Assembly: GCA_944363525.1 (NCBI GenBank)
Contig: CALVUF010000006.1
Coordinates: 1-64,000, forward strand
Length of the DNA: 64,000 nt
Reading direction: 5' to 3'
Source of the DNA: an uncultured Bacilli bacterium
Lineage (GTDB): Bacteria; Bacillota_I; Bacilli_A; RFN20; CAG-826
This document shows, piece after piece, positions 1 through 64,000 of the stretch. The position numbers were made by a program, and so were the translations under genes. The first letter of the stretch is position 1, and every line of letters begins with the position of its first letter. A model generated the notes under the pieces. The model did no database searches. It had not been told where the DNA came from and worked only from the letters and a program-made list of their open reading frames with translations.

Positions 1-140
1 TCGTGCTGTACATTCCTTTTCCTTTCCGTCCGCCTATGCGGCGGGCTCTGTCATATTATCGCCCCGGCGCTGTGCACCGGCTCGGTTTGATTTGTCCACT
101 TTTAGGTTACCACTGCAAAATTGATCGATTAATCTCGTCC
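1..140. other. Non-coding start of window
   Basis: No open frame with coding character was found and no RNA gene was recognised. The stretch leads into the 33-bp repeat array that starts near 143. A gene ending to the left of the window cannot be excluded. Confidence 0.4.
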
Positions 141-142
141 TA

Positions 143-293
143 ATAATCTCAATTAGGTGCAAAAACACTGGTTAAATAATCTTGTTTTGGTGTATGAACT
201 CCACTTTGATAATCTCATTTTGGTGTATCATTAACAATCTGATAATCTCAATTTGGTGTATTCTAAGGCTTCCAATAACCTTAATTTGGTGTA
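143..293 (+). repeat. Five direct repeats, 33-bp period, upstream of DUF4143 gene
   Basis: Five copies of a 19-bp unit close to ATAATCTCAATTTGGTGTA begin at 143, 176, 209, 242 and 275, so the period is exactly 33 bp with 14-bp unrelated spacers. The GGTG core sits at offset 13 in all five. The last copy ends 15 nt before the ATG at 309 and overlaps a possible -10 (TATTAT, 292-297). This looks like an operator array rather than a CRISPR, because both units and spacers are too short. Confidence 0.9.
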
Positions 294-308
294 TTATGTG
301 CTTAAGTT

Positions 309-1661
309 ATGAAGATGAAACGGAAGTTATATCAGCAAATGCTCCAATGGAAGGAGCGTAGCCAGGGCCAGACTGCTCTATTGATTGAGGGGGCTCGGCG
401 GACAGGCAAAAGCTATATCGTCGAGCAATTTGCTAAAGCTGAATACCGTTCCTACCTCCTCATCGATTTCGCCGTTGCCCCCGAGCAAGTCAAAAGTCTC
501 TTCAACGATTACCTTTATGACCTCGATGCCTTTTTCCTTTTCCTCCGCAGTTTCTACCCCACTCCGCTATATCGGCGAAAATCAGTCATAATCTTCGACG
601 AGGTCCAGCGCTTCCCGCGGGCCCGCGAAGCCATCAAATACCTTGTCAAGGATGGACGATACGATTACATCGAAACCGGGTCGTTGCTTTCGATTAAGAA
701 AAACGTCAAGGACATCAATATCCCCTCCGAGGAGAGGCATTTGAAGCTCTACCCGATGGATTTTGAGGAGTTCCTTTGGGCCGAAGGCAACGACGCCCTT
801 TTGCCTTTGCTGGAAAAGCAGTTCGCCTCTCGCTTGCCCTTAGGCCCCCAAATGCACCGGATGGCCATGGACCTTTTTCGCCAATACCTGATAGTCGGCG
901 GAATGCCTCAAGCGGTCGACTGTTTCATCCAAACTCAAGACTTCGAACAAGTCGACCTCGTTAAGCAGGATATATTGGATCTGTATCGTCAGGATATCGT
1001 TAAGCATGCCGATGCAGATGTCTCGAAGGTAAATCGCATCCTCGATGACTTGCCTTCGCAGTTAGGAAAACATGAGAAGGTTTTCCGCTTAACTTCTTTA
1101 TCGAAAGGTGCTCGGTACCGGGATTTCGAAACCGCCTTTTACTGGCTTGATGACGCCGGCATTGTCAACACCGCCTATAACAGTAGCGAGCCGACCGTTG
1201 GGCTATCGCTAAGCAAAGACAATGCCAGTTTCAAATGCTATCTGGCTGACACGGGCCTTCTTTTAACCCTCGCCTTCAATGAGCCAGTTGAGAAATCCGC
1301 CCTTTATCGGAAGATCCTCTTCGATAAGTTGAATTTCAATCAAGGGATGATCTTAGAGAACGCCGTCGCCCAAATGCTGCGAGCCAAAGGTCACTCGCTC
1401 TATTTCTATTCCCGAAGTGGCCAAGAGGCGGACAAACGGATGGAAATCGATTTTCTCACCGTCAAAAGGTCAATTACCTCGCAGCATAACGTCTGCCCGA
1501 TCGAGGTCAAATCCTCAACTCGCTATACACTGAATTCGCTTAAAAAATTCAAAACCAAATTCTCCGATCAAATCGACACCCCGTATTTGCTCCATCCCGG
1601 AGATGTGGAAATCAAGGATGATATTATCTATCTCCCCTACTACATGGCCCCATTGCTATGA
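309..1661 (+). CDS. AAA ATPase with DUF4143 nuclease-like C-terminus
   Basis: A 450-residue protein of the AAA_14/DUF4143 family. A P-loop GARRTGKS lies at residues 28-35, a Walker B FDEVQ at about 96-100 and a sensor-like TGSLLS at 123-128. The C-terminal part carries EIDFL followed by PIEVKSS, the D...ExK pattern of PD-(D/E)XK-like folds described for this family. The cellular role of these ATPases is not established; they are widespread, multi-copy and often strain-variable. The start at 309 has no Shine-Dalgarno sequence, and a TATTAT at 292-297 would give a very short leader. The five-copy 33-bp repeat array directly upstream suggests dedicated regulation. A second family member lies at 2341-3654 in opposite orientation. 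Confidence 0.85.
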   Translation: MKMKRKLYQQMLQWKERSQGQTALLIEGARRTGKSYIVEQFAKAEYRSYLLIDFAVAPEQVKSLFNDYLYDLDAFFLFLRSFYPTPLYRRKSVIIFDEVQRFPRAREAIKYLVKDGRYDYIETGSLLSIKKNVKDINIPSEERHLKLYPMDFEEFLWAEGNDALLPLLEKQFASRLPLGPQMHRMAMDLFRQYLIVGGMPQAVDCFIQTQDFEQVDLVKQDILDLYRQDIVKHADADVSKVNRILDDLPSQLGKHEKVFRLTSLSKGARYRDFETAFYWLDDAGIVNTAYNSSEPTVGLSLSKDNASFKCYLADTGLLLTLAFNEPVEKSALYRKILFDKLNFNQGMILENAVAQMLRAKGHSLYFYSRSGQEADKRMEIDFLTVKRSITSQHNVCPIEVKSSTRYTLNSLKKFKTKFSDQIDTPYLLHPGDVEIKDDIIYLPYYMAPLL

Positions 1662-1670
1662 GGTGCAAAT

Positions 1671-1697
1671 AAAAACCGCCCAGAGTAACGGACGGGG
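1671..1697 (-). terminator. Possible terminator of tRNA-Pro
   Basis: A short stem (CCGCC / GGACGG with one bulged A) is followed on the minus strand by a run of T. It lies just after the 3' end of tRNA-Pro. The stem is weak. Confidence 0.35.
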
Positions 1698-1709
1698 TAT
1701 TCGTAGGAA

Positions 1710-1787
1710 TGGTCGGGATGGGCGGATTCGAACCGCCGGTCTTCTGCTCCCAAAGCAGACGCGATAACCAAGCTTCGCTACATCCCG
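1710..1787 (-). tRNA. tRNA-Pro (TGG)
   Basis: A full cloverleaf on the minus strand with acceptor CGGGATG/CATCCCG, anticodon loop TTTGGGA reading TGG, and T-loop TTCGAAT. The 3' CCA is encoded in the genome (1710-1712). Confidence 0.95.
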
Positions 1788-1796
1788 AGCCCGCTT

Positions 1797-1825
1797 ATTA
1801 TCCGCGCCGGTGGAAGATATTTCAA
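1797..1825 (-). promoter_or_regulatory. Promoter of tRNA-Pro
   Basis: On the minus strand TTGAAA (1820-1825) is separated by 17 bp from GATAAT (1797-1802), ten bases before the tRNA 5' end. Confidence 0.65.
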
Positions 1826-1935
1826 TATCGCGATCCGCATCTAGGCGCAGCGGGAATCTTGCCCCTTCTCTGCATAAGGGCGACGGAAAGACCAACGACT
1901 AATCGAACCAAAGAGACAAGGCTAATAAATCAAAC

Positions 1936-1960
1936 AAAAAACCCTCGAATTAGTCGAGGG
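1936..1960 (-). terminator. Terminator of tRNA-Arg
   Basis: A six-pair stem CCCTCG/CGAGGG is followed on the minus strand by a T-rich run, 12 nt after the tRNA-Arg 3' end. Confidence 0.75.
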
Positions 1961-1971
1961 AATTTGACTTT

Positions 1972-2048
1972 TGGCGCGCCCGGGGGGACTCGAACCCACA
2001 ACCCCCAGATTCGTAGTCTGGTACTCTATCCAGTTGAGCTACGGGCGC
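1972..2048 (-). tRNA. tRNA-Arg (ACG)
   Basis: A cloverleaf on the minus strand with acceptor GCGCCCG/CGGGCGC, anticodon loop CTACGAA reading ACG, T-loop TTCGAGT, and CCA encoded. The T-stem GTGGG/CCCCC contains one T-C mismatch. Confidence 0.95.
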
Positions 2049-2071
2049 AACACCGCTTTCACGGCCTTGCT

Positions 2072-2100
2072 AATATATGCCCTTTTGTCCCACCTATCAA
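2072..2100 (-). promoter_or_regulatory. Promoter of tRNA-Arg
   Basis: TTGATA (2095-2100), a 17-bp spacer and TATATT (2072-2077) on the minus strand form a near-consensus promoter about 23 nt before the tRNA. Confidence 0.75.
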
Positions 2101-2183
2101 TAGGGAAATGGGAAGACCTCGGCAAAATCGGCAATTTCAAAACGAATATAATATATATCTTGTTGTTCATTGTACGGTTCATT

Positions 2184-2259
2184 GTAATAGAGATTTGCTC
2201 AATTGTAATAGTTTCGTAATAGCGTCGTAATAGTCTCGTAAGACCTTCGTAATAGGCAA
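2184..2259. repeat. 11-bp period direct repeats (GTAATAG)
   Basis: GTAATAG-like units start at 2205, 2216, 2227, 2238 and 2249, an exact 11-bp period; the 2238 unit is degenerate (GTAAGAC). A further copy at 2184 is 21 bp away. The array lies between the 3' end of the second DUF4143 gene and the tRNA-Arg promoter. Direct heptamers in 11-bp phase resemble binding arrays of OmpR/PhoB-type regulators, but the protein that binds here is unknown. Confidence 0.8.
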
Positions 2260-2340
2260 AATAAGAGTCTGGGCTCTCTTTGAACAGCAATCCATGAAAG
2301 CCAAAAACCGGCAATCCCTAGCTCCATCAATCGCTTTCCC

Positions 2341-3654
2341 TCAAGGCTTTAAACAGCCAATTGGAACAATATGAACCCCGTTTTTTGTCGTCATCCCCGT
2401 CGGTACGACCCCGCCGATAACAATCAAAGCCGAAGGCAAAGCCTGAATGGCGGACGGATCGCTGACCGTCGAATTGTAAGCCATCATTTCCTCTTTGATA
2501 GAGAGTAGATGCTTTTCCCCTTCTAGCAAAGGCTTCATCCCACCCGTCTTTATCTCAATAAGCGCATAACGGCCATCGTTAAGACGCAAGACCGCATCGG
2601 CTTCCAAACCATGTCGGTCTCGGTAATGGAAAACCGATCCCCCGATGGTCGCGGCATAAACCTGTAAATCACGAAGGACAAGATTTTCGAAGAAAAACCC
2701 GAAATCCGCCGGGCGGGAAAGCAAATCCGCTTCGCTAAGATGCAAAGCGGCAATGGCCAAGGACGGATCGATAAACGTCTTTTTTGGCGAAGCAATGATA
2801 TTTACCCGCGATTTAAAGGCCGACGACCAGGCCGGTATTTCCTCTATTATGTAGCGCCGGTTCAAAAAATAGCGGTAACGTTCAAAGGTCGCCTGACTGA
2901 CCGGGAAATTCTCCTCGCCTTTGATGTTGGCTAACATCGTGGCATAGGAGGTTAAGGTGCAGTCATTACGAGCTAACTCCGAGAGAAATAACCGCATACG
3001 ATCTTTGGAAAGACCCACTCCGCCCTCTTCATCGAATCCGAGGTTATCGGTCAAGTTGGCGATAATGGTCGAGGCAACGAACCCGGCTTCTTCGTATGGA
3101 AGCTCGAGCGACCGGGGGAAGCCTCCCCGATGGCAAAGGTGCACCAATTGCTTATAGGTCAAATTAGATTTAGCCCCGTTTACCTTGGCGGCCGGCTCAA
3201 AAAGGGATTGGAGAGAAACCGACCCATCGGACTCCCCAGACTCAAACAAAGACATCGGCCGAAGGAAAAGGGTGGCGATCCGACCAAGGCCGGAATGATG
3301 GATATACTCCCGTTTTTTCTCCTCAGATAGCTCATTCGACCCAGTCAAAAGAACCCGTCCTCCCTTGGCATGATTGGCGTCGATAAAGATTTTGCACTCA
3401 TCCCAAATTGGCGGAAAGCATTGCCATTCATCAAAGAGAATCGGAGGCTCATGCTCGAAAATAAGCGAGGGATCGACATCATAGAGCCCTTGAACCGTCA
3501 GCAAATCATTCCGCGACAGCAATTTATAGGCGAAATGAGCATGCTGAAGGCAAGAGGTGGTTTTGCCAACCCATTTAGGCCCGCGCAGGTACACCCCGCC
3601 GAGCAAAGACAGGTTCTTTTCAATCAGGCTATCCAAGAGTCGAGGACGGTACAT
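2341..3654 (-). CDS. AAA ATPase with DUF4143 domain
   Basis: A 437-residue AAA_14/DUF4143 protein. P-loop GPKWVGKT is at residues 25-32, Walker B ILFDEWQ at about 72-78, a sensor LLTGSNEL follows, and the C-terminal part has LEADAVL and ALIEIKTGG, the D...ExK pattern of a PD-(D/E)XK-like fold. The start MYRPRLLD at 3654 is preceded by AAAGGAAACCC, a good ribosome site. A longer frame opens to 3777 but runs through the repeat array, the promoter and the tRNA-Cys terminator, so it is not the real start. It is only distantly similar to the 309-1661 protein. Its promoter holds three 23-bp-spaced repeats. Function in the cell is unknown. Confidence 0.85.
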   Translation of the reverse strand: MYRPRLLDSLIEKNLSLLGGVYLRGPKWVGKTTSCLQHAHFAYKLLSRNDLLTVQGLYDVDPSLIFEHEPPILFDEWQCFPPIWDECKIFIDANHAKGGRVLLTGSNELSEEKKREYIHHSGLGRIATLFLRPMSLFESGESDGSVSLQSLFEPAAKVNGAKSNLTYKQLVHLCHRGGFPRSLELPYEEAGFVASTIIANLTDNLGFDEEGGVGLSKDRMRLFLSELARNDCTLTSYATMLANIKGEENFPVSQATFERYRYFLNRRYIIEEIPAWSSAFKSRVNIIASPKKTFIDPSLAIAALHLSEADLLSRPADFGFFFENLVLRDLQVYAATIGGSVFHYRDRHGLEADAVLRLNDGRYALIEIKTGGMKPLLEGEKHLLSIKEEMMAYNSTVSDPSAIQALPSALIVIGGVVPTGMTTKNGVHIVPIGCLKP

Positions 3655-3669
3655 CGGGTTTCCTTTCGC

Positions 3670-3744
3670 TGGCATTATATGGTCGGTGATGGCATTTTTC
3701 AATAATCCGTGATGGCATTTTTGAAAGTTTCGTGATGGCATTTT
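3670..3744 (-). repeat. Three direct repeats, 23-bp period, in DUF4143 promoter
   Basis: On the minus strand the 13-mer AAAATGCCATCAC occurs three times without mismatch, at 3732-3744, 3709-3721 and 3686-3698, exactly 23 bp apart. A partial ATGCCA follows at 3670-3675, 20 bp on. The copy nearest the gene lies between the -35 and -10. Confidence 0.9.
3674..3702 (-). promoter_or_regulatory. Promoter of second DUF4143 ATPase
   Basis: TTGAAA (3697-3702), 17 bp, TATAAT (3674-3679) on the minus strand, 20 nt before the ATG at 3654. A copy of the 23-bp-spaced repeat fills most of the spacer, so a protein bound there would be expected to affect RNA polymerase directly. Confidence 0.75.
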
Positions 3745-3755
3745 CGAGACAAAAG

Positions 3756-3786
3756 CCAATAAAAATAGCCGAGACAATCTCGGCTA
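3756..3786 (-). terminator. Terminator of tRNA-Cys
   Basis: A nine-pair stem TAGCCGAGA/TCTCGGCTA with a 3-nt loop is followed on the minus strand by TTTTTATT. Confidence 0.85.
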
Positions 3787-3798
3787 AACAATTCAAGA

Positions 3799-3872
3799 TG
3801 GAGCATCCAGCCGGATTTGAACCGACGGTGAGTGAGTTGCAGTCACTTGCCTTACCACTTGGCTATGGATGC
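3799..3872 (-). tRNA. tRNA-Cys (GCA)
   Basis: A cloverleaf on the minus strand with acceptor GCATCCA/TGGATGC, discriminator T (usual for Cys), anticodon loop CTGCAAC reading GCA, and CCA encoded. Confidence 0.95.
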
Positions 3873-3881
3873 AGCGGACGA

Positions 3882-3910
3882 ATTATAACATAACTGACCC
3901 GCTAAGAAAG
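3882..3910 (-). promoter_or_regulatory. Probable promoter of tRNA-Cys
   Basis: TATAAT (3882-3887, minus strand) lies 9 nt before the tRNA, with CTTTCT 17 bp upstream as a weak -35. Confidence 0.5.
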
Positions 3911-4044
3911 AGGGATTTTTCGTAGCGTCCCCTCCGGTCAGAAACCCAAACCTGCTCCCCCCACCTATTAGGACTTTAATCGAGTTTTCGAAGGTGGCAT
4001 CCTAGAAAAGAAGGCATACGAATTGCCTTGAAAGGGAAACGATC

Positions 4045-4610
4045 ATGGTTGAAGTAGTCCTGACTGAGCAAGAGAAAAGCCTCTTACGGTCATTGATCGG
4101 CAAAAGGCTTCTAAAGCTTCGCCACGACAACCTGGAGAAATTTGGGGGTTCCGAGGTTTATGGTCGAGTGGAACTGTTTTTCGAAAATTCCGTGATTGCT
4201 ATAGATTACGATTACACCCCCTACCATTTGTTCGGCAGTCCGGATGATAGCATCCAGAATTTCAAATACATCAGATAACTGCTGAGGAAGCAATATCTGC
4301 TTTAGTCGACGTTAAGCAAATAGACGTTGCCTGCAATCAAACAATTCAAGATATAATCCTAGTCGAGGACTGTCCCAAAGTTCGCTGGAACGGACTGAAT
4401 GATGAAGCTCTCATTCTTAAAGTAATTATTCTAAAATCAGAAAATCGCGAAATAGCATTTCAAGGCGATTTTATGGTTTCCTTTATTGAAATCATAAAAA
4501 AGCCCGATGTCGAAGCTGATCTATTGCCCGCCGGCGAGGAATTCTATAGCGATGCAGAAGTCAGCTATCAAGGGAGCCGGGCATTCATCAGCTTAACAAA
4601 GCCGAATTAG
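4045..4610 (+). pseudogene. Frameshifted gene of unknown function
   Basis: The first part (4045-4278, 77 residues) starts at an ATG with an AAAGGG ribosome site and reads MVEVVLTEQEKSLLRSLIGK. It stops at TAA 4276-4278. A second frame, open from 4251 to the TAG at 4608-4610, continues with coding character (about 110 residues, TAEEAISALVDVKQIDVACN at its start). A one-base change within 4251-4278 would join both into a protein of about 187 residues. No slippery heptamer for programmed frameshifting is visible, so a disrupted gene or a sequencing error is likelier. I do not recognise the family. The DNA is more AT-rich than its neighbours. The 3' end overlaps the convergent uppP stop by 3-4 nt. 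Confidence 0.6.
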
Positions 4611-5563
4611 AAGGCGCTCATGCGGCCTAGGCCAACCATGGTGGCGAAGAAGGCGATGACGATTAAGCCCAAGGCGATTCGGTAATAGCCAAATAAGGTG
4701 AAGGAATGCTTCTTGACGAACCCCATGAGCCACTTGACGGCTAGTAAGGAGATAAGGAAGGCCGAAGCCATCCCGATCAGTAAGAACAGCCATTCATTGA
4801 GGTTCGGCATCCCGGAATCCATAAAGAAGGAAACAAGTTTTAAGCCGCTAGCCCCGACCATGACGGGGATCGATAAGAAGAAGGAGAATTCGGCGGCCGC
4901 CCCCCGGCTGCAGCCAAGCAATAAGGCTCCGAGTATCGTCACCCCGGACCGGCTGGTCCCCGGGATTAAAGCAAGGATTTGGAAGCAGCCGATGTAGAAG
5001 GCGGTTTTATAGCTTAGGTCATCGATGCAATGAATCCGGGCGAAATCCTTTTTGTCTTTGAGGTAATGCTCAAGCAATATGAAGAGGACCCCATAGACGA
5101 TGAGGGTGATCGACACCGTCACCCAATTCTCCATCTTGGCATCGAGATTGAAGTACTCAAAGATGAGCCCGATAATCGCGGCCGGCAAGACCCCAACGAT
5201 GGTTTTGCCCCAGGTATGGTAGATTCGCCGTCTTTTGACCCCTTGGATGACGTCCTCGCGATACCCTTTGGATACGAACTCCGCTTCCTCCTCGCTCAGT
5301 TTCTTCTTGCTCCACGGCCAAAGGGAGTTCCAAAAATACACCACGACCGCGAGAATCGCCCCGAGCTGGATGACGACGAGGAACATCGAGAAGAATTCTT
5401 CCCCGTGTTCGAAACCCAACTGGGTCGGAATATCGTAATTAGCCGATTGGAAGAACCCTTCCAATAGGATCATATGGCCAGTCGAGGAGATCGGCAGCCA
5501 TTCGCTGATGCCCTCGACTAAGCCGAAGGCCAAGGCGATGACGATCAAAACCAGATACACCAT
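4607..5563 (-). CDS. uppP: Undecaprenyl-diphosphatase (BacA/UppP family)
   Basis: A polytopic membrane enzyme that dephosphorylates undecaprenyl pyrophosphate so that the lipid carrier can be reused in cell-wall synthesis. The hallmark GLVEGISEWLPISSTGH near the N-terminus and the second motif PGTSRSGVTILGALLLGCSR are both present, with about eight hydrophobic segments. I place the start at ATG 5563 (MVYLVLIV, 318 residues); a TTG at 5584 in the same frame would add seven residues. Neither has a clear Shine-Dalgarno sequence. The gene follows potD by about 35 nt on the same strand and may be cotranscribed. A central charged insertion (WPWSKKKLSEEEAEFVSKGY) makes it longer than the usual ~270 residues. 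Confidence 0.93.
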   Translation of the reverse strand: MVYLVLIVIALAFGLVEGISEWLPISSTGHMILLEGFFQSANYDIPTQLGFEHGEEFFSMFLVVIQLGAILAVVVYFWNSLWPWSKKKLSEEEAEFVSKGYREDVIQGVKRRRIYHTWGKTIVGVLPAAIIGLIFEYFNLDAKMENWVTVSITLIVYGVLFILLEHYLKDKKDFARIHCIDDLSYKTAFYIGCFQILALIPGTSRSGVTILGALLLGCSRGAAAEFSFFLSIPVMVGASGLKLVSFFMDSGMPNLNEWLFLLIGMASAFLISLLAVKWLMGFVKKHSFTLFGYYRIALGLIVIAFFATMVGLGRMSAF

Positions 5564-5598
5564 AACGGGCCAATGATAATACAAATCAGACGTTTAGC

Positions 5599-7506
5599 CT
5601 ATTGTTTGCGGGCGGCTTTCCGCCTTTCGACCCGGAGTTTCCGATAACGAAGCTTAGTGACGAGCCCGGCCCCGGCGAAGATGATGACCGCGCCTAAGAT
5701 GCAGGCGAACACCACCACGCCCCAGATGGGGAGGTTATTGCCTTTGACGTTTTCCCACATCGAGAGGACGTAACGGTTGTTGTCGCCATAATCCTTCATG
5801 GCGGCTAATTTGGGAATCAGGTAATTGGGGGGATATTGGGCATAGAACTGCCGGCCAGCGAGCACGCTCTCCTCCCCACCATAAGGAGAAGGAATCGCCT
5901 CTAACTCATCGGTATAGAAAAGATAGGGGTTATCGTCGGGGGTATCACCCAGCCCATAGCCTTCGGTCTCGACCGTCCCTTCGAACATATAGGTCAAATC
6001 GACGATGTCCCAGGCAAGCATCTCGTCTTCCGATTCGGCGACTTGTTCATTGTAAAGATCTTGGTATTCTTGCCAAGACATCGGCTCCCCGTTGACTACC
6101 GCTTGCTCATAGGTCGAGCCGGTCATGTCAAAGGACCCGTAATCATCCCCATCCTCATGGAGGCCAGTCCCATCTTGGTACACCAATTCGCCTTCTTCGT
6201 CATAGAGGAAGTCGCTGTCTTCCCAAGAGTCGCCATCTAAGGTGGCGTCGTGGTAGACATACATGGCGTAAGTCCGGGGGTCATACCAGTTCCGGACTAA
6301 GTCCAAGACATCTTGCCCAGCGATGAAAGAGGTATAGCCGATGGTGTCCATGTTCATGGTGGCGATATCGGGCCGGGAAAGGAAATCAACGAACTCCTGG
6401 GCTTCTTCTTTATGAAGCGAATCGGACTTCGGCATGACCCAACCATCGAACCAGATATTGCCCCCGGTTTTGGGGACCGAGTAATAGATGGTCTCCGCGG
6501 CCTCATTCTCGCCCCGGTCCATCGAATAGACCGCGTCGCCACTCCAGGCGAGGTTCATCCCGATCAAGCCTTTGACGATGTCGTCTTTGCCGGAGTCGAC
6601 CTCAAAGCCGAAGACGTTGCTCTTTAATTCCAGCAAGACATCCTCAACCTTGGCGACGGTTTCTTGATCGGATAGGTTAAAGACCCGGTCCATCTCTAGA
6701 TACAACGGATCAGTAGTGATTTTATCGATGACCGCATTGATGTCGACCCCATCTTTGAGATCGAGGTTCTCATCGTAATAACCGGAATCAAGGATGGCTT
6801 TTTTGACCTCGGCGTCGAAGAGCTTCATGATCCCGACCGAATAGGTATCGCGCATCGAGTCCTTGATCGACATCTGGCCGTGGTATTTCGAATCCCAAAG
6901 GGAATTCCAATCGGCCATATCGAACTTGACCGTATCTTCTTCAACCCCGGTCTCTTCGCTGACTTTCGCCGGGTTATAAAGAATCCCTAAAGTCCCCCAC
7001 ATATAGCCACGGGAATATTGGGAAATCGGGGTTTGCTTCCCCGTCCCGTCGTCGGCGGTTATATAGTCTAATTGCCCGTTTAGATAGGGGGAGACGGAGG
7101 CATCGTAATTGGGGGTTGAGCCCTCGTCGAAAGGGACCAGCATCCCCTGGCTCATCATCTTTTGAATAGTGTAGTCGGAGGGGCAGATGAGGTCATAAGT
7201 CGACTTGCCGGTTTTTAAGGACGAAAGCATCGTCTCATTGGTGTCGAAGGTATCGTAGATGACGTTGACGTTCTTCTTGTTAACGATCCGTTCATAAGCT
7301 TCAAAAGCCGAGATGACATCCGGATAAGTCTCGTATTCGCCATCTTCATCAAAATCGGCTTCCAATTCATATTCGCCGATATAGTCCTCCCAGTTGAGGA
7401 CCCGGAGGTTGATGGCCGAGCTATTCCCAGCGGCGCCGCAGCTAGCTAAAGACGGCGAAAGAAGGAGAAGAAGAGCGCAAAAGCCGGTTAATTTGCTTGC
7501 TTTCAT
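5599..7506 (-). CDS. potD: Polyamine ABC transporter substrate-binding protein, PotD-like, C-terminally anchored
   Basis: An extracellular binding protein for spermidine/putrescine import. It has a lipoprotein signal (LLLLSPSLASCG, Cys at about residue 24), then LRVLNWEDYIG typical of PotD. At about 635 residues it is far larger than the usual ~350. An acidic insertion near the end (rich in D, E and Y) precedes a hydrophobic segment (IWGVVVFACILGAVIIFAG) and a basic tail, so the protein seems anchored at both ends. The start is ATG 7506, preceded by GGGAGG at good spacing; a TTG at 7512 overlaps the ribosome site. Last gene of potABCD. Substrate is inferred from family and operon. Confidence 0.88.
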   Translation of the reverse strand: MKASKLTGFCALLLLLSPSLASCGAAGNSSAINLRVLNWEDYIGEYELEADFDEDGEYETYPDVISAFEAYERIVNKKNVNVIYDTFDTNETMLSSLKTGKSTYDLICPSDYTIQKMMSQGMLVPFDEGSTPNYDASVSPYLNGQLDYITADDGTGKQTPISQYSRGYMWGTLGILYNPAKVSEETGVEEDTVKFDMADWNSLWDSKYHGQMSIKDSMRDTYSVGIMKLFDAEVKKAILDSGYYDENLDLKDGVDINAVIDKITTDPLYLEMDRVFNLSDQETVAKVEDVLLELKSNVFGFEVDSGKDDIVKGLIGMNLAWSGDAVYSMDRGENEAAETIYYSVPKTGGNIWFDGWVMPKSDSLHKEEAQEFVDFLSRPDIATMNMDTIGYTSFIAGQDVLDLVRNWYDPRTYAMYVYHDATLDGDSWEDSDFLYDEEGELVYQDGTGLHEDGDDYGSFDMTGSTYEQAVVNGEPMSWQEYQDLYNEQVAESEDEMLAWDIVDLTYMFEGTVETEGYGLGDTPDDNPYLFYTDELEAIPSPYGGEESVLAGRQFYAQYPPNYLIPKLAAMKDYGDNNRYVLSMWENVKGNNLPIWGVVVFACILGAVIIFAGAGLVTKLRYRKLRVERRKAARKQ

Positions 7507-7508
7507 GT

Positions 7509-8390
7509 TCAATACCTCCCTTTTTTGCGATTCCGTCTCGCTTTGACGTTGTTATAGACGGTGATGAGGACGACAATGAGGAAAACGAATAAGAAGATCA
7601 GGGTGGTCAAGGCCCGCATCTCCGGTGGGACCGGCCCTTTCTTGATTTTAGCCTGAACCAGAGTCGAAAGGGTATCGATCGTCTTCTCGCCCGACAATAA
7701 CCCCGCGCCTCGAGTGAAGGCGGTGACGATGAAATCATCGAGCGATAAGGTGATGGCGAGTAAGGCCCCCGAGCCAACCCCGGGCATGATCTCGGGCAGC
7801 ACCGCCTTGAAGATGGCTTTCCCCTGCGAGCAACCAAGATCAAGGGCCGCTTCATAAATATGGGGATCCATCTGAAGCAATTTCGGCTTGACCGAAAGAT
7901 AGACGAAGGGCAGCGACAAGATGACGTGACCGATCAACAAGGTCCAGAAGGAGAAGATATTGGCCCCCATGAATAGATAGGTGCCGCAGAAGACGAACAT
8001 GACGGTCAACGACATCGCGATGACGATCTCGGCGTTGACGACCGGAATCTGGGTCACGATCTCAATGCTGGCCCGGGCTTTCTTCGAGGCATAGAAAGTC
8101 CCAATGGCCCCGCAGGTGCCGAGCACCACCGAGATGGCGGAAGAAGACAAAGCCAAGATAATGGTATTGCCAAGGGCCGTCATGATCTCCTCGTCCTGGA
8201 ACAAAGCCCCATACAGATCAAACGAGAAACCGGTCCAGGTCCCGACGTTGGTGGCGTTGGTAAAAGAATAAGCGATCAGCACCAAGATTGGCACATACAT
8301 CAAGATGAGGATGAAGAAGATGACGAAGAGGCCAATTGACTTGAAGGCCACGTCCTTGCGCTTATTGCGCGCGATGGCGTCATTCACCAT
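7509..8390 (-). CDS. potC: Polyamine ABC transporter permease, PotC-like
   Basis: An inner-membrane permease of 293 residues with six predicted membrane segments. The EAA loop reads YEAALDLGCSQGKAIFKAVL, the site where PotA docks. ATG 8390 is preceded by GGAGGGGG. It overlaps the end of potB by 7 nt, and its TGA lies immediately before the potD start, so translation is probably coupled. Confidence 0.92.
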   Translation of the reverse strand: MVNDAIARNKRKDVAFKSIGLFVIFFILILMYVPILVLIAYSFTNATNVGTWTGFSFDLYGALFQDEEIMTALGNTIILALSSSAISVVLGTCGAIGTFYASKKARASIEIVTQIPVVNAEIVIAMSLTVMFVFCGTYLFMGANIFSFWTLLIGHVILSLPFVYLSVKPKLLQMDPHIYEAALDLGCSQGKAIFKAVLPEIMPGVGSGALLAITLSLDDFIVTAFTRGAGLLSGEKTIDTLSTLVQAKIKKGPVPPEMRALTTLIFLFVFLIVVLITVYNNVKARRNRKKGRY

Positions 8391-9223
8391 AAAGTCCCCC
8401 TCCTTTCGCTTTGCTCACCTCTATCGAAATGGCGGCTAACGAGCATCGAGATGCCGACGAGAATCAGCATCACGAAGGCCATGAACGAGCCTTCGTTCCA
8501 TTGGGATTGGCTGAAATTGAGATAAATGATGTTGCCGAATAAGGTGATCTTCCCTTCCGATAAAGTATCGGAGATGACGTAACTTGATAAAGTCGGCATG
8601 AACACCATCTCGGAGGCCGAGACGATGCCCGGCAGCGATTGGGGAAGCGTATTGTGCAAGAACACGTTGAAGGAATTAGCCCCGAGGTCGGAGGCGGCTT
8701 CTAATTGGCTCTTATCGAGCTTGATCATGGTGGTATATAACGGCAATATGGTGAAAGGCAAGTAGTTATAGACCATGCCGATCATAGTCGCTAAATAAGG
8801 GTGGTTGCCCCCGTTGATCCCCATCCAGGACAAGACGTCGCGGGTCGCCCCGGTCCGCAGGACGAAGTTAATCCACATCGGCATGATGAAGAGCAAGACC
8901 AAGATCTTGTTCTTATTGACCTTGCTATTGGCTAATAGATAAGCCACTGGATAACCAATAAGCAAACAGATGATGGTATTGAGCATCCCGACGAATAAGG
9001 AGACGACGAGGATGTTGATCTTAGTTGGGGAGGTAAAGAAACTCGTAAAGGCGTCGAAGCTGAAATAGAGGGCCCCATCCTCAGTCGAGCCGGTGAAGGC
9101 ATAGACCAAGATGATGAAGATCGGGATGATGACAAAGAGGATTAAGAAGACCGAATAAGGGATGCAGAGGTACTTCCGCTTAAAAGAGAAGAACCGCTTG
9201 GTCTTAGAATAAGCGCGCGCCAT
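8384..9223 (-). CDS. potB: Polyamine ABC transporter permease, PotB-like
   Basis: A permease of 279 residues with six membrane segments, forming the channel with PotC. The EAA-type loop LEAASDLGANSFNVFLHNTL is clear. ATG 9223 follows the potA stop by one nucleotide (TAAAATG), with GAGGG upstream inside potA. Second gene of the operon. Confidence 0.92.
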   Translation of the reverse strand: MARAYSKTKRFFSFKRKYLCIPYSVFLILFVIIPIFIILVYAFTGSTEDGALYFSFDAFTSFFTSPTKINILVVSLFVGMLNTIICLLIGYPVAYLLANSKVNKNKILVLLFIMPMWINFVLRTGATRDVLSWMGINGGNHPYLATMIGMVYNYLPFTILPLYTTMIKLDKSQLEAASDLGANSFNVFLHNTLPQSLPGIVSASEMVFMPTLSSYVISDTLSEGKITLFGNIIYLNFSQSQWNEGSFMAFVMLILVGISMLVSRHFDRGEQSERRGTLW

Positions 9224-9224
9224 T

Positions 9225-10748
9225 TTATTCCCTCGCTAGCTCCTCAATCGGGGTTTTAAGCCGGAGCTTGATGTCTTCTTTTTCGACCGCGACCGAGACG
9301 ATATCGTTCTCGTTCCAAGTGAAGGGGGAGTTGACGACATAATCCTCCTCATCATCGGTCCGGACGATGTATTGATAATGGTCGCCGATCCACACCGATT
9401 GGATAATGGTGCCCTGGGCTTGCCCTTTGGATAAATCATCGCTCAGTTCGATCTTGTCGAGGTCGATCTCCGCCACCACTTCGGCATCATTGAGGTCGTA
9501 ATGCTTGCCATTGGGCCCGATGAGGATGGTGCTGCCCTCATCTTCAAGGTGGGAGCCAGGTAAAAGCTTGGTCAAATCGGCATCGAAAGGATCTTCGCCA
9601 ATGACTACTTGGCCATTCGAGTTGATATAGGCGTCGGTATATTGGTTGACCGAGAGTTCCTTATGCATGATCTGGATATTCTCTTTCTCGACCACGATTC
9701 CGACTTTGGCCCCGACTTCATGATCATGGGTGTCGCGGCAAAGAACTTCGTTCTTGCCGACGTTGACGATGAATTCGTAATGAACCCCTTTAAAGATCTT
9801 GCTCGAAATCACCCCAACCGTCGTCCCTTTCTCGGGTTCGACCATCAAGACATCTTCCGGCCGAACGACGATGTCGACTTTCTCGTTGAGGGGGAAGTCA
9901 TCGACGCAATCCCAGTTGGCCCCGATGAAACGGACTTTCTTTTTCCCGATCATGGTGCCGTTATAAATATTCGATTCCCCGATGAAGTCGGCGACGAAGG
10001 CATTGATCGGCTCGTTGTATATTTCCTCCGGGGTCCCGACTTGCTGGATGACCCCATCTTTCATGACCACGATCCGATCGGACATGGTGAGGGCCTCTTC
10101 CTGGTCATGGGTGACGTAGAAGAAAGTGATGCCGAGCTTCTTATGCATTTGCTTGAGCTCGATCTGCATGTCTTTCCGCATCTTATGGTCTAAGGCCGAC
10201 AAAGGCTCATCAAGCAATAAGACCTTCGGTTCATTGACGATGGCTCGGGCGATGGCGACCCGTTGTTGCTGACCACCGGAAAGAGTCGAGACGTCCCGGT
10301 CCTCCATCTCGTCGAGGTCGACGATCGAAAGGGCCCGGCTGACCTTGGCATCGATCTCTTTGATCGAGAGGTGCTTCATTTTGATTTTCTTGTTGCCTTT
10401 CCGGTCAGTGACTTCGACCGGGACCTTCTTCATCTTCAGCCCAAAGGCGACGTTGTCATAGACGTCAAGATGGGCAAAGAGGGCATAATGCTGAAACACC
10501 GTGTTGACCGGACGTTTATACGGCGGAAGGTAAGAGATGTCCTCCCCGTTGAGCAAGATTTTGCCTTCACTTGGCAGCTCAAAGCCGGCGATCATTCGTA
10601 AGGTCGTCGTCTTACCGCACCCCGAGGGGCCTAAGATGGTGATGAATTCGCCTGGTTTGACGTCTAAATTAAAATCCTCGACGACGGTGGTTCCATCGAA
10701 GATCTTTTTGACGTGCGACAGGCTGATGATGGCCGAGTTCTGCTCCAT
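9225..10748 (-). CDS. potA: Polyamine ABC transporter ATPase, PotA-like, extended
   Basis: The ATPase that drives polyamine import. Walker A GPSGCGKTT is at residues 40-48, signature LSGGQ at 156-160 and Walker B LLLDEP at 177-182. At 507 residues it exceeds the family norm (~370). One addition is a basic stretch near 112-128 in the helical subdomain. The other is a long C-terminal region in which a TOBE-like pattern seems to occur twice (around IVVRPEDVLMVEP and again near the end, IVSVAVEKEDIKL). First gene of the operon. The 5' leader contains a CCCCG...CGGGG inverted repeat (about 10768-10795). No regulator is adjacent. Confidence 0.92.
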   Translation of the reverse strand: MEQNSAIISLSHVKKIFDGTTVVEDFNLDVKPGEFITILGPSGCGKTTTLRMIAGFELPSEGKILLNGEDISYLPPYKRPVNTVFQHYALFAHLDVYDNVAFGLKMKKVPVEVTDRKGNKKIKMKHLSIKEIDAKVSRALSIVDLDEMEDRDVSTLSGGQQQRVAIARAIVNEPKVLLLDEPLSALDHKMRKDMQIELKQMHKKLGITFFYVTHDQEEALTMSDRIVVMKDGVIQQVGTPEEIYNEPINAFVADFIGESNIYNGTMIGKKKVRFIGANWDCVDDFPLNEKVDIVVRPEDVLMVEPEKGTTVGVISSKIFKGVHYEFIVNVGKNEVLCRDTHDHEVGAKVGIVVEKENIQIMHKELSVNQYTDAYINSNGQVVIGEDPFDADLTKLLPGSHLEDEGSTILIGPNGKHYDLNDAEVVAEIDLDKIELSDDLSKGQAQGTIIQSVWIGDHYQYIVRTDDEEDYVVNSPFTWNENDIVSVAVEKEDIKLRLKTPIEELARE

Positions 10749-10910
10749 AACCCTTCCTCCCGAACCCCGAGTGGATTGACTTGCTTCCCGGGGTCTATTT
10801 TGACGGGGGGTATAATAGAGGCAACCCCCTTAAAAATAAACAAAAATTTTCATAACTTTTCCGCCTCGAATTCGGCGAAGAAAATTTTAGCCCATAAAAT
10901 GGCGGTTTTT

Positions 10911-10937
10911 CTTCGATTAGACCTAGAAAAATCGAAG
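10911..10937. repeat. Inverted repeat in potA/lipoprotein intergenic region
   Basis: CTTCGATT (10911-10918) and AATCGAAG (10930-10937) form a dyad with an 11-nt centre, in the 265-bp divergent gap between potA and the lipoprotein gene at 11014. The gap is otherwise AT-rich with no coding frame. Confidence 0.5.
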
Positions 10938-11013
10938 GTAAAATTAAGCTATTTTTTTGCCTTCGCGCGCCAGGGTGAAACTCAACGGCTTTTATGCTAA
11001 GATTCCTCCCGTT

Positions 11014-12156
11014 ATGAAAAAGGCTTTTTTCGTCTTCCCCCTCACCCTACTCCCCCTATGCGCCTGCGGGCCGATCGATGAGTTCAACAAGGTCGATTTG
11101 GCTTATGGGACGCTGATAGGGATGAGTGAGGAGATAAAGGGGACCAGCCATATGAAGCAGATCGACTATCCGACCCTCCGGTCCATGGTGTTGGAGAAGC
11201 AATCGTTTTTGCTGATGGTCCATAACGATGGGGGCATCGGCTGCAGTTGCTACGCCGATTGGCATGACGATGTCTTAGTCCCTTATTTAAAAGAGCATAA
11301 CCTCCTTCTATATTGGATTGACTACAACGACATCGTCGAGGAAGAGGACTATGGGTTGGAACTAGTGTCCAACCATGAGACCTTAGCCATCTTCGACGAA
11401 GGCGAACTCGCCTATCAGCATGATAACGTCGATCAGGAATCGGATTGGGTGACTTCGCGAGCCGTCTTCAGCGAATGGATGGACGCCCGGATCAACTATC
11501 CGAAGATGATCTATATCGATAAGGCCATCCTCGATGAAAAGCTCTCCTCTAGCATGGAGTTCACCCTCCTTTTCACCCAATCCGGATGCCCCGACTGCGG
11601 TTACCTCGAATCCCATTTCTTAAAGCAATACTTCATCGATAATAGAGATACCGATTACCTCTATGTCCTCGACACCGTCCAAGAGGGGGTTCGATTGCTA
11701 AACGGGGTCGCCGGGAATAACGATGAAGACGCGAGCGAAGCAGAAAAGGCCGCCTATGCCCAATGGGTCGAATTCAAGAAGGATTACCACCTTTCGGCCG
11801 AATCGATTGAGCAACCCGGCTATAAAGAAGGGTTCGTTCCGACTATCTTCCATTATGATGTCCAAGGGGAAGTTGATGGGGCCGGGGTCTTCTATAACGA
11901 CACGATTGATGAAGCAACCTGGAAACTAACCGATACCTATTGGACCAGCGATAAACTGGACCAGCCCTACTTCACCTATATTAACGATGCTAAAATCGAT
12001 ACCTTGATGGATAACGTCACCTTCAAGGCACCAGAAACACCCATCAGCGGAGCCGCGAACATCCGTGAGTACAAGCATGAGTTATTGGCCCCTTACCACG
12101 AAAAGTACGCCAAAGCCTTGCTCGATTGGTCGATTGGAAATCAGAAAGAGCAATAA
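11014..12156 (+). CDS. Lipoprotein with thioredoxin-like Cys motifs
   Basis: A 380-residue lipoprotein: MKKAFFVFPLTLLPLCACG has a lipobox with the acylated Cys near residue 18. Two regions look thioredoxin-fold related: SFLLMVHNDGGIGCSC followed by YADWHDDVLVPYLKEHN, and later FTLLFTQSGCPDCGYLESHF with a CPDC motif. A surface redox role is therefore possible, but the family is not one I can name. The frame is open further upstream to 10957, but the signal peptide fixes the start at ATG 11014. It stands alone, divergent from potA, and is followed by its own terminator. Confidence 0.75.
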   Translation: MKKAFFVFPLTLLPLCACGPIDEFNKVDLAYGTLIGMSEEIKGTSHMKQIDYPTLRSMVLEKQSFLLMVHNDGGIGCSCYADWHDDVLVPYLKEHNLLLYWIDYNDIVEEEDYGLELVSNHETLAIFDEGELAYQHDNVDQESDWVTSRAVFSEWMDARINYPKMIYIDKAILDEKLSSSMEFTLLFTQSGCPDCGYLESHFLKQYFIDNRDTDYLYVLDTVQEGVRLLNGVAGNNDEDASEAEKAAYAQWVEFKKDYHLSAESIEQPGYKEGFVPTIFHYDVQGEVDGAGVFYNDTIDEATWKLTDTYWTSDKLDQPYFTYINDAKIDTLMDNVTFKAPETPISGAANIREYKHELLAPYHEKYAKALLDWSIGNQKEQ

Positions 12157-12159
12157 GGT

Positions 12160-12193
12160 TCTGCGGGGATAACCCTCCGGGCAGATCTTTTTT
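12160..12193 (+). terminator. Terminator of lipoprotein gene
   Basis: TCTGC...GCAGA with an inner GGG/CCC pairing, followed by TCTTTTTT, begins 3 nt after the stop at 12156. Confidence 0.7.
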
Positions 12194-12196
12194 CAA

Positions 12197-12227
12197 TGCA
12201 AAAGCCCCTCGGCGGACCGAAGGGCTT
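12197..12227 (-). terminator. Terminator of surface-protein gene
   Basis: An 11-bp stem (AAGCCCTTCGG/CCGAGGGGCTT on the minus strand, one mismatch) is followed by TTTGC. It serves the gene ending at 12245. Confidence 0.8.
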
Positions 12228-12244
12228 AATAATTTCCTTATCGC

Positions 12245-14824
12245 TTAGCGCGACCGGATTTTGCGGCGACTGATAGCGTAGCCAATCATGGCAGCGCAGG
12301 CAGCCAAACTCAAGCAGCTGATGGCGATTAAGGCCGGATTATCCATCCCCGTCGCCTTGTTGCCAAGAGAATGGGTGCTGATGCCATTGGCCCCGACTTC
12401 GAAGGCCTCGCCGTTGGCGATAGCCCAGGCTTGCAGACGGGCCAAGATACCGGTGGTATCGGCGGCTAAAGCATCGACGATGCCATCCCATTCGCCTTGG
12501 AGAGCCGCTTTGGCTTTAGCGTAATAGCCATTCTCACCACGACAAGCACCGGTGTCGGAACCATCGAGTTCCTCATTCCAGCGGAGATAACGGATGGCGA
12601 AGGCTTCAAGGCTTTGTTCTGGAGTAATCGCTTTCAGATCCTCGATATAAAGGCTGGCTTTGGTGTAATCTCCGCTTTGAGCATAGTTTTTAATGGCGGT
12701 CCCGCTATCGTTCAGGCCAAGATAACGGGTTCCGTTTTTAACGGTGAAGGCGCCATCGGAAACTGAAACGTCCCAATAAGCAGGAGAATCTTTTAAAGAA
12801 AGATTGGCAGAAGAGGAAGAGACGGGGGCAAGATATTTTCCGTCGTTAGTGGCAAATGCATAGCCGCTAGACGAAACAATAACGGTGAAGACGGTTATTT
12901 CTTTGGCGCTCGATAAAGAGGAGGGATCGGAAGACGAAGCGCTGCTTTCAACTAAATCGATTTGATCATCAGCAAAGCAGCCTAGTTTATCCGAACTACC
13001 AAATACGATTTTCGCCCCATTAACTAACTGCCCGATTGAACTAGCAAGCGAATAATAAGTGGGTTCAGAAATAGTAATGGTTAAAGTGGCGGAAACCGTG
13101 CCGGAGGTGAAGGTAACCACCACCGGCTCTTCAGTTACAGCCAAAGCATAAACCTCAACAGAAACCGTGCCGGTGGATGTGGTAATTTCACTGGGAGAAA
13201 GCTCTACCATGCAGAAACCCTCATCAAGATCGCTGCTAACAAATTGAATGCCAGAAGTTAAATCAACATTCGCGTAATCCAAATCAACGGATACGATATC
13301 ATCGACGAGCAAGTCGAGATTACTGGTCGATAAAGCAAGTGACGGCTCAGTCGAAATGTTATAAGCAACGACGATTTCGCTGATTTGAACAGATCCACTA
13401 GCGGTAATAGCAAAGTAGGAATACCCCCCAACTTGGTCAACGACAGCGGTTTCTTCGGAAGTGTCATTGGAAAGCGTTGCCACTAGCTGATCTTCGGATA
13501 ACCCATTGGTAGTAAGCGGAGAATTAGACGCATATACATAAAGCTGTCTGGTTCCGGAACCACTCTTCCAAGAAATAGAAAGCGAAGAAAGCGGGCCCGG
13601 AGTCATGCCAGTTGATGCAATTCCATGGTTTGTGCCACTAACATCTTTGTTGTTAATTTGAAACGAGTTACCTTGCTTGCAAGCGGCGCCAATATAAGTG
13701 CCATTCTCGAAAGGCTTGTTGAAAATGCTATATGAATTCGACAATTCCAACGAATCGGCATTAATAATATCAGTAGAAATAGCAAGGATTTCCGGAATCT
13801 CGATTACGACGCTTTTGCCTTTGTAAGTAGCGGTAATCGAAGTATCGTTCGCAGAAAGAGTCTCTTTGTCAAACGAAATCAGGGACAAATCGGTTATTTC
13901 GGTTTTACCAGCGTTTTCGTATTTGGCAAAAAACCGAAGGCCTTCGGCATTAAACGGCTCGCCAGCAACCTGAGAAACGACTGTCCCCTCGACATAGAAA
14001 TCGATGAGAGTATCCTCATTGATTTCAAGATAAATACTGTCTTTAACGCTATCGTTAGTAATGGAATAAGCTGTGACAAACGCAGCGCCGGGCTTATTCG
14101 CGGTTAATAAACCGGTCTCAGAATCAATAGTCGCGCAATCCACAGGTTCGGCATCTTCGAGTTTCCAAGCAACGTCAGAAATCGCCTCTTCAGGCAAAAC
14201 ATCTGCAGTGAACTGATAATCAGTTCGCTCGTAAATAGAGAGCACATCGTCTGAAGCAATATCGATGATCTCGGCCGGAACTACAGGTTCAACCATCTCG
14301 TAATAAATTGTAAAACTGGTTATCCTCCATTGGCTTCCCGGATCGATGCAAAGTTCAGTAAGATTATCACTTGTGGTTGTAAGATAAGTAACCGATTTAT
14401 CAGAACTTAACGAAAGGGTATAATCTGTGCCGCTCGACGTGGTCCAAATATTATCACCATCATTAGTGAACTCTATCTTGCTAATGGTGTAATCAAGACC
14501 ATCTTTAACGGAGATTGAAAGAAAACTTCCTTTATAAATTCTCCACTGAGGATCATCATCAATATCACGCAAATCGATGGTAGACGTCCCTTTTTGAATC
14601 TTAATGTCGAAGTTCGAAACGCCGTTATAAGTACCGATGGTTTTGTCACTATTAACATCAATCGTAGCGCCGGTACAAACGATTTTTTCGCTCTCTTCAG
14701 CAGCCGCTACCTCGGTTGCCCTATTGTCCACGCTGTCGACGATGGCTTTACCGCCAACTATCATCCCGAAAGAGGTGGCCGCTCCTAGGATGCAAAGTAG
14801 CAATCGCTTGCTTACTTTTCCCAT
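12245..14824 (-). CDS. Large membrane-anchored surface protein with Ig-like domain
   Basis: An 859-residue exported protein. The N-terminal signal peptide includes RLLLCILGAATSFGMIVGG. A bacterial Ig-like (BIG_2-type) domain is suggested around residues 185-270, where DVAWKLEDAEPVDCATIDSE and LLTANKPGAAFVTAYS follow the usual pattern. Ser/Thr-rich beta modules follow, and a Cys-containing module (GACRGENGYYAKAKAAL) is shared with the protein at 15514-17229. A C-terminal membrane segment and RRKIRSR tail anchor it; no LPXTG motif is present. The DNA is more AT-rich than average. The leader has a hairpin just before the ribosome site, shared with the other surface gene. Role is likely adhesion or glycan binding, by inference only. 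Confidence 0.7.
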   Translation of the reverse strand: MGKVSKRLLLCILGAATSFGMIVGGKAIVDSVDNRATEVAAAEESEKIVCTGATIDVNSDKTIGTYNGVSNFDIKIQKGTSTIDLRDIDDDPQWRIYKGSFLSISVKDGLDYTISKIEFTNDGDNIWTTSSGTDYTLSLSSDKSVTYLTTTSDNLTELCIDPGSQWRITSFTIYYEMVEPVVPAEIIDIASDDVLSIYERTDYQFTADVLPEEAISDVAWKLEDAEPVDCATIDSETGLLTANKPGAAFVTAYSITNDSVKDSIYLEINEDTLIDFYVEGTVVSQVAGEPFNAEGLRFFAKYENAGKTEITDLSLISFDKETLSANDTSITATYKGKSVVIEIPEILAISTDIINADSLELSNSYSIFNKPFENGTYIGAACKQGNSFQINNKDVSGTNHGIASTGMTPGPLSSLSISWKSGSGTRQLYVYASNSPLTTNGLSEDQLVATLSNDTSEETAVVDQVGGYSYFAITASGSVQISEIVVAYNISTEPSLALSTSNLDLLVDDIVSVDLDYANVDLTSGIQFVSSDLDEGFCMVELSPSEITTSTGTVSVEVYALAVTEEPVVVTFTSGTVSATLTITISEPTYYSLASSIGQLVNGAKIVFGSSDKLGCFADDQIDLVESSASSSDPSSLSSAKEITVFTVIVSSSGYAFATNDGKYLAPVSSSSANLSLKDSPAYWDVSVSDGAFTVKNGTRYLGLNDSGTAIKNYAQSGDYTKASLYIEDLKAITPEQSLEAFAIRYLRWNEELDGSDTGACRGENGYYAKAKAALQGEWDGIVDALAADTTGILARLQAWAIANGEAFEVGANGISTHSLGNKATGMDNPALIAISCLSLAACAAMIGYAISRRKIRSR

Positions 14825-14843
14825 ATTGATTCCCTTCCTTTCA

Positions 14844-14861
14844 TCGGTTCTATATAACCGA
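14844..14861 (-). promoter_or_regulatory. Leader hairpin before surface-protein gene
   Basis: On the minus strand TCGGTT-ATATAG-AACCGA forms a six-pair stem with a six-base loop, directly followed by TGAAAGGAAGGG and the ATG at 14824. The same arrangement with a different stem sequence precedes the gene at 17229. Confidence 0.6.
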
Positions 14862-15433
14862 CTTCAAAGCGGACTAACGCTCAAAAGGTGAAAAGTGCCC
14901 CTATCCCACATCATGACGATTGTGATATTAGGGCTTTTCATTGTTTGCCAGTCCAGGCGTGATGATAGGGGGGGGGTGAATTGTTCACGCAAGACCGAGG
15001 TTATATCGCCACTAATCGCCATACCGGCATTCATTTCCTAAAAACTCATGTGTTAGTCGAAAGAAAATACTTTTTGGGTTCACTCCAGCATTAACAAACA
15101 ATTTACATTGATTAAGGTTTTTCTTGGATAGGCATTGCTACTGGCGGACAGATTAAGGGGCGACAAATCAGCGTTCTGTTAAGCATAAAAACAGAGCAGA
15201 TACAGCTCATCAATTTCATTGCCAAATATTTGACTTATCGATCGTTCCTTTCTTCAAATGAGCAGGCTCAAACAAAGGATCATCAATTGCTGAGAAATCG
15301 CCACTATTTGAGACGCTTTAATGAGCCTTCAACCTTGAATGACAACTCAAATAGTTTTTACTCCAAAGCGTAAAAACTTATGAAAATTCAACACTTTTGA
15401 CGCTGCGGAGTAAAAACTTTCTGGTTCAATCAA

Positions 15434-15465
15434 CCAAAAAAGGCCACCCGGTTAAGGCGGCCTTT
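15434..15465 (-). terminator. Terminator of second surface-protein gene
   Basis: AAAGGCC/GGCCTTT with a 13-nt interior, followed on the minus strand by a T run, lies about 50 nt after the stop of the gene ending at 15514. Confidence 0.75.
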
Positions 15466-15513
15466 GCCCCATCGCCCTAAGGGAAGGCGGAGGGCTATAT
15501 CAAGAAGAGAGTG

Positions 15514-17229
15514 TTAGGCCTCTTTCTTCTTGCGGAGGAAGAACATGGCGGCCGCGCCGGCGATGGCGGCCACCGAGATGCCGGCGACGATCCAGTACTC
15601 GGCATGGTCGTCGTTGTTGATGCGGGCGGCCGCCGAAGCGGTGAAGGTTCCCTCGTAGGGGCTGGCGTCGCCGTTGATCTTGGCCCAGGCCTCGTAACGA
15701 GCCTTGGCAGAGGCGAATTGCTCGTCGGTCCGGAAGAGCTCGATCTGCTCGGCGGTCAGGCTAAGCAAAGCGGTCCTGGCCTTGACGTAATAGCCATCGG
15801 CTCCGAGGCAAGCGTTGGTCCCGACCCCGGATAGGCTGGAATCGTAGTCGTCCATATGCATATAGTCTTCGACGAACTTGGCGACGACTTCCGCATCGGT
15901 CGGGGCTTCGACCTTCTCATATCCGATCCGAATTTGATCGATGTAAATCGCGCCGGATTGCGAACGGATCCCGATGTATTCATAAGGGGCGCCGGGCAAG
16001 GCGGAGATATCGAGCACCCCGACTTTCCCGCCGGCAACGGCAATCGAACCGATCGGTTCGGCCACTCCATAAAGATCGGAGGGGGCGGTATAAGCCTCAT
16101 GGCTGCCATAGATATCGACAACGCGATCCTCGCGGGTATTGTTGGTACTGAAAGCGATCTCGACTATCTTGACGGTGCCGATAGTGGTGGTGCTGACAAT
16201 GCCGCTTGGAGCTTGAGTATCCTTGGTGGGAACACGAATCTGGATCGAATCGTAGCTTCCGGCATTATTGGATTTATAGGCAATCCCGTTAGGGGATGTG
16301 TATGAGCAATCCTCATAAGAGGACTCTTGCTTGACCGGGAAACTATCCGAGGTCAAGACGTCAATAATGGTGTCGCCGAGAGGATCTTCCAAAACCTCAA
16401 TGATCAAAGCATTGGAGACAAGCGAGACATCGCCATCAACGAAAGTGACGGTCAAATCTTTTTCGCCGATTTCGGCGGTATCGATGTTCCAGGTAAGGCG
16501 CGAATCATCGGGTTCAATAGCTTCTTCTGCCGAATAGCTCGGATCGGTATCCGAACCGTAGACCAAGGAAACCTCGAAACCAGTCGGATCAATGGTGCCG
16601 CCTTGATAAATCGTGGTCGCCCCGCTGCCTTGGGAAAGCTTTACTTGCGTGACTTTCGTATCATCTGGGATAGAGCTGTCCTCGATGTAGGTGACCGACA
16701 GGTGATTGACGTATAAACGCGTTTTCGTAGAGGTGCCATTGCAAACAAAGGTAACCGATTCGTTGTTTAGCCCGGATGCCGTGTAGGTATTGTCCTTCGC
16801 TATGGAGATGCCGGACTCGCCGCTTGAGCTAACGCCATTTAGATAATACCGGACGGTCGTGCTCATCCCGCTCCCGATTTCAACGGAGGTGATTTTATAG
16901 CCCGTTTTGGCGGTCACGGTAATTGACCCCCCATCGCCGCCGCTGCTATTTTGGTAAAGGCGAATTTGTCCATCATAAATAGCTGGAACGGTGGTGCTTC
17001 CGCCTTTGGCAGTCGAATAGCTGATGTTGGCATCGCCGCCTAGATTATCGGCGCTAGTCGATGTAAAAGTCGTTTGAGCGGCGGTATAGCTTTGACCCGC
17101 TTCCTTGCGGGCCAAGGTCAAAGGAGCCGCATCCCCAACCGGCTCTTCGGCGGAAAAGCCAGCGGTGCTTCCCATCGCAAGGATCGCCCCGACGGCCAGT
17201 CCAAGCAACTTCAAGTGATTGGTTTTCAT
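15514..17229 (-). CDS. Membrane-anchored surface protein
   Basis: A 571-residue exported protein with signal peptide (LLGLAVGAILAMGSTAGFSA). The N-terminal third is a Gly/Ser/Thr-rich beta region (GGSITVTAKTGYKITSVEIG). A bacterial Ig-like module follows (VTQVKLSQGSGATTIYQGG, then DLTVTFVDGD). The C-terminal module TNACLGADGYYVKARTALL matches the one in the 12245-14824 protein. The end is a hydrophobic helix (YWIVAGISVAAIAGAAAMFF) with an RKKKEA tail and no sortase signal. It lies in tandem with the first surface gene and shares its leader hairpin, so both are probably paralogues under one type of control. Ligand unknown. Confidence 0.7.
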   Translation of the reverse strand: MKTNHLKLLGLAVGAILAMGSTAGFSAEEPVGDAAPLTLARKEAGQSYTAAQTTFTSTSADNLGGDANISYSTAKGGSTTVPAIYDGQIRLYQNSSGGDGGSITVTAKTGYKITSVEIGSGMSTTVRYYLNGVSSSGESGISIAKDNTYTASGLNNESVTFVCNGTSTKTRLYVNHLSVTYIEDSSIPDDTKVTQVKLSQGSGATTIYQGGTIDPTGFEVSLVYGSDTDPSYSAEEAIEPDDSRLTWNIDTAEIGEKDLTVTFVDGDVSLVSNALIIEVLEDPLGDTIIDVLTSDSFPVKQESSYEDCSYTSPNGIAYKSNNAGSYDSIQIRVPTKDTQAPSGIVSTTTIGTVKIVEIAFSTNNTREDRVVDIYGSHEAYTAPSDLYGVAEPIGSIAVAGGKVGVLDISALPGAPYEYIGIRSQSGAIYIDQIRIGYEKVEAPTDAEVVAKFVEDYMHMDDYDSSLSGVGTNACLGADGYYVKARTALLSLTAEQIELFRTDEQFASAKARYEAWAKINGDASPYEGTFTASAAARINNDDHAEYWIVAGISVAAIAGAAAMFFLRKKKEA

Positions 17230-17244
17230 TCAACCCTTCCTTTC

Positions 17245-17264
17245 GCGCGTTCTACTTAACGCGC
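17245..17264 (-). promoter_or_regulatory. Leader hairpin before surface-protein gene
   Basis: On the minus strand GCGCGTT-AAGTAG-AACGCGC forms a seven-pair stem with a six-base loop, then GAAAGGAAGGG and the ATG at 17229. Loop and closing pairs (GTT/AAC) match the hairpin at 14844-14861 while the outer pairs differ but still pair. Confidence 0.65.
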
Positions 17265-17365
17265 CAATTGAAGAACCTGTCGAAAAAAAAGGCTAAAAGC
17301 CCCTAGTCATCCTTACGATTGAGCGGAGCGTTCCCTCTTCTTTCCATGGGTTCAATGAGCATCAT

Positions 17366-17386
17366 AAAGAGAGAGAGAGAGAGAAT
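17366..17386. repeat. GA dinucleotide repeat
   Basis: A short run of about nine GA units in the 268-bp gap between the surface-protein gene and ldh. Nothing else was recognised in that gap. Confidence 0.6.
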
Positions 17387-17497
17387 CAAGTTGAGGTTTT
17401 TCCCTTTTTACCGGGCGGCAACCCGATCGAGGAAAAGAAAAGCCGACGGCATCGGGCCAATCGGCGATTCAAGGCGAAAAGACGGGATGACGCTATT

Positions 17498-18451
17498 TTA
17501 CAATCCGAGCTCGGCGATCTTTTCCTTAAGCTGGCTGCCGGAATCGACGATGGCCAGCTGTTCCTTCTTGGAATAGGAAGGATGGAGGATCGACTTAACC
17601 CCTTTCGAGCCGACGACGCAGGGAAGGGAAAGATAGATATCGGTTAAAGCCCCGCCGAACTCGCTTTCGATATAGGTAGAGACGGTTAGGACGCTGTTCT
17701 CGTCGTTCAAGACGGCCGAGACGATCCGGGAGACGGCTAAAGCCACCGCGTAATTGGTCGCGCCCTTTTTAGCGATGATTTGATAGGCCGCATCCCGGAC
17801 TTTATCATGAAGCTCGTCGAGATGCGACAGATTGCATTCCGGGCATTGGGTCGAGTAATCGAGGACCGAAAGCCCGCCGATGGAGGTAGCGCTCCAGACG
17901 GCGACCTCGGAATCGCCATGCTCCCCGACCACGAAGGTATGGACGTTGCGGGCATCGATCCCGGTATCCTCAGAGATGGCGGTTTTTAACCTTGAAGTAT
18001 CCAAAACGGTGCCGGACCCAAAAACCTGAGCAGCGGGTAATCCCAGCTTCTTGTAGGCAAGATAAGACAAGACGTCGCAAGGATTGGAGACGATGATGAC
18101 GATGGCTTCCGGGTCTAGATGGGGTTTGAGGCTATCGCAAATCGAGGTCATGATGGCGGCGTTTTTATGGAGCAGATCCAATCTGGTCTCGCCCGGTTTT
18201 TGGGCCGCCCCGGCGGTGATGATGATTATGTGGGCATCCTTCGCATCCTCATAGTCCCCCGCCTTGATGAGCTTCGGGACCGAGAGGAAGCTCATGCCAT
18301 CGGTGATATCGAGGACATCGCCCTCGGCTTTGTCCTTATTGACGTCGACGATGACGATTTCGTTGACCGTGTGGCCACTAGCGAGGGTGAAGGCAATCGA
18401 GGAACCGACCGCCCCATCGCCGATGACGACGACTTTCCGTGGGTTTATCAT
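17498..18451 (-). CDS. ldh: L-lactate dehydrogenase
   Basis: A cytosolic enzyme that reduces pyruvate to L-lactate with NADH, the terminal step of homolactic fermentation. The Rossmann motif GDGAVGSS is at residues 11-18. AAQKPGETR at 82-90 carries the Gln that distinguishes lactate from malate dehydrogenases and the mobile-loop Arg. The active-site His is in VGEHGD (His about 178), and the D/R pair DTSRL is near 151-154. The length of 317 is normal. AGGAGG lies upstream of ATG 18451. A terminator of the rubredoxin-like gene lies between the two. Confidence 0.95.
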   Translation of the reverse strand: MINPRKVVVIGDGAVGSSIAFTLASGHTVNEIVIVDVNKDKAEGDVLDITDGMSFLSVPKLIKAGDYEDAKDAHIIIITAGAAQKPGETRLDLLHKNAAIMTSICDSLKPHLDPEAIVIIVSNPCDVLSYLAYKKLGLPAAQVFGSGTVLDTSRLKTAISEDTGIDARNVHTFVVGEHGDSEVAVWSATSIGGLSVLDYSTQCPECNLSHLDELHDKVRDAAYQIIAKKGATNYAVALAVSRIVSAVLNDENSVLTVSTYIESEFGGALTDIYLSLPCVVGSKGVKSILHPSYSKKEQLAIVDSGSQLKEKIAELGL

Positions 18452-18474
18452 AATTGAAGTTACCTCCTATTAAC

Positions 18475-18499
18475 GAAAGAAAGGGGCCCAACTGGCCCC
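18475..18499 (-). terminator. Terminator of rubredoxin-like gene
   Basis: GGGGCC/GGCCCC with a five-base loop, followed on the minus strand by TTTCTTTC, 6 nt after the stop of the gene at 18505. Confidence 0.65.
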
Positions 18500-18504
18500 C
18501 ACCT

Positions 18505-18645
18505 TTACTTGGTCTCGATGTCGTTGCCGTCTTCGTCGACCGGGACCAGCATATCCGGTCCGGCGCCGCAGATGGGGCAGGTGCCGTCGGGGTTGGGAAC
18601 GACGATGGCCCCGCAGAGAAGGCAACGGTATTTCTGTTCTGCCAT
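18505..18645 (-). CDS. Small rubredoxin-like protein
   Basis: A 46-residue protein with two CxxC knuckles, KYRCLLCG and GTCPICGAG, the iron-binding pattern of rubredoxin and of the rubrerythrin C-terminal domain. It lacks the aromatic core of a classical 53-residue rubredoxin, so it may be a stand-alone rubrerythrin-type domain. Electron transfer for peroxide reduction in an anaerobe is the likely role; a rubrerythrin gene lies at 54437-54976. ATG 18645 follows AGCGAAAGGAAGG. Its own promoter and terminator mark it as a single transcription unit. Confidence 0.85.
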   Translation of the reverse strand: MAEQKYRCLLCGAIVVPNPDGTCPICGAGPDMLVPVDEDGNDIETK

Positions 18646-18671
18646 GGTGGGTAACCTTCCTTTCGCTCTTA

Positions 18672-18699
18672 ACTATACCGACCCACCGAAAGAAAGCAA
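18672..18699 (-). promoter_or_regulatory. Promoter of rubredoxin-like gene
   Basis: TTGCTT (18694-18699), 16 bp, TATAGT (18672-18677) on the minus strand, 27 nt before ATG 18645. Confidence 0.6.
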
Positions 18700-18910
18700 A
18701 TCATATGCTCACCAAATTGATGACAAAGCCAAGCGTCAATTTTGGTACATTCCGTCGATACATTTCGAAAACGGGGTTTCTCAGGACGTTTTTGATAAGA
18801 ACGCCCAATTTCACACAAAAAATCTGTACATATGTTTATTAACCCTTGTTCAAATGTCTGCTTCCGGAATACAATATGAAAGCAGCAAAACCGCCGAGGA
18901 GGGTGAAGCA

Positions 18911-20518
18911 ATGAAAATCGTCCCAATATTGGCAGCAATAGCTTTGAGCCTATGCGCCATGCCGAACAACCCCAAGCAAGGCGACTATGAAAATATCAAT
19001 CAAATCCTAGCCCCTCGTCCAACCAAGAAGGAAGCCATCAATCCGCCGAAGGATCAAAGCCATCAATATGTTTTGGACACATCCTCAGATTTTGAATACA
19101 ACCTGTCGGATAATTACGAATACGAAGGCGATTTATCCAATCAAGTAGGGTCCAGCAATTACGACGAAAACGGGAACCTGATCCAGGAAGCCGCCGGCCA
19201 GCCGTTTGCCACGATAGACAACGTCACTCAATTCACAAGCACATTGGCCTTTGAAGACAGTCGCGAATCCAACGATGATTTCGCTTCCGCTTCGGCGATT
19301 TACAAAGCCGGAACTGACAAAGGCGGGATTTTCAAACATTCCGTTTGGCTGGACGCAACGATCAATCAAAAGAAATCGGGATGGTGGTTATGGGAAAAGA
19401 CCTACATCGATAAAGATTTCTATACCTTCGATGCGGTATCAGAGGGCACTCTCACGATTGACCTGACCAACATACCCTCTAATTGTGACTACGATATCCG
19501 TGTATTTCGGCTCGGAAATTTCAATAACACTTCCTATAAAAACTTGGATTTCAACGACTCAAAATACCTGGTTGGAACCGGCTATGCTGGCGTCGGGCAA
19601 AGCGAACACGTAGTAGTTAAGTGTGTTCCGACGACTTATTACATAGCGGTTTTTTCCCACAACGACGAAACCTACGACGATGAGCACCCATATCACCTTA
19701 AAGTAACTGAAAGCGTTGATTCAAGCGTAAGCGGCAGCTTTTACGATATTGCGCAAGGGCGGAAAAGCGGAGACAGAGGTGCGATTTGGGTCAGTGATTT
19801 CGACCCAATAGGCATAACGCCGATAACGATTAGCGACGATACAGCAAGACAGCATATTCCAAACTATTACGAATACCCGATGATCAATCACCTGGGTTCA
19901 ATATACGGCGAAAGCAATGATATAAATTACGCTGTAGTATATGTTTGGGACTTAGAAACCAGAGCAGCCATCTATGGCGTGGTTTCTGAAATGATAAACC
20001 AAATCTATACGCTTGATTGGGACGATAATTCGAGTCAAGCCGTAAGCGTCGGTTTAAGCGCCGCCGGGCTTGCGGTAACGGTAGCCGGCATCGGGGTTGG
20101 CTTAGTATCGCTTGCTCTGACCGGCCCAGCCGCCGCCACCGCCGCAGCCTTATTAAATCTAGTCAGCTTGAAATTAAACGCCGCAAGCATCGTTCTTTCA
20201 TTAGCCTCATTAGTCACTTCATTTACTATGGGACCATCCATCAACACAAACAAAATCAATCTCATCAATTACTTAATTAACCTAAAAGCCGCCTTCGAAA
20301 TCGGAGTTGGGAGCAATAACAACGAAGTGATAATGATGAAATTCCGCTATCATTTCGAAGACACCGATTATCTGAATTGGTCGCCGCTTTACCGCTCGTC
20401 CGATACTAACCGATACAATCAGTCCTCAATTAGTTATCAAATAGAAGGGAGCCCAATCGACGGCAAAGTCCATGGGTTCAGCGATCAAAACGAACTTAAT
20501 CGTTTCCTTAGGAGCTGA
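18911..20518 (+). CDS. Secreted protein with PPC-like domain and hydrophobic segment
   Basis: A 535-residue protein; the frame is open upstream, but ATG 18911 has GGAGGGTGAAGCA and begins a signal peptide (MKIVPILAAIALSLCAM). Residues about 110-240 resemble a pre-peptidase C-terminal beta sandwich (DKDFYTFDAVSEGTLTIDLT, later TYYIAVFSHNDE). After a middle domain, a long Gly/Ala/Leu-rich hydrophobic region (SVGLSAAGLAVTVAGIGVGL onwards, about 60 residues) could cross or insert into a membrane. The family is not recognised. It is AT-richer than its neighbours and followed after 2 nt by a small membrane protein, so the two are probably cotranslated. Confidence 0.7.
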   Translation: MKIVPILAAIALSLCAMPNNPKQGDYENINQILAPRPTKKEAINPPKDQSHQYVLDTSSDFEYNLSDNYEYEGDLSNQVGSSNYDENGNLIQEAAGQPFATIDNVTQFTSTLAFEDSRESNDDFASASAIYKAGTDKGGIFKHSVWLDATINQKKSGWWLWEKTYIDKDFYTFDAVSEGTLTIDLTNIPSNCDYDIRVFRLGNFNNTSYKNLDFNDSKYLVGTGYAGVGQSEHVVVKCVPTTYYIAVFSHNDETYDDEHPYHLKVTESVDSSVSGSFYDIAQGRKSGDRGAIWVSDFDPIGITPITISDDTARQHIPNYYEYPMINHLGSIYGESNDINYAVVYVWDLETRAAIYGVVSEMINQIYTLDWDDNSSQAVSVGLSAAGLAVTVAGIGVGLVSLALTGPAAATAAALLNLVSLKLNAASIVLSLASLVTSFTMGPSINTNKINLINYLINLKAAFEIGVGSNNNEVIMMKFRYHFEDTDYLNWSPLYRSSDTNRYNQSSISYQIEGSPIDGKVHGFSDQNELNRFLRS

Positions 20519-20520
20519 CA

Positions 20521-20979
20521 ATGAATTTGTTAAGGCAAACATTTAAACTCTACCCAAAGAGAAAAACATATTTCCTAGCCGCCATCGGCGGAGTCGTCGT
20601 GGAAATCGGTTTGGGACTCGGTCTAGGTTTCTACTTAACATACAACCGCGATTGGGCTTCCCCTGCCTCAATAGCCTTTGTAGTCCTAGCGTTTTTGGTC
20701 GGCGATTTCATTGCCACAATGGGTTATCTAATGGCCACCACCATCAATATATGTATCGTTTCCGTTGTTTTGTTGCCAAATGGCAAATCGGAGTTCACAA
20801 CTTCCGATGGTTACAAAATAAAACGACGAATAAAATACAAGAAAATCGATGGCGACAAGATAATGTTCTCCCCCAACAAACGAACTTGGTTCGTCTTCCC
20901 GGACCCCGAAGCATTAAAAGATTATCCATTGGATCAACTGATCGAAATAGCACCGGAATCAAAGGAAAAGAAACGATAA
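20521..20979 (+). CDS. Small membrane protein
   Basis: A 152-residue protein with two or three hydrophobic segments (YFLAAIGGVVVEIGLGLGLG, then IAFVVLAFLVGDFIATMGYL) and a basic cytosolic tail ending in KEKKR. No family recognised. It starts 2 nt after the stop of the secreted protein and is likely its functional partner, for example in localisation or immunity; this is inference from position only. Confidence 0.65.
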   Translation: MNLLRQTFKLYPKRKTYFLAAIGGVVVEIGLGLGLGFYLTYNRDWASPASIAFVVLAFLVGDFIATMGYLMATTINICIVSVVLLPNGKSEFTTSDGYKIKRRIKYKKIDGDKIMFSPNKRTWFVFPDPEALKDYPLDQLIEIAPESKEKKR

Positions 20980-20997
20980 GAAGCGTATCCTATCGGC

Positions 20998-21810
20998 ATG
21001 AACGAATATAACTACCATCGCAACGGCCGTTACCTCCACTGCTTCTACCTTGAATCGAAGCAACCCAACCAGCCCTTGATCATCGACATCCATGGCGGGG
21101 GCTTTGGCTTTGGAGAGGCCGCCGATGACATTGGACTCATGAATCGGCTAGGCAAGGAAACCGGCTATAACGTCGCCTCCTTGGATTATCGGCTGTCGCC
21201 CAAATACAAAATACCTTCGGCCATCGACGATTGCGTCGACCTCGTCAAATGCCTGCTTGAGGATAAGCGGCTTGCTTTTGACCATACCCGCCTTTACCTC
21301 CTCGGTCATAGCGCCGGCGCCAACCTCGCCATCCAAGTCGCCTTGCAGATCAAAGTCCAAGCCTTGGTCATCGATTACCCGTGGTTGGATTTGAACAAGA
21401 CCAAAAGGAAGCGCTATCCAATGAGCATCCCCTCAATCGGCTTGACCTGGTTTGACAAACGTTATTGCCCCGATCCCGAGTTAAGGAAGACCTACCTCGC
21501 CTCTCCGCTTTACCTAAGCGAGAAGCAAGCGAAGGTTTTACCCCCGACCTTCATCCTCACCAGTGGACAGGACTCCCTGCAAATCGACGGGGAGAAGTTT
21601 TTTGACTTGCTGAAAAGAGCCGGGGTCCCAGTTAAGCATAAACGATACCCCTTAGCCCGACATGGCTTCATCGAGGTGGTATCCGATGGCCGGAACCAAG
21701 TCGGCTTCCTAACCAGCAAGAAGACCGCCCAAGAGCAAAACAAGGAATACGAAAAGGCCATCGCTGATATCGCGGAATTCCTGCAAAACCCAATCAAAAA
21801 GCTGGATTAG
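20998..21810 (+). CDS. Alpha/beta hydrolase, HSL-type esterase
   Basis: A 270-residue cytosolic hydrolase. The oxyanion motif HGGGF (about residues 31-35), the nucleophile elbow GHSAGA, an Asp in SGQDSL and a C-terminal His in ARHGFIEV complete the catalytic pattern of hormone-sensitive-lipase-like esterases. The substrate is probably a small acyl ester. There is no Shine-Dalgarno sequence before ATG 20998, which is 18 nt after the preceding stop. Confidence 0.85.
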   Translation: MNEYNYHRNGRYLHCFYLESKQPNQPLIIDIHGGGFGFGEAADDIGLMNRLGKETGYNVASLDYRLSPKYKIPSAIDDCVDLVKCLLEDKRLAFDHTRLYLLGHSAGANLAIQVALQIKVQALVIDYPWLDLNKTKRKRYPMSIPSIGLTWFDKRYCPDPELRKTYLASPLYLSEKQAKVLPPTFILTSGQDSLQIDGEKFFDLLKRAGVPVKHKRYPLARHGFIEVVSDGRNQVGFLTSKKTAQEQNKEYEKAIADIAEFLQNPIKKLD

Positions 21811-21945
21811 CCGCAATTATCCGAATTAAGAACGTCAAACAGTTTTGCGTCGCTTTCGTGCAATATTCCTTCACGAGGCCGACAGAGAATAAGCGTTTAT
21901 CGCCTTATTTTTGGAAAATACATGCCAAAATGGAGGCAATCCCGA

Positions 21946-24429
21946 CTATTCAACCGACTTCAGGCTCTCGACCATCTTGACCTTTCTTGCTAAGAAGGAA
22001 GTATAAAGGTTGACCACGAAGGAGACCCCGAAGGTCAAAAGGAAAGCATAGACATAGCTTAAAGGTCCTAGACTATAGAGGAAGCGGACCAAGCTGACTT
22101 CATTGACCTTCAATGTGGCGTACATAAAGGGATAACCGAATAGACACCCGATCCCGAAGCCAATCGCCGATAGCAGCAACGCCTCTAAAATCAAACTGAC
22201 CCCGATCTCGACAAAGGAGAAGCCCAAGACTTTTAAGGTCGCGATTTCCCGATAACGGGTTCGAAAACTAAGCAAAGCTAAGTTATACAAGACCACCAAG
22301 GCTAACAGGATCGCAAACACCTTGACCGCATTGGTCATGACCGAGATGCCAGAGACGATCGAGCGGACTTGCTCTAAGGTCTCATCGCGAGTCTGCAAAG
22401 AGGAGAATAGATTCGGCTCCACCGCCTCAATTCTTTCCTTAACCGTCAAAGGATCAACGCCCTCTTCAACATCCAAGAAGACGGCGTTATAAACCGGGGA
22501 GGCGGTGAAATCATCGATCACCCCCACTACCCCATTGAAAGAGAAGGTCTCGTATATATATGCCACTTCCCGTTCATAGGTCTTGCCTAAGACAGTGAAA
22601 CTGATCGTATCCCCAATCTGGGCATCTAGCTGCTCCGATACCTGTAAGGCCAAGGACACCTTGCCCATCTTAGTCGGGACCTTGACAAGGTCATGGCTAT
22701 CCTCGAGTAGCATCACCTCGGTCAGGTTGGTTTTCGTCCCAAAAGAGACATTAGAGGCCTCACTATACATCTGATTGGCCGTCTTGATCCCCTCGACCTC
22801 GAAATAGGAAGGATATTGCTCATAGCTATTATGGGCATAGTTTCCTCTTAAGGAGGAGCCATAGGCCAAGTTCGTATCGACCTCGATCCCCTTATTAAGC
22901 GTATCCTCGATTCCGAAGCCGCATAGGAGCAGCGCCGTGCAGCCGGCGACCCCGACCACCACCATGACCGATTTAAAAAGCCCGGACCGCATCGAACGGA
23001 AGGCCATCTTGCAGGCTAAGACGAAGGAGGAGGGGCGCTTGGCTTTCTCGGGGCCGCTTCGACCTTTGAAGGACTGAGCCTCGGGCCGCATGCATTCGGC
23101 CGGCAATAATTTCAATTGCTTCCGGGAAACAAAATAGGCGCAGAGGCCGCCGGCCAATAAGAAGGCGACGAAAGAGAGGATGGCCGGCAAGACGGGGAAG
23201 ACGAAGAGCTGCCGGGCTGGCAAGGAATAGAGGATATCGTATTTCTGCCCCATGATGATGGGAATCGATAAGGGGCCGATGATGAAACCTAAGAGAGAGG
23301 AGACGGTCAATAAGGCCATGACCAAGAAAATGTAATGGGAGGTGATCTCGGCATTGCTTAGCCCTAAGGCCTTTAAAGTCCCGATCTCGATCCGTTCCTT
23401 CATGATGAGTTCGGCAAAGGTCGTAAGGATGACCAATAAGGCGACGAAGAAGAAGACAAAGGGGAATAAATAGGTTAAGGAGGTGGCCTCGGTCATCTCG
23501 ACTTGGATGGCGGCCGCCCACGGGGCTTCATCGCCTGCTAAGCAATATAAGAAGTTATCGGCTTCCCCGAAGGTATCGATGATGTCTTGCTTAACTTCGG
23601 CCGGACGGTCGGTCTTGATCAAAAACAGGTTATCGGAAAGCAGAGATGGTAAATAGGCGGCGATTAATTTCACCGCGGTCGCATTGAACCGAGTGGCCAA
23701 AAAGTCCTCAAAGGCCGAATAGAAATAATCCCTTGAGACCAAGACGGTCGAGGTCGAATAGGCCGCCATCGAAAGGTTCTCGGGGTGGCGCATGTAATTG
23801 GTCGGGGTTAAGGAGAGGGAAAGGTTATCCTCCTCGAAGGGGTTTTTGGCCCCGTCAAGCAGCATCTCCTCCAAAATGGGCTTAGCCTGTTCCCAAAGGG
23901 GGTTGTCTTCGAGGTAACCGGATAGGCCGCTTAAGGGGATCTCCAGTTCCCCCGGCTTCCCGACCGCGATGGTCCCAAGCAACGATGAGGTATCGCCCCC
24001 AAGCGAGGAATCGATGAAGAAGAAGCTATTGGGGTCATATTCCCCTTCGATCTCATAAGGATGGGACAATTCCGGCATCCCATCGGTGACGGCTAAATAG
24101 ACTGGCCTGCCGCCAAAAGAGGCGGTGGCTTCGAGGCGGCTGTCGATGACGTCATCATCACTAAGGACTTCCCTTTGAAGGTTGAATAAGTCGACATGGG
24201 TCCCCTCTTCACGAGAAGGCAAGGGGGAGGTGAACACATATAAGGAGGGGTAATCGCCTTCCTCATAGGCTTGCTCGACCCTTGAGGACAAAGAGTCGGC
24301 ATTGGCGAAAAGCCCGACAAATAAAGTCATGGCGATCCCGCCCATCAGGATGATGGAGAGGAACTGCTGGAAGTTCCCAAGCAGGTTCCGGGCCCGCTTC
24401 TTGTTGAGCAAAGAGAAAAAGCTTTTCAC
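21946..24429 (-). CDS. FtsX-family ABC permease, large
   Basis: An 827-residue membrane protein with an N-terminal helix, a large extracellular domain, and two FtsX domains of three helices each (near 320-440 and 705-810), the layout of MacB/YknZ-like exporters or lipoprotein-release permeases. LIMKERIEIGTLKALGLSNA and FRTRYREIATLKVLGFSFVE are the repeated coupling motifs. No ATPase gene is adjacent, so the partner must be encoded elsewhere. The start is GTG 24429 without a clear ribosome site; a TTGCCTA-TT-TAGGCAA inverted repeat lies upstream at 24471-24486. Substrate unknown. Confidence 0.8.
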   Translation of the reverse strand: MKSFFSLLNKKRARNLLGNFQQFLSIILMGGIAMTLFVGLFANADSLSSRVEQAYEEGDYPSLYVFTSPLPSREEGTHVDLFNLQREVLSDDDVIDSRLEATASFGGRPVYLAVTDGMPELSHPYEIEGEYDPNSFFFIDSSLGGDTSSLLGTIAVGKPGELEIPLSGLSGYLEDNPLWEQAKPILEEMLLDGAKNPFEEDNLSLSLTPTNYMRHPENLSMAAYSTSTVLVSRDYFYSAFEDFLATRFNATAVKLIAAYLPSLLSDNLFLIKTDRPAEVKQDIIDTFGEADNFLYCLAGDEAPWAAAIQVEMTEATSLTYLFPFVFFFVALLVILTTFAELIMKERIEIGTLKALGLSNAEITSHYIFLVMALLTVSSLLGFIIGPLSIPIIMGQKYDILYSLPARQLFVFPVLPAILSFVAFLLAGGLCAYFVSRKQLKLLPAECMRPEAQSFKGRSGPEKAKRPSSFVLACKMAFRSMRSGLFKSVMVVVGVAGCTALLLCGFGIEDTLNKGIEVDTNLAYGSSLRGNYAHNSYEQYPSYFEVEGIKTANQMYSEASNVSFGTKTNLTEVMLLEDSHDLVKVPTKMGKVSLALQVSEQLDAQIGDTISFTVLGKTYEREVAYIYETFSFNGVVGVIDDFTASPVYNAVFLDVEEGVDPLTVKERIEAVEPNLFSSLQTRDETLEQVRSIVSGISVMTNAVKVFAILLALVVLYNLALLSFRTRYREIATLKVLGFSFVEIGVSLILEALLLSAIGFGIGCLFGYPFMYATLKVNEVSLVRFLYSLGPLSYVYAFLLTFGVSFVVNLYTSFLARKVKMVESLKSVE

Positions 24430-24487
24430 CGGCGCATTCTAACGCAAGCGAAAAGCTTAGGTATAGACTTTTGCCTATTTAGGCAAT

Positions 24488-25822
24488 TTAAGCGAGGGTC
24501 CCCATCGGATCCCAGGGATAAAGATGGGTCGGTTCGGCTTGGGCGGCGGCCTTCTCTTCCGCCGTCAAATACTTCGAATTGACGACCGCCTGATAGACGA
24601 AATGGCTGAACCAAGAGGCCGACATATAGTAATAGCCCTTGTCCCCGTTTTTCTCGCCCCAGGAGTTCTCAATCTTCCAGCTGGTCGGCTTGCCATCGAC
24701 TAGATCAACCCCGACGATGAGCATGGCGTGGTTCATGGCCGAGCCCCGGAAATCGAGCATGTCGGCCTTCTCGAAAGCGATGTCCAAGCCAAAGGCCCCT
24801 TGGTAATCGTGGGATTTATCGCTCCAATAGGCGAGCTCGCGGTCACGGTTGAAGGCGACGTCGCTTCCGAACCAGACCGGGAGGCCGTCTTGCAGCTGGG
24901 CGATGATGGCTTCTTCCATCCGTTCCATCGGAACATTGAGGTGGTTGATCGGTTTCCCCTCGATGACGTTGCCGAGGTAATCGACGGTGAAGTTACGGTT
25001 GAAGGGCTTGTCCTTAGTCGGGGAGTTGATAAGCGACTGGAAAGAGGAGAGGTATTCCTTCCCCACGTATTTCTCGAAGAAAGAATTGGGCGTTAAGTTC
25101 GCCTCCCGATGGTAGTTCCCCTTCTTATCAGCATAAACCAAGTCGAAGCTGGTCGGGGGGACCCCGAAGCAAGCGAGGAAGAGGCGATAGATCTTATCGA
25201 TGGTCTGCTCCTTTAATTTGTAGGCTTCCGCCTTCTTGCCCTCCTTGAACAGCTTATAGGCTTTCGCGGCAAAACCCCTGATGGCCTCGTTGACCAAGAA
25301 ATCCGATTCCCGGGTATTGGAGGATTGATAGGTCTCGGGGAAGGCGGCTTTCGGCATTAAGCCGTATTTCAAGACGAGGTTAACGAACATATCCCATTGT
25401 CCCCCGTCGCCGACCGGTTCAGTCAAAACATGCATGAACACCCGGTCAGTCGGCTCTTTTCCTTCTTCCAATAATGAAAGGATCGAAGCCAAGGCGAAGT
25501 TGCTCTTCTCGACCTTATCGAATAAGGCGATGTAATTTTGGCTCAGTTCGAAAGAGGCGACGTCCAGCTGCTTGGCGATGATCTCCCGTAAAAGGTTGAG
25601 CCCGGCGAAGATCCAGCAGCGTCCGCTGGCCTTCTGGTCGCAGACCGGCATGGTCTTGACCTCAAGGCTATGCTCGGGGATTAGCCGCGACTCATTCCGG
25701 TAGATGACCGAAGTGAGGGGGCTCCGCGAGAGGGCATGGCGTAAGATCGAGGACTGGGGATCGGTCTCGGCCTTTTCCGCCGTTTGGGTTAAATAATCGA
25801 GGCTTAATGCTTGCTTATCCAT
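24488..25822 (-). CDS. pepC: Aminopeptidase C (bleomycin hydrolase family, C1)
   Basis: A cytosolic cysteine aminopeptidase of 444 residues that trims peptides to free amino acids. The catalytic Cys is in QKASGRCWIFAGLN (Cys 69), the His in MNHAMLIVGVD, and the Asn in IENSWGEKNGDKGYY. ATG 25822 is preceded by AAGGAG. It forms a peptide-utilisation pair with the divergent pepT, which suits an organism feeding on oligopeptides. Confidence 0.93.
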   Translation of the reverse strand: MDKQALSLDYLTQTAEKAETDPQSSILRHALSRSPLTSVIYRNESRLIPEHSLEVKTMPVCDQKASGRCWIFAGLNLLREIIAKQLDVASFELSQNYIALFDKVEKSNFALASILSLLEEGKEPTDRVFMHVLTEPVGDGGQWDMFVNLVLKYGLMPKAAFPETYQSSNTRESDFLVNEAIRGFAAKAYKLFKEGKKAEAYKLKEQTIDKIYRLFLACFGVPPTSFDLVYADKKGNYHREANLTPNSFFEKYVGKEYLSSFQSLINSPTKDKPFNRNFTVDYLGNVIEGKPINHLNVPMERMEEAIIAQLQDGLPVWFGSDVAFNRDRELAYWSDKSHDYQGAFGLDIAFEKADMLDFRGSAMNHAMLIVGVDLVDGKPTSWKIENSWGEKNGDKGYYYMSASWFSHFVYQAVVNSKYLTAEEKAAAQAEPTHLYPWDPMGTLA

Positions 25823-25851
25823 TGAACAACACTCCTTAAATGCAAGGTGGT

Positions 25852-25879
25852 ATTCTAGCAATTAAGAAGCGGTTTGCAA
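25852..25879 (-). promoter_or_regulatory. Promoter of pepC
   Basis: TTGCAA (25874-25879), 16 bp, TAGAAT (25852-25857) on the minus strand, 30 nt before ATG 25822. Confidence 0.65.
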
Positions 25880-25949
25880 CCATTCGGCTTTAAAGGGCAA
25901 ATTCGGTTCACTCCCCGGAACCGCGAATGTAAAGAGAAGGTCAAGTCCG

Positions 25950-25977
25950 TTGCTTTGGGCTAAAAGGATAGTAGAAT
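25950..25977 (+). promoter_or_regulatory. Promoter of pepT
   Basis: TTGCTT (25950-25955), 16 bp, TAGAAT (25972-25977), 36 nt before ATG 26013. This is why the longer open frame from 25950 is not used as the gene start. Confidence 0.6.
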
Positions 25978-26012
25978 GCATGCGTATATATATTCAAAGA
26001 GCAAAGAGAAAA

Positions 26013-27215
26013 ATGGACAAAGCAATCGAAAGATTCCTTGATTACGTCAAAATCGACACCCAAAGCGATGAGTCGAGTTCCTCCGTCCCCTCGGCCGCCA
26101 AGGAACTGAACCTGACCAAACTGCTATTAGAGCAGGTCAAAGCCATGGGCATCCCGGCCTATATCGATGAGTTCGGGATCCTATACGGCAAACTCGAGGG
26201 CGAGGAAGATAGCGACCCAATCGGGCTTAATTCCCACGTCGACACCGCCTCCGAGGAATCGGGGAAAGACGTCAAGCCCCAATACATCGAAAACTACGAC
26301 GGCAAAGCCATCAAATTGAATGACCAATATTCCTTAGATCCCAAGGAGTTCCCCGTCTTATCCGCCCATATCGGCGAAGACCTCATCGTCACCAGCGGCG
26401 ATACCCTTTTAGGGGCCGATGACAAAGCCGGGGTCGCCATCATCATGGCCGCCCTCGACTATTTCGTCTCCCACCCCGAGGTCAAGCACCATCCGATCTG
26501 CTTCTGCTTCACCCCCGACGAGGAGATTGGGAGAGGACCTGACCATTTCGACGCCAAGAAGTTCGGGGCCAAATACGCCTATACCATCGATGGGGGCGAT
26601 CCCTATGAAATCGCCTATGAGACCTTCAACGCCGCCAAAGTCGAGGTCACCATCTTGGGCAAAGCCATCCATCCGGGCGAAGCGAAAAACAAGCTGGTCA
26701 ACGCCTGCACCTGCGCCTTTAAGTTCGATCGATTATTGCCGGCCACTAAGCGCCCGGAATATACCGAAGGAAGGGAAGGGTTTAACCATCTAATTGGGAT
26801 TGAAGGCAACGTCGCCGAGGCCCATATGCATTACATCATCCGGAACCACGACAAGAAGAAGCTCGAGGAGCAGAAGAAGGAATTCCAAACCGCGGTCAAG
26901 GAATTGGAGGACCGTTATCCTGGCTGCCAAGTCAAGATCCAGATCGAGGATCAGTACCGGAACATGAAAGAAGTCATCGATGAGCATCCGGAAGCCGTCA
27001 ATACCGCCGTCAAGGCTTTTAACAAATTAGGTTTGACCCCTCTCTTCCCGCCGATCCGCGGCGGCACCGATGGCGCCACTTTCTCCTTCAAAGGCTGCCC
27101 CACCCCGAACCTCGGGACTGGGTCCTATAACCACCACGGCCGTTATGAGTTCCTATCCGTCAAGGAATTCAACTTGATGATCGAGATCGTCAAGGCCATC
27201 ATGACTATCGATTAA
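26013..27215 (+). CDS. pepT: Peptidase T (tripeptide aminopeptidase)
   Basis: A cytosolic M20B metallopeptidase of 400 residues releasing the N-terminal residue of tripeptides. The two-zinc site is visible: LNSHVDTA, LLGADDKAG, FTPDEEIGRG, YTIDGGDPYE and the C-terminal NHHGRYEFLS. The start MDKAIERFLDYVKIDTQSDE matches the family start. A terminator follows the stop at once. Confidence 0.95.
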   Translation: MDKAIERFLDYVKIDTQSDESSSSVPSAAKELNLTKLLLEQVKAMGIPAYIDEFGILYGKLEGEEDSDPIGLNSHVDTASEESGKDVKPQYIENYDGKAIKLNDQYSLDPKEFPVLSAHIGEDLIVTSGDTLLGADDKAGVAIIMAALDYFVSHPEVKHHPICFCFTPDEEIGRGPDHFDAKKFGAKYAYTIDGGDPYEIAYETFNAAKVEVTILGKAIHPGEAKNKLVNACTCAFKFDRLLPATKRPEYTEGREGFNHLIGIEGNVAEAHMHYIIRNHDKKKLEEQKKEFQTAVKELEDRYPGCQVKIQIEDQYRNMKEVIDEHPEAVNTAVKAFNKLGLTPLFPPIRGGTDGATFSFKGCPTPNLGTGSYNHHGRYEFLSVKEFNLMIEIVKAIMTID

Positions 27216-27238
27216 AGGGCCGGAAGGCTCTTTTTTCT
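27213..27238 (+). terminator. Terminator of pepT
   Basis: AGGGCC/GGCTCT stem with one G-T pair and a 3-nt loop, then TTTTTT. Confidence 0.7.
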
Positions 27239-27258
27239 TGCCTTGCTAGGACGTTCTT

Positions 27259-27318
27259 TTGGAAGTGATTGGAAATAATTGGAAGACGTTGGAAGTTGTT
27301 GGAAGATGTCGGAAATAC
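27259..27318. repeat. Six direct repeats, 10-bp period (TTGGAA)
   Basis: TTGGAA units followed by four variable bases start at 27259, 27269, 27279, 27289, 27299 and 27309 (the last is TCGGAA). The period is exactly 10 bp. The array lies between the convergent 3' ends of pepT and tRNA-Gln. A second array with the same core is at 34255-34304. Confidence 0.85.
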
Positions 27319-27428
27319 AACCTTAACAAAGGATTTTTAACGGTTCACCGTAAAAAGAGCCGCAAAAGAGGGACAAAGTAAATGATTCAAATGATAATAT
27401 ACGGTTTCTGCAGCCTTTCCCTAAGCAC

Positions 27429-27456
27429 GAAAAAACCGGTTAGTCGCCTAACCGGT
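27429..27456 (-). terminator. Terminator of tRNA-Gln
   Basis: A perfect nine-pair stem ACCGGTTAG/CTAACCGGT with a 4-nt loop, followed on the minus strand by TTTTT. Confidence 0.85.
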
Positions 27457-27468
27457 CATCGTTTACAC

Positions 27469-27543
27469 TGGCTGGGGTGGCTGGGATCGGACCAGCGCGT
27501 CTCGGATTCAGAGTCCGATGCCTTACCACTTGGCTACACCCCA
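27469..27543 (-). tRNA. tRNA-Gln (CTG)
   Basis: A cloverleaf on the minus strand with acceptor TGGGGTG/CACCCCA, anticodon loop CTCTGAA reading CTG, CCA encoded. The T-loop reads TCCGATC, so position 55 is C rather than the almost universal T. With its promoter and terminator it still looks functional. The usual TTG isoacceptor is not in this window. Confidence 0.9.
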
Positions 27544-27556
27544 AGGTGCGAGGCTT

Positions 27557-27584
27557 ATTGTACCCAGCCCGACACCGAATTCAA
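27557..27584 (-). promoter_or_regulatory. Promoter of tRNA-Gln
   Basis: TTGAAT (27579-27584), 16 bp, TACAAT (27557-27562) on the minus strand. Confidence 0.65.
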
Positions 27585-27656
27585 GTATTTCTTTCGTCTT
27601 TAGACGATGGAAAGAAGGTAACGCCTGGTATAGAATGGCTTTCCGGAGGAAAACCG

Positions 27657-28271
27657 ATGACCCATCTAATCGCTATCTGTGGGGGTTCCGGCTCAGGGAA
27701 AACATTCATCTCGCGGGCGCTCCGCGACAATTTACCCTGCCCGACCGCCATCCTTTCCTACGATTCCTATTACCGTGACCAAGGCCATCTGCCGGTCGAG
27801 GCCCGGGACTTGCTTAATTACGATGACCCGGCCATGCTCGACGAGGAGCTGCTATTAGCCCACCTTGCGGCCTTGCGGGAAGGAAAAACCATCGATATCC
27901 CCCAATACGATTTCGCTACCCATACCAGGGAACAGGTCACCCGGCCCTTTAGCCCAAAAGACATCGTCATCGTCGAAGGGATCATGGTCATGCAACTGCC
28001 CAAGGATACCTACGACTATGTCATCTACGTCGACGCTGAATCCGATGTCCGCTTAGCCCGCCGCCTCCAACGCGATTTGACCCAGCGGGGCCGGACCGCC
28101 GAAGGGGTCATCAAGCAATACCTCTCCTCAGTCAAGCCGATGCATCTCAAATACGTCGAACCGGCTAAGCAGAAAGCCGACTTCGTCTTCGAAAATGATG
28201 ATAACGACGGGATCGACGAGAAGCAGATGACCGCCCTCCTTTCCGACATCAAGGAAAAACTGTTCCATTGA
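27657..28271 (+). CDS. udk: Uridine kinase
   Basis: A 204-residue cytosolic kinase phosphorylating uridine or cytidine in pyrimidine salvage. P-loop GGSGSGKT is at residues 9-16, then SYDSYYRD, the lid region QYDFATHTR and RRLQRDLTQRGR. The start at ATG 27657 has GGAGG at seven bases. Its TGA overlaps the ATG of the next gene (TGATG), so they are translationally coupled. Confidence 0.93.
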   Translation: MTHLIAICGGSGSGKTFISRALRDNLPCPTAILSYDSYYRDQGHLPVEARDLLNYDDPAMLDEELLLAHLAALREGKTIDIPQYDFATHTREQVTRPFSPKDIVIVEGIMVMQLPKDTYDYVIYVDAESDVRLARRLQRDLTQRGRTAEGVIKQYLSSVKPMHLKYVEPAKQKADFVFENDDNDGIDEKQMTALLSDIKEKLFH

Positions 28272-29062
28272 TGAAGATAATCGATGCCCATGCCCATATC
28301 GGGTCTTTGCCTTCTTTATCCGCCTCCCGCCGGCTTATCCTTTCCTCGATGAGGAAATATGGCCTCGCCTATAGCCTGATTTCCAATACCGACGGGGCCG
28401 AGTTCCCCTCGATCGGGGACAAGACGCCGAAAAACGAATCGACTTTAGAGATATTGAAGCAAACCGTCGCCTTTCATTTAGCCCATCCCGATCGGATCGG
28501 GGCTTTGATGTGGGTCCGGCCGATGGAAGAGCAACCAACTAAAGAACTTATCGCCTATATCAAAAGGAATCGGAAGGATATCGTCGGGATGAAGTTTCAC
28601 CCCTACGAGGAGCATCTCCCGATCGATGACCCGAAATTAAAAGCCTGGCTCGATTTAGCAGAAGAATTCGACTTTCCCGTCCTAGTCCATACCGCCATCG
28701 ATGAGTATTCCTCGATTCGGCATCTAGAAAGAATCTGCTTGGCCTATCCTGGCCTAAAATTCTGCGCCGCCCATATGGAACTATGCACCGATAACGCCTA
28801 TTGTTTGGAAACGATGAAGCGCTGCCCCAATATGTACGCCGACTGCGCTTGGGTCCCCCTTGCCCATGCTAAAGCCGTCCTCCGGGAAGTCGGGATCGAG
28901 AGGATTATGTTTGGGACCGACAACCCGATCGATGGGCTTGATACCTTAGCCAACCCGATGTACCGGGAATATTTCGACCCCAATAATGGATTGACGTCGA
29001 AAGAAAGAGAGCATCTATTCTATTCCAACGCCAAAGCTTTCTACCGGCTTAGCGATATCTAA
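28271..29062 (+). CDS. Amidohydrolase family metal-dependent hydrolase
   Basis: A 263-residue TIM-barrel hydrolase of the amidohydrolase_2 type. The first metal motif is DAHAHIG (residues 4-10). MKFHPYEEH, LVHTAID and an Asp in MFGTDNPIDG provide further expected ligands. Substrate not predictable. ATG 28271 overlaps the udk stop. Confidence 0.85.
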   Translation: MKIIDAHAHIGSLPSLSASRRLILSSMRKYGLAYSLISNTDGAEFPSIGDKTPKNESTLEILKQTVAFHLAHPDRIGALMWVRPMEEQPTKELIAYIKRNRKDIVGMKFHPYEEHLPIDDPKLKAWLDLAEEFDFPVLVHTAIDEYSSIRHLERICLAYPGLKFCAAHMELCTDNAYCLETMKRCPNMYADCAWVPLAHAKAVLREVGIERIMFGTDNPIDGLDTLANPMYREYFDPNNGLTSKEREHLFYSNAKAFYRLSDI

Positions 29063-29066
29063 AGCG

Positions 29067-29095
29067 TTTACATTCCCCCACTCGGCGTTTAGACT
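29067..29095 (+). promoter_or_regulatory. Promoter of Pcp-like gene
   Basis: TTTACA (29067-29072), 17 bp, TAGACT (29090-29095), 29 nt before ATG 29124. Confidence 0.6.
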
Positions 29096-29123
29096 AAAAA
29101 CACACGCACAAGGAGATTGGTTT

Positions 29124-29663
29124 ATGAAAACTCTCTATGTCGGCTTTCGAAAATTCTCCCATCACCCCATCAACCCGAGCGAGCAGATTGTCTCTTTGCT
29201 CCAGGAAAAAGGCAAAGACACCCTTTTGCTCGACGTGGTCTATGAGGAAGACGCCGCCGTCTTACTCAAAAAAGCCAAAGGCTACGACGCCGTCATCATC
29301 CTCGCCCTCTCGCCTTTCGCCAAAGAACCCGTCCTCGAACGTTATGCCTATAACGAGATGGACTCGGTCCAAGCCGATAACAAAGGCGTCCTTAAAACCC
29401 ATGAGGCCATTGAGAAGAAAGGCCCGGCTTCTAGGACCACCGACCTCGAAGTCAGCTCCTTGTCCCAATCCCTCATCCGGGAAGGGGAGGAAGCGGCCAT
29501 CGGGCTCGATCCCGGCCGCTTCGTCGCCAACGAATGCTATTACCGTTGCCTTAAGGATCACCCCCATACCTTATTGATCCATGTCCCCTTGAACGAAGAC
29601 CATCCGATCAAGGAGACAATGCAAGTCGCTTTGCTCGCCGAGGAGTACATCGAAGGACGCTAA
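29124..29663 (+). CDS. Pyroglutamyl-peptidase-like protein lacking the usual Cys
   Basis: A 179-residue member of the C15 pyroglutamyl peptidase fold. GFRKFSHHPINPS corresponds to the N-terminal GFxPFGGxxxNPS, LERYAYN keeps the catalytic Glu region, and LLIHVP keeps the His. The catalytic Cys segment, normally FVCN, reads RFVANECYY: Ala replaces Cys, with a Cys three residues later. It may be inactive, use the shifted Cys, or have another function. AAGGAG precedes the start. Confidence 0.75.
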   Translation: MKTLYVGFRKFSHHPINPSEQIVSLLQEKGKDTLLLDVVYEEDAAVLLKKAKGYDAVIILALSPFAKEPVLERYAYNEMDSVQADNKGVLKTHEAIEKKGPASRTTDLEVSSLSQSLIREGEEAAIGLDPGRFVANECYYRCLKDHPHTLLIHVPLNEDHPIKETMQVALLAEEYIEGR

Positions 29664-29818
29664 GCCCCATCGATGTCGTCTTTGTAGGCATCGGATAAGG
29701 AAGCCAGGCCATTCACCTGCTTCTCATGAAGCATATCGATATCCTCGCCGGTCCGCCCGGCGGGGTTTTCTTTCTTATAGGGGGATTTCCGGTATTTGGG
29801 ATGACGATAGGTGGCCAT
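29660..29818 (-). CDS. Small basic hypothetical protein
   Basis: A possible 52-residue protein beginning MATYRHPKYRKSPYKKENPA and ending in an acidic tail. Composition is protein-like, but there is no clear ribosome site. A TAATAT about 10 nt upstream of ATG 29818 could be a -10 box. Its 3' end overlaps the convergent Pcp-like gene by 4 nt. No family recognised. Confidence 0.4.
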   Translation of the reverse strand: MATYRHPKYRKSPYKKENPAGRTGEDIDMLHEKQVNGLASLSDAYKDDIDGA

Positions 29819-29854
29819 ATGGATTAATATTAGGCAAGAAAGGAAGGAATGTTT

Positions 29855-30403
29855 ATGAAAAGATGCGCCATCTTGCTCCATGATGGGTTCGAATTGGTCG
29901 AGGCCCTCGCCACCTTCGATATCCTATCGCGGAGCCACGCCTTTATTATCGATTTGCTTTCCGATATGGATAGCCTCACCGTCAAGGCCTCCTGCCAAGT
30001 GAGCGTTGAGGCCCATAAACTAATCGAAGAGGCTGATATCAACGATTACGATTTCTTGATCTTGCCCGGCGGGAAAGCCGGGGTCGAAGGCTTATATGAA
30101 TCGACCCAGGCGATGGGTTTCATCAACGAGGCGATAAGTTTAGGCAAACACGTCCACGCCATCTGCGCCGCCCCCTCGATCCTCGGCCGGATCGGCTTCT
30201 TAAAAGGCAAGGAGGCGACCTGCTTCCCCGGCTTTGAACTCGGCGAAGCCAATTGGGTTAAAGCCACCGTCGTCACTAGCGGCAACACCGTGACGGGCCG
30301 CTCAATGGGCTATTCGATTGATTTCGCCCATGCCATCGTTAAGCTAGAAGCGGGCGAGCAAGCCGACGCCCGGATCTATGTTGGCCAGCTTGGATTAAAT
30401 TGA
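29855..30403 (+). CDS. DJ-1/PfpI family protein
   Basis: A 182-residue protein of the DJ-1/YajL type (the upstream ATG 29849 would add two residues, but AAGGAAGG spacing favours 29855). FLILPGGKAGVEG and the nucleophile elbow HAICAAPSIL with the conserved Cys are present. Family members act as deglycases/chaperones or stress-response proteins. The 3' end overlaps the convergent exporter gene by 9 nt. Confidence 0.88.
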   Translation: MKRCAILLHDGFELVEALATFDILSRSHAFIIDLLSDMDSLTVKASCQVSVEAHKLIEEADINDYDFLILPGGKAGVEGLYESTQAMGFINEAISLGKHVHAICAAPSILGRIGFLKGKEATCFPGFELGEANWVKATVVTSGNTVTGRSMGYSIDFAHAIVKLEAGEQADARIYVGQLGLN

Positions 30404-31264
30404 TAAAGGCAATAGGCAATAGCCGAACCCAATCGAGCAGACTAAGCAAATCGCTAAGACCAAGAGAGCCTTCTTCAGGCTCTTTTTGCTTTTGAAGAGC
30501 ATATACATCCCGAGCCCGGCATTCATCAATAAGCCGGCGAATAAACCGGCGAAAGGCAAAGATGAATCGAGGTAGAAGGTTGAAAGGAGGACTGAGGCGG
30601 CGCAGTTGGGGATGAGCCCGACCGCCGTTCCTAATAAAGGCGAGAGATAATAATTGGCCGAAAGGAAGGATTCGATCCTTTCCTCGCCCAAGTAATAGAC
30701 CATGATCCCGAAGAGGAAAGTGATAATGAAGACATAGACGAAGATCTTCAAACTGTGGATAAGCGGATGGACCAAATGGGCTTTCCAAGGATTGGGCTCC
30801 TCAACCTCATGGCCGCAGCAGCCATGATGGACTTCGCTTTCGCCCTCGCAATCATGGAGATGATGCTCGACCGCCCGATTGGCTTTGGCAAAGGCCAAAT
30901 CGACGATGACCCCGACCACCGCCCCGATTAAAAACTTCAGCCCCAAGACCACGAAGCCAACGTACCATCTTCCCCCATCGTCGGAAAAAAGGATCGGCAG
31001 GGCCTCATCGCTACAAGCCAAGAAGACGGCGATTAAAGTCCCGATAGTCAAATGGCCCTTTAAGTATAAGTCCGAAGCCACGACCGAGGTCCCGCATTCA
31101 GGGATGAGGCCAAAGGCCGAACCTAGGACCGGGGCCGCTTTGTTCTTCCCCTCCAAGAACTTTGCGATTTTCCCTTCAAAGAAGGAGAGAAGGAAATGGA
31201 AGAGGAAGACGAAGGCTAAGACCCGGAGGGAATCGAGCAGGCTATCAAGGAAGACTTCAAACAT
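30395..31264 (-). CDS. Putative 10-TM heavy-metal exporter (ArsP_2-like)
   Basis: A 289-residue integral membrane protein made of two related halves, each with a GLIPxC motif (FGLIPECGTSVVASDLY and VGLIPNCAASVLLSTFY). This is the layout of the family annotated as putative manganese transporter or 10-TM heavy-metal exporter. A central loop is rich in His and Cys (HHLHDCEGESEVHHGCCGH) and may bind metal. I use ATG 31264; an in-frame TTG at 31291 is less likely. It is divergent from the CBS gene across a 66-bp gap. Confidence 0.78.
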   Translation of the reverse strand: MFEVFLDSLLDSLRVLAFVFLFHFLLSFFEGKIAKFLEGKNKAAPVLGSAFGLIPECGTSVVASDLYLKGHLTIGTLIAVFLACSDEALPILFSDDGGRWYVGFVVLGLKFLIGAVVGVIVDLAFAKANRAVEHHLHDCEGESEVHHGCCGHEVEEPNPWKAHLVHPLIHSLKIFVYVFIITFLFGIMVYYLGEERIESFLSANYYLSPLLGTAVGLIPNCAASVLLSTFYLDSSLPFAGLFAGLLMNAGLGMYMLFKSKKSLKKALLVLAICLVCSIGFGYCLLPLSI

Positions 31265-31294
31265 ACCGAGGTATGATACACTCCCTGTCAAGTC

Positions 31295-31323
31295 TTGCCT
31301 TTAGGCAATGCAAGATTGATAAT
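31295..31323 (+). promoter_or_regulatory. Promoter and dyad upstream of CBS gene
   Basis: TTGCCT (31295-31300), 17 bp, GATAAT (31318-31323), with the ATG only 7 nt further, so the mRNA may be leaderless. The -35 is one arm of the inverted repeat TTGCCT-TT-AGGCAA (31295-31308), a possible operator shared with the divergent exporter. Confidence 0.6.
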
Positions 31324-31330
31324 TAGCCCC

Positions 31331-31744
31331 ATGAAAGCCAAGGAATTAGTCACCAGCAAAAAGAAGGTCACCTACGTCTACGGGGATTCGAGCCTCGAGG
31401 AAGCGATAAAAGCCTTCGCCCAATCCTCCTACTCGATGATCCCGGTTTTAGAAAGGGACAGCGATCGTTATCTCTATTCCATCACCGCCACCGACGTCTT
31501 GAACTGGATGGCGGCCGGCCATAGCCTCGAGGAGGCGGAGAAGACCCCCTTATCGGCCCTTTCCCTCACCCGGCTCATCGCCTCCTGCCAGGAAAACGCC
31601 GAAGTCAGCTCGATCGCCGACCTCGTCGCCAATCAGAACTATGTCCCCTTAGTCGATGAGAAAGGGGTCTTCGTCGGCTTGGTCACCCGGAAGAGCTTGA
31701 TCTTCCGCCTCCTTGGCGAATTAGACAGAAGGAACGATAGATAA
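31331..31744 (+). CDS. CBS-domain protein
   Basis: A 137-residue protein consisting of a pair of CBS motifs (Bateman module), starting MKAKELVTSKKKVTYVYGDS and containing VPLVDEKGVFVGLVTRKSLI. Such modules bind adenine nucleotides and regulate partners; some are c-di-AMP sensors. No Shine-Dalgarno sequence is seen, consistent with a leaderless start. It is followed 1 nt later by mrp. Confidence 0.85.
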   Translation: MKAKELVTSKKKVTYVYGDSSLEEAIKAFAQSSYSMIPVLERDSDRYLYSITATDVLNWMAAGHSLEEAEKTPLSALSLTRLIASCQENAEVSSIADLVANQNYVPLVDEKGVFVGLVTRKSLIFRLLGELDRRNDR

Positions 31745-31745
31745 C

Positions 31746-32585
31746 ATGCCCGATTGCAACCACGACTGCAGTAACTGCGCCGAATCCTGCGCCGAGCGGG
31801 ACCCGGCCTCTTTCATCGCCAAACCCCACCCCTATAGCCACGTGAAGAAGATGATCGCCGTCGTCTCCGGCAAAGGCGGGGTCGGCAAATCGCTGACCAC
31901 TTCGATTTTGGCGGTCAACGCCAATCGTGATGGCAAGAAAGTCGCCATCATCGACGCCGACGTCACCGGCCCCTCAATCCCGACCATCTTCGGCTTGAAG
32001 GAATTGGTCACTGGGTCCGAGGACGGGATGTACCCGATCAAAACCAAAACCGGCATCGAGGCGATGTCGCTTAATCTGCTGACCGATGACCCGGCCGATC
32101 CAGTCATCTGGCGGGGTCCGGTCGTCTCCGGGCTCATCAAGCAGTTCTGGACCGATACCATCTATGGCGACATCGATGAACTTTACGTCGATATGCCACC
32201 GGGAACGGGCGACGTGCCCTTAACCGTCTTCCAATCCCTCCCGATCGATGGAATCGTCATCGTCACCAGCCCCAGCGACTTAGTCTCCTTGATCGTCGAG
32301 AAGGCTCTGCGGATGGCCAAGATGATGAATGTCCCGATCATCGGGCTCGTCACCAACATGGCCTATATGGATTGCCCCCATTGCCACGAGAAGCTCTATC
32401 CGTTTGGCAAAGTCGAACACGAGGAGCTCGCCGAGAAATACGGGATTCCCGTCACCGATGAACTCCCGATCGATCCGAAGTTAGGGAAGCTATGCGATGA
32501 AGGCTTGATTGAATCCTATGATGGGCGTTACCTCGACGCCATCAGCCAAGCCATTGGTACTTGCCCCGTTAAAGGGAATAAATAA
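31746..32585 (+). CDS. mrp: Mrp/NBP35-type P-loop ATPase, Fe-S carrier
   Basis: A 279-residue cytosolic protein that carries and transfers iron-sulfur clusters. An N-terminal Cys cluster (C4, C8, C11, C15), as in eukaryotic/archaeal NBP35, precedes the deviant P-loop GKGGVGKS at 42-49. The CPHC pair (CPHCHEKLYPFG) that bridges the dimer cluster is present. A convergent terminator follows. Confidence 0.9.
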   Translation: MPDCNHDCSNCAESCAERDPASFIAKPHPYSHVKKMIAVVSGKGGVGKSLTTSILAVNANRDGKKVAIIDADVTGPSIPTIFGLKELVTGSEDGMYPIKTKTGIEAMSLNLLTDDPADPVIWRGPVVSGLIKQFWTDTIYGDIDELYVDMPPGTGDVPLTVFQSLPIDGIVIVTSPSDLVSLIVEKALRMAKMMNVPIIGLVTNMAYMDCPHCHEKLYPFGKVEHEELAEKYGIPVTDELPIDPKLGKLCDEGLIESYDGRYLDAISQAIGTCPVKGNK

Positions 32586-32600
32586 GCTGGATTTGCAAAG

Positions 32601-32625
32601 AAAAGGCCGCGACTTGCGGCCTTTT
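32601..32625. terminator. Bidirectional terminator between mrp and acyltransferase
   Basis: A perfect ten-pair stem AAAAGGCCGC/GCGGCCTTTT with a 5-nt loop between convergent genes; T runs exist on both strands. Confidence 0.85.
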
Positions 32626-32626
32626 G

Positions 32627-33928
32627 TTATTGCTTATCGTCTTCGTATATCCAGGATTCCTGCGGTAAGGCTTTCCACTTATTGACGGTGAACCGTTGGA
32701 ATTCCTCCAAAAGGTGAAGCATCTTGATCGCCACCCCGCCTTCAGGGAAGAGATCATAATATTTCCCTTGGTAATAGAAGGCGAGATAGGAGGTATCGAC
32801 CGGCATCCCGAAGGTCGGGATCTCGTTATAGGTAAGGTGCATCGAGGTCGGTTCGCCATCGACGATCCCTTCGAAGGTAAAGCCGTCTTTGTCGATCCGG
32901 GCCGTCCCTTCCCCGCAGGGCTCGCTGGTGGCCATGTTCTTGACCGTATGATAAGGGGGCAGCTTGCCCAGCTTGCATTTGGCGGTGAACACGAGGTCCG
33001 GATTGGCCTTGATCTCCCGATAGGCGTCGCGCCGTTCTAAGTCAAACCACTTGGAGATGGTTTCCGGGCAAGTGAACCCTTCAGCCGGATGGAGGTTATA
33101 GCAGTCATCGATGGTGACCGAGAATCCACAGTCGGGACAATAGAGCTTATCCCCATCTTCCTTCATATGGAACTCGGACCCACAATGGGGGCATTTATAG
33201 AGAGGGTAATGGAGGTTGGTGGCCGCTTTCCCCTGCATATTGGAGTAATGGATCTGCTCTTTCTTGTTCCATTCGAAGTCATCGTGGTAGATAGCCTTGT
33301 TGAGTTCATCCTCAATGGTCTCGGGGTCATGCTCTTTGAGGTATTCCGGGGTGAAGAGCAAGCTGATCTTGGCGTCGATCCGACCCTTCCGCTCATCAAG
33401 GCAATATTTGGTATTGGTCAAATAAGCCCCGGCCATGTTGACCACATAGACTGGAATGCCATAGTGCTTCAAGAAAGTGCCGGTGCCGGCGACGACCGGC
33501 TGGTTATGGCCGGAGATCGAACTCATCCCCTCCGGGGAGAAGCAGACGACCCCGCCCTGCTTGATGATGGAGTTGATCCCCTGCATCGCCGGAACGTCGA
33601 GGGTGAAGTTCTTCTTCGGGATGACGTTCATGAGCTTGAGGATGAAGGCCAAGTGGGAACGGAAGAACTCGTTGTAGGCGACTAAGAAATTCAATCTTTT
33701 CGGATAGGTGGCCCCGACCAGCCAAACGTAATCGATCCGGGATTGATGGTTATAGACCAAAAAGCAGGGTCCCTTGCAGTCATTGATGTTATCGACGATC
33801 TCGTAATGCGGGTTGTACTTCGGGGCCAGGATCTTCTGAATGGCGATATGGTAAAGAATGGTATAGAGCAATTTGTTCGGCCGATGGAATTTCCGCTCGG
33901 CGGCTTTCTGCTGTAACGTCTTCTTCAT
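32627..33928 (-). CDS. PlsC-like acyltransferase fused to a zinc ribbon
   Basis: A 433-residue protein. The N-terminal half is a lysophospholipid acyltransferase-type domain: HQSRID (H61-D66, the HX4D site) and CFSPEG at about 129-134. The C-terminal half has a zinc ribbon (C246, C249, C264, C267: CPHCGS and CPDCG) followed by a domain of about 150 residues I do not recognise. This fusion is unusual; 1-acyl-glycerol-3-phosphate acyltransferases are ~240 residues. It probably makes membrane lipid and may be regulated by, or docked through, the zinc part. ATG 33928 is preceded by GAGGGACC. Confidence 0.8.
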   Translation of the reverse strand: MKKTLQQKAAERKFHRPNKLLYTILYHIAIQKILAPKYNPHYEIVDNINDCKGPCFLVYNHQSRIDYVWLVGATYPKRLNFLVAYNEFFRSHLAFILKLMNVIPKKNFTLDVPAMQGINSIIKQGGVVCFSPEGMSSISGHNQPVVAGTGTFLKHYGIPVYVVNMAGAYLTNTKYCLDERKGRIDAKISLLFTPEYLKEHDPETIEDELNKAIYHDDFEWNKKEQIHYSNMQGKAATNLHYPLYKCPHCGSEFHMKEDGDKLYCPDCGFSVTIDDCYNLHPAEGFTCPETISKWFDLERRDAYREIKANPDLVFTAKCKLGKLPPYHTVKNMATSEPCGEGTARIDKDGFTFEGIVDGEPTSMHLTYNEIPTFGMPVDTSYLAFYYQGKYYDLFPEGGVAIKMLHLLEEFQRFTVNKWKALPQESWIYEDDKQ

Positions 33929-34372
33929 AAATGGTCCCTCAATCTTCGATTGCGGGTCTAGCATACTTCCTTACAAAACCAGTTACAAGGGAACGAAAAA
34001 GCCGATTAAAAGGGTAGAAAAGAATTAATAGACACCAGTCCATATTTCGACTTTGCCCTATTGCTTGTACGATTTGAACGGCAAAAGATAAGGTTTAATC
34101 GAATATATCGCCGTTCGAAAAATACACAATAAGCCAGTTTGTATAGGTCGGATGGAAGGGAATTGAAGCAAAGGATAATGAGACGGAAAAACTTTTTATG
34201 TCTTTAACGTGCCGGGGCCGCTTTCCGCCTAATAATTATGGCAATCCTCAGCTAGTGGAATTGGGTGGATTTGAGTGGATTTTGTTGGAATTGAGTGGAA
34301 ATGTCGATTTTATCGGGCCTTTCTTTGCTCCCACAATCGCAACGCTTTTCTTGTAGAAAAACCTTAAAGCCC
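33929..34372. other. Intergenic region with 10-bp repeat array
   Basis: About 440 bp, AT-rich, no convincing coding frame. It contains the five-unit repeat array at 34255-34304. No promoter for the acyltransferase could be assigned with confidence. Confidence 0.5.
34255..34304. repeat. Five direct repeats, 10-bp period (GTGGAA)
   Basis: Units GTGGAATTGG, GTGGATTTGA, GTGGATTTTG, TTGGAATTGA and GTGGAAATGT start every 10 bp from 34255. The TGGA core is invariant and matches the TTGGAA array at 27259-27318. Confidence 0.85.
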
Positions 34373-34789
34373 TTAGATTAGGTTCTTATAGAGGAATATC
34401 TCCGCCGGTTGGGGATAAGGGGTATGCCCCATAAACAACGCCCCATTATCGACATAGCCTAACCGCCGATAAAGGCATTGGGCTTTTTCGTCAGCTTGGG
34501 TCGAAAGCAAAACCAATGGATGCCCTTCTTCTTTTATAAACGCCTCGAAATCCTTAAGCGCTTGACTGCCGAACCCCTGGCCTCGGCTTTCTTCCTCAAT
34601 GATCAAATGCTCCAGGAAGGGGATCCGTTCCCAAAGCAGAATGGAGAGCAAAATGCCAACCGGCCGAGCCCCATTAAGAATGACGAACGATTTATCGGCC
34701 GCCACATAAGCCTCTAAGTCCTTCTTTTTCAGCCGGGGCAATAAGCGAGAGGCGAATTCATAATCGTTGATGGTTATTTTCCTAAGCAT
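34373..34789 (-). CDS. GNAT family N-acetyltransferase
   Basis: A 138-residue acetyltransferase using acetyl-CoA. The pyrophosphate-binding loop EESRGQGFGSQAL and the preceding LEHLIIEE strand define the family. Start at ATG 34789 with GAGGA six bases upstream; the ATG at 34795 is too close to it. Substrate unknown. Confidence 0.85.
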   Translation of the reverse strand: MLRKITINDYEFASRLLPRLKKKDLEAYVAADKSFVILNGARPVGILLSILLWERIPFLEHLIIEEESRGQGFGSQALKDFEAFIKEEGHPLVLLSTQADEKAQCLYRRLGYVDNGALFMGHTPYPQPAEIFLYKNLI

Positions 34790-34939
34790 GTCCATTCCTC
34801 ATTCGAAACCGCAGTCTAGCGGAAAACCCATTAACAGGGAAGATATAACGGCGGGAATACCGCTCAAGGCATTTCACCCTAACTTCGAACAGGCGAACCG
34901 CTCTTAAAATGGGTTGCCAAGCCCTTACCTTAGGATTCT

Positions 34940-35842
34940 CTAATCGTCGTAACGCTTCTTACCGACGTTTTTCCTTTTCAAAACCCGTGAATAAGAATAG
35001 GTATTGCCGGTTCTTTTTGACGTTTTCTCCCCCTCCTCGATGGTATACTCCCTTTTCTGATGATAGTTCTTCCGGCGCACGCCAGTATGGGTTTCGGTCA
35101 CCGGGACCTCGTAATTGCTTTTCACTTCGACGCGGATCCGCCTTGCGTTAGTATATTCATCCTTGACGAAAGCGTCGTGATAAGAGGTTTCGCTCCGGCT
35201 TTCGGTTCTAGTCGTCGTGTATTCGTAACTTTCCAAATCGTAATCGGCATCATCGCGGATCTCCTTGTGGGTCCCAGAGGAGGAATAATCAAACCCTTTA
35301 TCAAAGGAACCGGAGATCAAATCGATTAAGACCAGCAAAGGCCGAATCAGGGTTTTTAGGAATGGCGTGCAAGCAAAAATCCGGTAAAGGCTATAAACCA
35401 GGCAAGGCACCAAGCAGCCCTCGAATATGCAGATGAAATAGAAAATGCGGACATCAATTGGCTCATAGTCCTTTAACTTGGCTAAGCAGATCATCGTGAT
35501 GGTGCCGGCAATCAAAGACCCCATGATGACGATGTTGAAGATATCGATCCAGCAGTCGCGAAAATGAAACTCGCCCCGTTCCCGAGCGAAGGTGCCAATA
35601 TAGATTAAAATCGCGAGGATAACCCCGGCCGCGATGACGATCCCCCAGTAGAAAATCCCCTTCACGATCGACTCGATGAACCCCATGTTGTTAAAGATGC
35701 CTAGGAAATATTCGGCGAAATTGTAAAGCCCGAAGTAATCCAAAATCGGGAACAGGCAAAGCAGGGCCAACACCAACGGATAAACAATCAGAACATAAAG
35801 CCAATTGTTTTCTTCGGAAAAATCAATCAAGGAATGGAACAT
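34940..35842 (-). CDS. Membrane protein with charged cytosolic tail
   Basis: A 300-residue protein. The first ~180 residues hold five or six hydrophobic segments (VLIVYPLVLALLCLFPILDY is the first). The C-terminal ~110 residues are strongly charged, rich in Tyr, Arg and Glu (SYEYTTTRTESRSETSYHDA), and probably cytosolic. No family recognised. It stands alone between the GNAT gene and tRNA-His. Confidence 0.6.
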   Translation of the reverse strand: MFHSLIDFSEENNWLYVLIVYPLVLALLCLFPILDYFGLYNFAEYFLGIFNNMGFIESIVKGIFYWGIVIAAGVILAILIYIGTFARERGEFHFRDCWIDIFNIVIMGSLIAGTITMICLAKLKDYEPIDVRIFYFICIFEGCLVPCLVYSLYRIFACTPFLKTLIRPLLVLIDLISGSFDKGFDYSSSGTHKEIRDDADYDLESYEYTTTRTESRSETSYHDAFVKDEYTNARRIRVEVKSNYEVPVTETHTGVRRKNYHQKREYTIEEGEKTSKRTGNTYSYSRVLKRKNVGKKRYDD

Positions 35843-35889
35843 GGCCTAATTGTACTGAAACATCCTGGAATTGGAATATATAGCGATGC

Positions 35890-35919
35890 AAAAAACCTCT
35901 AACGCTCGCGCATTAGAGG
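35890..35919 (-). terminator. Terminator of tRNA-His
   Basis: A seven-pair stem CCTCTAA/TTAGAGG with a 10-nt loop, followed on the minus strand by TTTTTT. Confidence 0.8.
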
Positions 35920-35935
35920 CCCAATTACCTTTGTC

Positions 35936-36012
35936 TGGGGCGTGATACGGGAGTCGAACCCGTTCATGTCCGGTTCACAGCCGGATGTGTTCACCGTTTC
36001 ACCAATCACGCC
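35936..36012 (-). tRNA. tRNA-His (GTG)
   Basis: A cloverleaf on the minus strand with acceptor GCGTGAT/ATCACGC, anticodon loop CTGTGAA reading GTG, and T-loop TTCGACT. The extra 5' G (36012) pairing with C73 is encoded in the genome, as expected for bacterial tRNA-His; CCA is encoded. Confidence 0.95.
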
Positions 36013-36023
36013 ACGGCCACATA

Positions 36024-36052
36024 AATATATACTTCGGCCTTAGGTTAAGCAA
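36024..36052 (-). promoter_or_regulatory. Promoter of tRNA-His
   Basis: TTGCTT (36047-36052), 17 bp, TATATT (36024-36029) on the minus strand. Confidence 0.7.
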
Positions 36053-36076
36053 ATGATTTTTTGTGAAAATTAAAAT

Positions 36077-36604
36077 TTAATGTTTGAGATAATAAGCAAT
36101 CCGGCTTTGGGCCAATTTAAGAAACGGGGTTTCCCGCCGCTTAACGAGGATCGAAACCCCCTCATCGGGCATTTTGGCGTAGGCGTCCAAAAGTTTATCG
36201 ATCGGCAGCCATTCGCTATATTCGATCAGACTATCGCCGCGGGAAACTAGGTGTTTACTGGCTTTTAGATCCTTCAGCCGGCAAAGGTAAAACTTATTGA
36301 GGTTCTTTCTTCCGATCAGGTTATAGGCATCCTCGCAGGAGCCAAGGCATTCGAGCACCGCGATATGGGCCCCGAGCTCTTCAAGGCATTCCCTTTCGAC
36401 CGCCATTTCATATGATTCGCCCTCATCGACTCCCCCGCCCGGGGTCTCTAGATATGTTTGGCGCCCGAATTGGTCATCGCGATGGATATGGTGGATCGCC
36501 ACTTCGCCTAGTTCATTGAAGATGATGGCCCGGGCGACTTTCCGGGAATTGGTCAGGCCATTAAATGGGTATTGGTCGTCTTGGAGGATAAGGGAGAGTT
36601 TCAT
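36077..36604 (-). CDS. NUDIX hydrolase
   Basis: A 175-residue hydrolase of nucleoside-diphosphate-linked compounds. The NUDIX box is complete at about residues 56-78: GGGVDEGESYEMAVE followed by RECLEELG. The substrate may be a damaged nucleotide or a sugar nucleotide. Start at ATG 36604, without a Shine-Dalgarno sequence. Divergent from the membrane gene at 36655. Confidence 0.9.
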   Translation of the reverse strand: MKLSLILQDDQYPFNGLTNSRKVARAIIFNELGEVAIHHIHRDDQFGRQTYLETPGGGVDEGESYEMAVERECLEELGAHIAVLECLGSCEDAYNLIGRKNLNKFYLCRLKDLKASKHLVSRGDSLIEYSEWLPIDKLLDAYAKMPDEGVSILVKRRETPFLKLAQSRIAYYLKH

Positions 36605-36654
36605 CGCAAGCAAGCATACGCTTCTTCGCTCAATGGTGGTATCCTTCCTTTGCT

Positions 36655-37320
36655 ATGATCGTGCGGAATCGTCTTATCGCCTTGCTCTCGCGGATCGCCG
36701 AATTCGCCCTGCTTTTGTCTTCCTATATCGTTTACCTCAGTCGCGCCCATTCGATAAGCAACGCCTTTTGCTTGATCTCGACCCAAACGGCTTTGGTCCT
36801 GCTCTTTTTCCTTTTCGTCGTCATCATCGCCAATGGGCTCGATATGCGGCGGGGCATCAAAGGGATCGCCGCCGGGATGTATATGCGCCTAGCCTTGCCC
36901 TTATTCGCCTTTTGCCTGCTCGGTTCGCTCCTATATTTCGTTTTCGTCTTGCCAGTCGACCCCCGGCCTTCCTCCATCCTCTTCCATGCGGTCTTATTCG
37001 GGGTCCCGTTACTCGAATGGATGGGCTTTGAGGAAAAAGGGACCGTTCGTTATTACACCGCCTTCTTCTCCTTATGCTATCCGATCATCTATCTCCTCTT
37101 CATCTACATTAACCCCTATATCTTCCCCGACCGGCTCTTCCTAAACGGCACCGCCTATCCCTACTGGTTCTTCGCCCCGGACTCGGCCTTGACCTGGCTT
37201 TATATCTTCCTCTTCCTGCTTCTTTCCTATTTGCTGGTCCTGTTCTACATCTTCCTCAATTCGGCTTTGTCGCTTTACCGGCAACGGGTCGCTTCTTTGC
37301 CATCCGGACGAATCCGCTGA
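36655..37320 (+). CDS. Six-TM membrane protein, Pr6Pr-like
   Basis: A 221-residue hydrophobic protein with six membrane segments. HAVLFGVPLLEWMGFEEKG in the middle resembles the Pr6Pr (FAR-17a/AIG1-like) family, whose bacterial role is unknown. No ribosome site precedes ATG 36655; TATCCT lies 9 nt upstream. Its 3' end overlaps the convergent gene at 37256 by 65 bp. Confidence 0.6.
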   Translation: MIVRNRLIALLSRIAEFALLLSSYIVYLSRAHSISNAFCLISTQTALVLLFFLFVVIIANGLDMRRGIKGIAAGMYMRLALPLFAFCLLGSLLYFVFVLPVDPRPSSILFHAVLFGVPLLEWMGFEEKGTVRYYTAFFSLCYPIIYLLFIYINPYIFPDRLFLNGTAYPYWFFAPDSALTWLYIFLFLLLSYLLVLFYIFLNSALSLYRQRVASLPSGRIR

Positions 37321-37660
37321 GCTTGATCCGCTGGAGCAATTGGAAACGGGTCAGGCAGTACTTCTTCGGTTTGCCTTTCAATTCAAAGAAGCAGACGAAC
37401 ATGCTGCCACCATCCTCTAAAGGAAAGTACTTAGCGAGGCCGACGCATTGCTTGTCTTTGGCATAAAGGTAATCGGGGTCGCGGACGATCCGTTTGATCA
37501 ATTCAATCCGTTTTAGATATTGGTCGGGATCGTTCTCGACTAGTTTGGCCAAGACGTCCTCCCTTAAATAGAGGCTCGGGTCGAAAGCTAACTGCAGATG
37601 CAGCGTCTCCAACTTTCTTTTGTCCAGCCGCCCGATTCGCAAACTCGTTTCTTTTGCCAT
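37256..37660 (-). CDS. Hypothetical protein, possibly PBECR/RelE-like
   Basis: A 134-residue protein beginning MAKETSLRIGRLDKRKLETL, with GGAGG before ATG 37660. The segment IVRDPDYLYAKD followed by strands and a late TRFQLL is reminiscent of barnase/EndoU/RelE-like (PBECR) domains found in phage and toxin contexts. The resemblance is weak. No antitoxin is adjacent. Its 3' end overlaps the convergent membrane gene by 65 bp. Confidence 0.6.
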   Translation of the reverse strand: MAKETSLRIGRLDKRKLETLHLQLAFDPSLYLREDVLAKLVENDPDQYLKRIELIKRIVRDPDYLYAKDKQCVGLAKYFPLEDGGSMFVCFFELKGKPKKYCLTRFQLLQRIKLSGFVRMAKKRPVAGKATKPN

Positions 37661-37721
37661 AAAATATCCTCCGTCCCCTACTGAATAAGTAGTAAACAAA
37701 GGCCAAACCGTCTAAAAGAAA

Positions 37722-38429
37722 ATGGATAAATACGATAAAAACAGCAAAACTTCCTTCGCCATCGGGCTGACCGTCAGCTTCGAAGCCCTCCAATTCGGCG
37801 AGGTCACCCGGCTTTACATTTCCCCCGATCTAAAAGATGGGGAAACGGCCGATCGCCTAGTCAACTTAGCGAAGAATAAGGGGATTCCTTTAATAACCAA
37901 TAACGCCAAGATCTTCAAAGCCTTATCCGGCAAAGACAACGTCATGGCCATCGCCGAATTCGTCAAGAAGGAAAGCGAACTGGAACCGACTCTCCCCCAT
38001 TGCCTTTTGGTCAATCCGATGAACATGGGGAACCTCGGGACCATTATCCGAAGCTGCCTCGCCTTCGGGATTAAGGACTTAGGGATCGTCAAACCGGCCA
38101 GCGATTGCTTCGACCCCAAAGTCATCCGCGGCTCGATGGGGGCTTTCTTCCGGCTTCGAATCCATAACTTCCTATCTTTCGAAGAATACCGAAAAGCCTA
38201 TCCCGAGCATCATCTTTATCCCTTTATGCTGCAAGCGAAAAAGCATTTAGGCGAAGTCGAATTCCAAAGCCCCGCCACCCTGATCTTCGGCAACGAGGCC
38301 AAAGGCTTAGACCGTTCTTATTTAGACGTTGGGGAACCGATATTGATCAAAATATCAAGCGAACTCGATTCGCTTAACCTCGATAACGCCGTCTCCATCG
38401 GCCTATATGAATTAAGCAAGGCTATTTGA
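37722..38429 (+). CDS. TrmH/SpoU family RNA methyltransferase
   Basis: A 235-residue SPOUT-fold methyltransferase acting on rRNA or tRNA ribose 2'-OH. The three motifs are NPMNMGNLGTIIRS (about residues 93-106), LIFGNEAKGL, and the C-terminal SLNLDNAVSIGLYE that forms the knotted SAM site. An N-terminal substrate-binding domain is present. No Shine-Dalgarno sequence before ATG 37722; TCTAAA lies a few bases upstream. The 3' end overlaps degV by 8 nt. Confidence 0.9.
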   Translation: MDKYDKNSKTSFAIGLTVSFEALQFGEVTRLYISPDLKDGETADRLVNLAKNKGIPLITNNAKIFKALSGKDNVMAIAEFVKKESELEPTLPHCLLVNPMNMGNLGTIIRSCLAFGIKDLGIVKPASDCFDPKVIRGSMGAFFRLRIHNFLSFEEYRKAYPEHHLYPFMLQAKKHLGEVEFQSPATLIFGNEAKGLDRSYLDVGEPILIKISSELDSLNLDNAVSIGLYELSKAI

Positions 38430-39249
38430 CGCAGTAGAAGAAGCCCAAGGCATCCGGCCCCCAATGGGCGGCAAGGGTGGCCGTCAAATCATCATAATGG
38501 GTCGGCTTGATCCCTTTGGCTTCATAAAGGGCCACCACTTTGTCGAGGTTGACCCGGCTTCGAGTATAGGAAGCGACGATCGGCATCGAGAGATCGATGT
38601 CCCCGTTTTCCAAAGGCTTTTCGGCGATCCATTTAAGTCCCCCATGGAGACCTCTGACTTTGGCAATCGAATCGACTTTCCCCTCGGGGGTCAAGGAGAT
38701 GATGGGGAGGATCCGTAACAAGGTCCCGACCATCCAAGCGCTTTTCTTCAGCCGGCCGCCTTTCAATAGGTAATCGAGGGTGGCGGTTAAGGAAACGAGC
38801 CGGATCTTGCTCCGGACTTCGGTTAACCGCGCGATCACTTCCTCCATCGGCTTATCGGCCATCTTCAAGGCCTCTAAGGTCAAGATCCGCATCCCGCCGG
38901 CGGCGTTTTTCGAATCGAAGACGGCGACGTTCTTCTTGTCCAATAGCATCGAGGCGATGGCGGAATAGGTAGAGGAAAGTCCGCTGGAAAGGGAGATGAT
39001 CAAAACCTCATCCCCTTGGGCTAAGTATTTGTCGACCATCTCCTCGACTAAATCAAGATGCGGCAAAGAGGTCTTGGGGAACTCCTTGGTCTCCTCCATC
39101 AATTGGTACAACTTGGTCGAATCGATATCGACCCCGTCGCTATATTCGATTCCTCCGATCATGACCCGGATGGGAATGACGTCGATCCCCATCTGCTTGG
39201 CTTCGTCCGGCTTGATCGATGAGCCGGAATCAACGATGATTCTGCGCAT
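38422..39249 (-). CDS. DegV family fatty-acid-binding protein
   Basis: A 275-residue cytosolic protein that binds fatty acids and, in Firmicutes, presents them to the FakA kinase. IIVDSGSSI at the N-terminus, FPKTSLPH, LISLSSGLSSTY and the GGRLKKS stretch are the expected ligand-binding elements. AAGGAG lies before ATG 39249. No fakA gene is in the window. Confidence 0.9.
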   Translation of the reverse strand: MRRIIVDSGSSIKPDEAKQMGIDVIPIRVMIGGIEYSDGVDIDSTKLYQLMEETKEFPKTSLPHLDLVEEMVDKYLAQGDEVLIISLSSGLSSTYSAIASMLLDKKNVAVFDSKNAAGGMRILTLEALKMADKPMEEVIARLTEVRSKIRLVSLTATLDYLLKGGRLKKSAWMVGTLLRILPIISLTPEGKVDSIAKVRGLHGGLKWIAEKPLENGDIDLSMPIVASYTRSRVNLDKVVALYEAKGIKPTHYDDLTATLAAHWGPDALGFFYCVK

Positions 39250-39266
39250 GGCAACTCCTTCTTTGG

Positions 39267-39296
39267 CTATTTATACGAATCTAGTATTGAATACTA
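39267..39296 (-). promoter_or_regulatory. Promoter and palindrome upstream of degV
   Basis: On the minus strand TTAGTA, 16 bp, TATAAA forms a likely promoter. A perfect 15-bp palindrome TAGTATT-G-AATACTA (39282-39296) overlaps the -35, a good operator candidate. Confidence 0.5.
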
Positions 39297-39338
39297 AGTG
39301 GTTTGCCCACCTAAATCATACCTTGATTGGAGGAAGGT

Positions 39339-40682
39339 TCAACTCATGATTTTCCGGATGAACCCCTCTTTCTTTGTTGAATACGGGGGATAACGGAGGG
39401 GAACATCAATTTTGCCTCTGGTCAAAACCGGAGTTTTCCGGCTGAAGCATTCCAAGGAATAACGGCCGTGATATGACCCCATACCCGACGCCCCTTTGCC
39501 CCCAAAAGGCAAAGAAGGAAGCGACAGATGCATCAAGGTATCGTTAATGACCGCCCCACCGAATTCCACCTGATTAAGAATCTGTTCGGCTTCCTGCTTA
39601 TCGGATGAGAACACATAGAAGGCCAAGGGGGTGGGACGGGAGGCTAGGTCACGCAAAAGGGCGTCTAAATCCTGATATGCAATTAACGGCAAAACCGGAC
39701 CGAAAATCTCCTCTTTCATCGAAATCGACGCAAAATCGGCCTCAAACAAGGTAAATTCAAGTTGGGTTTCGCTATGCTGGCCACCGAGCAAAACCGGGCG
39801 ATCAATCAAGGACAATAACCGACCCAAATGCCGGGGCGAAACGATCTTCGGATAATCTTTATTGCCCAGCATCCCCGTGGGATATAGTCGCTTCGATTCT
39901 TCTTTAAAGGCCTGGACCAAATCCTTTTTCACCGAGGAATCGACGAGCAGGTAATCCGGGGCGACGCAGGTTTGGCCGGCGTTGAGACATTTCCCAAACA
40001 GAATCCGGCGGGCAGCGAGTTTAAGATCGGCGTTCTTAGTGACGAGGCATGGCGACTTGCCGCCGAGTTCCAAAACGCAGGGGATGAGTTGCTCGGCGGC
40101 GGCTTTATACACCTCTTGTCCCACCTTGGTCGAGCCGGTGAAGAAGATGAAATCGAAGGGCATGGAGGTCAGCTCTTTCGCTAAATCCGCTTCACCAAGC
40201 AAGCACCGGACCCTTCCATCGGGGAAAGCCTCGTCGACGATGGTTTTGATAACTTGGCTGACGGCAGGGGAAAATTCGCTTGGCTTAAGGATGACGCGGT
40301 TGCCGGCGGCGACCGCCCCCGCGAGTGGGTCCAAACTCAGCAGCACCGGATAATTCCAAGGGGATAAGACCAAGACCTTACCCCACGGCAAAGCGGTCAC
40401 CTTAGCTTTCGAAGGGAAAGTCGCTAGCCCCGTCTTGGCTTTATGGGGCCGGCGAAAACCCTTCAAATGCCTAAGATAATGGGTTATTTCCTCATAGACT
40501 AAGCCGAGCTCGCTCATATAGGCCTCTTGGATTGACTTGCCTAAATCCTTGTTCAAGGCGGTAAGCAATTCCCCTTCGTGCCTTTTGATCGTCGCCTTAA
40601 GACGAAGGAGGGCCAATTCCGATTCCGTGACCGAGAAATTCGGCTGGGTTTTCCATTGACTGAAGATGTTTTCCAAATCCAT
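39339..40682 (-). CDS. Aldehyde dehydrogenase
   Basis: A 447-residue NAD(P)-dependent aldehyde dehydrogenase of the short, class-3-like type. LELGGKSPCLV holds the general-base Glu, and NAGQTCVAPDYLLVD holds the catalytic Cys; FGPVLPLI and NDTLMHLSLPSLPFGGKGASG are typical of this subgroup, which often oxidises fatty aldehydes. ATG 40682 has no ribosome site, but TAAAAT at 40689-40694 lies 6 nt upstream, suggesting a leaderless message. Confidence 0.92.
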   Translation of the reverse strand: MDLENIFSQWKTQPNFSVTESELALLRLKATIKRHEGELLTALNKDLGKSIQEAYMSELGLVYEEITHYLRHLKGFRRPHKAKTGLATFPSKAKVTALPWGKVLVLSPWNYPVLLSLDPLAGAVAAGNRVILKPSEFSPAVSQVIKTIVDEAFPDGRVRCLLGEADLAKELTSMPFDFIFFTGSTKVGQEVYKAAAEQLIPCVLELGGKSPCLVTKNADLKLAARRILFGKCLNAGQTCVAPDYLLVDSSVKKDLVQAFKEESKRLYPTGMLGNKDYPKIVSPRHLGRLLSLIDRPVLLGGQHSETQLEFTLFEADFASISMKEEIFGPVLPLIAYQDLDALLRDLASRPTPLAFYVFSSDKQEAEQILNQVEFGGAVINDTLMHLSLPSLPFGGKGASGMGSYHGRYSLECFSRKTPVLTRGKIDVPLRYPPYSTKKEGFIRKIMS

Positions 40683-40748
40683 ACGATAATTTTACCATTT
40701 CTTTTCGCGTTTTGCCCTATAATAGGCCGAACCGAAAGAGGCCAAGAT

Positions 40749-42842
40749 ATGGAAAGCAATGATCTGAAGAACGAATTCGGCTGTTTGGCGTTTACCGACG
40801 CCACCGCCAAGCGCTACCTCGACAAAGAGAGCTACGCCGCATTAAAGGAAGTCAAAGAAAAGGGCGTCCCCCTCGATGGCCCTTTGGCCGAGAAGTTAGC
40901 CCACGCCTTGAAGACCTGGGCCTTAGAAAACGGGGCTACCCACTTCACCCACTGGTTCCAGCCCTTAAACGGCTTAACCGCCGAGAAGCACGATTCATTC
41001 CTCTCGGGCGTCGATGAAGAAGGGGAGGCGATCCTGTCCTTCTCCGGCAAAGAACTAATCAAAAGCGAGCCCGACGCTTCCTCTTTCCCCTCGGGTGGCA
41101 TTCGGGCCACCTTCGAAGCGAGAGGCTACACCGCCTTCGATTCCACCTCCCCCGCTTTCTTATATAAGGATGACAGCAGCTGCGTCCTATTCTTACCGAC
41201 CGCCTTCTGCTCCTATACCAATGAGGCCTTAGACGAAAAGACCCCCTTGCTCCGCTCGATGGATTACCTATCGGAGCAAGCGGTCAAGGCCCTGCGTTTA
41301 CTTGGCGATGAGTTGACCAGCCGGGTCATCGCCTACGCCGGGGCCGAACAGGAATACTTCCTTCTTGAAGGCAGCCGCTTCGCCAAGCGGAAGGATCTCG
41401 CCTATACCGGAAGGACCCTAGTCGGGGCCCCGGCCCCCAAGGGCCAAGAGCTTGAGGACCATTACTTTGGCCCGATCCGGACCCAAGTCGCCTCCTTCAT
41501 GAGCGAAGTCAACCGGACTTTATGGAAACTCGGGGTCCCGGCTAGAACCCAGCATAACGAAGTCGCCCCCTCGCAGCATGAATTGGCCACCATCTACGCC
41601 CCCTGCAACGTCGCCGCCGACCAAAACCAATTGGTCATGTTGGTTTTACGGCGGACCGCCAAAAAGCATGGGCTCGTCTGCGTCCTCGACGAGAAACCCT
41701 TCGTCGGGGTCAATGGCTCGGGCAAGCATAATAACTGGTCGCTCGGCACCGATACGGGCATCAATTTGCTAAAACCCGGCAAAGAACCGGAGAACAATCT
41801 GATCTTCCAGGTGTTCTTAGCCGCCATCGTGGCCGCGACCGATGAATTCGCCCCATTGCTTAGGGAATCGGCCGCCACCTATGCCAACGATTACCGTTTG
41901 GGCGGGGATGAGGCCCCGCCGGCCATCGTCTCCGTCTTCTTAGGCCAAGACTTAGAGCAACTGGTCCACCGACTGATCGAAGGGAAGAACGGCTCCCATA
42001 ATGACCGCAGTATCATCGACACCGGGGCCAAGTCTTTGCCTTTACTTTATAAAGACAACACCGACCGGAACCGGACCTCGCCTTTCGCCTTCACCGGCAA
42101 CAAATTCGAATTCCGGATGGTCGGGTCAAATCAGAACATCTCCGAATCGAGCTCCGTCCTCAATACCGCCGTCGGGTATGAGTTGGCTGATTTCGTCAAT
42201 TACGTTAACGGCCAGCAGGACAAAGAATCCGCCATCAAGGTCTGGATCCAGAAAACCTTGAAGGACCACGTCCGGATCATCTTCTCCGGCGATGGCTATT
42301 CCTCCGAATGGAAAGAGGAGGCCAAGCGGCGGGGACTGCCGGAGCTTAGGACCGCGGTCGAGGCGACCGAGCAATTAAGCTCCCCGATCGTCCATAAACT
42401 CTATCAAGCCTCCCATGTCTTGACCGAGGCCGAGTTAGCCTCCCGCCAGGAGATCAAATTCGCCAACTACGCTTCTTCCGCCTTGATCGACGCCAAAACC
42501 TTATCCCATTTGACCCATAAAGCCTTATTGCCGGCCGCCAACCGTTACCTGACTTTGCTCGTCCGCGAGACCGATGGGTTCGATGCCTGCGTTTATGCCA
42601 ACAAGACCTTAAAAGAGGTCAACGCCTTGATCGACGAAGCTTTTGCCGCGGTCAAGGAACTAGATGAAGACATCCAAAACGCCAAAACCCTCAAAGGCCA
42701 TGAACTGGCCCTTTATTGCCGCGATACCCTCTTGCCGGCTATGAAAAAGGCCCGTTCGCCTTTGGACAAGCTCGAGCTCATCGTCGATAAGTCCTATTGG
42801 CCCATCCCCTCCTATGGCGATCTGCTCTTCCACACCAACTAA
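40749..42842 (+). CDS. glnN: Glutamine synthetase type III
   Basis: A 697-residue cytosolic enzyme forming glutamine from glutamate, ammonia and ATP. The large GSIII form is recognised by HFTHWFQPLNGLTAEKHDSF near residue 65, then AGAEQEYFL, and FVGVNGSGKHNNWSLGTDTG. ATG 40749 follows GAGGCCAAGAT; the open frame extends further upstream but without a start of comparable quality. A TATAAT at 40720-40725 may be its -10. This form is common in Bacteroidetes and some anaerobic Firmicutes. Confidence 0.95.
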   Translation: MESNDLKNEFGCLAFTDATAKRYLDKESYAALKEVKEKGVPLDGPLAEKLAHALKTWALENGATHFTHWFQPLNGLTAEKHDSFLSGVDEEGEAILSFSGKELIKSEPDASSFPSGGIRATFEARGYTAFDSTSPAFLYKDDSSCVLFLPTAFCSYTNEALDEKTPLLRSMDYLSEQAVKALRLLGDELTSRVIAYAGAEQEYFLLEGSRFAKRKDLAYTGRTLVGAPAPKGQELEDHYFGPIRTQVASFMSEVNRTLWKLGVPARTQHNEVAPSQHELATIYAPCNVAADQNQLVMLVLRRTAKKHGLVCVLDEKPFVGVNGSGKHNNWSLGTDTGINLLKPGKEPENNLIFQVFLAAIVAATDEFAPLLRESAATYANDYRLGGDEAPPAIVSVFLGQDLEQLVHRLIEGKNGSHNDRSIIDTGAKSLPLLYKDNTDRNRTSPFAFTGNKFEFRMVGSNQNISESSSVLNTAVGYELADFVNYVNGQQDKESAIKVWIQKTLKDHVRIIFSGDGYSSEWKEEAKRRGLPELRTAVEATEQLSSPIVHKLYQASHVLTEAELASRQEIKFANYASSALIDAKTLSHLTHKALLPAANRYLTLLVRETDGFDACVYANKTLKEVNALIDEAFAAVKELDEDIQNAKTLKGHELALYCRDTLLPAMKKARSPLDKLELIVDKSYWPIPSYGDLLFHTN

Positions 42843-42849
42843 GCCATCG

Positions 42850-44232
42850 ATGAAAGACCAGCCGTTTGGTAGATATTGGGACTTAGGGTTGAAGGCCGCC
42901 GCCGGGCTTTATCTATTGTTCGGCTTGTTGCAATCCTTTACCTTCAACCAGTTCCATATCTTCTCAAGGATGAGCGACTACTCCTTTTGGCTCATCCTGA
43001 CCGAATTAGCCAAGATGGCTGGGTACTTATTAGTCCCCCTCGCCGTCTATCTCCACCATAAGAAAAGCCAGGATATCCTGAAGCTCCTTTATCCTATTTT
43101 GGCCTTGCTATCCTTAGCCTGCCTTTTCGAATACGGAGCCATTATCAAGACTCCGTTCAACACCCCGAACCGGAATAACCTCGATCCGGTCACCCTTTCG
43201 ATCTACGACTCGATTAACCTCTTCATGCCCCATTGGGCGATCGTCACGATGTTCGCCATTCAAGGGATGATATTGCTTGGCATCGGGATTTATTACCTAC
43301 TAGCCAATAAGTGGGATAAATCCGATTGGAAATCCTTGCTCTATTTCCCATTGTTCGTCTTGATGACCATCCCTTTGAATTTCCTCTCCGAGCCGATATC
43401 CCATAGCCCCGATTGGTTCCAATCGGCCACCCATTTCGACAACTTCACCATCTGGCATTTCCTGATGTTCGCCTTGGTCATCTTCTTCACTTGGCTTTCC
43501 TATTTCCTATTGAAGAAAACCAATAAGGAGAATCAGGTCTTCTATCTTCGGGCCATGGCCATCATCCTCATCATCCATTTCGCCGGGAAGGATTCGATGC
43601 TGATCGGCGATGGCTATAACATCTATAACATCGTCTTATCGAGCATTCCCCTGTTCATCTGCGACATCGGGAAGATCATCGTCTTGCTATCGGTTACCTT
43701 GCGGAAGAAGGTACTCTATGACATCGCCTTCTTCGTCCATTCGGCCGGGGCTTTGACCGTCTTCTTCTATTTCGGACGGATTCAGAACTTCGGCTCAGTC
43801 CTCGATTATTCCTTCCTCTATTTCACCTCGACCCACCTCTTGCTGTTCTTATTGTCGATATTGCCCGTCATGCTCGGGCATACCTCTTTCCGATTGAAAG
43901 ACTGCCTCATCCCCATCGCCTATTATGGGGTAGTGATCCTTATCGCCACCGGGGTCTCGGTGGCCATCACCAACGCCTCGGCCACCTGGGTCGATGGAGA
44001 TGGCAACCATTTACCGGAATTGCTTTACCTGAACTTCGCCTTCACCCAAGTCAATCCCTTGCCCATCGAAGTCCCGGGCTGGATCAACTTCCATATCGGG
44101 GTCTGCGAGGTCAACCCCCTCTATCTCATTGGGTTATATGCCGTCTACATCGGCTTATTCTTCATCTTCTTCCTCATTCAATTGGTCGTCCAAAAGACTT
44201 ATCGCCGACTGCCGAAGAAAGCTAATCAATGA
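42850..44232 (+). CDS. Polytopic membrane protein, two-part (YwaF/TMEM164-like?)
   Basis: A 460-residue protein with about twelve membrane segments. Two halves can be seen, each with conserved aromatic and charged residues within the membrane (FHIFSRMSDYSFWLI early; NFHIGVCEVNPLYLIGLYAV late). The pattern recalls the YwaF/TMEM164 family, but in about double length. It starts 8 nt after the glnN stop and may be cotranscribed. Function unknown. Confidence 0.6.
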   Translation: MKDQPFGRYWDLGLKAAAGLYLLFGLLQSFTFNQFHIFSRMSDYSFWLILTELAKMAGYLLVPLAVYLHHKKSQDILKLLYPILALLSLACLFEYGAIIKTPFNTPNRNNLDPVTLSIYDSINLFMPHWAIVTMFAIQGMILLGIGIYYLLANKWDKSDWKSLLYFPLFVLMTIPLNFLSEPISHSPDWFQSATHFDNFTIWHFLMFALVIFFTWLSYFLLKKTNKENQVFYLRAMAIILIIHFAGKDSMLIGDGYNIYNIVLSSIPLFICDIGKIIVLLSVTLRKKVLYDIAFFVHSAGALTVFFYFGRIQNFGSVLDYSFLYFTSTHLLLFLLSILPVMLGHTSFRLKDCLIPIAYYGVVILIATGVSVAITNASATWVDGDGNHLPELLYLNFAFTQVNPLPIEVPGWINFHIGVCEVNPLYLIGLYAVYIGLFFIFFLIQLVVQKTYRRLPKKANQ

Positions 44233-44549
44233 CGGATATACCCTTCATCCAAGGGATTATCTTCGATCGAGATATACCTTTCGACCCGCATATGGAGATC
44301 AAAACGGTCCCGCAGTTCAGCGATTTGCCCCATCAAGGGGCTTTGATGATGGGCGTCTAATGCTTTTTGGTCAACCCATTTGTCGATGAGCAGGACCGTC
44401 TCCTCATCTTGAACTGGATAGAAATAGTTATACCCAAGGTTACCTGGCTCGGAACGGATCAGCTCCAATAACCCAGTTTTCTCCATGGCTTTGGCGAAGG
44501 ATCGGGCCGCCCCATTTTTCCCTGAATAATAGATATTGATGACTAACAT
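44226..44549 (-). CDS. Antibiotic biosynthesis monooxygenase (ABM) domain protein
   Basis: A 107-residue dimeric alpha-beta barrel protein of the ABM/quinol monooxygenase type, starting MLVINIYYSGKNGAARSFAK. ETVLLIDKWVDQKALDAHHQ is the characteristic block with the HHxS-like end. ATG 44549 has TATGAT 6 nt upstream with TTGGAC 17 bp further (promoter 44556-44584), so translation may be leaderless. The 3' end overlaps the convergent membrane gene by 7 nt. Confidence 0.8.
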   Translation of the reverse strand: MLVINIYYSGKNGAARSFAKAMEKTGLLELIRSEPGNLGYNYFYPVQDEETVLLIDKWVDQKALDAHHQSPLMGQIAELRDRFDLHMRVERYISIEDNPLDEGYIRH

Positions 44550-44762
44550 GGCTCCATCATAGCCAAAGAAGTTAGATAGTCCAAAGCCTAAAATGCATGG
44601 GTAAGCATAGGGGATCGACTGGATCAGGGCGATTAGATGCCAAAAAGACCCTAGTTGCAAAGCGCCGCCAAAGCTAACCGATTCACCGATTCGAACCGCA
44701 AAAGCCGAACATACCCTACTATTGACGGATAGCGGATTTCACATAAAAGAGCCGACTTTTGC

Positions 44763-44788
44763 AAAAGAAAACCCGGATTCGATCCGGG
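44763..44788 (-). terminator. Terminator of tRNA-Asp/tRNA-Phe unit
   Basis: A seven-pair stem CCCGGAT/ATCCGGG with a 3-nt loop, followed on the minus strand by TTTTCTTTT. Confidence 0.85.
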
Positions 44789-44799
44789 GATTTCGCTTC

Positions 44800-44875
44800 T
44801 GGTGCCTCAGGGCGGAATCGAACCGCCGACACAGGGATTTTCAGTCCCTTGCTCTACCGACTGAGCTACCGAGGC
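44800..44875 (-). tRNA. tRNA-Phe (GAA)
   Basis: A cloverleaf on the minus strand with acceptor GCCTCGG/CTGAGGC, anticodon loop CTGAAAA reading GAA, T-loop TTCGATT, CCA encoded. It follows tRNA-Asp by two nucleotides. Confidence 0.95.
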
Positions 44876-44877
44876 GC

Positions 44878-44954
44878 TGGCGGACCATACGGGATTCGAA
44901 CCCGTGGTCTCTTCCGTGACAGGGAAGCATGTTAGGCCGCTACACCAATGGTCC
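44878..44954 (-). tRNA. tRNA-Asp (GTC)
   Basis: A cloverleaf on the minus strand with acceptor GGACCAT/ATGGTCC, anticodon loop CTGTCAC reading GTC, T-loop TTCGAAT, CCA encoded. Confidence 0.95.
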
Positions 44955-44973
44955 ACGTTGGAAGCGCTCGTAC

Positions 44974-45002
44974 ATTATCCACACCCGAGTAGGCTAATGC
45001 AA
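44974..45002 (-). promoter_or_regulatory. Promoter of tRNA-Asp/tRNA-Phe unit
   Basis: TTGCAT (44997-45002), 17 bp, GATAAT (44974-44979) on the minus strand. Confidence 0.7.
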
Positions 45003-45027
45003 GAGGAAAATACAAGAAAGACGGGGC

Positions 45028-46680
45028 TCATTTGCCCTTTTTAACGCTGGGGAAAACGCAGGTGAAGACGCTCCCTTCCCCTAACGTCGAATCAAGGGTC
45101 ACCTTACCCCCGTAGGAAAGCATGGTGTGCTTGACGATGGCTAAGCCAAGGCCGGTCCCCCCACTGGCTTTATCCCGGCTTTGCTCAACCCGATAAAACC
45201 GTTCAAACACCCGCTGCTTATCCGGTTCGCCGATCCCGGCCCCATCGTCTTTGACCTCGAAGCCATTGGGAAGGAAATTCAGCCAGACATGTCCCCTTTT
45301 ATGGCCATAACGGATCCCGTTCTCCAGCAGGTTCTTGATAAGGGAATAGGCATCATCATAATTGATCGGATAGACGAAATCCCCGTTGATCATGACAGTG
45401 ACCCCTTTCTCCTCCATCAGGAAATTGAGGGCCCCTTTGGCCTCTTCGGCGGCTTTGGCTAAGCTCACCGGCCCTTTGACCTCCCGGTGGCCGAATTCGA
45501 TCCGCGATAAGGAAAGCATATCCTCAATCAGCCGATACATCCGGGCCGAGGCTTTCTCAATCGAATCGATCGAGGGGTCTAAGGCGTCAGGATGGGGAGT
45601 GAGGGAGAGAATCTCGGCTTGACCCATGATCGAGGTTAAAGGGGTCTTCAGCTCATGGGAGGCGGCGGAGAAGAAGGAGGAGCGAAGCTTCTCGCCATTG
45701 ACCTCAAAGGAGATATCGGCCAAGGCGATGACATAGCCGCCCGAAGTCATATAACCACGCAAAGCGTAGGTTTTGTTGTTCAAATCGTAAGTCTGCTCGA
45801 CTTTCCGGTGCTTCCTTATCGTCTGCTCGACTTCGGAGGGGAAACCTAAACTCGGCAGGGAATGGAACTTGCTGACGTCGAGCCGAAACGCTTTGGCGGC
45901 CGCCTTATTGAGGAAGGCAATGTCTTCCCCTTCCCCCATCAAGATGATGAGGTCGCTGACCGAATCGAGGATATTCCTAATGCCCTCTTTCTCATCGTTA
46001 AGCGACTTCCGGGCGGCTAATAAAGCCTTGGAAGCCTCATCGACTTCCCGGTAGTACTCCTCGCTCGGCTTATCGTGAGGTTTAGGGAACGGAGTCAAAG
46101 GTCGGTTCTCGACCAGCTCACGGAAACGGACTTTGCTGGCGGCGATCGGCTTAAAGGAGAGGCCTGACATCACGTAGGCCAAGATGATCCCTAAGACGAT
46201 GATGGCGACGGAGACTAAGGCGCTGGAGACGCAGAAGTTAACGAAGGCTGGGCCATAGAGCTCGACCCCGACATGGCAATAGACGTAGTAGGTATTCCCG
46301 CTCGGATCGGGGGTCTGCAAGCAGCAGCTGGCTAGTTTAAAAGAGCCATCGTAATACTTGACCGCTTCCCCTTCCCCTTCACTCATCGCCGTTTCCACCT
46401 CCGGCAGGACAGTATAGTCGAGGGGCAGGTTGCTGCCCCACTCATTGACCAAGGAACCATCTTCTTTAAGGATCGCCAGCCCGAACATATCGGGGAAAAC
46501 GGTGGCATCGATCGGTTGCCCATCCTCGAAGGCATGGGCATAGATAGTCGCCATATGATGGGCCTCGGCCCGGCCTTGGTTTAAGGTCGAGGAGGTGAAG
46601 AAAAAGACCGAGAAAGAGAAAACCGCCGCCACGGCGGCGAAGATAAGCGAGGAGACTGAGATGACGAGGCGTTTCCTCAT
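45028..46680 (-). CDS. phoR: Phosphate sensor histidine kinase PhoR
   Basis: A 550-residue membrane kinase. Two membrane helices (about 7-29 and 150-172) flank an extracellular domain, followed by a PAS-like region (about 235-325), the phosphoacceptor SHELKTP with His 342, and an ATPase domain (N-box LLENGIRYG, then DDGAGIGEPD and GTGLGLAI). It overlaps phoP by 4 nt. Its place in the pst-pho operon indicates phosphate sensing through PstSCAB-PhoU. Confidence 0.93.
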   Translation of the reverse strand: MRKRLVISVSSLIFAAVAAVFSFSVFFFTSSTLNQGRAEAHHMATIYAHAFEDGQPIDATVFPDMFGLAILKEDGSLVNEWGSNLPLDYTVLPEVETAMSEGEGEAVKYYDGSFKLASCCLQTPDPSGNTYYVYCHVGVELYGPAFVNFCVSSALVSVAIIVLGIILAYVMSGLSFKPIAASKVRFRELVENRPLTPFPKPHDKPSEEYYREVDEASKALLAARKSLNDEKEGIRNILDSVSDLIILMGEGEDIAFLNKAAAKAFRLDVSKFHSLPSLGFPSEVEQTIRKHRKVEQTYDLNNKTYALRGYMTSGGYVIALADISFEVNGEKLRSSFFSAASHELKTPLTSIMGQAEILSLTPHPDALDPSIDSIEKASARMYRLIEDMLSLSRIEFGHREVKGPVSLAKAAEEAKGALNFLMEEKGVTVMINGDFVYPINYDDAYSLIKNLLENGIRYGHKRGHVWLNFLPNGFEVKDDGAGIGEPDKQRVFERFYRVEQSRDKASGGTGLGLAIVKHTMLSYGGKVTLDSTLGEGSVFTCVFPSVKKGK

Positions 46681-47351
46681 TCAAGGATATAGCCGACGCC
46701 CCTCACGGTTTTGAGATTGATCCCGGCGACGGCGAGTTTCTTCCTCAGCATCGAAAGATGGACGTCGACCGTCCTAGTCTCGATATCGACCGCATCGGGC
46801 CAAACGGAGGCGACTAAGGTATCCTTTTCGACCAGCTTCTCTTTGTTCTCCAAAAGCAATTTCAGCAATTGGCTTTCCTTATTGGTCAGCTTCATGCTTT
46901 CGCCATTGAGGAAGAAGGTTTTCTTGTTGATGTCGTATTTCAGCCCCTTGAAGGGGATATTGGCCGGCTGGGCTTTCCGGATATTGGCTTTGACCCGGGC
47001 TAAGAACTCCATGACCTTAAAGGGCTTATCCATGTAATCGTTGGCCCCCATGTCGAGCCCTTTGACCTTATCGCTTTCCCCGGATTTGGCCGAGACGATG
47101 ATGACCGGGATGTCGACGTAACGGGAATCGGATTTAAGGGATTTGAGGATATCGAACCCATCCTCCCCCGGCAGCATCAGATCGAGGACAATCAGGTCGG
47201 GTTTCTGCTTATTGAGCTCGGCGAAGAGGTCCTTCCCCGAGGCTAAAGCCCGATAGTCGAACCCGCCAAGGGCGAAGGCGCAGCCATACAGTTCGCGGAT
47301 GGCGATGTCATCGTCGACGCAGTAAACGAGATTGTTGGTTAGTTCGGCCAT
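46677..47351 (-). CDS. phoP: Phosphate response regulator (PhoP/PhoB, OmpR type)
   Basis: A 224-residue regulator. The receiver domain has acidic residues at about 13-15 (CVDDD), phosphoacceptor Asp 57 in IVLDLMLPGEDGFD, and Lys in IIVSAKSGESD. The winged-helix DNA-binding domain ends with TVDVHLSMLRKKL and TVRGVGYILE. It probably binds the 10/11-bp phased boxes upstream of pstS. Confidence 0.93.
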   Translation of the reverse strand: MAELTNNLVYCVDDDIAIRELYGCAFALGGFDYRALASGKDLFAELNKQKPDLIVLDLMLPGEDGFDILKSLKSDSRYVDIPVIIVSAKSGESDKVKGLDMGANDYMDKPFKVMEFLARVKANIRKAQPANIPFKGLKYDINKKTFFLNGESMKLTNKESQLLKLLLENKEKLVEKDTLVASVWPDAVDIETRTVDVHLSMLRKKLAVAGINLKTVRGVGYILE

Positions 47352-47363
47352 GGCTAATCCTCC

Positions 47364-48008
47364 TTACGAGAGCGCGTGCTCCCCGGTCAAAGCGTAATCG
47401 ACCCATTCGCCGAGGTTGACCCCGTGATCGGCGATCCGCTCAAGGTATTTGGCGATCAAGGCCGCCACGATGCCGGCCTCGGGGACGATGGATTTGTTTT
47501 CAAGGTCGGCGGCGACGTCGCTCCTGACCTTGATGAACAATTCATCGATCCGGTCGTCTTTTTTCGCTAAGGAACGGGCTTTCTCCACATCGGAATTCAA
47601 GAAGGCGTCGACCGCTTCTTTCAATAGGGCGATGACGCAGTCGCTAAGAACGAAGAGGTCATTGACGTCAAAGGGGGTGCCTTCGGGAAGATAAGTGACC
47701 TCCTCGGCGATGTCGGCGGCGTAATCCCCGATCCGTTCCAAATCGGTGATCATCTTCAAGGCGGCGGAGATGAAAAGGAAATCGCAGGCGAAGGGGGAAT
47801 CGAGCAGGAGAACCGAGAAGCATTCCTTCTCGATCGCGGCATAGGCTTCGTCGATGTCGTTATCGTCGCGGATGACTTGCTTAGCCAATTCCCTATCCTT
47901 CCCCTTAAGGCTCCGCATCGCCCGCTCGATGGCTTTCAAGGCTGAAAACGAGAGGCGGGTGACCTGATCGCGGATCCCTTCGATTGTACGTTCAACGCGG
48001 TTTTCCAT
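47364..48008 (-). CDS. phoU: Phosphate transport regulator PhoU
   Basis: A 214-residue all-helical protein made of two PhoU repeats. LERIGDYAADIAEE and LERIADHGVNLGEW are the metal-binding E/DxxxD motifs of the repeats. It links PstB transport activity to PhoR. Located between pstB and phoP in the operon. Confidence 0.93.
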   Translation of the reverse strand: MENRVERTIEGIRDQVTRLSFSALKAIERAMRSLKGKDRELAKQVIRDDNDIDEAYAAIEKECFSVLLLDSPFACDFLFISAALKMITDLERIGDYAADIAEEVTYLPEGTPFDVNDLFVLSDCVIALLKEAVDAFLNSDVEKARSLAKKDDRIDELFIKVRSDVAADLENKSIVPEAGIVAALIAKYLERIADHGVNLGEWVDYALTGEHALS

Positions 48009-48023
48009 TTGGACTCTCCTATT

Positions 48024-48782
48024 CTAACCGAAACGGCCGGTAATGTAATTAAGCGTTCGCTTATCTTTCGGGGTGGCGAAGAGGGATTCGGTCGATCCGG
48101 CCTCCACCATCTCCCCCATCAGGAAGAAAGCGGTCTTATCGGCGACCCGGGTCGCCTGCTGCATATTGTGGGTGACGATGATGATCGGGATCTCCTTCTT
48201 CAGCTCGGCGATCAACTCCTCTATTTTCGCCGTCGAGATCGGGTCGAGGGCACTCGTCGGTTCATCCATCAGTAAGACCTCCGGCTCGGCCGAAAGGGCC
48301 CGGGCGATGCATAAGCGTTGTTGTTGCCCGCCGGAAAGGGCAAGGGCCGGGGTCTTGAGCCGGTCTTTGACTTCCTCGTAAATCGAAGCCCGGCGCAAAC
48401 TCTTCTCGACGATGGCGTTCAATTGGTCTTTCTTCTTGATCCCGAATAGCCGGGGGGCGAAGGCAATGTTATCGTAAATCGAATTGGGGAAAGGGTTGGG
48501 GCGTTGGAACACCATCCCGATCCGCTTCCGCAATATGTTGACGTCGGTTTTCTTGTCGAGCACTTCCTTTCCATCGAAAAGGATGCTCCCCTCGATTCGG
48601 CAATCGTCGATCAGATCGTTCATCCGGTTAAGGGAACGGAGGAAAGTCGACTTGCCGCACCCCGAGGGGCCGATCAAAGCCAACACCTCTTTGTCGTAGA
48701 TATCGATGTTGATGTCCTTCAGCGCCTGCTGCTTCCCATAGAAGAGGTTAAGGTGGGAGACGGAGATGATTTTATTTGCCAT
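48024..48782 (-). CDS. pstB: Phosphate ABC transporter ATPase PstB
   Basis: A 252-residue ATPase. Walker [10 protein letters not shown] is at residues 38-46, signature [15 protein letters not shown], and Walker [31 protein letters not shown] is diagnostic for PstB. It overlaps pstA by 11 nt. Confidence 0.96.
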
Positions 48783-49629
48783 AGCCTTTGCCTTTCGAAA
48801 GCAATTTGGTCACCAATAAGGCCATTCCGTCGAGGAAGAGGACCAATAGGAGCAAGACGACCGCGGTGGCCGCCGCCTCCTCCCGGTAACCATAGGAGGA
48901 GAAATAGTAGATGTCGAGGGCTAAGGAGGTGCCCGGGCTTAACGGAGTGGCCGGGGTTTTGTTGACCACCATCCCGATGGTGACCAGCAACACCGCCGAT
49001 TCGCTTAGGACCCGGCCGATCGAAAGGATCAATGAGGTTAGGATCCCCGGGGCCGCGCAGGGAAGGACGATTTTAAACGTCGTAGAGGATTTGCCCGCCC
49101 CTAAGGCGAAGCTCGCCTCCCGTAAAGCCTTCGGGACCGAATGCAGGCTCTCCTCGACCCCGCGGATGATGGTCGGCAGAACCATCAAAGCCAGGGTGAT
49201 GCCCCCGCCGAGCAAGCTATACCCACAGCCTAAGTAGAAGACGAAGAGAAGATAGCCGAATAGCCCATAGACGATCGAGGGGATGCCGGATAAAGTCTCG
49301 ATGGCGACCCGGATGACCCCGACTACCTTGGAGGTGGACACCGCGTATTCGCTTAAGAAGACAGCGGCGAAGATGCCAATCGGGGCGGCGATGCCAAGCG
49401 AGATAAGAATCAGGTAAAGGGTCCCGACGAAAGAAGGGACCAAGGAGACCGACTTGGCGGTGTATTCGCCAAACAGCAGATCCCAGGATAAATACGGGAG
49501 CCCTTTGGCTAAGATATAGACGACGAGCCCAATCAAGGCCAATAGGGATAATCCCATCCCAAGGTAAGCCCCGCCCCGGAACGAATAGTAGACGCCCCGG
49601 CGCCGGCGAAAGGAGACTTCGTTTAGCAC
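48772..49629 (-). CDS. pstA: Phosphate ABC transporter permease PstA
   Basis: A 285-residue permease with six membrane segments and the EAA-type loop [20 protein letters not shown]. Translation starts at a GTG (49629) that overlaps the pstC stop. [14 protein letters not shown] corresponds to the conserved GETAPL region. Confidence 0.94.
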
Positions 49630-50507
49630 CGTTTCTCCTTTCCCCGGATCAAAGCGAACGCCAGGTTGATAATCAAAGTCAAAAGGAAGAGGACGACGCC
49701 GACGGCGATAAGACTGGTTTTGGCGTCGCCGCTATATTCGGTCGCGCCGAGCGCGATGGCCCCGGTCAAAGTCAAAGTGCTTTGGAATAAGCTATTCGGC
49801 ATGGTCGCCCTAGAGCCGATGACCATGATGACCGCCATCGTCTCCCCCATAGCTCTTCCGCTGGAGAGAACCAAGGCGGCGAAGATGCCGCTTTTGGCGG
49901 CGGGCATGACGACTTTAAAACAGGCCATTTCCCGGCTGGCCCCTAAAGCCAAAGCCCCTTCGTAATAGGATGGGTTGACCGCCTCTAAGGAATCGAGGGT
50001 GAAGCTCACCATCGTCGGGAGGATCATGATCGATAAGACCAAGGTGGCGGCGAAGATTCCATACCCCATCCCAGTCGGGGAAATATAATCGCGCAAGAAG
50101 GGGACGATGACATTGACCCCGAAGAGCCCGTAAATGACCGAGGGGATGCCGGAGAGGATGGAGATCAGGAAGGATAGGGGCCGCTTCAATTGCTTGGGGA
50201 CAAAGCGAAATAGGCACATGGCGGTCAGTAGCCCCAATCCCCCGCCTAAAGCGGTCGAAAGCAAGGTCACGATAATGGTCGTGCAGAATAAGGCTAGTAG
50301 ACCATATTCCGGAGAGGAAGCGGTCGGCCGCCAAGTGGAGGATAGGAAGAAGGAACCGAATCCATTCTTAGCCATGAAAGGGATGCCGGTGGCGAAAAGG
50401 AAGACGGCGATGGAAATGACCGCCAATACGCCGAAAAGGGCGCAGCCAAACAGCGCCCATTTGACGATTCCTTCCTTTATTCGGCCGGTTCGATTAGCTC
50501 GCTCCAT
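49623..50507 (-). CDS. pstC: Phosphate ABC transporter permease PstC
   Basis: A 294-residue permease with six membrane segments, EAA-type loop YEGALALGASREMACFKVVM, and the conserved SSGRAMGETMAVIMV. It starts inside the last 31 nt of pstS, an unusually long overlap, which implies coupled translation. Confidence 0.95.
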   Translation of the reverse strand: MERANRTGRIKEGIVKWALFGCALFGVLAVISIAVFLFATGIPFMAKNGFGSFFLSSTWRPTASSPEYGLLALFCTTIIVTLLSTALGGGLGLLTAMCLFRFVPKQLKRPLSFLISILSGIPSVIYGLFGVNVIVPFLRDYISPTGMGYGIFAATLVLSIMILPTMVSFTLDSLEAVNPSYYEGALALGASREMACFKVVMPAAKSGIFAALVLSSGRAMGETMAVIMVIGSRATMPNSLFQSTLTLTGAIALGATEYSGDAKTSLIAVGVVLFLLTLIINLAFALIRGKEKRC

Positions 50508-51358
50508 GACTGGAATCCCGGATCGGCGTCGACATCATAGATGGTCTTAAGGTCGGCCTTGCTGATGTCGTTCAGGGGGTTTTCCTTGTTGACGATGATC
50601 CCGATGCCGTCTTTGGCGACGGTTGAGGGGACGCATTTATCGGCTTTGCCGGAGTTGAATTCCTCGGAGATCATCCCGAAGGCCGAGACGCCGCTATTAG
50701 CGTTCTCATAGCCGGTGCCCGAGCCGCCGCCGGAGACATTGACGGTGACACCGGAATTAAGCGATTCGTATTCTTCGGCCAAGATGGTCATTAAGGGCTG
50801 TAAGGAAGTCGAGCCGGAGATATCGATCTCGCCCGATAAAGCGGTCGACGGAGCGGCATATTGTTTGGCGTCGGAGACAATGGAAACATAGCCATTCTCA
50901 TCGATGATGTCCTGGGCCTGGCTGCTGCTAAGGAAGCTCAGGTAATCGGTGTAGAGGGGGCTGGCCGCGATGGTCGCTTCCTGATAGATGACGTTGAGGG
51001 GGCGGGAGATGGAATAAGTCCCTTTCTGGATGTTTTCGGTCGTGGCCGCCACCCCATCGACGGTCAGGATCTTGACCGAATCATCGAGATAGCCAAGCGA
51101 ATCATAAGCAATGGCGTAGGGGTTGTTCTCGACTTCGGCTAAGACGGCGGCGGTCGAGTTGGCGACGACGATGTTCTCCTCCACGTCGGCTTTGCCTTTC
51201 AAGCCGATGATCTCCATGAAGGCCCCTTTGGTGCCGGAGCCGTCTTCCCGAGTCACGACGGTAATCGGGGTGGCGGAATCGAATCCCTTGCTCGCGCAGC
51301 CGATAAGGGCGAAGGGCGCGAGGAGGAAGGCGGAGGTTTTGAGCATTTTGCTTCTCAT
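50477..51358 (-). CDS. pstS: Phosphate-binding lipoprotein PstS, circularly permuted
   Basis: A 293-residue lipoprotein (FALIGCAS lipobox) that binds phosphate outside the membrane. The motif order is unusual. Just after the signal peptide comes ITVVTREDGSGTKGAFMEI, then AIAYDSLGYLDDSVKILTVD, which are normally the second half of PstS. After these come GEIDISGSTSLQPLMTILAE, VSGGGSGTGY and DGIGIIVNKENPLNDISKAD, normally the first half. All halves are present once, so this looks like a circular permutation, not a truncation. The start is ATG 51358; a frame opening at 51394 lies inside the -10 box. First gene of the pst operon, behind PHO-like boxes. Confidence 0.88.
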   Translation of the reverse strand: MRSKMLKTSAFLLAPFALIGCASKGFDSATPITVVTREDGSGTKGAFMEIIGLKGKADVEENIVVANSTAAVLAEVENNPYAIAYDSLGYLDDSVKILTVDGVAATTENIQKGTYSISRPLNVIYQEATIAASPLYTDYLSFLSSSQAQDIIDENGYVSIVSDAKQYAAPSTALSGEIDISGSTSLQPLMTILAEEYESLNSGVTVNVSGGGSGTGYENANSGVSAFGMISEEFNSGKADKCVPSTVAKDGIGIIVNKENPLNDISKADLKTIYDVDADPGFQSWSELIEPAE

Positions 51359-51392
51359 TCTTTTTTCTCTTTTCCTAGTTTTTTGAAACGCC

Positions 51393-51398
51393 ATTATA
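51393..51398 (-). promoter_or_regulatory. -10 of pst operon promoter
   Basis: TATAAT on the minus strand, about 35 nt before ATG 51358. No -35 consensus is found at the right distance, which fits activation by PhoP from the boxes at 51422-51460. Confidence 0.65.
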
Positions 51399-51421
51399 TT
51401 GAGACCAGGAGAGAGGCAGTT

Positions 51422-51460
51422 CCACTAAGGGAAGGTAAAACTCCGTAAGAAGATTGTAAA
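51422..51460 (-). promoter_or_regulatory. PHO-box-like direct repeats upstream of pstS
   Basis: On the minus strand TTAC/TTAG cores occur four times with 11-, 10- and 10-bp steps (TTTTACA, CTTACGG, TTTACCT, CTTAGTG). This matches the direct-repeat layout of Gram-positive PhoP sites, TT(A/T/C)ACA about every 11 bp. Confidence 0.65.
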
Positions 51461-51474
51461 ATTGCGGCGATTTT

Positions 51475-51512
51475 CTCGTAGGCGGGTGCTCGCGAAGATG
51501 CGCCTACGCGAG
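51475..51512. repeat. Inverted repeat between pstS and flippase genes
   Basis: CTCGTAGGCG and CGCCTACGCGAG pair across 16 nt in the divergent intergenic region. It could be a cruciform, an operator or a leader hairpin. Confidence 0.5.
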
Positions 51513-51588
51513 GAATTTCCGACAAAACCCGAGAAAGAGAATAAGGACAAGGAAGCCGTATTAAGGTAAAATGCGCCCGGACGCAAAT

Positions 51589-52851
51589 ATGGACGAGCAA
51601 ATCACCCCCAACCAAGACGAGAAACTGAAATCCCTCAAAGAGGAATTGGCCTTATTGGAGGGAAAAGAGGGCAAGACGAATAAAAAGACTTTGATCTCCG
51701 GCATCATCTTCATGATCATGATGGCCATCATCGTCGTCACCGTCATCCTCAATACATCCGAGATCTCCCAGATCGCCGATACCTTCTCCTCAATCGCCAC
51801 TGGCCAGAACTATCTATGGCTATTGGCCGCCATCGGGATGACCCTCGTATTCTTTATTCTCTTCCCGATATCTTTGGTCATCTTAGCGAAGTCCTTCGAC
51901 AAGAAGTCCTCGACCACCGACGCCTATTTGATCGGGGCCAGCGAGCACTTCTTCAACGGGGTCACCCCTTTCGCCGCCGGGGGTCAGCCGATCCAGATGT
52001 ACGACTTCACCAAAAAGGGTATGAAAAGCGGCACCGCCACTGGCCTCGTCTTAACTAACTTCGTCATCTACCTCATCGCCTTGAACCTCTTGGAGTTATT
52101 CGCGTTCTTCTATATCGGCGACATCAACGAGGCCATCTATAACTTCACCGTCGATCCCGCGACCGGCAACTTAACCGGTTATTACTGGACCTGGGCTTTA
52201 GCCATCCTAGGTTATGTATTCAACCTCGGCTTCCTTTTCTTCATCATCGCCTTAGGCTGCTCGAAACGGTTGGCCAATTGGCTCATCCGGGTCGCCAAAT
52301 GGTTCTGCCGTTTCCGCTGGATCAATAAGTTCCTGGGCAAGCGGATCCCGGCTTTCGAGCTTTACTGCGAGAACGTCCAATCGACCATGAAGGCCCTCTT
52401 CGCCCATAAAGGGTCGGTGTTCGTCTCCTTCCTTTTCAAGCTCGTCTCCTACATGATTTATTTCTCCTTGCCCTATTTCCTTTTACGGGCGGTTGGGGAA
52501 CCGACCCCTTGGAGCGAATACGCCGAAGTCGGCTTCCTAAGCGCTTTCGCCTCCGGGGCCGTCTGCTGGATCCCGACCCCGGGCGGGACTGGTGGCATCG
52601 AGTTCGCCTTCGCCATCTGTTTAGGGGCGATCGGGGTTGAGTATGCCAGAGCCACCGTCATTGCCCTTTTATGGCGGATGTTGACCTTCTATTTCGTCGT
52701 GATTCTAAGTTTAATCACCGTCATCATCTTCGAGTCGAAATTCCAAGCCGGGGTTCGGATGGATGCCAAAACGATCGAGGCGAGGAAAAAAGAGCTGCTA
52801 GAGCAAATCGCCGAGTTAGAAAACGAAGAAAACCCGCAAAAGCCGAATTAA
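51589..52851 (+). CDS. Lysylphosphatidylglycerol synthase TM / UPF0104 flippase-like protein
   Basis: A 420-residue polytopic protein of the YbhN/MprF N-terminal type, thought to move lipids or lipid-linked intermediates across the membrane. GVTPFAAGGQPIQMYDF and CWIPTPGGTGGIEFAFAICL are the conserved motifs. A charged N-terminal segment and a C-terminal Glu/Lys-rich coiled segment extend into the cytosol. I prefer ATG 51589; an in-frame ATG at 51571 directly overlaps a TAAAAT that could be the -10. Confidence 0.85.
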   Translation: MDEQITPNQDEKLKSLKEELALLEGKEGKTNKKTLISGIIFMIMMAIIVVTVILNTSEISQIADTFSSIATGQNYLWLLAAIGMTLVFFILFPISLVILAKSFDKKSSTTDAYLIGASEHFFNGVTPFAAGGQPIQMYDFTKKGMKSGTATGLVLTNFVIYLIALNLLELFAFFYIGDINEAIYNFTVDPATGNLTGYYWTWALAILGYVFNLGFLFFIIALGCSKRLANWLIRVAKWFCRFRWINKFLGKRIPAFELYCENVQSTMKALFAHKGSVFVSFLFKLVSYMIYFSLPYFLLRAVGEPTPWSEYAEVGFLSAFASGAVCWIPTPGGTGGIEFAFAICLGAIGVEYARATVIALLWRMLTFYFVVILSLITVIIFESKFQAGVRMDAKTIEARKKELLEQIAELENEENPQKPN

Positions 52852-52920
52852 CGATCAGTCTTTTAAGCGAATTATTCGAGAAGTTCCTACCGCAAGAAAC
52901 AATGTCTCTAGTACAATTCC

Positions 52921-52947
52921 GACCCGTAAAATCTCGGGTCGGTTTTT
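52921..52947 (+). terminator. Terminator of flippase gene
   Basis: GACCCG/CGGGTC stem with an eight-base loop, followed by GGTTTTT. Confidence 0.75.
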
Positions 52948-52951
52948 AATT

Positions 52952-53034
52952 TTGGCTGCTCGTTTTTCTAGTTTTGGCGACCAACTATTTTAGATTTGGC
53001 TATCACCTATTTTGAAATTGGCCGGATTGAAAAC
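52952..53034. repeat. Four direct repeats, 22-bp period (TTGGC)
   Basis: TTGGC units begin at 52952, 52974, 52996 and 53018, exactly 22 bp apart, with a partly conserved AT-rich tract (TATTTT) between. The array lies between the 3' ends of two convergent genes. Confidence 0.8.
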
Positions 53035-53050
53035 CCGAGAAATTACCGCC

Positions 53051-54358
53051 TTATTTCTTGTTCCGCTTAATCTGCTTCCAAACAACTTTCTTCTTCCGGG
53101 TCCCGCTGGAGACCGAGCTGCCATAAACGATCATGGCAAAAGCCCCAAGCCAAATGCCCTTCTTCGCTTCTTTATACCAATCCTTGCCGAGGATGTCGCG
53201 GTCCAAATACACCCCGAGCCAAGATTGATAAGTCCAAAGGACGTAATAGAAGGCAACGGCGATGGCCGCCCCAATCAATACCCACATCATGGTCCAGAAA
53301 GCCGAGCCATTTAGTCCAGGGGTGAACATCGAATAGACATTGATCCCCCCGGCTTCTAATCCTAAGGTAACAAAGAAGAAGACGGCATAAATCGGAATGC
53401 TGATCCCCAATAGCATCGGCAACGGGACGAAAGACAATTGGGCGAACATATCCAAATAGGACAGGTTCCCCGTCATGAAGAACATCTTGAATAAGTCCCA
53501 GGCCGATTGCTTATAAAGTTTGGCTAAGCCGTTGGCCATCCGGGCATTTCGGGCCGCCGAATCAGCTCTCGAGGAGGGTTGATCCTCATAGACGATGGCA
53601 TCGCTTACGTAATTGACGTGCCGTCCTTCCAATAACCGCCTGACGGTGAACTCGGCATCGTCGATGCCCCCCATCGCGTCCCAGCCACCGATTTCCTTTA
53701 AAACCGGCAAACTCACCATCATGCCGGCCCCGGAAAGCATCGAGTTCCAATTGATCCGTTCCCGGAAGTTGCAGGCTAACCGCGAATCGCGGGCATAGTA
53801 ACAAGCCGAGACGCTGGTCCAAAGATTCTGGCCCATGTTCGAGGGGGCTTCATGGGCCCGGGCGATGCTGACGCCGGCCTCCAACGCGTTATTCATCGCC
53901 TGGAGGTAATTCTTGCTCGGGATGTTGTCGGCATCGAATTTGATGACGGCATCATAGCCTTTATTCGATTTCATGACCTCATCGATCAAGAGCTTAATCG
54001 GGAAGGCGGCCCGTTTCTTATCCGGGTCATCGCAATGGCGTTCATAAACAATCGCCCCAGCCCGTTTGGCTAATTCAAATGTATCGTCGGTGCAGTTATC
54101 GGCGCAGACGTAAACATCATAAAGCTCTTTTGGATAATCCAACTCGTTAAGCAAATACTTCACCGAGTCGCCGATGACCTCGGCCTCGTTATGGGCCGGG
54201 ATGATGATGGCAAACTTCCTTAGCGAGTTGGCTTTCGGAAAAACCTTCGGCTTTAAGAACCCGAAGATGATGAAGACGAATTGAAAGGAAAGAAGGAAGA
54301 CGACCCAAAGCAAAATGAGCAGGATCAAGGCAGTGAGAATCCAAAATAGAATGTCCAT
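53051..54358 (-). CDS. Membrane glycosyltransferase family 2
   Basis: A 435-residue processive-type glycosyltransferase. An N-terminal membrane helix is followed by the GT-A domain: IIPAHNEAEVIGDS, KFDADNIPS (DxD) and DDAEFTVRRLLEG, with three C-terminal membrane segments. It probably makes a surface polysaccharide or glycolipid. No ribosome site at a good distance from ATG 54358; TAAACT 7 nt upstream with TTTGCT 17 bp further suggests a leaderless start. Confidence 0.85.
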   Translation of the reverse strand: MDILFWILTALILLILLWVVFLLSFQFVFIIFGFLKPKVFPKANSLRKFAIIIPAHNEAEVIGDSVKYLLNELDYPKELYDVYVCADNCTDDTFELAKRAGAIVYERHCDDPDKKRAAFPIKLLIDEVMKSNKGYDAVIKFDADNIPSKNYLQAMNNALEAGVSIARAHEAPSNMGQNLWTSVSACYYARDSRLACNFRERINWNSMLSGAGMMVSLPVLKEIGGWDAMGGIDDAEFTVRRLLEGRHVNYVSDAIVYEDQPSSRADSAARNARMANGLAKLYKQSAWDLFKMFFMTGNLSYLDMFAQLSFVPLPMLLGISIPIYAVFFFVTLGLEAGGINVYSMFTPGLNGSAFWTMMWVLIGAAIAVAFYYVLWTYQSWLGVYLDRDILGKDWYKEAKKGIWLGAFAMIVYGSSVSSGTRKKKVVWKQIKRNKK

Positions 54359-54390
54359 GAACCAAAGTTTAGCCTCCTTAGGCTCCTAAG

Positions 54391-54419
54391 CAAAGAAAAA
54401 GAGGGTCAAAGACCCTCTA
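54391..54419 (-). terminator. Terminator of rubrerythrin gene
   Basis: An eight-pair stem AGAGGGTC/GACCCTCT with a 3-nt loop, followed on the minus strand by TTTTTCTTT. Confidence 0.85.
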
Positions 54420-54436
54420 GTTCAATCGGCAAGGGA

Positions 54437-54976
54437 TTAATAATTCTTGACCGAGAGCTCGAAGTAAGCCTTCGGATGGTTGCAGACCGGGCAGACCTCG
54501 GGAGCGTATTTCCCGATGACGATGTGGCCGCAGTTACGGCATTTCCAGACCGCGAGGTCATCCCCGACGAAGACGGTGCCGCCTTTGACGTTCTCAAGCA
54601 GCTTCTTATAACGTTCCTCGTGGTGCTTTTCGATCTCGGCGACCATGCGGAATTTGACGGCGATTTCCTTGAACCCTTCCTCTTCGGCGATTTTGGCGAA
54701 GGACGGATACATCTCGGTCCATTCGTAGTACTCGCCACCGGCGGCGGCTTCGAGGTTTTCGGCGGTCGACTTGATGGCCCCGCCTTCGAGGTACTTGAAC
54801 CAAAGCTTGGCGTGCTCTTTCTCGTTGTCGGCGGTTTCCTGGAAGATGGCGGCGATTTGCTCGTAGCCCTCTTTCTTGGCTTTGGAGGCGAAGTAGGTGT
54901 ACTTGTTGCGGGCCTGGGATTCACCGGCGAAGGCTTCCATCAGGCATTTTTCGGTTTTCGATCCTTTGAGTTCCAT
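54437..54976 (-). CDS. rbr: Rubrerythrin
   Basis: A 179-residue peroxidase that protects anaerobes from hydrogen peroxide. The diiron four-helix domain has ExxH motifs ([32 protein letters not shown]), and the C-terminal rubredoxin domain has CRNCG and CPVCNHP. Length and order are standard. Its electron donor could be the rubredoxin-like protein at 18505-18645. Confidence 0.96.
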
Positions 54977-55008
54977 TGAATTATGTCCTTTCGTTTGGAA
55001 ACAGGTTA

Positions 55009-55036
55009 ATTATAGGCTAAAGGTGAGAAATATAAA
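55009..55036 (-). promoter_or_regulatory. Promoter of rubrerythrin gene
   Basis: TATAAT (55009-55014) with TTTATA 16 bp upstream (55031-55036) on the minus strand, 32 nt before ATG 54976. Confidence 0.55.
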
Positions 55037-55045
55037 GCGAAACGC

Positions 55046-55840
55046 TTACTCGCGTTTTTCCTCGATCGGGAGGTAGGAGATGTATTCGACGTTTTCCTCC
55101 GAGGCGGCGGTTTCAACAAGATAATCGTAGACCGCTTGGCGGAGCTCCCTTTTCCGCTCAGTCAGCGACTTATCCATGTCGGGGAAGAAAGGCTTCGAGA
55201 CGTGGATCACCGGCAGGGGAGGTTTCTTCTTCCTAAACTTCCGTTCCCGGTAGGTGACGCACATGGCGACGACCGGGGCGCCGAGCTCGGCCGGATAAAC
55301 GAAGGCATCATCCTTAAAGGGACGGATATGGGTGCTATAGGGCCAAATATGGGCTTCGGGGAAAATCGAGATCCCGCATTTCTGCTTGGCCCGATAACGG
55401 ATGCAATCGACGAACTTCTCCCTTTCATCGGGAGTCAAAGGGGTCGGGATGGCCCCGATCATCGAGACCAAGCCCCTTATGCCTTTGATCGAGGTGGTGT
55501 CCTGATTGGTGATGATATAAGTCCTTTTGCCCCGGGAGACCAAGAACTGGGCGATCCCGGCATCAAGCCAAGAAGTATGGTTCCCATAGAAGAAGACCGG
55601 CTTCCGCATGATGCCTTTGATTCGCTTGTTCCCCTTGACCCGGTAGCCGAGGAACACCTTATAGGCGATCCAGGCAATCGGATAAAGGATCAGGTAATAA
55701 AGGCACCAGGCGGTGGCTCGATAAAAAACGTTCTTATGGACGTATTTGTAATTAGGTGGCAAGGGGCGATGCTCGATCTTGTTGCCGGAGAACTCGTCAT
55801 TCAAAGGATCGGAGTAGTAGACGGTCTTGACGGGTTTCAT
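55046..55840 (-). CDS. 1-acyl-glycerol-3-phosphate acyltransferase-like protein
   Basis: A 264-residue PlsC-type acyltransferase. The HX4D motif is in NHTSWLD (about residues 87-93), followed by ISIFPEAHIWPY for glycerol-phosphate binding. One hydrophobic stretch (LYYLILYPIAWIAYKVF) precedes the catalytic site. The start overlaps the stop of the upstream glycosyltransferase (TAATG), so both act in one lipid pathway. Confidence 0.87.
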   Translation of the reverse strand: MKPVKTVYYSDPLNDEFSGNKIEHRPLPPNYKYVHKNVFYRATAWCLYYLILYPIAWIAYKVFLGYRVKGNKRIKGIMRKPVFFYGNHTSWLDAGIAQFLVSRGKRTYIITNQDTTSIKGIRGLVSMIGAIPTPLTPDEREKFVDCIRYRAKQKCGISIFPEAHIWPYSTHIRPFKDDAFVYPAELGAPVVAMCVTYRERKFRKKKPPLPVIHVSKPFFPDMDKSLTERKRELRQAVYDYLVETAASEENVEYISYLPIEEKRE

Positions 55841-57024
55841 TAAGCTTCTTTTTCCTTAAGTTCGAGGGCTTCTTGATGATTATGGCGGTACTCGTCGATG
55901 GTCTCCAAGAACATCTTCTCCATCGCGTCCATCGAGCGCTGGAAGTCGAACTTATCGGCATAGCCTAGATAAGAATCGGCGTTTTGCTTTCTTTCTAAAG
56001 GATGCTCGTACCAGTAATCGATATGCTTAGCTAAGTCTTTGGCCGAGCGATGATCGAAGACATTTCGCGGATCTAAAGCGAAACCGGAGACGGCCGAGCG
56101 CGGCGAATCGGTCAAAACCGGGCAAATGCCGACAGAGATGGCCTCTAAGAACGAGACCGGCTCAATATCGACCGTCCCGACGTGGCAATACAAATCGGCG
56201 TAATTGAGGATCTTGACCATCTCGTCCCGGGAATGGAAGCCGAAGACCGGCGGATTGACGCACCACTTCTTGGCTTCTTTTTTAAGCTTGGCTTCGAGGG
56301 GGCCCGCCCCGGGGAGGATGAGCAGGATGTCATTCCGATGAGTCGAGTATTTCATCGCCTTCAGCAATTGCTTATGGGCTTTCTCGGTCGAGTACCGGGC
56401 GGTATAGACGATGATGAACTTGCCCTGATATTCAACGGGACGTTCGACCGCTTCCCGCTGGAAAGCCTTCTGGATCCCGTTGGAGATGACATAGGACTTC
56501 GAGTGGAAACGGTTGACCTTCTCGAACAAGTCATGGATGAACTTCGAAGGATAATGGATGGCGTCGACTTTGGAGAACAAGGAACGATACAGCCAGGTAT
56601 AGACCAGCTTATTGGCCGGATAGAAGTTCTCCATCTTGACATGATTGGTGAAGTTCTCGGCCTGGGTATGGAGGGAGGCCGTACAGGGGATCCCGAGGGA
56701 ATGGGCATAGTCGCAGGCTTTGCCAGAGAGCATCCCGCAGAAATTGAAATGGACGATGTCGCAGCCTTCGAGGGCTTCCTTCAACGGGCCCAAATCCTTG
56801 CCCGAGGCCGGGCAGACGCCATTGGAGGCGACATAATGGGAGAAGATGCCGAAATTGATGGCCGGGACCACATAATAACCCGGTTGGCCGAGCTTATCCT
56901 GATCGGGGCAGACGATCCGGACTTCATGCCCTTTGGCCCGTAACGAACGGATGACGTTCATGGTGGCGATCGTGGTGCCGTTGTTTTCTTGTCCTAAGAC
57001 ATCGCAGACGAAGGTAATGACCAT
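55840..57024 (-). CDS. Glycosyltransferase family 4
   Basis: A 394-residue GT-B enzyme. The N-terminal ENNGTTIATMNVIRSLRAKG and C-terminal donor motif VDIEPVSFLEAISVG resemble diacylglycerol glucosyltransferases that make membrane glycolipids. Coupling with the PlsC-like gene supports this. The ATG 57024 lacks a Shine-Dalgarno sequence; the leader contains GGGATTTGAATCCC, a short hairpin. Confidence 0.87.
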   Translation of the reverse strand: MVITFVCDVLGQENNGTTIATMNVIRSLRAKGHEVRIVCPDQDKLGQPGYYVVPAINFGIFSHYVASNGVCPASGKDLGPLKEALEGCDIVHFNFCGMLSGKACDYAHSLGIPCTASLHTQAENFTNHVKMENFYPANKLVYTWLYRSLFSKVDAIHYPSKFIHDLFEKVNRFHSKSYVISNGIQKAFQREAVERPVEYQGKFIIVYTARYSTEKAHKQLLKAMKYSTHRNDILLILPGAGPLEAKLKKEAKKWCVNPPVFGFHSRDEMVKILNYADLYCHVGTVDIEPVSFLEAISVGICPVLTDSPRSAVSGFALDPRNVFDHRSAKDLAKHIDYWYEHPLERKQNADSYLGYADKFDFQRSMDAMEKMFLETIDEYRHNHQEALELKEKEA

Positions 57025-57055
57025 AATTTTGTTGGGGATTCAAATCCCGGAATGG

Positions 57056-57083
57056 ATTTTATCAATGACCGTGGCCTAGTCAA
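57056..57083 (-). promoter_or_regulatory. Promoter of glycosyltransferase-acyltransferase operon
   Basis: TTGACT (57078-57083), 16 bp, TAAAAT (57056-57061) on the minus strand. Confidence 0.75.
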
Positions 57084-57202
57084 GCGTAAAAGGAATGAAA
57101 AAGCCCATAAAACCTAGGTATATTCTTGTCAAAACCCCATTATTTTATTTTTTAAATAACGGCCTTTTGCGCGCTTAACGATTTTATTGCGATAAATTTT
57201 GC

Positions 57203-57245
57203 TTCGGCTTTTGCGCGTCTTCCCCTTAGGGAAAAACGAGCCGAA
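57203..57245. repeat. Nested inverted repeat downstream of feoB
   Basis: TTCGGCT and AGCCGAA enclose a second stem TTCCC/GGGAA. It lies between the feoB terminator and the glycosyltransferase promoter; it may be a second terminator or a structured RNA element. Confidence 0.45.
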
Positions 57246-57246
57246 A

Positions 57247-57271
57247 TAGATAAATTCTCCCTAGAGGAGAA
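57247..57271 (-). terminator. Terminator of feoAB
   Basis: TTCTCC/GGAGAA stem with a 5-nt loop, followed on the minus strand by TTTATCTATTT. Confidence 0.65.
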
Positions 57272-57275
57272 CTCT

Positions 57276-59432
57276 CTACTCCTTCTTTTTCCGCCCTTTC
57301 TTTTGGCAGGAGGAGGCGAAGGCGCACCCTTCGCATTCCTTGGAATGGCAGCCGCCTTTGACGATCAAATAGACAATGGCGGCCACGAACAAAGCCAGCA
57401 CGATTCCGAGAATCAGATAATCCAACCAATTAGGCGAAAGGAAGAGGTTGCCAAGCTGGAAGACCAAGGTCGCGAGCAAATAAGCGATCAAAGTCTGCAG
57501 GGCCATATTACCCACCGCCAACCAAGTCGAACCCAGTTCCCGCTTCTCGGCGGCGAAGGTGGCGACGCATGGCATATAGAGCAAGACGAAGATGAGGACG
57601 CTGAAGGCTTGCAGGCCATTCATCATCGAGGAGATGGCGGCCTCGTCGCCGACTAAGACATTGAGAGTCGAGACAATCGATTCCTTCGCGCTTAAGCCAG
57701 TTAAGATCGCCGAGGTGACCCGCCAATCGGTAACCCCTAAAGGATAGAAGATCGGGGTCAGGAAACGGCCGATGTAGGAAAGCAAAGATTCCTCATTATC
57801 AGTGACGAAATTCAGATGGTAATCGAAGGACTGGAGGAACCAGACGATGACGGTGGCGACGAAGATAATGGTGAAGGCTTTCTTGATGAAGTCCTTGGCC
57901 TTCTCCCACATCAGCATCAAAGTTGTCTTTGCCCCCGGGAGCCGATAGGTCGGGAGCTCCATCATGAACGGGGAGGGCTTGCCTTTGACTAAGGCTTTAG
58001 CCGCCGCGGCCGACAGGACCGCGACCAGCAAGCCAATTAGATATAAGGCAATCATCAATAACGGCGACCAGGCCCCGAAAAAGGCGGCGGTCAATAAGGT
58101 GAACACCGGGAGCTTAGCCGAGCAGGACATAAAGGGGATAAGGAAGATGGTCAGCTTCTTATCCCGATCGCTAGTCAAAGTCCTCGAGGCCATGACCGCC
58201 GGGACCGAACAACCGAAGCCGACGAGCATCGGGACGAAGCTGCGGCCGGATAACCCCAATTTCCTTAAGGGCTTATCCATGATGAAGGCCACCCGGGCCA
58301 TATAGCCCGAATCCTCTAATAACGATAGGAAGAAGAACAAGGCGACGATGGTCGGGATGAAGGAGAGGACGGAGCCGATTCCGTTCATCACCCCATCGCA
58401 GACCAAGGAGGTGACGACCGGGTTAACCGCGGCCTTATTCATGGCGTTGCGGACAATCTCGATCAGGTAATCGATCCCTAAGCCCAAATACTCCGAGACA
58501 AAGTTATTGACCAAGCCGAAGGTAATGCCGAAGACCGCCCCCATGATGAGGATGAAGATCGGGAAGGCCAACCACTTGTTGGTCAAGATCTTGTCAATGG
58601 CATTGCTCCGCTTCTGCGACTCGGTCAATTGGTTGACCCGGTGGACGCATTGGGAGCAGATACTGTCGATATAGTCATAACGCATCGAGGCGATGGCGGC
58701 TTCCCTATCCATCCCGGCGTCTTTCTCCATCTCTTTGACGATGTGGCCGATCATGTCCTTTTCATTCTCGTTGAGGTTGGCCTGGGCTTCCAGCAATTCA
58801 TCGCCTTCGATAATCCGGGAAGCTAGGAACCGGATCGGGAGGTGATAACGTTCCGAATGGTCGGAGAGCAAATGCATGGTGGCATGGATGGCCGAGTGAA
58901 CCGGGGAGTTGGCCGGGCAGAAGTCCTGCTTGGCCGGCAAGGAATGTTCAGCCCCGATCCGCTGGATATGTTCCACTAGCTCGCCAATCCCTTCCCCTTT
59001 CGCGGCCGAGATGGAGCAAACCTCAATGCCTAAAAGTTCCTCAAGTTTATTTTGATCGATCGAGTTCCCGGCTTTCCGGACCTCGTCCATCATATTGGCG
59101 GCGATGAGCATCGGCTTGCCGAGCTCCATCAATTGCAAAGTCAGGTAAAGGTTCCGCTCGATGTTGGTGGCGTCGATGATGTTAAGAATCAAATCAGGAT
59201 TCTTCTGGAGAATGAAATCCCGGGTCACCACTTCTTCATTGGAATAAGGGGAAAGGGAATAAATCCCCGGGAGGTCGACAATCTCGATTTTGTCTTTGAC
59301 CCCACGGACGGTGCCGATCTTCGAATCGACGGTGACGCCGGGGAAGTTGCCAACCCGTTGGTTGGCCCCGGTTAAGGCATTAAATAAAGTGGTCTTGCCA
59401 CAGTTTTGGTTTCCGACTAAGGCGACGAGCAT
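57276..59432 (-). CDS. feoB: Ferrous iron transporter FeoB
   Basis: A 718-residue Fe(II) importer. The N-terminal G domain has GNQNCGKTT (residues 7-15), FPGVTVDSK and VDLPGIYSL; the membrane domain has the two Gate motifs (MLVGFGCSVPAVMASRTL and YMPCVATFAAEKRELG) with their Cys. The C-terminus ends with a Cys cluster (CHSKECEGCAFASSCQKK), as in many Firmicute FeoB/FeoC fusions. feoA lies 3 nt upstream. Confidence 0.95.
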   Translation of the reverse strand: MLVALVGNQNCGKTTLFNALTGANQRVGNFPGVTVDSKIGTVRGVKDKIEIVDLPGIYSLSPYSNEEVVTRDFILQKNPDLILNIIDATNIERNLYLTLQLMELGKPMLIAANMMDEVRKAGNSIDQNKLEELLGIEVCSISAAKGEGIGELVEHIQRIGAEHSLPAKQDFCPANSPVHSAIHATMHLLSDHSERYHLPIRFLASRIIEGDELLEAQANLNENEKDMIGHIVKEMEKDAGMDREAAIASMRYDYIDSICSQCVHRVNQLTESQKRSNAIDKILTNKWLAFPIFILIMGAVFGITFGLVNNFVSEYLGLGIDYLIEIVRNAMNKAAVNPVVTSLVCDGVMNGIGSVLSFIPTIVALFFFLSLLEDSGYMARVAFIMDKPLRKLGLSGRSFVPMLVGFGCSVPAVMASRTLTSDRDKKLTIFLIPFMSCSAKLPVFTLLTAAFFGAWSPLLMIALYLIGLLVAVLSAAAAKALVKGKPSPFMMELPTYRLPGAKTTLMLMWEKAKDFIKKAFTIIFVATVIVWFLQSFDYHLNFVTDNEESLLSYIGRFLTPIFYPLGVTDWRVTSAILTGLSAKESIVSTLNVLVGDEAAISSMMNGLQAFSVLIFVLLYMPCVATFAAEKRELGSTWLAVGNMALQTLIAYLLATLVFQLGNLFLSPNWLDYLILGIVLALFVAAIVYLIVKGGCHSKECEGCAFASSCQKKGRKKKE

Positions 59433-59435
59433 CGC

Positions 59436-59660
59436 TTATTCCTCCCCCACTTCAATAAGCTCGGCATCCTCTTTCCGGATGCTTAGCTCATAGCCGCGGA
59501 TATGGATTTGGATGGGATCACCGAGCGGAGCCCGTTTGGTGATGGCCACCATCGTTCCGGGGATGATGCCCATTTCCAGCAAGCGGTGGCGCATCACGCC
59601 GACCCCACCGACTTTGGTGATCTTCCGGCTCGACCCGATTTTTAATTCCGATAGCTTCAT
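59436..59660 (-). CDS. feoA: Ferrous iron transport protein FeoA
   Basis: A 74-residue SH3-like protein beginning MKLSELKIGSSRKITKVGG and containing RLLEMGIIPGTMV. It regulates or stabilises FeoB. The leader is short, roughly 9 nt from the predicted transcription start. Confidence 0.92.
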   Translation of the reverse strand: MKLSELKIGSSRKITKVGGVGVMRHRLLEMGIIPGTMVAITKRAPLGDPIQIHIRGYELSIRKEDAELIEVGEE

Positions 59661-59675
59661 GTTTTTTCCGGCGAC

Positions 59676-59704
59676 ATTCTAAACTTTTTGTTAATACTTG
59701 TTAA
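59676..59704 (-). promoter_or_regulatory. Promoter of feoAB
   Basis: TTAACA (59699-59704), 17 bp, TAGAAT (59676-59681) on the minus strand. A second TTAACA lies within the spacer 10 bp on, a possible regulator site. Confidence 0.65.
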
Positions 59705-60004
59705 TCTTTTTCACGCCGGCTGATGAGACAGATTCGCCATAAGGGCGATTATCGGCTTCCCGCCAATCGGTTTGGACGCTTATCCAAGCGACCATGTCCT
59801 TGTCTTGGCCGGCTCGAATTTCGGGTTTGCAAAAAGGCGACGCTTAGGTCTAATCCGATTCCTTTTTCCTGCAAAACCCTGCAATTTTCGATTTTGGTCG
59901 CAATGATGGTGTTTTTTAATCGGGAAAATAAGTCAATCAAGACGACATATCGGCTTAACGACGGATTCTCTTGGCTAACAAGGCTAGGATCATCGGGACA
60001 ATAT
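59705..60004. other. Non-coding stretch upstream of feoAB
   Basis: No convincing gene on either strand; the open frames here lack codon bias and ribosome sites. A small hairpin TCGCC/GGGCGA is at about 59734-59748. It may belong to a longer RNA with the next feature. Confidence 0.4.
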
Positions 60005-60318
60005 CCGGATAAGAAAGGGTGCAAAAGATGGGCTGCACCTTGAGGAAAACTCGATTTGCTGCCGAGGCGACTTTTGGAGTCGAAGGAAACCGATGGGCCT
60101 ATTAGGCGGGCCGCGTTGATGCAAACGCCATGCTTTCCTTTCGCTTATGGAAGGCATGACTCACGCCAGGGGCAAGTACGGGGTTAAGTTGCCCCTTGCC
60201 CGGCCATCGTGCAGCTTTTACCGACAAAACCCGCAATGTTTGAAGGGGAAACGCCCTTTCAACCACGATAATAACTGACTTGAACAGCAACGAAAAAAGC
60301 CCGAACGATCGGGCTTTT
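60005..60318 (+). ncRNA. Candidate structured non-coding RNA, unknown class
   Basis: About 310 nt packed with consecutive hairpins on the + strand: GGTGCA/TGCACC, CGACT/AGTCG, GCGTT/AACGC, a long CATGC..GCATG stem with TTCC/GGAA inside, GGGGCAA/TTGCCCC, GAAGGG/CCCTTT, ending in a strong terminator hairpin. No coding frame fits. It does not show the AGGAAAGUC core of RNase P RNA, the SRP GGAAGNA loop, or a tmRNA tRNA-like end. The strand is uncertain because the terminator works both ways, and no clear promoter was found. Confidence 0.4.
60294..60318. terminator. Bidirectional terminator
   Basis: AAAAGCCCGA/TCGGGCTTTT with a 4-nt loop; T runs on both strands. Confidence 0.75.
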
Positions 60319-60323
60319 ATGCA

Positions 60324-60351
60324 ATTTCGATGCCTACGATCGGATCGAAAT
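60324..60351. repeat. Inverted repeat ATTTCGAT/ATCGAAAT
   Basis: Eight-base arms at 60324-60331 and 60344-60351 with a 12-nt centre, next to the terminator. No gene starts nearby on either strand. Confidence 0.5.
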
Positions 60352-60461
60352 CGACTGTCAATTGCCAATAAGCTCTAAGATTGATACAAAATCGGATTTC
60401 GACAAAAATTGCTACAAAGCACCTGTAAAAGCCACAAGAAAGAAGTCACTTTCTTATTTTA

Positions 60462-61145
60462 TTAGAAATCGACTTTCTCTAAACGTTTGGAAGATACTTT
60501 ATAAACAACTAGGTGAAGGGCGAATGATACAACTAATGCCCCAGCTAACACGCCGAATTGGATACCGATATGGAGGTTATTGAGAAACTCTAATCCAGGA
60601 ACATAGGGCAAGGCAACGGTGAACACGCCGATATAGATAGCAAATCCTAGGATGGTCAATAACGTCGATGCGACAATCGACTTTCCTTTTTTGTAATAAA
60701 TGGGAAAGAATACCAAATCCGCGATGGCATAGCCGATGATGGCGATTGCAAGAAGAAGCACATAGTTATCAAGTCCTAAGCCAGGAACGGTGTACTCTTC
60801 TGGATGCTCCGCTGATTGCAATATGTTCGTATTAATTATACGGGCAAGCGGATATAAAGCCGACATAATGGCAATAAAGGCCACTTGCATTAGAATGACG
60901 GTTATAATCCTTGCCATGACGATGTCCTTTTTGCGGACTGGCAGCAAGGTCGAATAAAGTAAGTCGTTGCTTTGTTGGCCCTTATTCACTCCTAAAAAGA
61001 GGACTGGATAACAAGTTAATACATAGATGAATCCAATACCCATCGGATAAGAGGGAATAAGAATCATGAAAGGGAATAAAAGGATAAAAATATAGCAAAT
61101 CGGATGCATCGATAGTTTTAGTTCTTTATAAATCAAAGCTTTCAT
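60462..61145 (-). CDS. ABC-2 type permease
   Basis: A 227-residue membrane protein with about six segments, resembling the ABC2_membrane_5 type permeases paired with small BcrA-like ATPases. It begins MKALIYKELKLSMHPICYIF and overlaps the ATPase gene by 20 nt. Substrate unknown; peptide or drug efflux is typical. AT-rich compared with the rest of the window. Confidence 0.8.
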   Translation of the reverse strand: MKALIYKELKLSMHPICYIFILLFPFMILIPSYPMGIGFIYVLTCYPVLFLGVNKGQQSNDLLYSTLLPVRKKDIVMARIITVILMQVAFIAIMSALYPLARIINTNILQSAEHPEEYTVPGLGLDNYVLLLAIAIIGYAIADLVFFPIYYKKGKSIVASTLLTILGFAIYIGVFTVALPYVPGLEFLNNLHIGIQFGVLAGALVVSFALHLVVYKVSSKRLEKVDF

Positions 61146-61998
61146 GTTGCTCTTTGCTCCTTTCGATATAGACCATGATTTGTTCTAAATCTGGTTCCTG
61201 TGGTTCGATATTGTTATTAAGGAAAACTTCTTTTTTGTTAATGCAAATTAGTCCTTCAATATGATCATCAAATTCTTTGTAAGCAATGTATTCATTCAAT
61301 AGATCTTTATTACATGATTTATCTTTGATAAATAAATACGAATTAATGAAATCACTCTTGCTTCCTGTATAGATGATTTCTCCATCGTGAATATAAGTAA
61401 TATCCGAAGCACATTTATCTAAATCGCTAGTTATGTGCGTAGAGAAAAGAATTGCTCTATCTTTGTTTTTAACAATTTGACGAAAGATATCTAAGATCTC
61501 ATCCCTGGAAACCGGATCAAGTCCTGAAGTTGGTTCGTCTAAAATTAATATTTCTGCATGATGAGACAAAGCGATGGCCACCGAGTATTTAACTTTCATG
61601 CCACTGCTTAGTTCCTCTAATTTCTTATCGATATTCAAATTAAATAAGCGACATGCTTCATTAAATTTTTGCTCATCGAATCTTTTATAGAATCTTTTAG
61701 TAACATTCATCAGTTGACGAATGGTTTTGTTGGGATAGTAATTAAGTTCACTTAAGGCAAAGCCAATCCTCTGCTTGTTCTCTAATTCGTTTTCATTCAT
61801 GTCGCTATCGAATGCAAAAACCTTCCCACTTTCATAATGAACGAGGTTCATGATGCATTTTAGCGTTGTGGTTTTACCCGCACCATTACGTCCGATAAAT
61901 CCTATGATTTGTCCTGGTTTCACCTCAAAAGATACATCTTTCAAAGAAAAAGAAGGATAGGTTTTTCTGATTTTATCTATTTTTAACAAAGTACTCAT
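61126..61998 (-). CDS. ABC transporter ATPase (BcrA/CcmA type)
   Basis: A 290-residue ATPase. Walker A GRNGAGKTT is at residues 36-44, signature LSSGMKVKYSVAIAL and Walker B ILILDEPTSGLDP. The C-terminal part is an accessory domain. ATG overlaps the stop of the AbrB-type gene by 4 nt; the three genes form one operon. Confidence 0.92.
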   Translation of the reverse strand: MSTLLKIDKIRKTYPSFSLKDVSFEVKPGQIIGFIGRNGAGKTTTLKCIMNLVHYESGKVFAFDSDMNENELENKQRIGFALSELNYYPNKTIRQLMNVTKRFYKRFDEQKFNEACRLFNLNIDKKLEELSSGMKVKYSVAIALSHHAEILILDEPTSGLDPVSRDEILDIFRQIVKNKDRAILFSTHITSDLDKCASDITYIHDGEIIYTGSKSDFINSYLFIKDKSCNKDLLNEYIAYKEFDDHIEGLICINKKEVFLNNNIEPQEPDLEQIMVYIERSKEQHESFDL

Positions 61999-62195
61999 TT
62001 CATTTTTTCCTCCGCCAAGGAATAAAAAGCATCAGCTTTCAAAATACCGATGCCCTTATCTTTCTCACCTAAGACCATTAACGTTTCGCCTTCTTTGATA
62101 TCAAACATTTCCCTGGCTTCCTTTGGTATGGTGATTTGCCCTTTTGGTCCAACTTTGACACTTATAATAAACCGGTTCTGCTGTACATCTTTCAT
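61995..62195 (-). CDS. AbrB/MazE-type DNA-binding protein
   Basis: A 66-residue swapped-hairpin regulator: VKVGPKGQITIPKEAREMFD and EGETLMVLGE are the conserved core. As first gene of the ABC operon it probably represses its own promoter. AGGAAAAG lies upstream. This replaces the GntR-type regulator usually found with such transporters. Confidence 0.88.
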   Translation of the reverse strand: MKDVQQNRFIISVKVGPKGQITIPKEAREMFDIKEGETLMVLGEKDKGIGILKADAFYSLAEEKMK

Positions 62196-62226
62196 ATTCT
62201 TACTTTTCCTACTTTTCTTACTTAAT

Positions 62227-62255
62227 TGTATAACTAATTGTATTTACTACAACAA
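62227..62255 (-). promoter_or_regulatory. Promoter of AbrB-ABC operon
   Basis: TTGTTG (62250-62255), 17 bp, TATACA (62227-62232) on the minus strand. AATTGTAT is repeated twice around the -10 and spacer (62224-62243), a possible AbrB-type site. Confidence 0.6.
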
Positions 62256-62282
62256 AAAACAGTCCTGAATGTATCAGAACTG
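62252..62282 (-). terminator. Terminator upstream of AbrB-ABC operon
   Basis: A nine-position stem with one mismatch (CAGTTCTGA/TCAGGACTG on the minus strand), followed by TTTTTTGTT. It ends transcription from the XRE/RhuM genes; its T run overlaps the -35 of the next promoter. Confidence 0.7.
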
Positions 62283-62296
62283 TAGTTTACATCTGT

Positions 62297-62365
62297 GGTT
62301 GCGCATCAATATTGATACATTTAGCCCTTTTTGCAAGGGGTTGCACTACAACATTGATACATTTC
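62297..62365. repeat. Two direct repeats 42 bp apart (GGTTGC-N8-ATTGATACATTT)
   Basis: Two copies, at 62297-62322 and 62339-62364, share GGTTGC and ATTGATACATTT with different 8-bp centres. They lie between the XRE gene 3' end and the AbrB-ABC promoter. A related TTGATACA also occurs near 60379. Confidence 0.7.
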
Positions 62366-62410
62366 AGAGGGGATGGGGGAGTCGAAACATATCAAACGTC
62401 CGCCTATCGA

Positions 62411-63019
62411 TTATTCGGTCCAACGGTAATTAATCTGGTCCACGGTGAGATTCAATATGGCGAGACCGGCCCCGCATAGCTTGATTATGGCCGATTTATA
62501 CCCAACGTACTCGCAAAGGTATATGAGGCCTTCCTTGGAAAAATCCTCCAGCGCTTTGCCGAGAAGGGGGACCATCTTCCCATGTTTTTCTACATAAAAT
62601 TCGGGCTCACCGATTAGGTGGTATTCGATTTTCAGCGAATCCGCTTTCGGGTGGTGGGAACGAACCGAGTCATGGCGGGCGATATCCTTTTCGAAGACAA
62701 GGAGAAGGGAATCCTTGCCGACTGTGATTCTTTCAACTTTGTAGTCATGGACATTCGGTAATGTCGGGAGGCAATCAAAGCCAAGGTGATAGATGCCTTT
62801 GGCCTCATCCAAACTATAACTGAGAAGGTCGGTTGCACTGAGGCCAAGCGCCTCGGCGTATTTGAAAAGCGTATCGACGGTGATGTCGTTAACCACCGTT
62901 TCGACCTTAGTTAGCGTTGAATGGTCCTTATACCCAAGCCTTGAGGCCAACTCGGATTGCGAAAGGCCGAGTTCCTTCCTTCTCTTCCTTATCGCCAGGC
63001 CAACAATAACTCTATCCAT
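62411..63019 (-). CDS. XRE family transcriptional regulator
   Basis: A 202-residue protein. The N-terminal helix-turn-helix reads LAIRKRRKELGLSQSELASR followed by LGYKDHSTLTKVE (about residues 7-40). The C-terminal ~130 residues form a domain I do not recognise, possibly a sensor. It starts 4 nt after the RhuM stop on the same strand, so the two are cotranscribed. Confidence 0.85.
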   Translation of the reverse strand: MDRVIVGLAIRKRRKELGLSQSELASRLGYKDHSTLTKVETVVNDITVDTLFKYAEALGLSATDLLSYSLDEAKGIYHLGFDCLPTLPNVHDYKVERITVGKDSLLLVFEKDIARHDSVRSHHPKADSLKIEYHLIGEPEFYVEKHGKMVPLLGKALEDFSKEGLIYLCEYVGYKSAIIKLCGAGLAILNLTVDQINYRWTE

Positions 63020-63023
63020 AAAA

Positions 63024-64000
63024 CTATTTCTTTTTCAGGACGTCCAGCAGTTTGTTATCCAGCTCGTATCCCATCCTGAGCTTCCGGGCATTATCAAATT
63101 TCTCGTATTCCTTATGGGCTTTCTGTACCGCAAGGGCGTGTGAAATCTTGCCAGAACCCGTCAAGATATCCGCCCTTTCGAACCGCAGAAATTCGTCGAG
63201 GGCGCTCACCCAATCGCTCATATGCATTGGAATGGCGCTCTTTGCCATTCTCTCGGCATGGTCGAGGTACATGTTTACGATTTGATTCAAGGAATCGATT
63301 TCCTCTTTAGACAAGTAATTCTTCGCGATTGTCACGTCCGACTTTTGGACATGTTCACCACTCCACGAAGTCAAACCCATGTTGTCTTTTTCGGCATCGG
63401 CCCGATGATAAACGATCTCTGCCGCGGTCTCACCGGAAATCGCGAAATGGAGCTTGTTCTGCACCGTTTTGAAGAAGCTGATGGTCTGCTCGTCGTTGGC
63501 GTTGTAATCGACGCTAGTTGAATAGATGTCGAGCACCTTTTGATAGAACCTCTTCTCGGAGGCCCGAATCGCGCGGATTCTCAAATAGAGCTCGTCAAAG
63601 TAATCTTTGCCGAATCGCTCAGGATCTTCCAAACGCCTGTCATCCATGGCGAATCCTTTCACCATGTATTCCCTAAGAACGTTGTTCGCCCAAATTCTAA
63701 ACGAGGTTGCAGCAGAGCTCTTCGCGCGCATTCCGATGGCAATAATCATTTTGAGATTATAGAGCTTGATGGTCCTTTTAACCGTCCTTGAGCCTTCATT
63801 TCGAACTAGTAAGTCAGGCTTACTGGTTGCCTCCTCCATAAGCTCGCCTTCCTTATAGATGTTTTTGATATGCATTGTAATGTTGTTTCTCGAGGTTTGA
63901 AAAAGATCAGCGAGCGCAGCTTGGGTCATCCAAATATCCTCGTCAATTAAATAGACTTCGACGTTAGAATTCCCATTAGGCGTGTTGTAAATTAAAATGT
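63024..64000 (-). CDS. RhuM family protein (5' end outside window)
   Basis: A member of the RhuM family, first described from a Salmonella pathogenicity island and common in mobile or defence-like settings; its biochemical role is uncertain. The N-terminal winged HTH is seen in EDIWMTQAALADLFQTSRNN and ITMHIKNIYKEGEL. The central ATSFRIWANNVLREYMVKGF and the later KLHFAISGETAAEIVYHRAD match the family. The frame remains open to the window edge (upstream residues ILIYNTPNGNSNVEVYLID fit the family start), so the ATG 63929 is internal and the gene is cut by the window. Confidence 0.85.
   Translation of the reverse strand, partial: ILIYNTPNGNSNVEVYLIDEDIWMTQAALADLFQTSRNNITMHIKNIYKEGELMEEATSKPDLLVRNEGSRTVKRTIKLYNLKMIIAIGMRAKSSAATSFRIWANNVLREYMVKGFAMDDRRLEDPERFGKDYFDELYLRIRAIRASEKRFYQKVLDIYSTSVDYNANDEQTISFFKTVQNKLHFAISGETAAEIVYHRADAEKDNMGLTSWSGEHVQKSDVTIAKNYLSKEEIDSLNQIVNMYLDHAERMAKSAIPMHMSDWVSALDEFLRFERADILTGSGKISHALAVQKAHKEYEKFDNARKLRMGYELDNKLLDVLKKK

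Follow-up and report, generated by a model that had tools for sequence, protein, structure and literature searches.

The direct-repeat array at positions 143 to 293 of the window, by which we mean the whole 64,000-nucleotide stretch analyzed here, is probably a private operator of the DUF4143 ATPase gene located behind it. Judged from sequence comparison, identical sites, all in the same orientation, follow one another on the gene's promoter side, and their unit is private to this gene and inherited with it. The step between units is set by the protein subfamily: 33 bp in A1 (the window type), 23 bp in A2 (the second window type), and no array in A3 (the L001 type). The prediction that the gene's own product binds the array is well supported by indirect evidence, and similarity comparisons indicate that the winged-helix domain of the ATPase may be the DNA-binding reader. 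With less certainty, we infer that binding represses the gene's own promoter, and the window ATPase may be tied to phage defense. An initial sequence-only reading had suggested that the repeats may serve DUF4143 ATPases as a dedicated control or target site; comparing repeats with protein subtype in A1 and A2 supports that suggestion.

A repeat search confirmed what had first been read by inspection, namely five 19-bp units with four successive spacings of exactly 33 bp, ending 15 nt before the start codon (3' boundary at 293, ATG at 309; Table 1). Every copy matches TAATCTnnnTTnGGTGTA with at most one mismatch. The self-match observed in the 200 nt upstream of the gene at 309-1661 was reached by none of 60 dinucleotide shuffles, and identical scoring of 51 window genes yielded a single further significant gene, at a lag of 18. 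In the whole genome, all matches to the window unit with zero or one mismatch are the five array copies, and matches with two mismatches occur at about the level of a reversed-pattern control, except for one inside the array of the closest paralog, which lies on C1 and is 63% identical. This confinement led us to reject the idea of a dispersed repeat, and the genome-wide search excludes, for the window unit in its own genome, a dispersed family unrelated to these genes. Two details of the initial reading hold only in part. The last unit may overlap a -10 element, for which a weak TATTAT is a possible candidate, but a consensus scan at the window found no promoter. That bound proteins would share one face of the DNA holds only approximately, since at 10.5 bp per turn a 33-bp step makes 3.14 turns, and relatives also use 32- and 23-bp steps. 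A search of window positions 1-4300 for Rfam families returned only tRNA.

Table 1. Features of the window discussed in the text.
Feature	Position	Strand	Basis or remark
Transposon-like end TGTCCACTTTTAGGTTACCACTGCA	93..117	+	Immediately upstream of the array
Repeat unit 1 ATAATCTCAATTAGGTGCA	143..161	+	One mismatch to the unit pattern; most degenerate
Repeat unit 2 ATAATCTTGTTTTGGTGTA	176..194	+	Repeat and unit-pattern search
Repeat unit 3 ATAATCTCATTTTGGTGTA	209..227	+	Repeat and unit-pattern search
Repeat unit 4 ATAATCTCAATTTGGTGTA	242..260	+	Repeat and unit-pattern search
Repeat unit 5 ATAACCTTAATTTGGTGTA	275..293	+	Abuts or overlaps the core promoter
Candidate -10 TATTAT, weak	292..297	+	Read from the sequence
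A1-subfamily ATPase, 450 aa, AAA_14 + winged helix + DUF4143; PADLOC PDC-S01	309..1661	+	
Walker A GARRTGKS, residues 28-35	390..413	+	G28, G33, and K34 invariant in alignment
Winged-helix region, residues 234-314, proposed unit reader	1008..1250	+	Model secondary structure and similarity coupling
Predicted recognition helix, residues 270-282, including R271	1116..1154	+	Model and residue statistics
Nuclease-like motif E350 ... E379-I-D381-F ... E399-V-K401, PD-(D/E)XK type, in DUF4143	1356..1511	+	
A2-subfamily AAA_14 + DUF4143 ATPase, 437 aa from ATG 3654; PADLOC PDC-S01	2341..3654	-	
Second array, AAAATGCCATCAC x3, exact 23-bp step	3686..3744	-	Upstream of the A2 gene; copies at 3744-3732, 3721-3709, and 3698-3686

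The window contains a second gene of this kind, of the A2 subfamily and with its own array, and no DUF4143 match beyond these two. The genome of 1.57 Mb encodes 23 DUF4143 genes, most of which carry an upstream direct-repeat array, each different; the A1 gene L021 fails the array test. Copy number ranges from 2 to 28 among congeners and from 0 to 31 in other genomes of the same taxonomic order. A 20-kb stretch at C3:236000-255900 (L269) contains five DUF4143 genes together with two adjacent genes that resemble DUF262/GmrSD by eye, and this region is likely a defense island. One gene there (L018, L269:7032-8440) is split into two reading frames and retains a regular array upstream. We also observed a short repeat of period 11/22, GTAATAGTCTCGTAAGACCGTC, at window positions 2205-2255, past the 3' end of the A2 gene and near a tRNA-Arg, as well as intergenic runs of period 10/20, TTGGAAGATG and AGTGGAATTG, at 27259-27317 and 34254-34300, with near-helical phasing.

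The relation between step and subfamily was examined in 152 deduplicated genes of the class, sorted by profile into A1, A2, and A3, 150 of which had enough upstream sequence for scoring. An unrestricted scan of every lag from 15 to 60, with 60 shuffles per gene, was significant for 72 of 110 A1 genes, and 71 of these 72 fell at 32-34 bp (33 bp in 52 genes, 32 in 16, 34 in 3); the remaining gene, L112, scored at lag 23, and the gene finder had apparently chosen a neighboring gene there. Among the A2 genes, 14 of 16 were significant, 11 at a lag of 23, two at 46 (twice 23), and one at 33 (L109), for which two copies at 23 bp are visible as well. Only 1 of 24 A3 genes was significant, and in coding-sequence controls the best lag was 32-33 for 2 of 110 A1 genes. 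A second set comprised 80 A1 loci with organism names, in hosts including Bacillota, Bacteroidota, Spirochaetota, Verrucomicrobiota, Coriobacteriaceae, Endomicrobium, Azoarcus, and a Methanomassiliicoccaceae archaeon; it gave 59 significant genes, 56 of them at 32 or 33 bp. A dedicated array finder, limited to the subfamily steps and calling an array when it scored better than all 25 shuffles, found arrays at 161 of 181 A1 genes (steps of 33 bp, 270; 32 bp, 77; 34 bp, 11) and at 14 of 16 A2 genes (23 bp, 38; 22 bp, 1). Each shuffle P value is only bounded, because the shuffle numbers are small (25-60).

The comparison of repeats with protein subtype that the sequence-only reading had suggested as a check is strongly positive for A1 and A2. 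The same reading had held that homologs without repeats would count against it. Such homologs exist in A3 and in 20 of 181 A1 genes, about a tenth, whereas the remaining A1 genes and 14 of 16 A2 genes carry arrays; the array-less A3 and the A1 minority limit the rule and do not refute it. We suspected that A3 genes might instead have an operator of inverted repeats, but only 7 of 24 A3 genes beat all 15 shuffles in a test for these, compared with 4 of 40 A1 and 1 of 16 A2 genes. Genes of A3, for example L001, L033, L029, and L041, lack direct arrays, and some have a dyad near the promoter, for instance TGGAATTGAATTCCA or AAAGTTGAACTTT.

The unit sequence follows the protein and not the host. 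Units of gene pairs from the same genome are no more alike than those of pairs from different genomes with similar protein identity. In 79 genes, another genome contains a relative at 60% identity or more. Out of 125 units, that of the relative came first for 26 of these genes, against 0.6 expected, and within the top five for 58. The Bacilli gene L154 and L247 of Candidatus Eisenbergiella, at 72% protein identity, have AAAACTCCCTTGAAAAAGTT in common, and L141 and L234, at 71% identity, have TATTCCAAAATGTTGAT in common.

The identification of the gene as a DUF4143 ATPase was borne out by Pfam, in which AAA_14 and DUF4143 (PF13173 and PF13635) scored above cut-off. The PDC-S01 models span residues 1-448 of the protein, and the PDC-S01 profile E-values for the two window proteins are 4.1e-109 and 3.4e-47. 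In an alignment of 21 paralogs, Walker A residues G28, G33, and K34 and Walker B residues D97 and E98 are invariant, as are E350, E379, and K401 of the nuclease-like motif; E399 is nearly invariant and D381 is also conserved. The AlphaFold model (pLDDT 90.0) places an AAA+ domain, a helical lid, and a winged helix (about 234-314) before the DUF4143 C-terminal part. When predicted alone, the C-terminal domain had a pLDDT of 34.8 and its fold was not resolved. The nearest solved structures, in a search in which most matches reach only residues 1-347, are the archaeal AAA+ ATPases 2qen (Z 16.9) and 2fna (Z 15.8), followed by STAND proteins and Orc1/Cdc6; the Orc/Cdc6 matches score Z 11-12, and AAA+ matches are common in general. 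By sequence, the protein does not belong to Orc1/Cdc6, as the Pfam scan yields AAA_14 and DUF4143 only, and a PDB sequence search returned no informative relative.

Which part of the protein might read the unit was assessed by relating regional protein similarity, beyond that of the rest of the protein, to unit similarity in three sets of pairs (45-90%, 50-85%, and 55-85% protein identity) with bootstrap intervals. Similarity in residues 234-314 predicts unit similarity with r values of 0.33, 0.28, and 0.38, and this is the only region with an interval above 0 in all three sets. Values for the AAA domain and lid are 0.04-0.11. Residues 315-450 reach 0.11-0.26; in the two narrower sets their intervals span 0, and even in the widest set their coupling (r 0.23-0.26) is weaker than that of the winged helix. 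In fine windows, coupling peaks at 266-291, which corresponds to the predicted recognition helix. A weak signal at residues 371-390 in the all-pair A1 window correlations was discarded, being dominated by distant pairs with unrelated units; once pairs were restricted to 45-90% identity, it was replaced by the winged helix.

When all positions and residues were scanned against TGCA, the commonest half-site, the best predictor was R271, in the recognition helix (Fisher p 2e-9, uncorrected for phylogeny): TGCA is carried by 44 of 71 genes with R271 versus 10 of 72 without it. The pair K271-K272 accompanies TTCC in 5 of 8 genes, again uncorrected for phylogeny. In a closest-pair version, R271 ranked second of 538 tests, behind L25, and in close pairs P139 and P149 also score high for TGCA, so the effect of common descent is not entirely eliminated from these residue statistics. 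When five broad segments were compared in closely identical proteins, excess divergence between proteins differing in TGCA status was greatest in the recognition helix.

ATPase protomers probably bind successive units, one per unit and head to tail. Each protomer, as an AAA+ (Orc/Cdc6/STAND-like) protein, would contact its unit with the winged helix. The footprint or stacking distance of neighboring protomers would then explain the fixed step, and contacts between neighbors would set the pitch of 33 or 23 bp, two values that differ by one helical turn. The last unit starts at a median of 55 nt before the ATG, with start codons assigned by rule and many source sequences being metagenome assemblies. 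Across the A1 genes, -10-like hexamers are most frequent 24-40 nt upstream of the ATG, and protomers occupying the array would therefore overlie the promoter or lie next to it. This position favors repression of the gene by its own product, which would be relieved once the ATPase becomes engaged elsewhere, for example during phage infection. The ATPase-nuclease would thereby be abundant only when needed, and private units would insulate the 20 or so paralogs of one cell from each other.

The transposon-like end TGTCnACTTTnAGGTTACCAnTGCA is also present in the same genome at C1:355788-355812, C3:114-138, C3:242905-242929, and C7:53-77. At 14 of its 21 sites in seven congeneric genomes, it lies directly upstream of an A1 gene, intact or broken, and in the same orientation. 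The assembly contigs C3, C6, and C7 start in or just before this end. A composite element, in which array and gene would lie between two transposon ends, is unsupported, as the downstream sequence is not common to the sites.

Alternative explanations of the array differ in how well they accommodate these observations. It is possible, but unlikely, that the main role of the array is that of a platform for assembly or sensing, on which an ordered ATPase oligomer, comparable to Orc1/Cdc6 or DnaA on origin repeats, keeps the nuclease inactive or counts DNA copies, with any effect on transcription being secondary. The pitch stays at 33 or 23 bp through arrays that mostly have 3-5 units, which exceeds the number of sites required by a simple repressor, and Orc1/Cdc6 and STAND proteins are structural neighbors. 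The evidence on the reader, that is, the unit following the protein, the winged helix, and R271, fits such an oligomer equally. However, the arrays are located at the gene's own promoter, which is the typical place of an operator, and nowhere else in the genome does the window unit have a strong site. Arrays at promoters could likewise be due to a separate host regulator that binds them and controls the DUF4143 genes, yet we consider this very improbable: units differ among paralogs of one genome and agree between relatives in unrelated hosts, a pattern that rules out one common host regulator as the reader. In addition, the step changes with the protein subfamily, and the winged helix of the ATPase itself shows the clearest coupling.

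Arrays might instead be sites of mobile DNA, either the ends of transposons or their targets, and the ATPase gene a mere passenger. The upstream transposon-like end and the wide swings in copy number between species of one genus would agree with this, but most arrays lack such an end, the genes beside it have different arrays and no common downstream sequence, the units track the winged helix and not the transposon, and arrays are conserved across phyla in hosts that lack the transposon family, which together make this explanation highly improbable. Ordinary tandem duplication or slippage, for example in a phase-variation tract, can also leave direct repeats near a promoter. Here, conservation between copies is confined to a unit core of about 20 bp and the spacers differ, which argues against recent duplication, and the periods are quantized at 33 and 23 bp by subfamily across phyla and seldom take other values; slippage is therefore scarcely credible.

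Similar arrays also occur in viral records. A search of IMG/VR for two copies of a common A1 unit core, 32-33 bp apart, led to viral contigs (L271, L272, L293, L302, and L304) with A1-type arrays at this step and at least three units visible. No DUF4143 gene was found on the viral records searched, which may be fragments, and two of the three search patterns, rerun at shifted spacing, gave no matches. The open reading frame downstream of the array encodes what we take by eye to be a small terminase subunit in L302 and an HAD-type protein in L304. Such contigs, with similar arrays and no DUF4143 gene, imply that some arrays do not serve the gene that follows them. The search also caught what are presumably hicAB-type gene pairs, judged by eye from reading frames that start like MKRKDLIKKLESVGFEFDRHGG, in L301, L303, L305, L307, L309, and probably L306, and two-copy matches alone are therefore not evidence. 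Upstream of the phage pairs in L301, L303, L305, L307, and L309, ATGTGTA is repeated at a 32-33-bp step; we rejected these repeats as ATPase-type arrays and regard them as an unrelated look-alike. As a lead only, the phage arrays may equally be decoys, hijacked operators, or marks by which a host ATPase recognizes the phage. A bolder and rather doubtful reading is that the array is a private address of its ATPase-nuclease, recognized through a partly readable winged-helix code and used in conflict with phages, some of which carry matching arrays before genes of their own without the ATPase. If true, a suspected defense family would consist of address-specific sensors with specificity predictable from sequence.

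Phased repeats beside the gene of their reader have parallels elsewhere. In archaea, the repeated sites known as origin recognition boxes adjoin the gene of the Orc1/Cdc6 protein that reads them, and the window ATPase may resemble Orc1/Cdc6 in its modeled fold, an AAA+ domain plus a winged helix. In contrast, PDC-S01 genes are many and dispersed on the chromosome, their products have a putative nuclease-like C-terminal domain, and a role in replication initiation is unsupported. Plasmid iterons and partition centromeres are phased direct repeats beside the gene of the binding protein, which is often autoregulated, whereas the arrays described here are chromosomal, number up to about 30 copies per genome, and each have another unit. 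A proven precedent for a defense-island promoter closed by a protein of its own island is RptR, which is encoded by a type I restriction-modification island and represses it by shutting a promoter on three direct repeats (PMC12255303). RptR is a separate small homodimer that recognizes a conserved 6-bp palindrome in 9-bp repeats (PMC12255303), whereas the binder proposed here is the ATPase-nuclease itself and the units differ per gene.

Both window proteins match the profiles of PDC-S01, a PADLOC phage-defense candidate (PDC) with a COG1373-like combination of AAA_14 and DUF4143. PDC-S01 has been described as an ATPase fused to a PD-(D/E)XK member and as the fourth most common defense system across prokaryotes (PMC12988326), and it is the most frequent single locus among rumen defense annotations (PMC13356809). 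Most PDCs await experimental validation, and PDC-S01 is listed as unvalidated (PMC12988326). To this description, our analysis would add three operator classes (33 bp, 23 bp, and none) that follow the protein subfamily. In the open-licence literature, we found no array, operator, or regulator of PDC-S01, no tested function for it, and no earlier description of arrays at DUF4143 genes; with the search confined to this literature, novelty is not proven.

With tens of thousands of genes, PDC-S01 is among the commonest defense annotations in bacteria and archaea. For a PDC-S01 protein, the array DNA is a ready ligand, the promoter a ready reporter, and R271 a testable residue, and the arrays allow subfamilies and start codons to be called from DNA alone. 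Finally, the private units suggest how a cell may run some 20 paralogs of this family without cross-talk.
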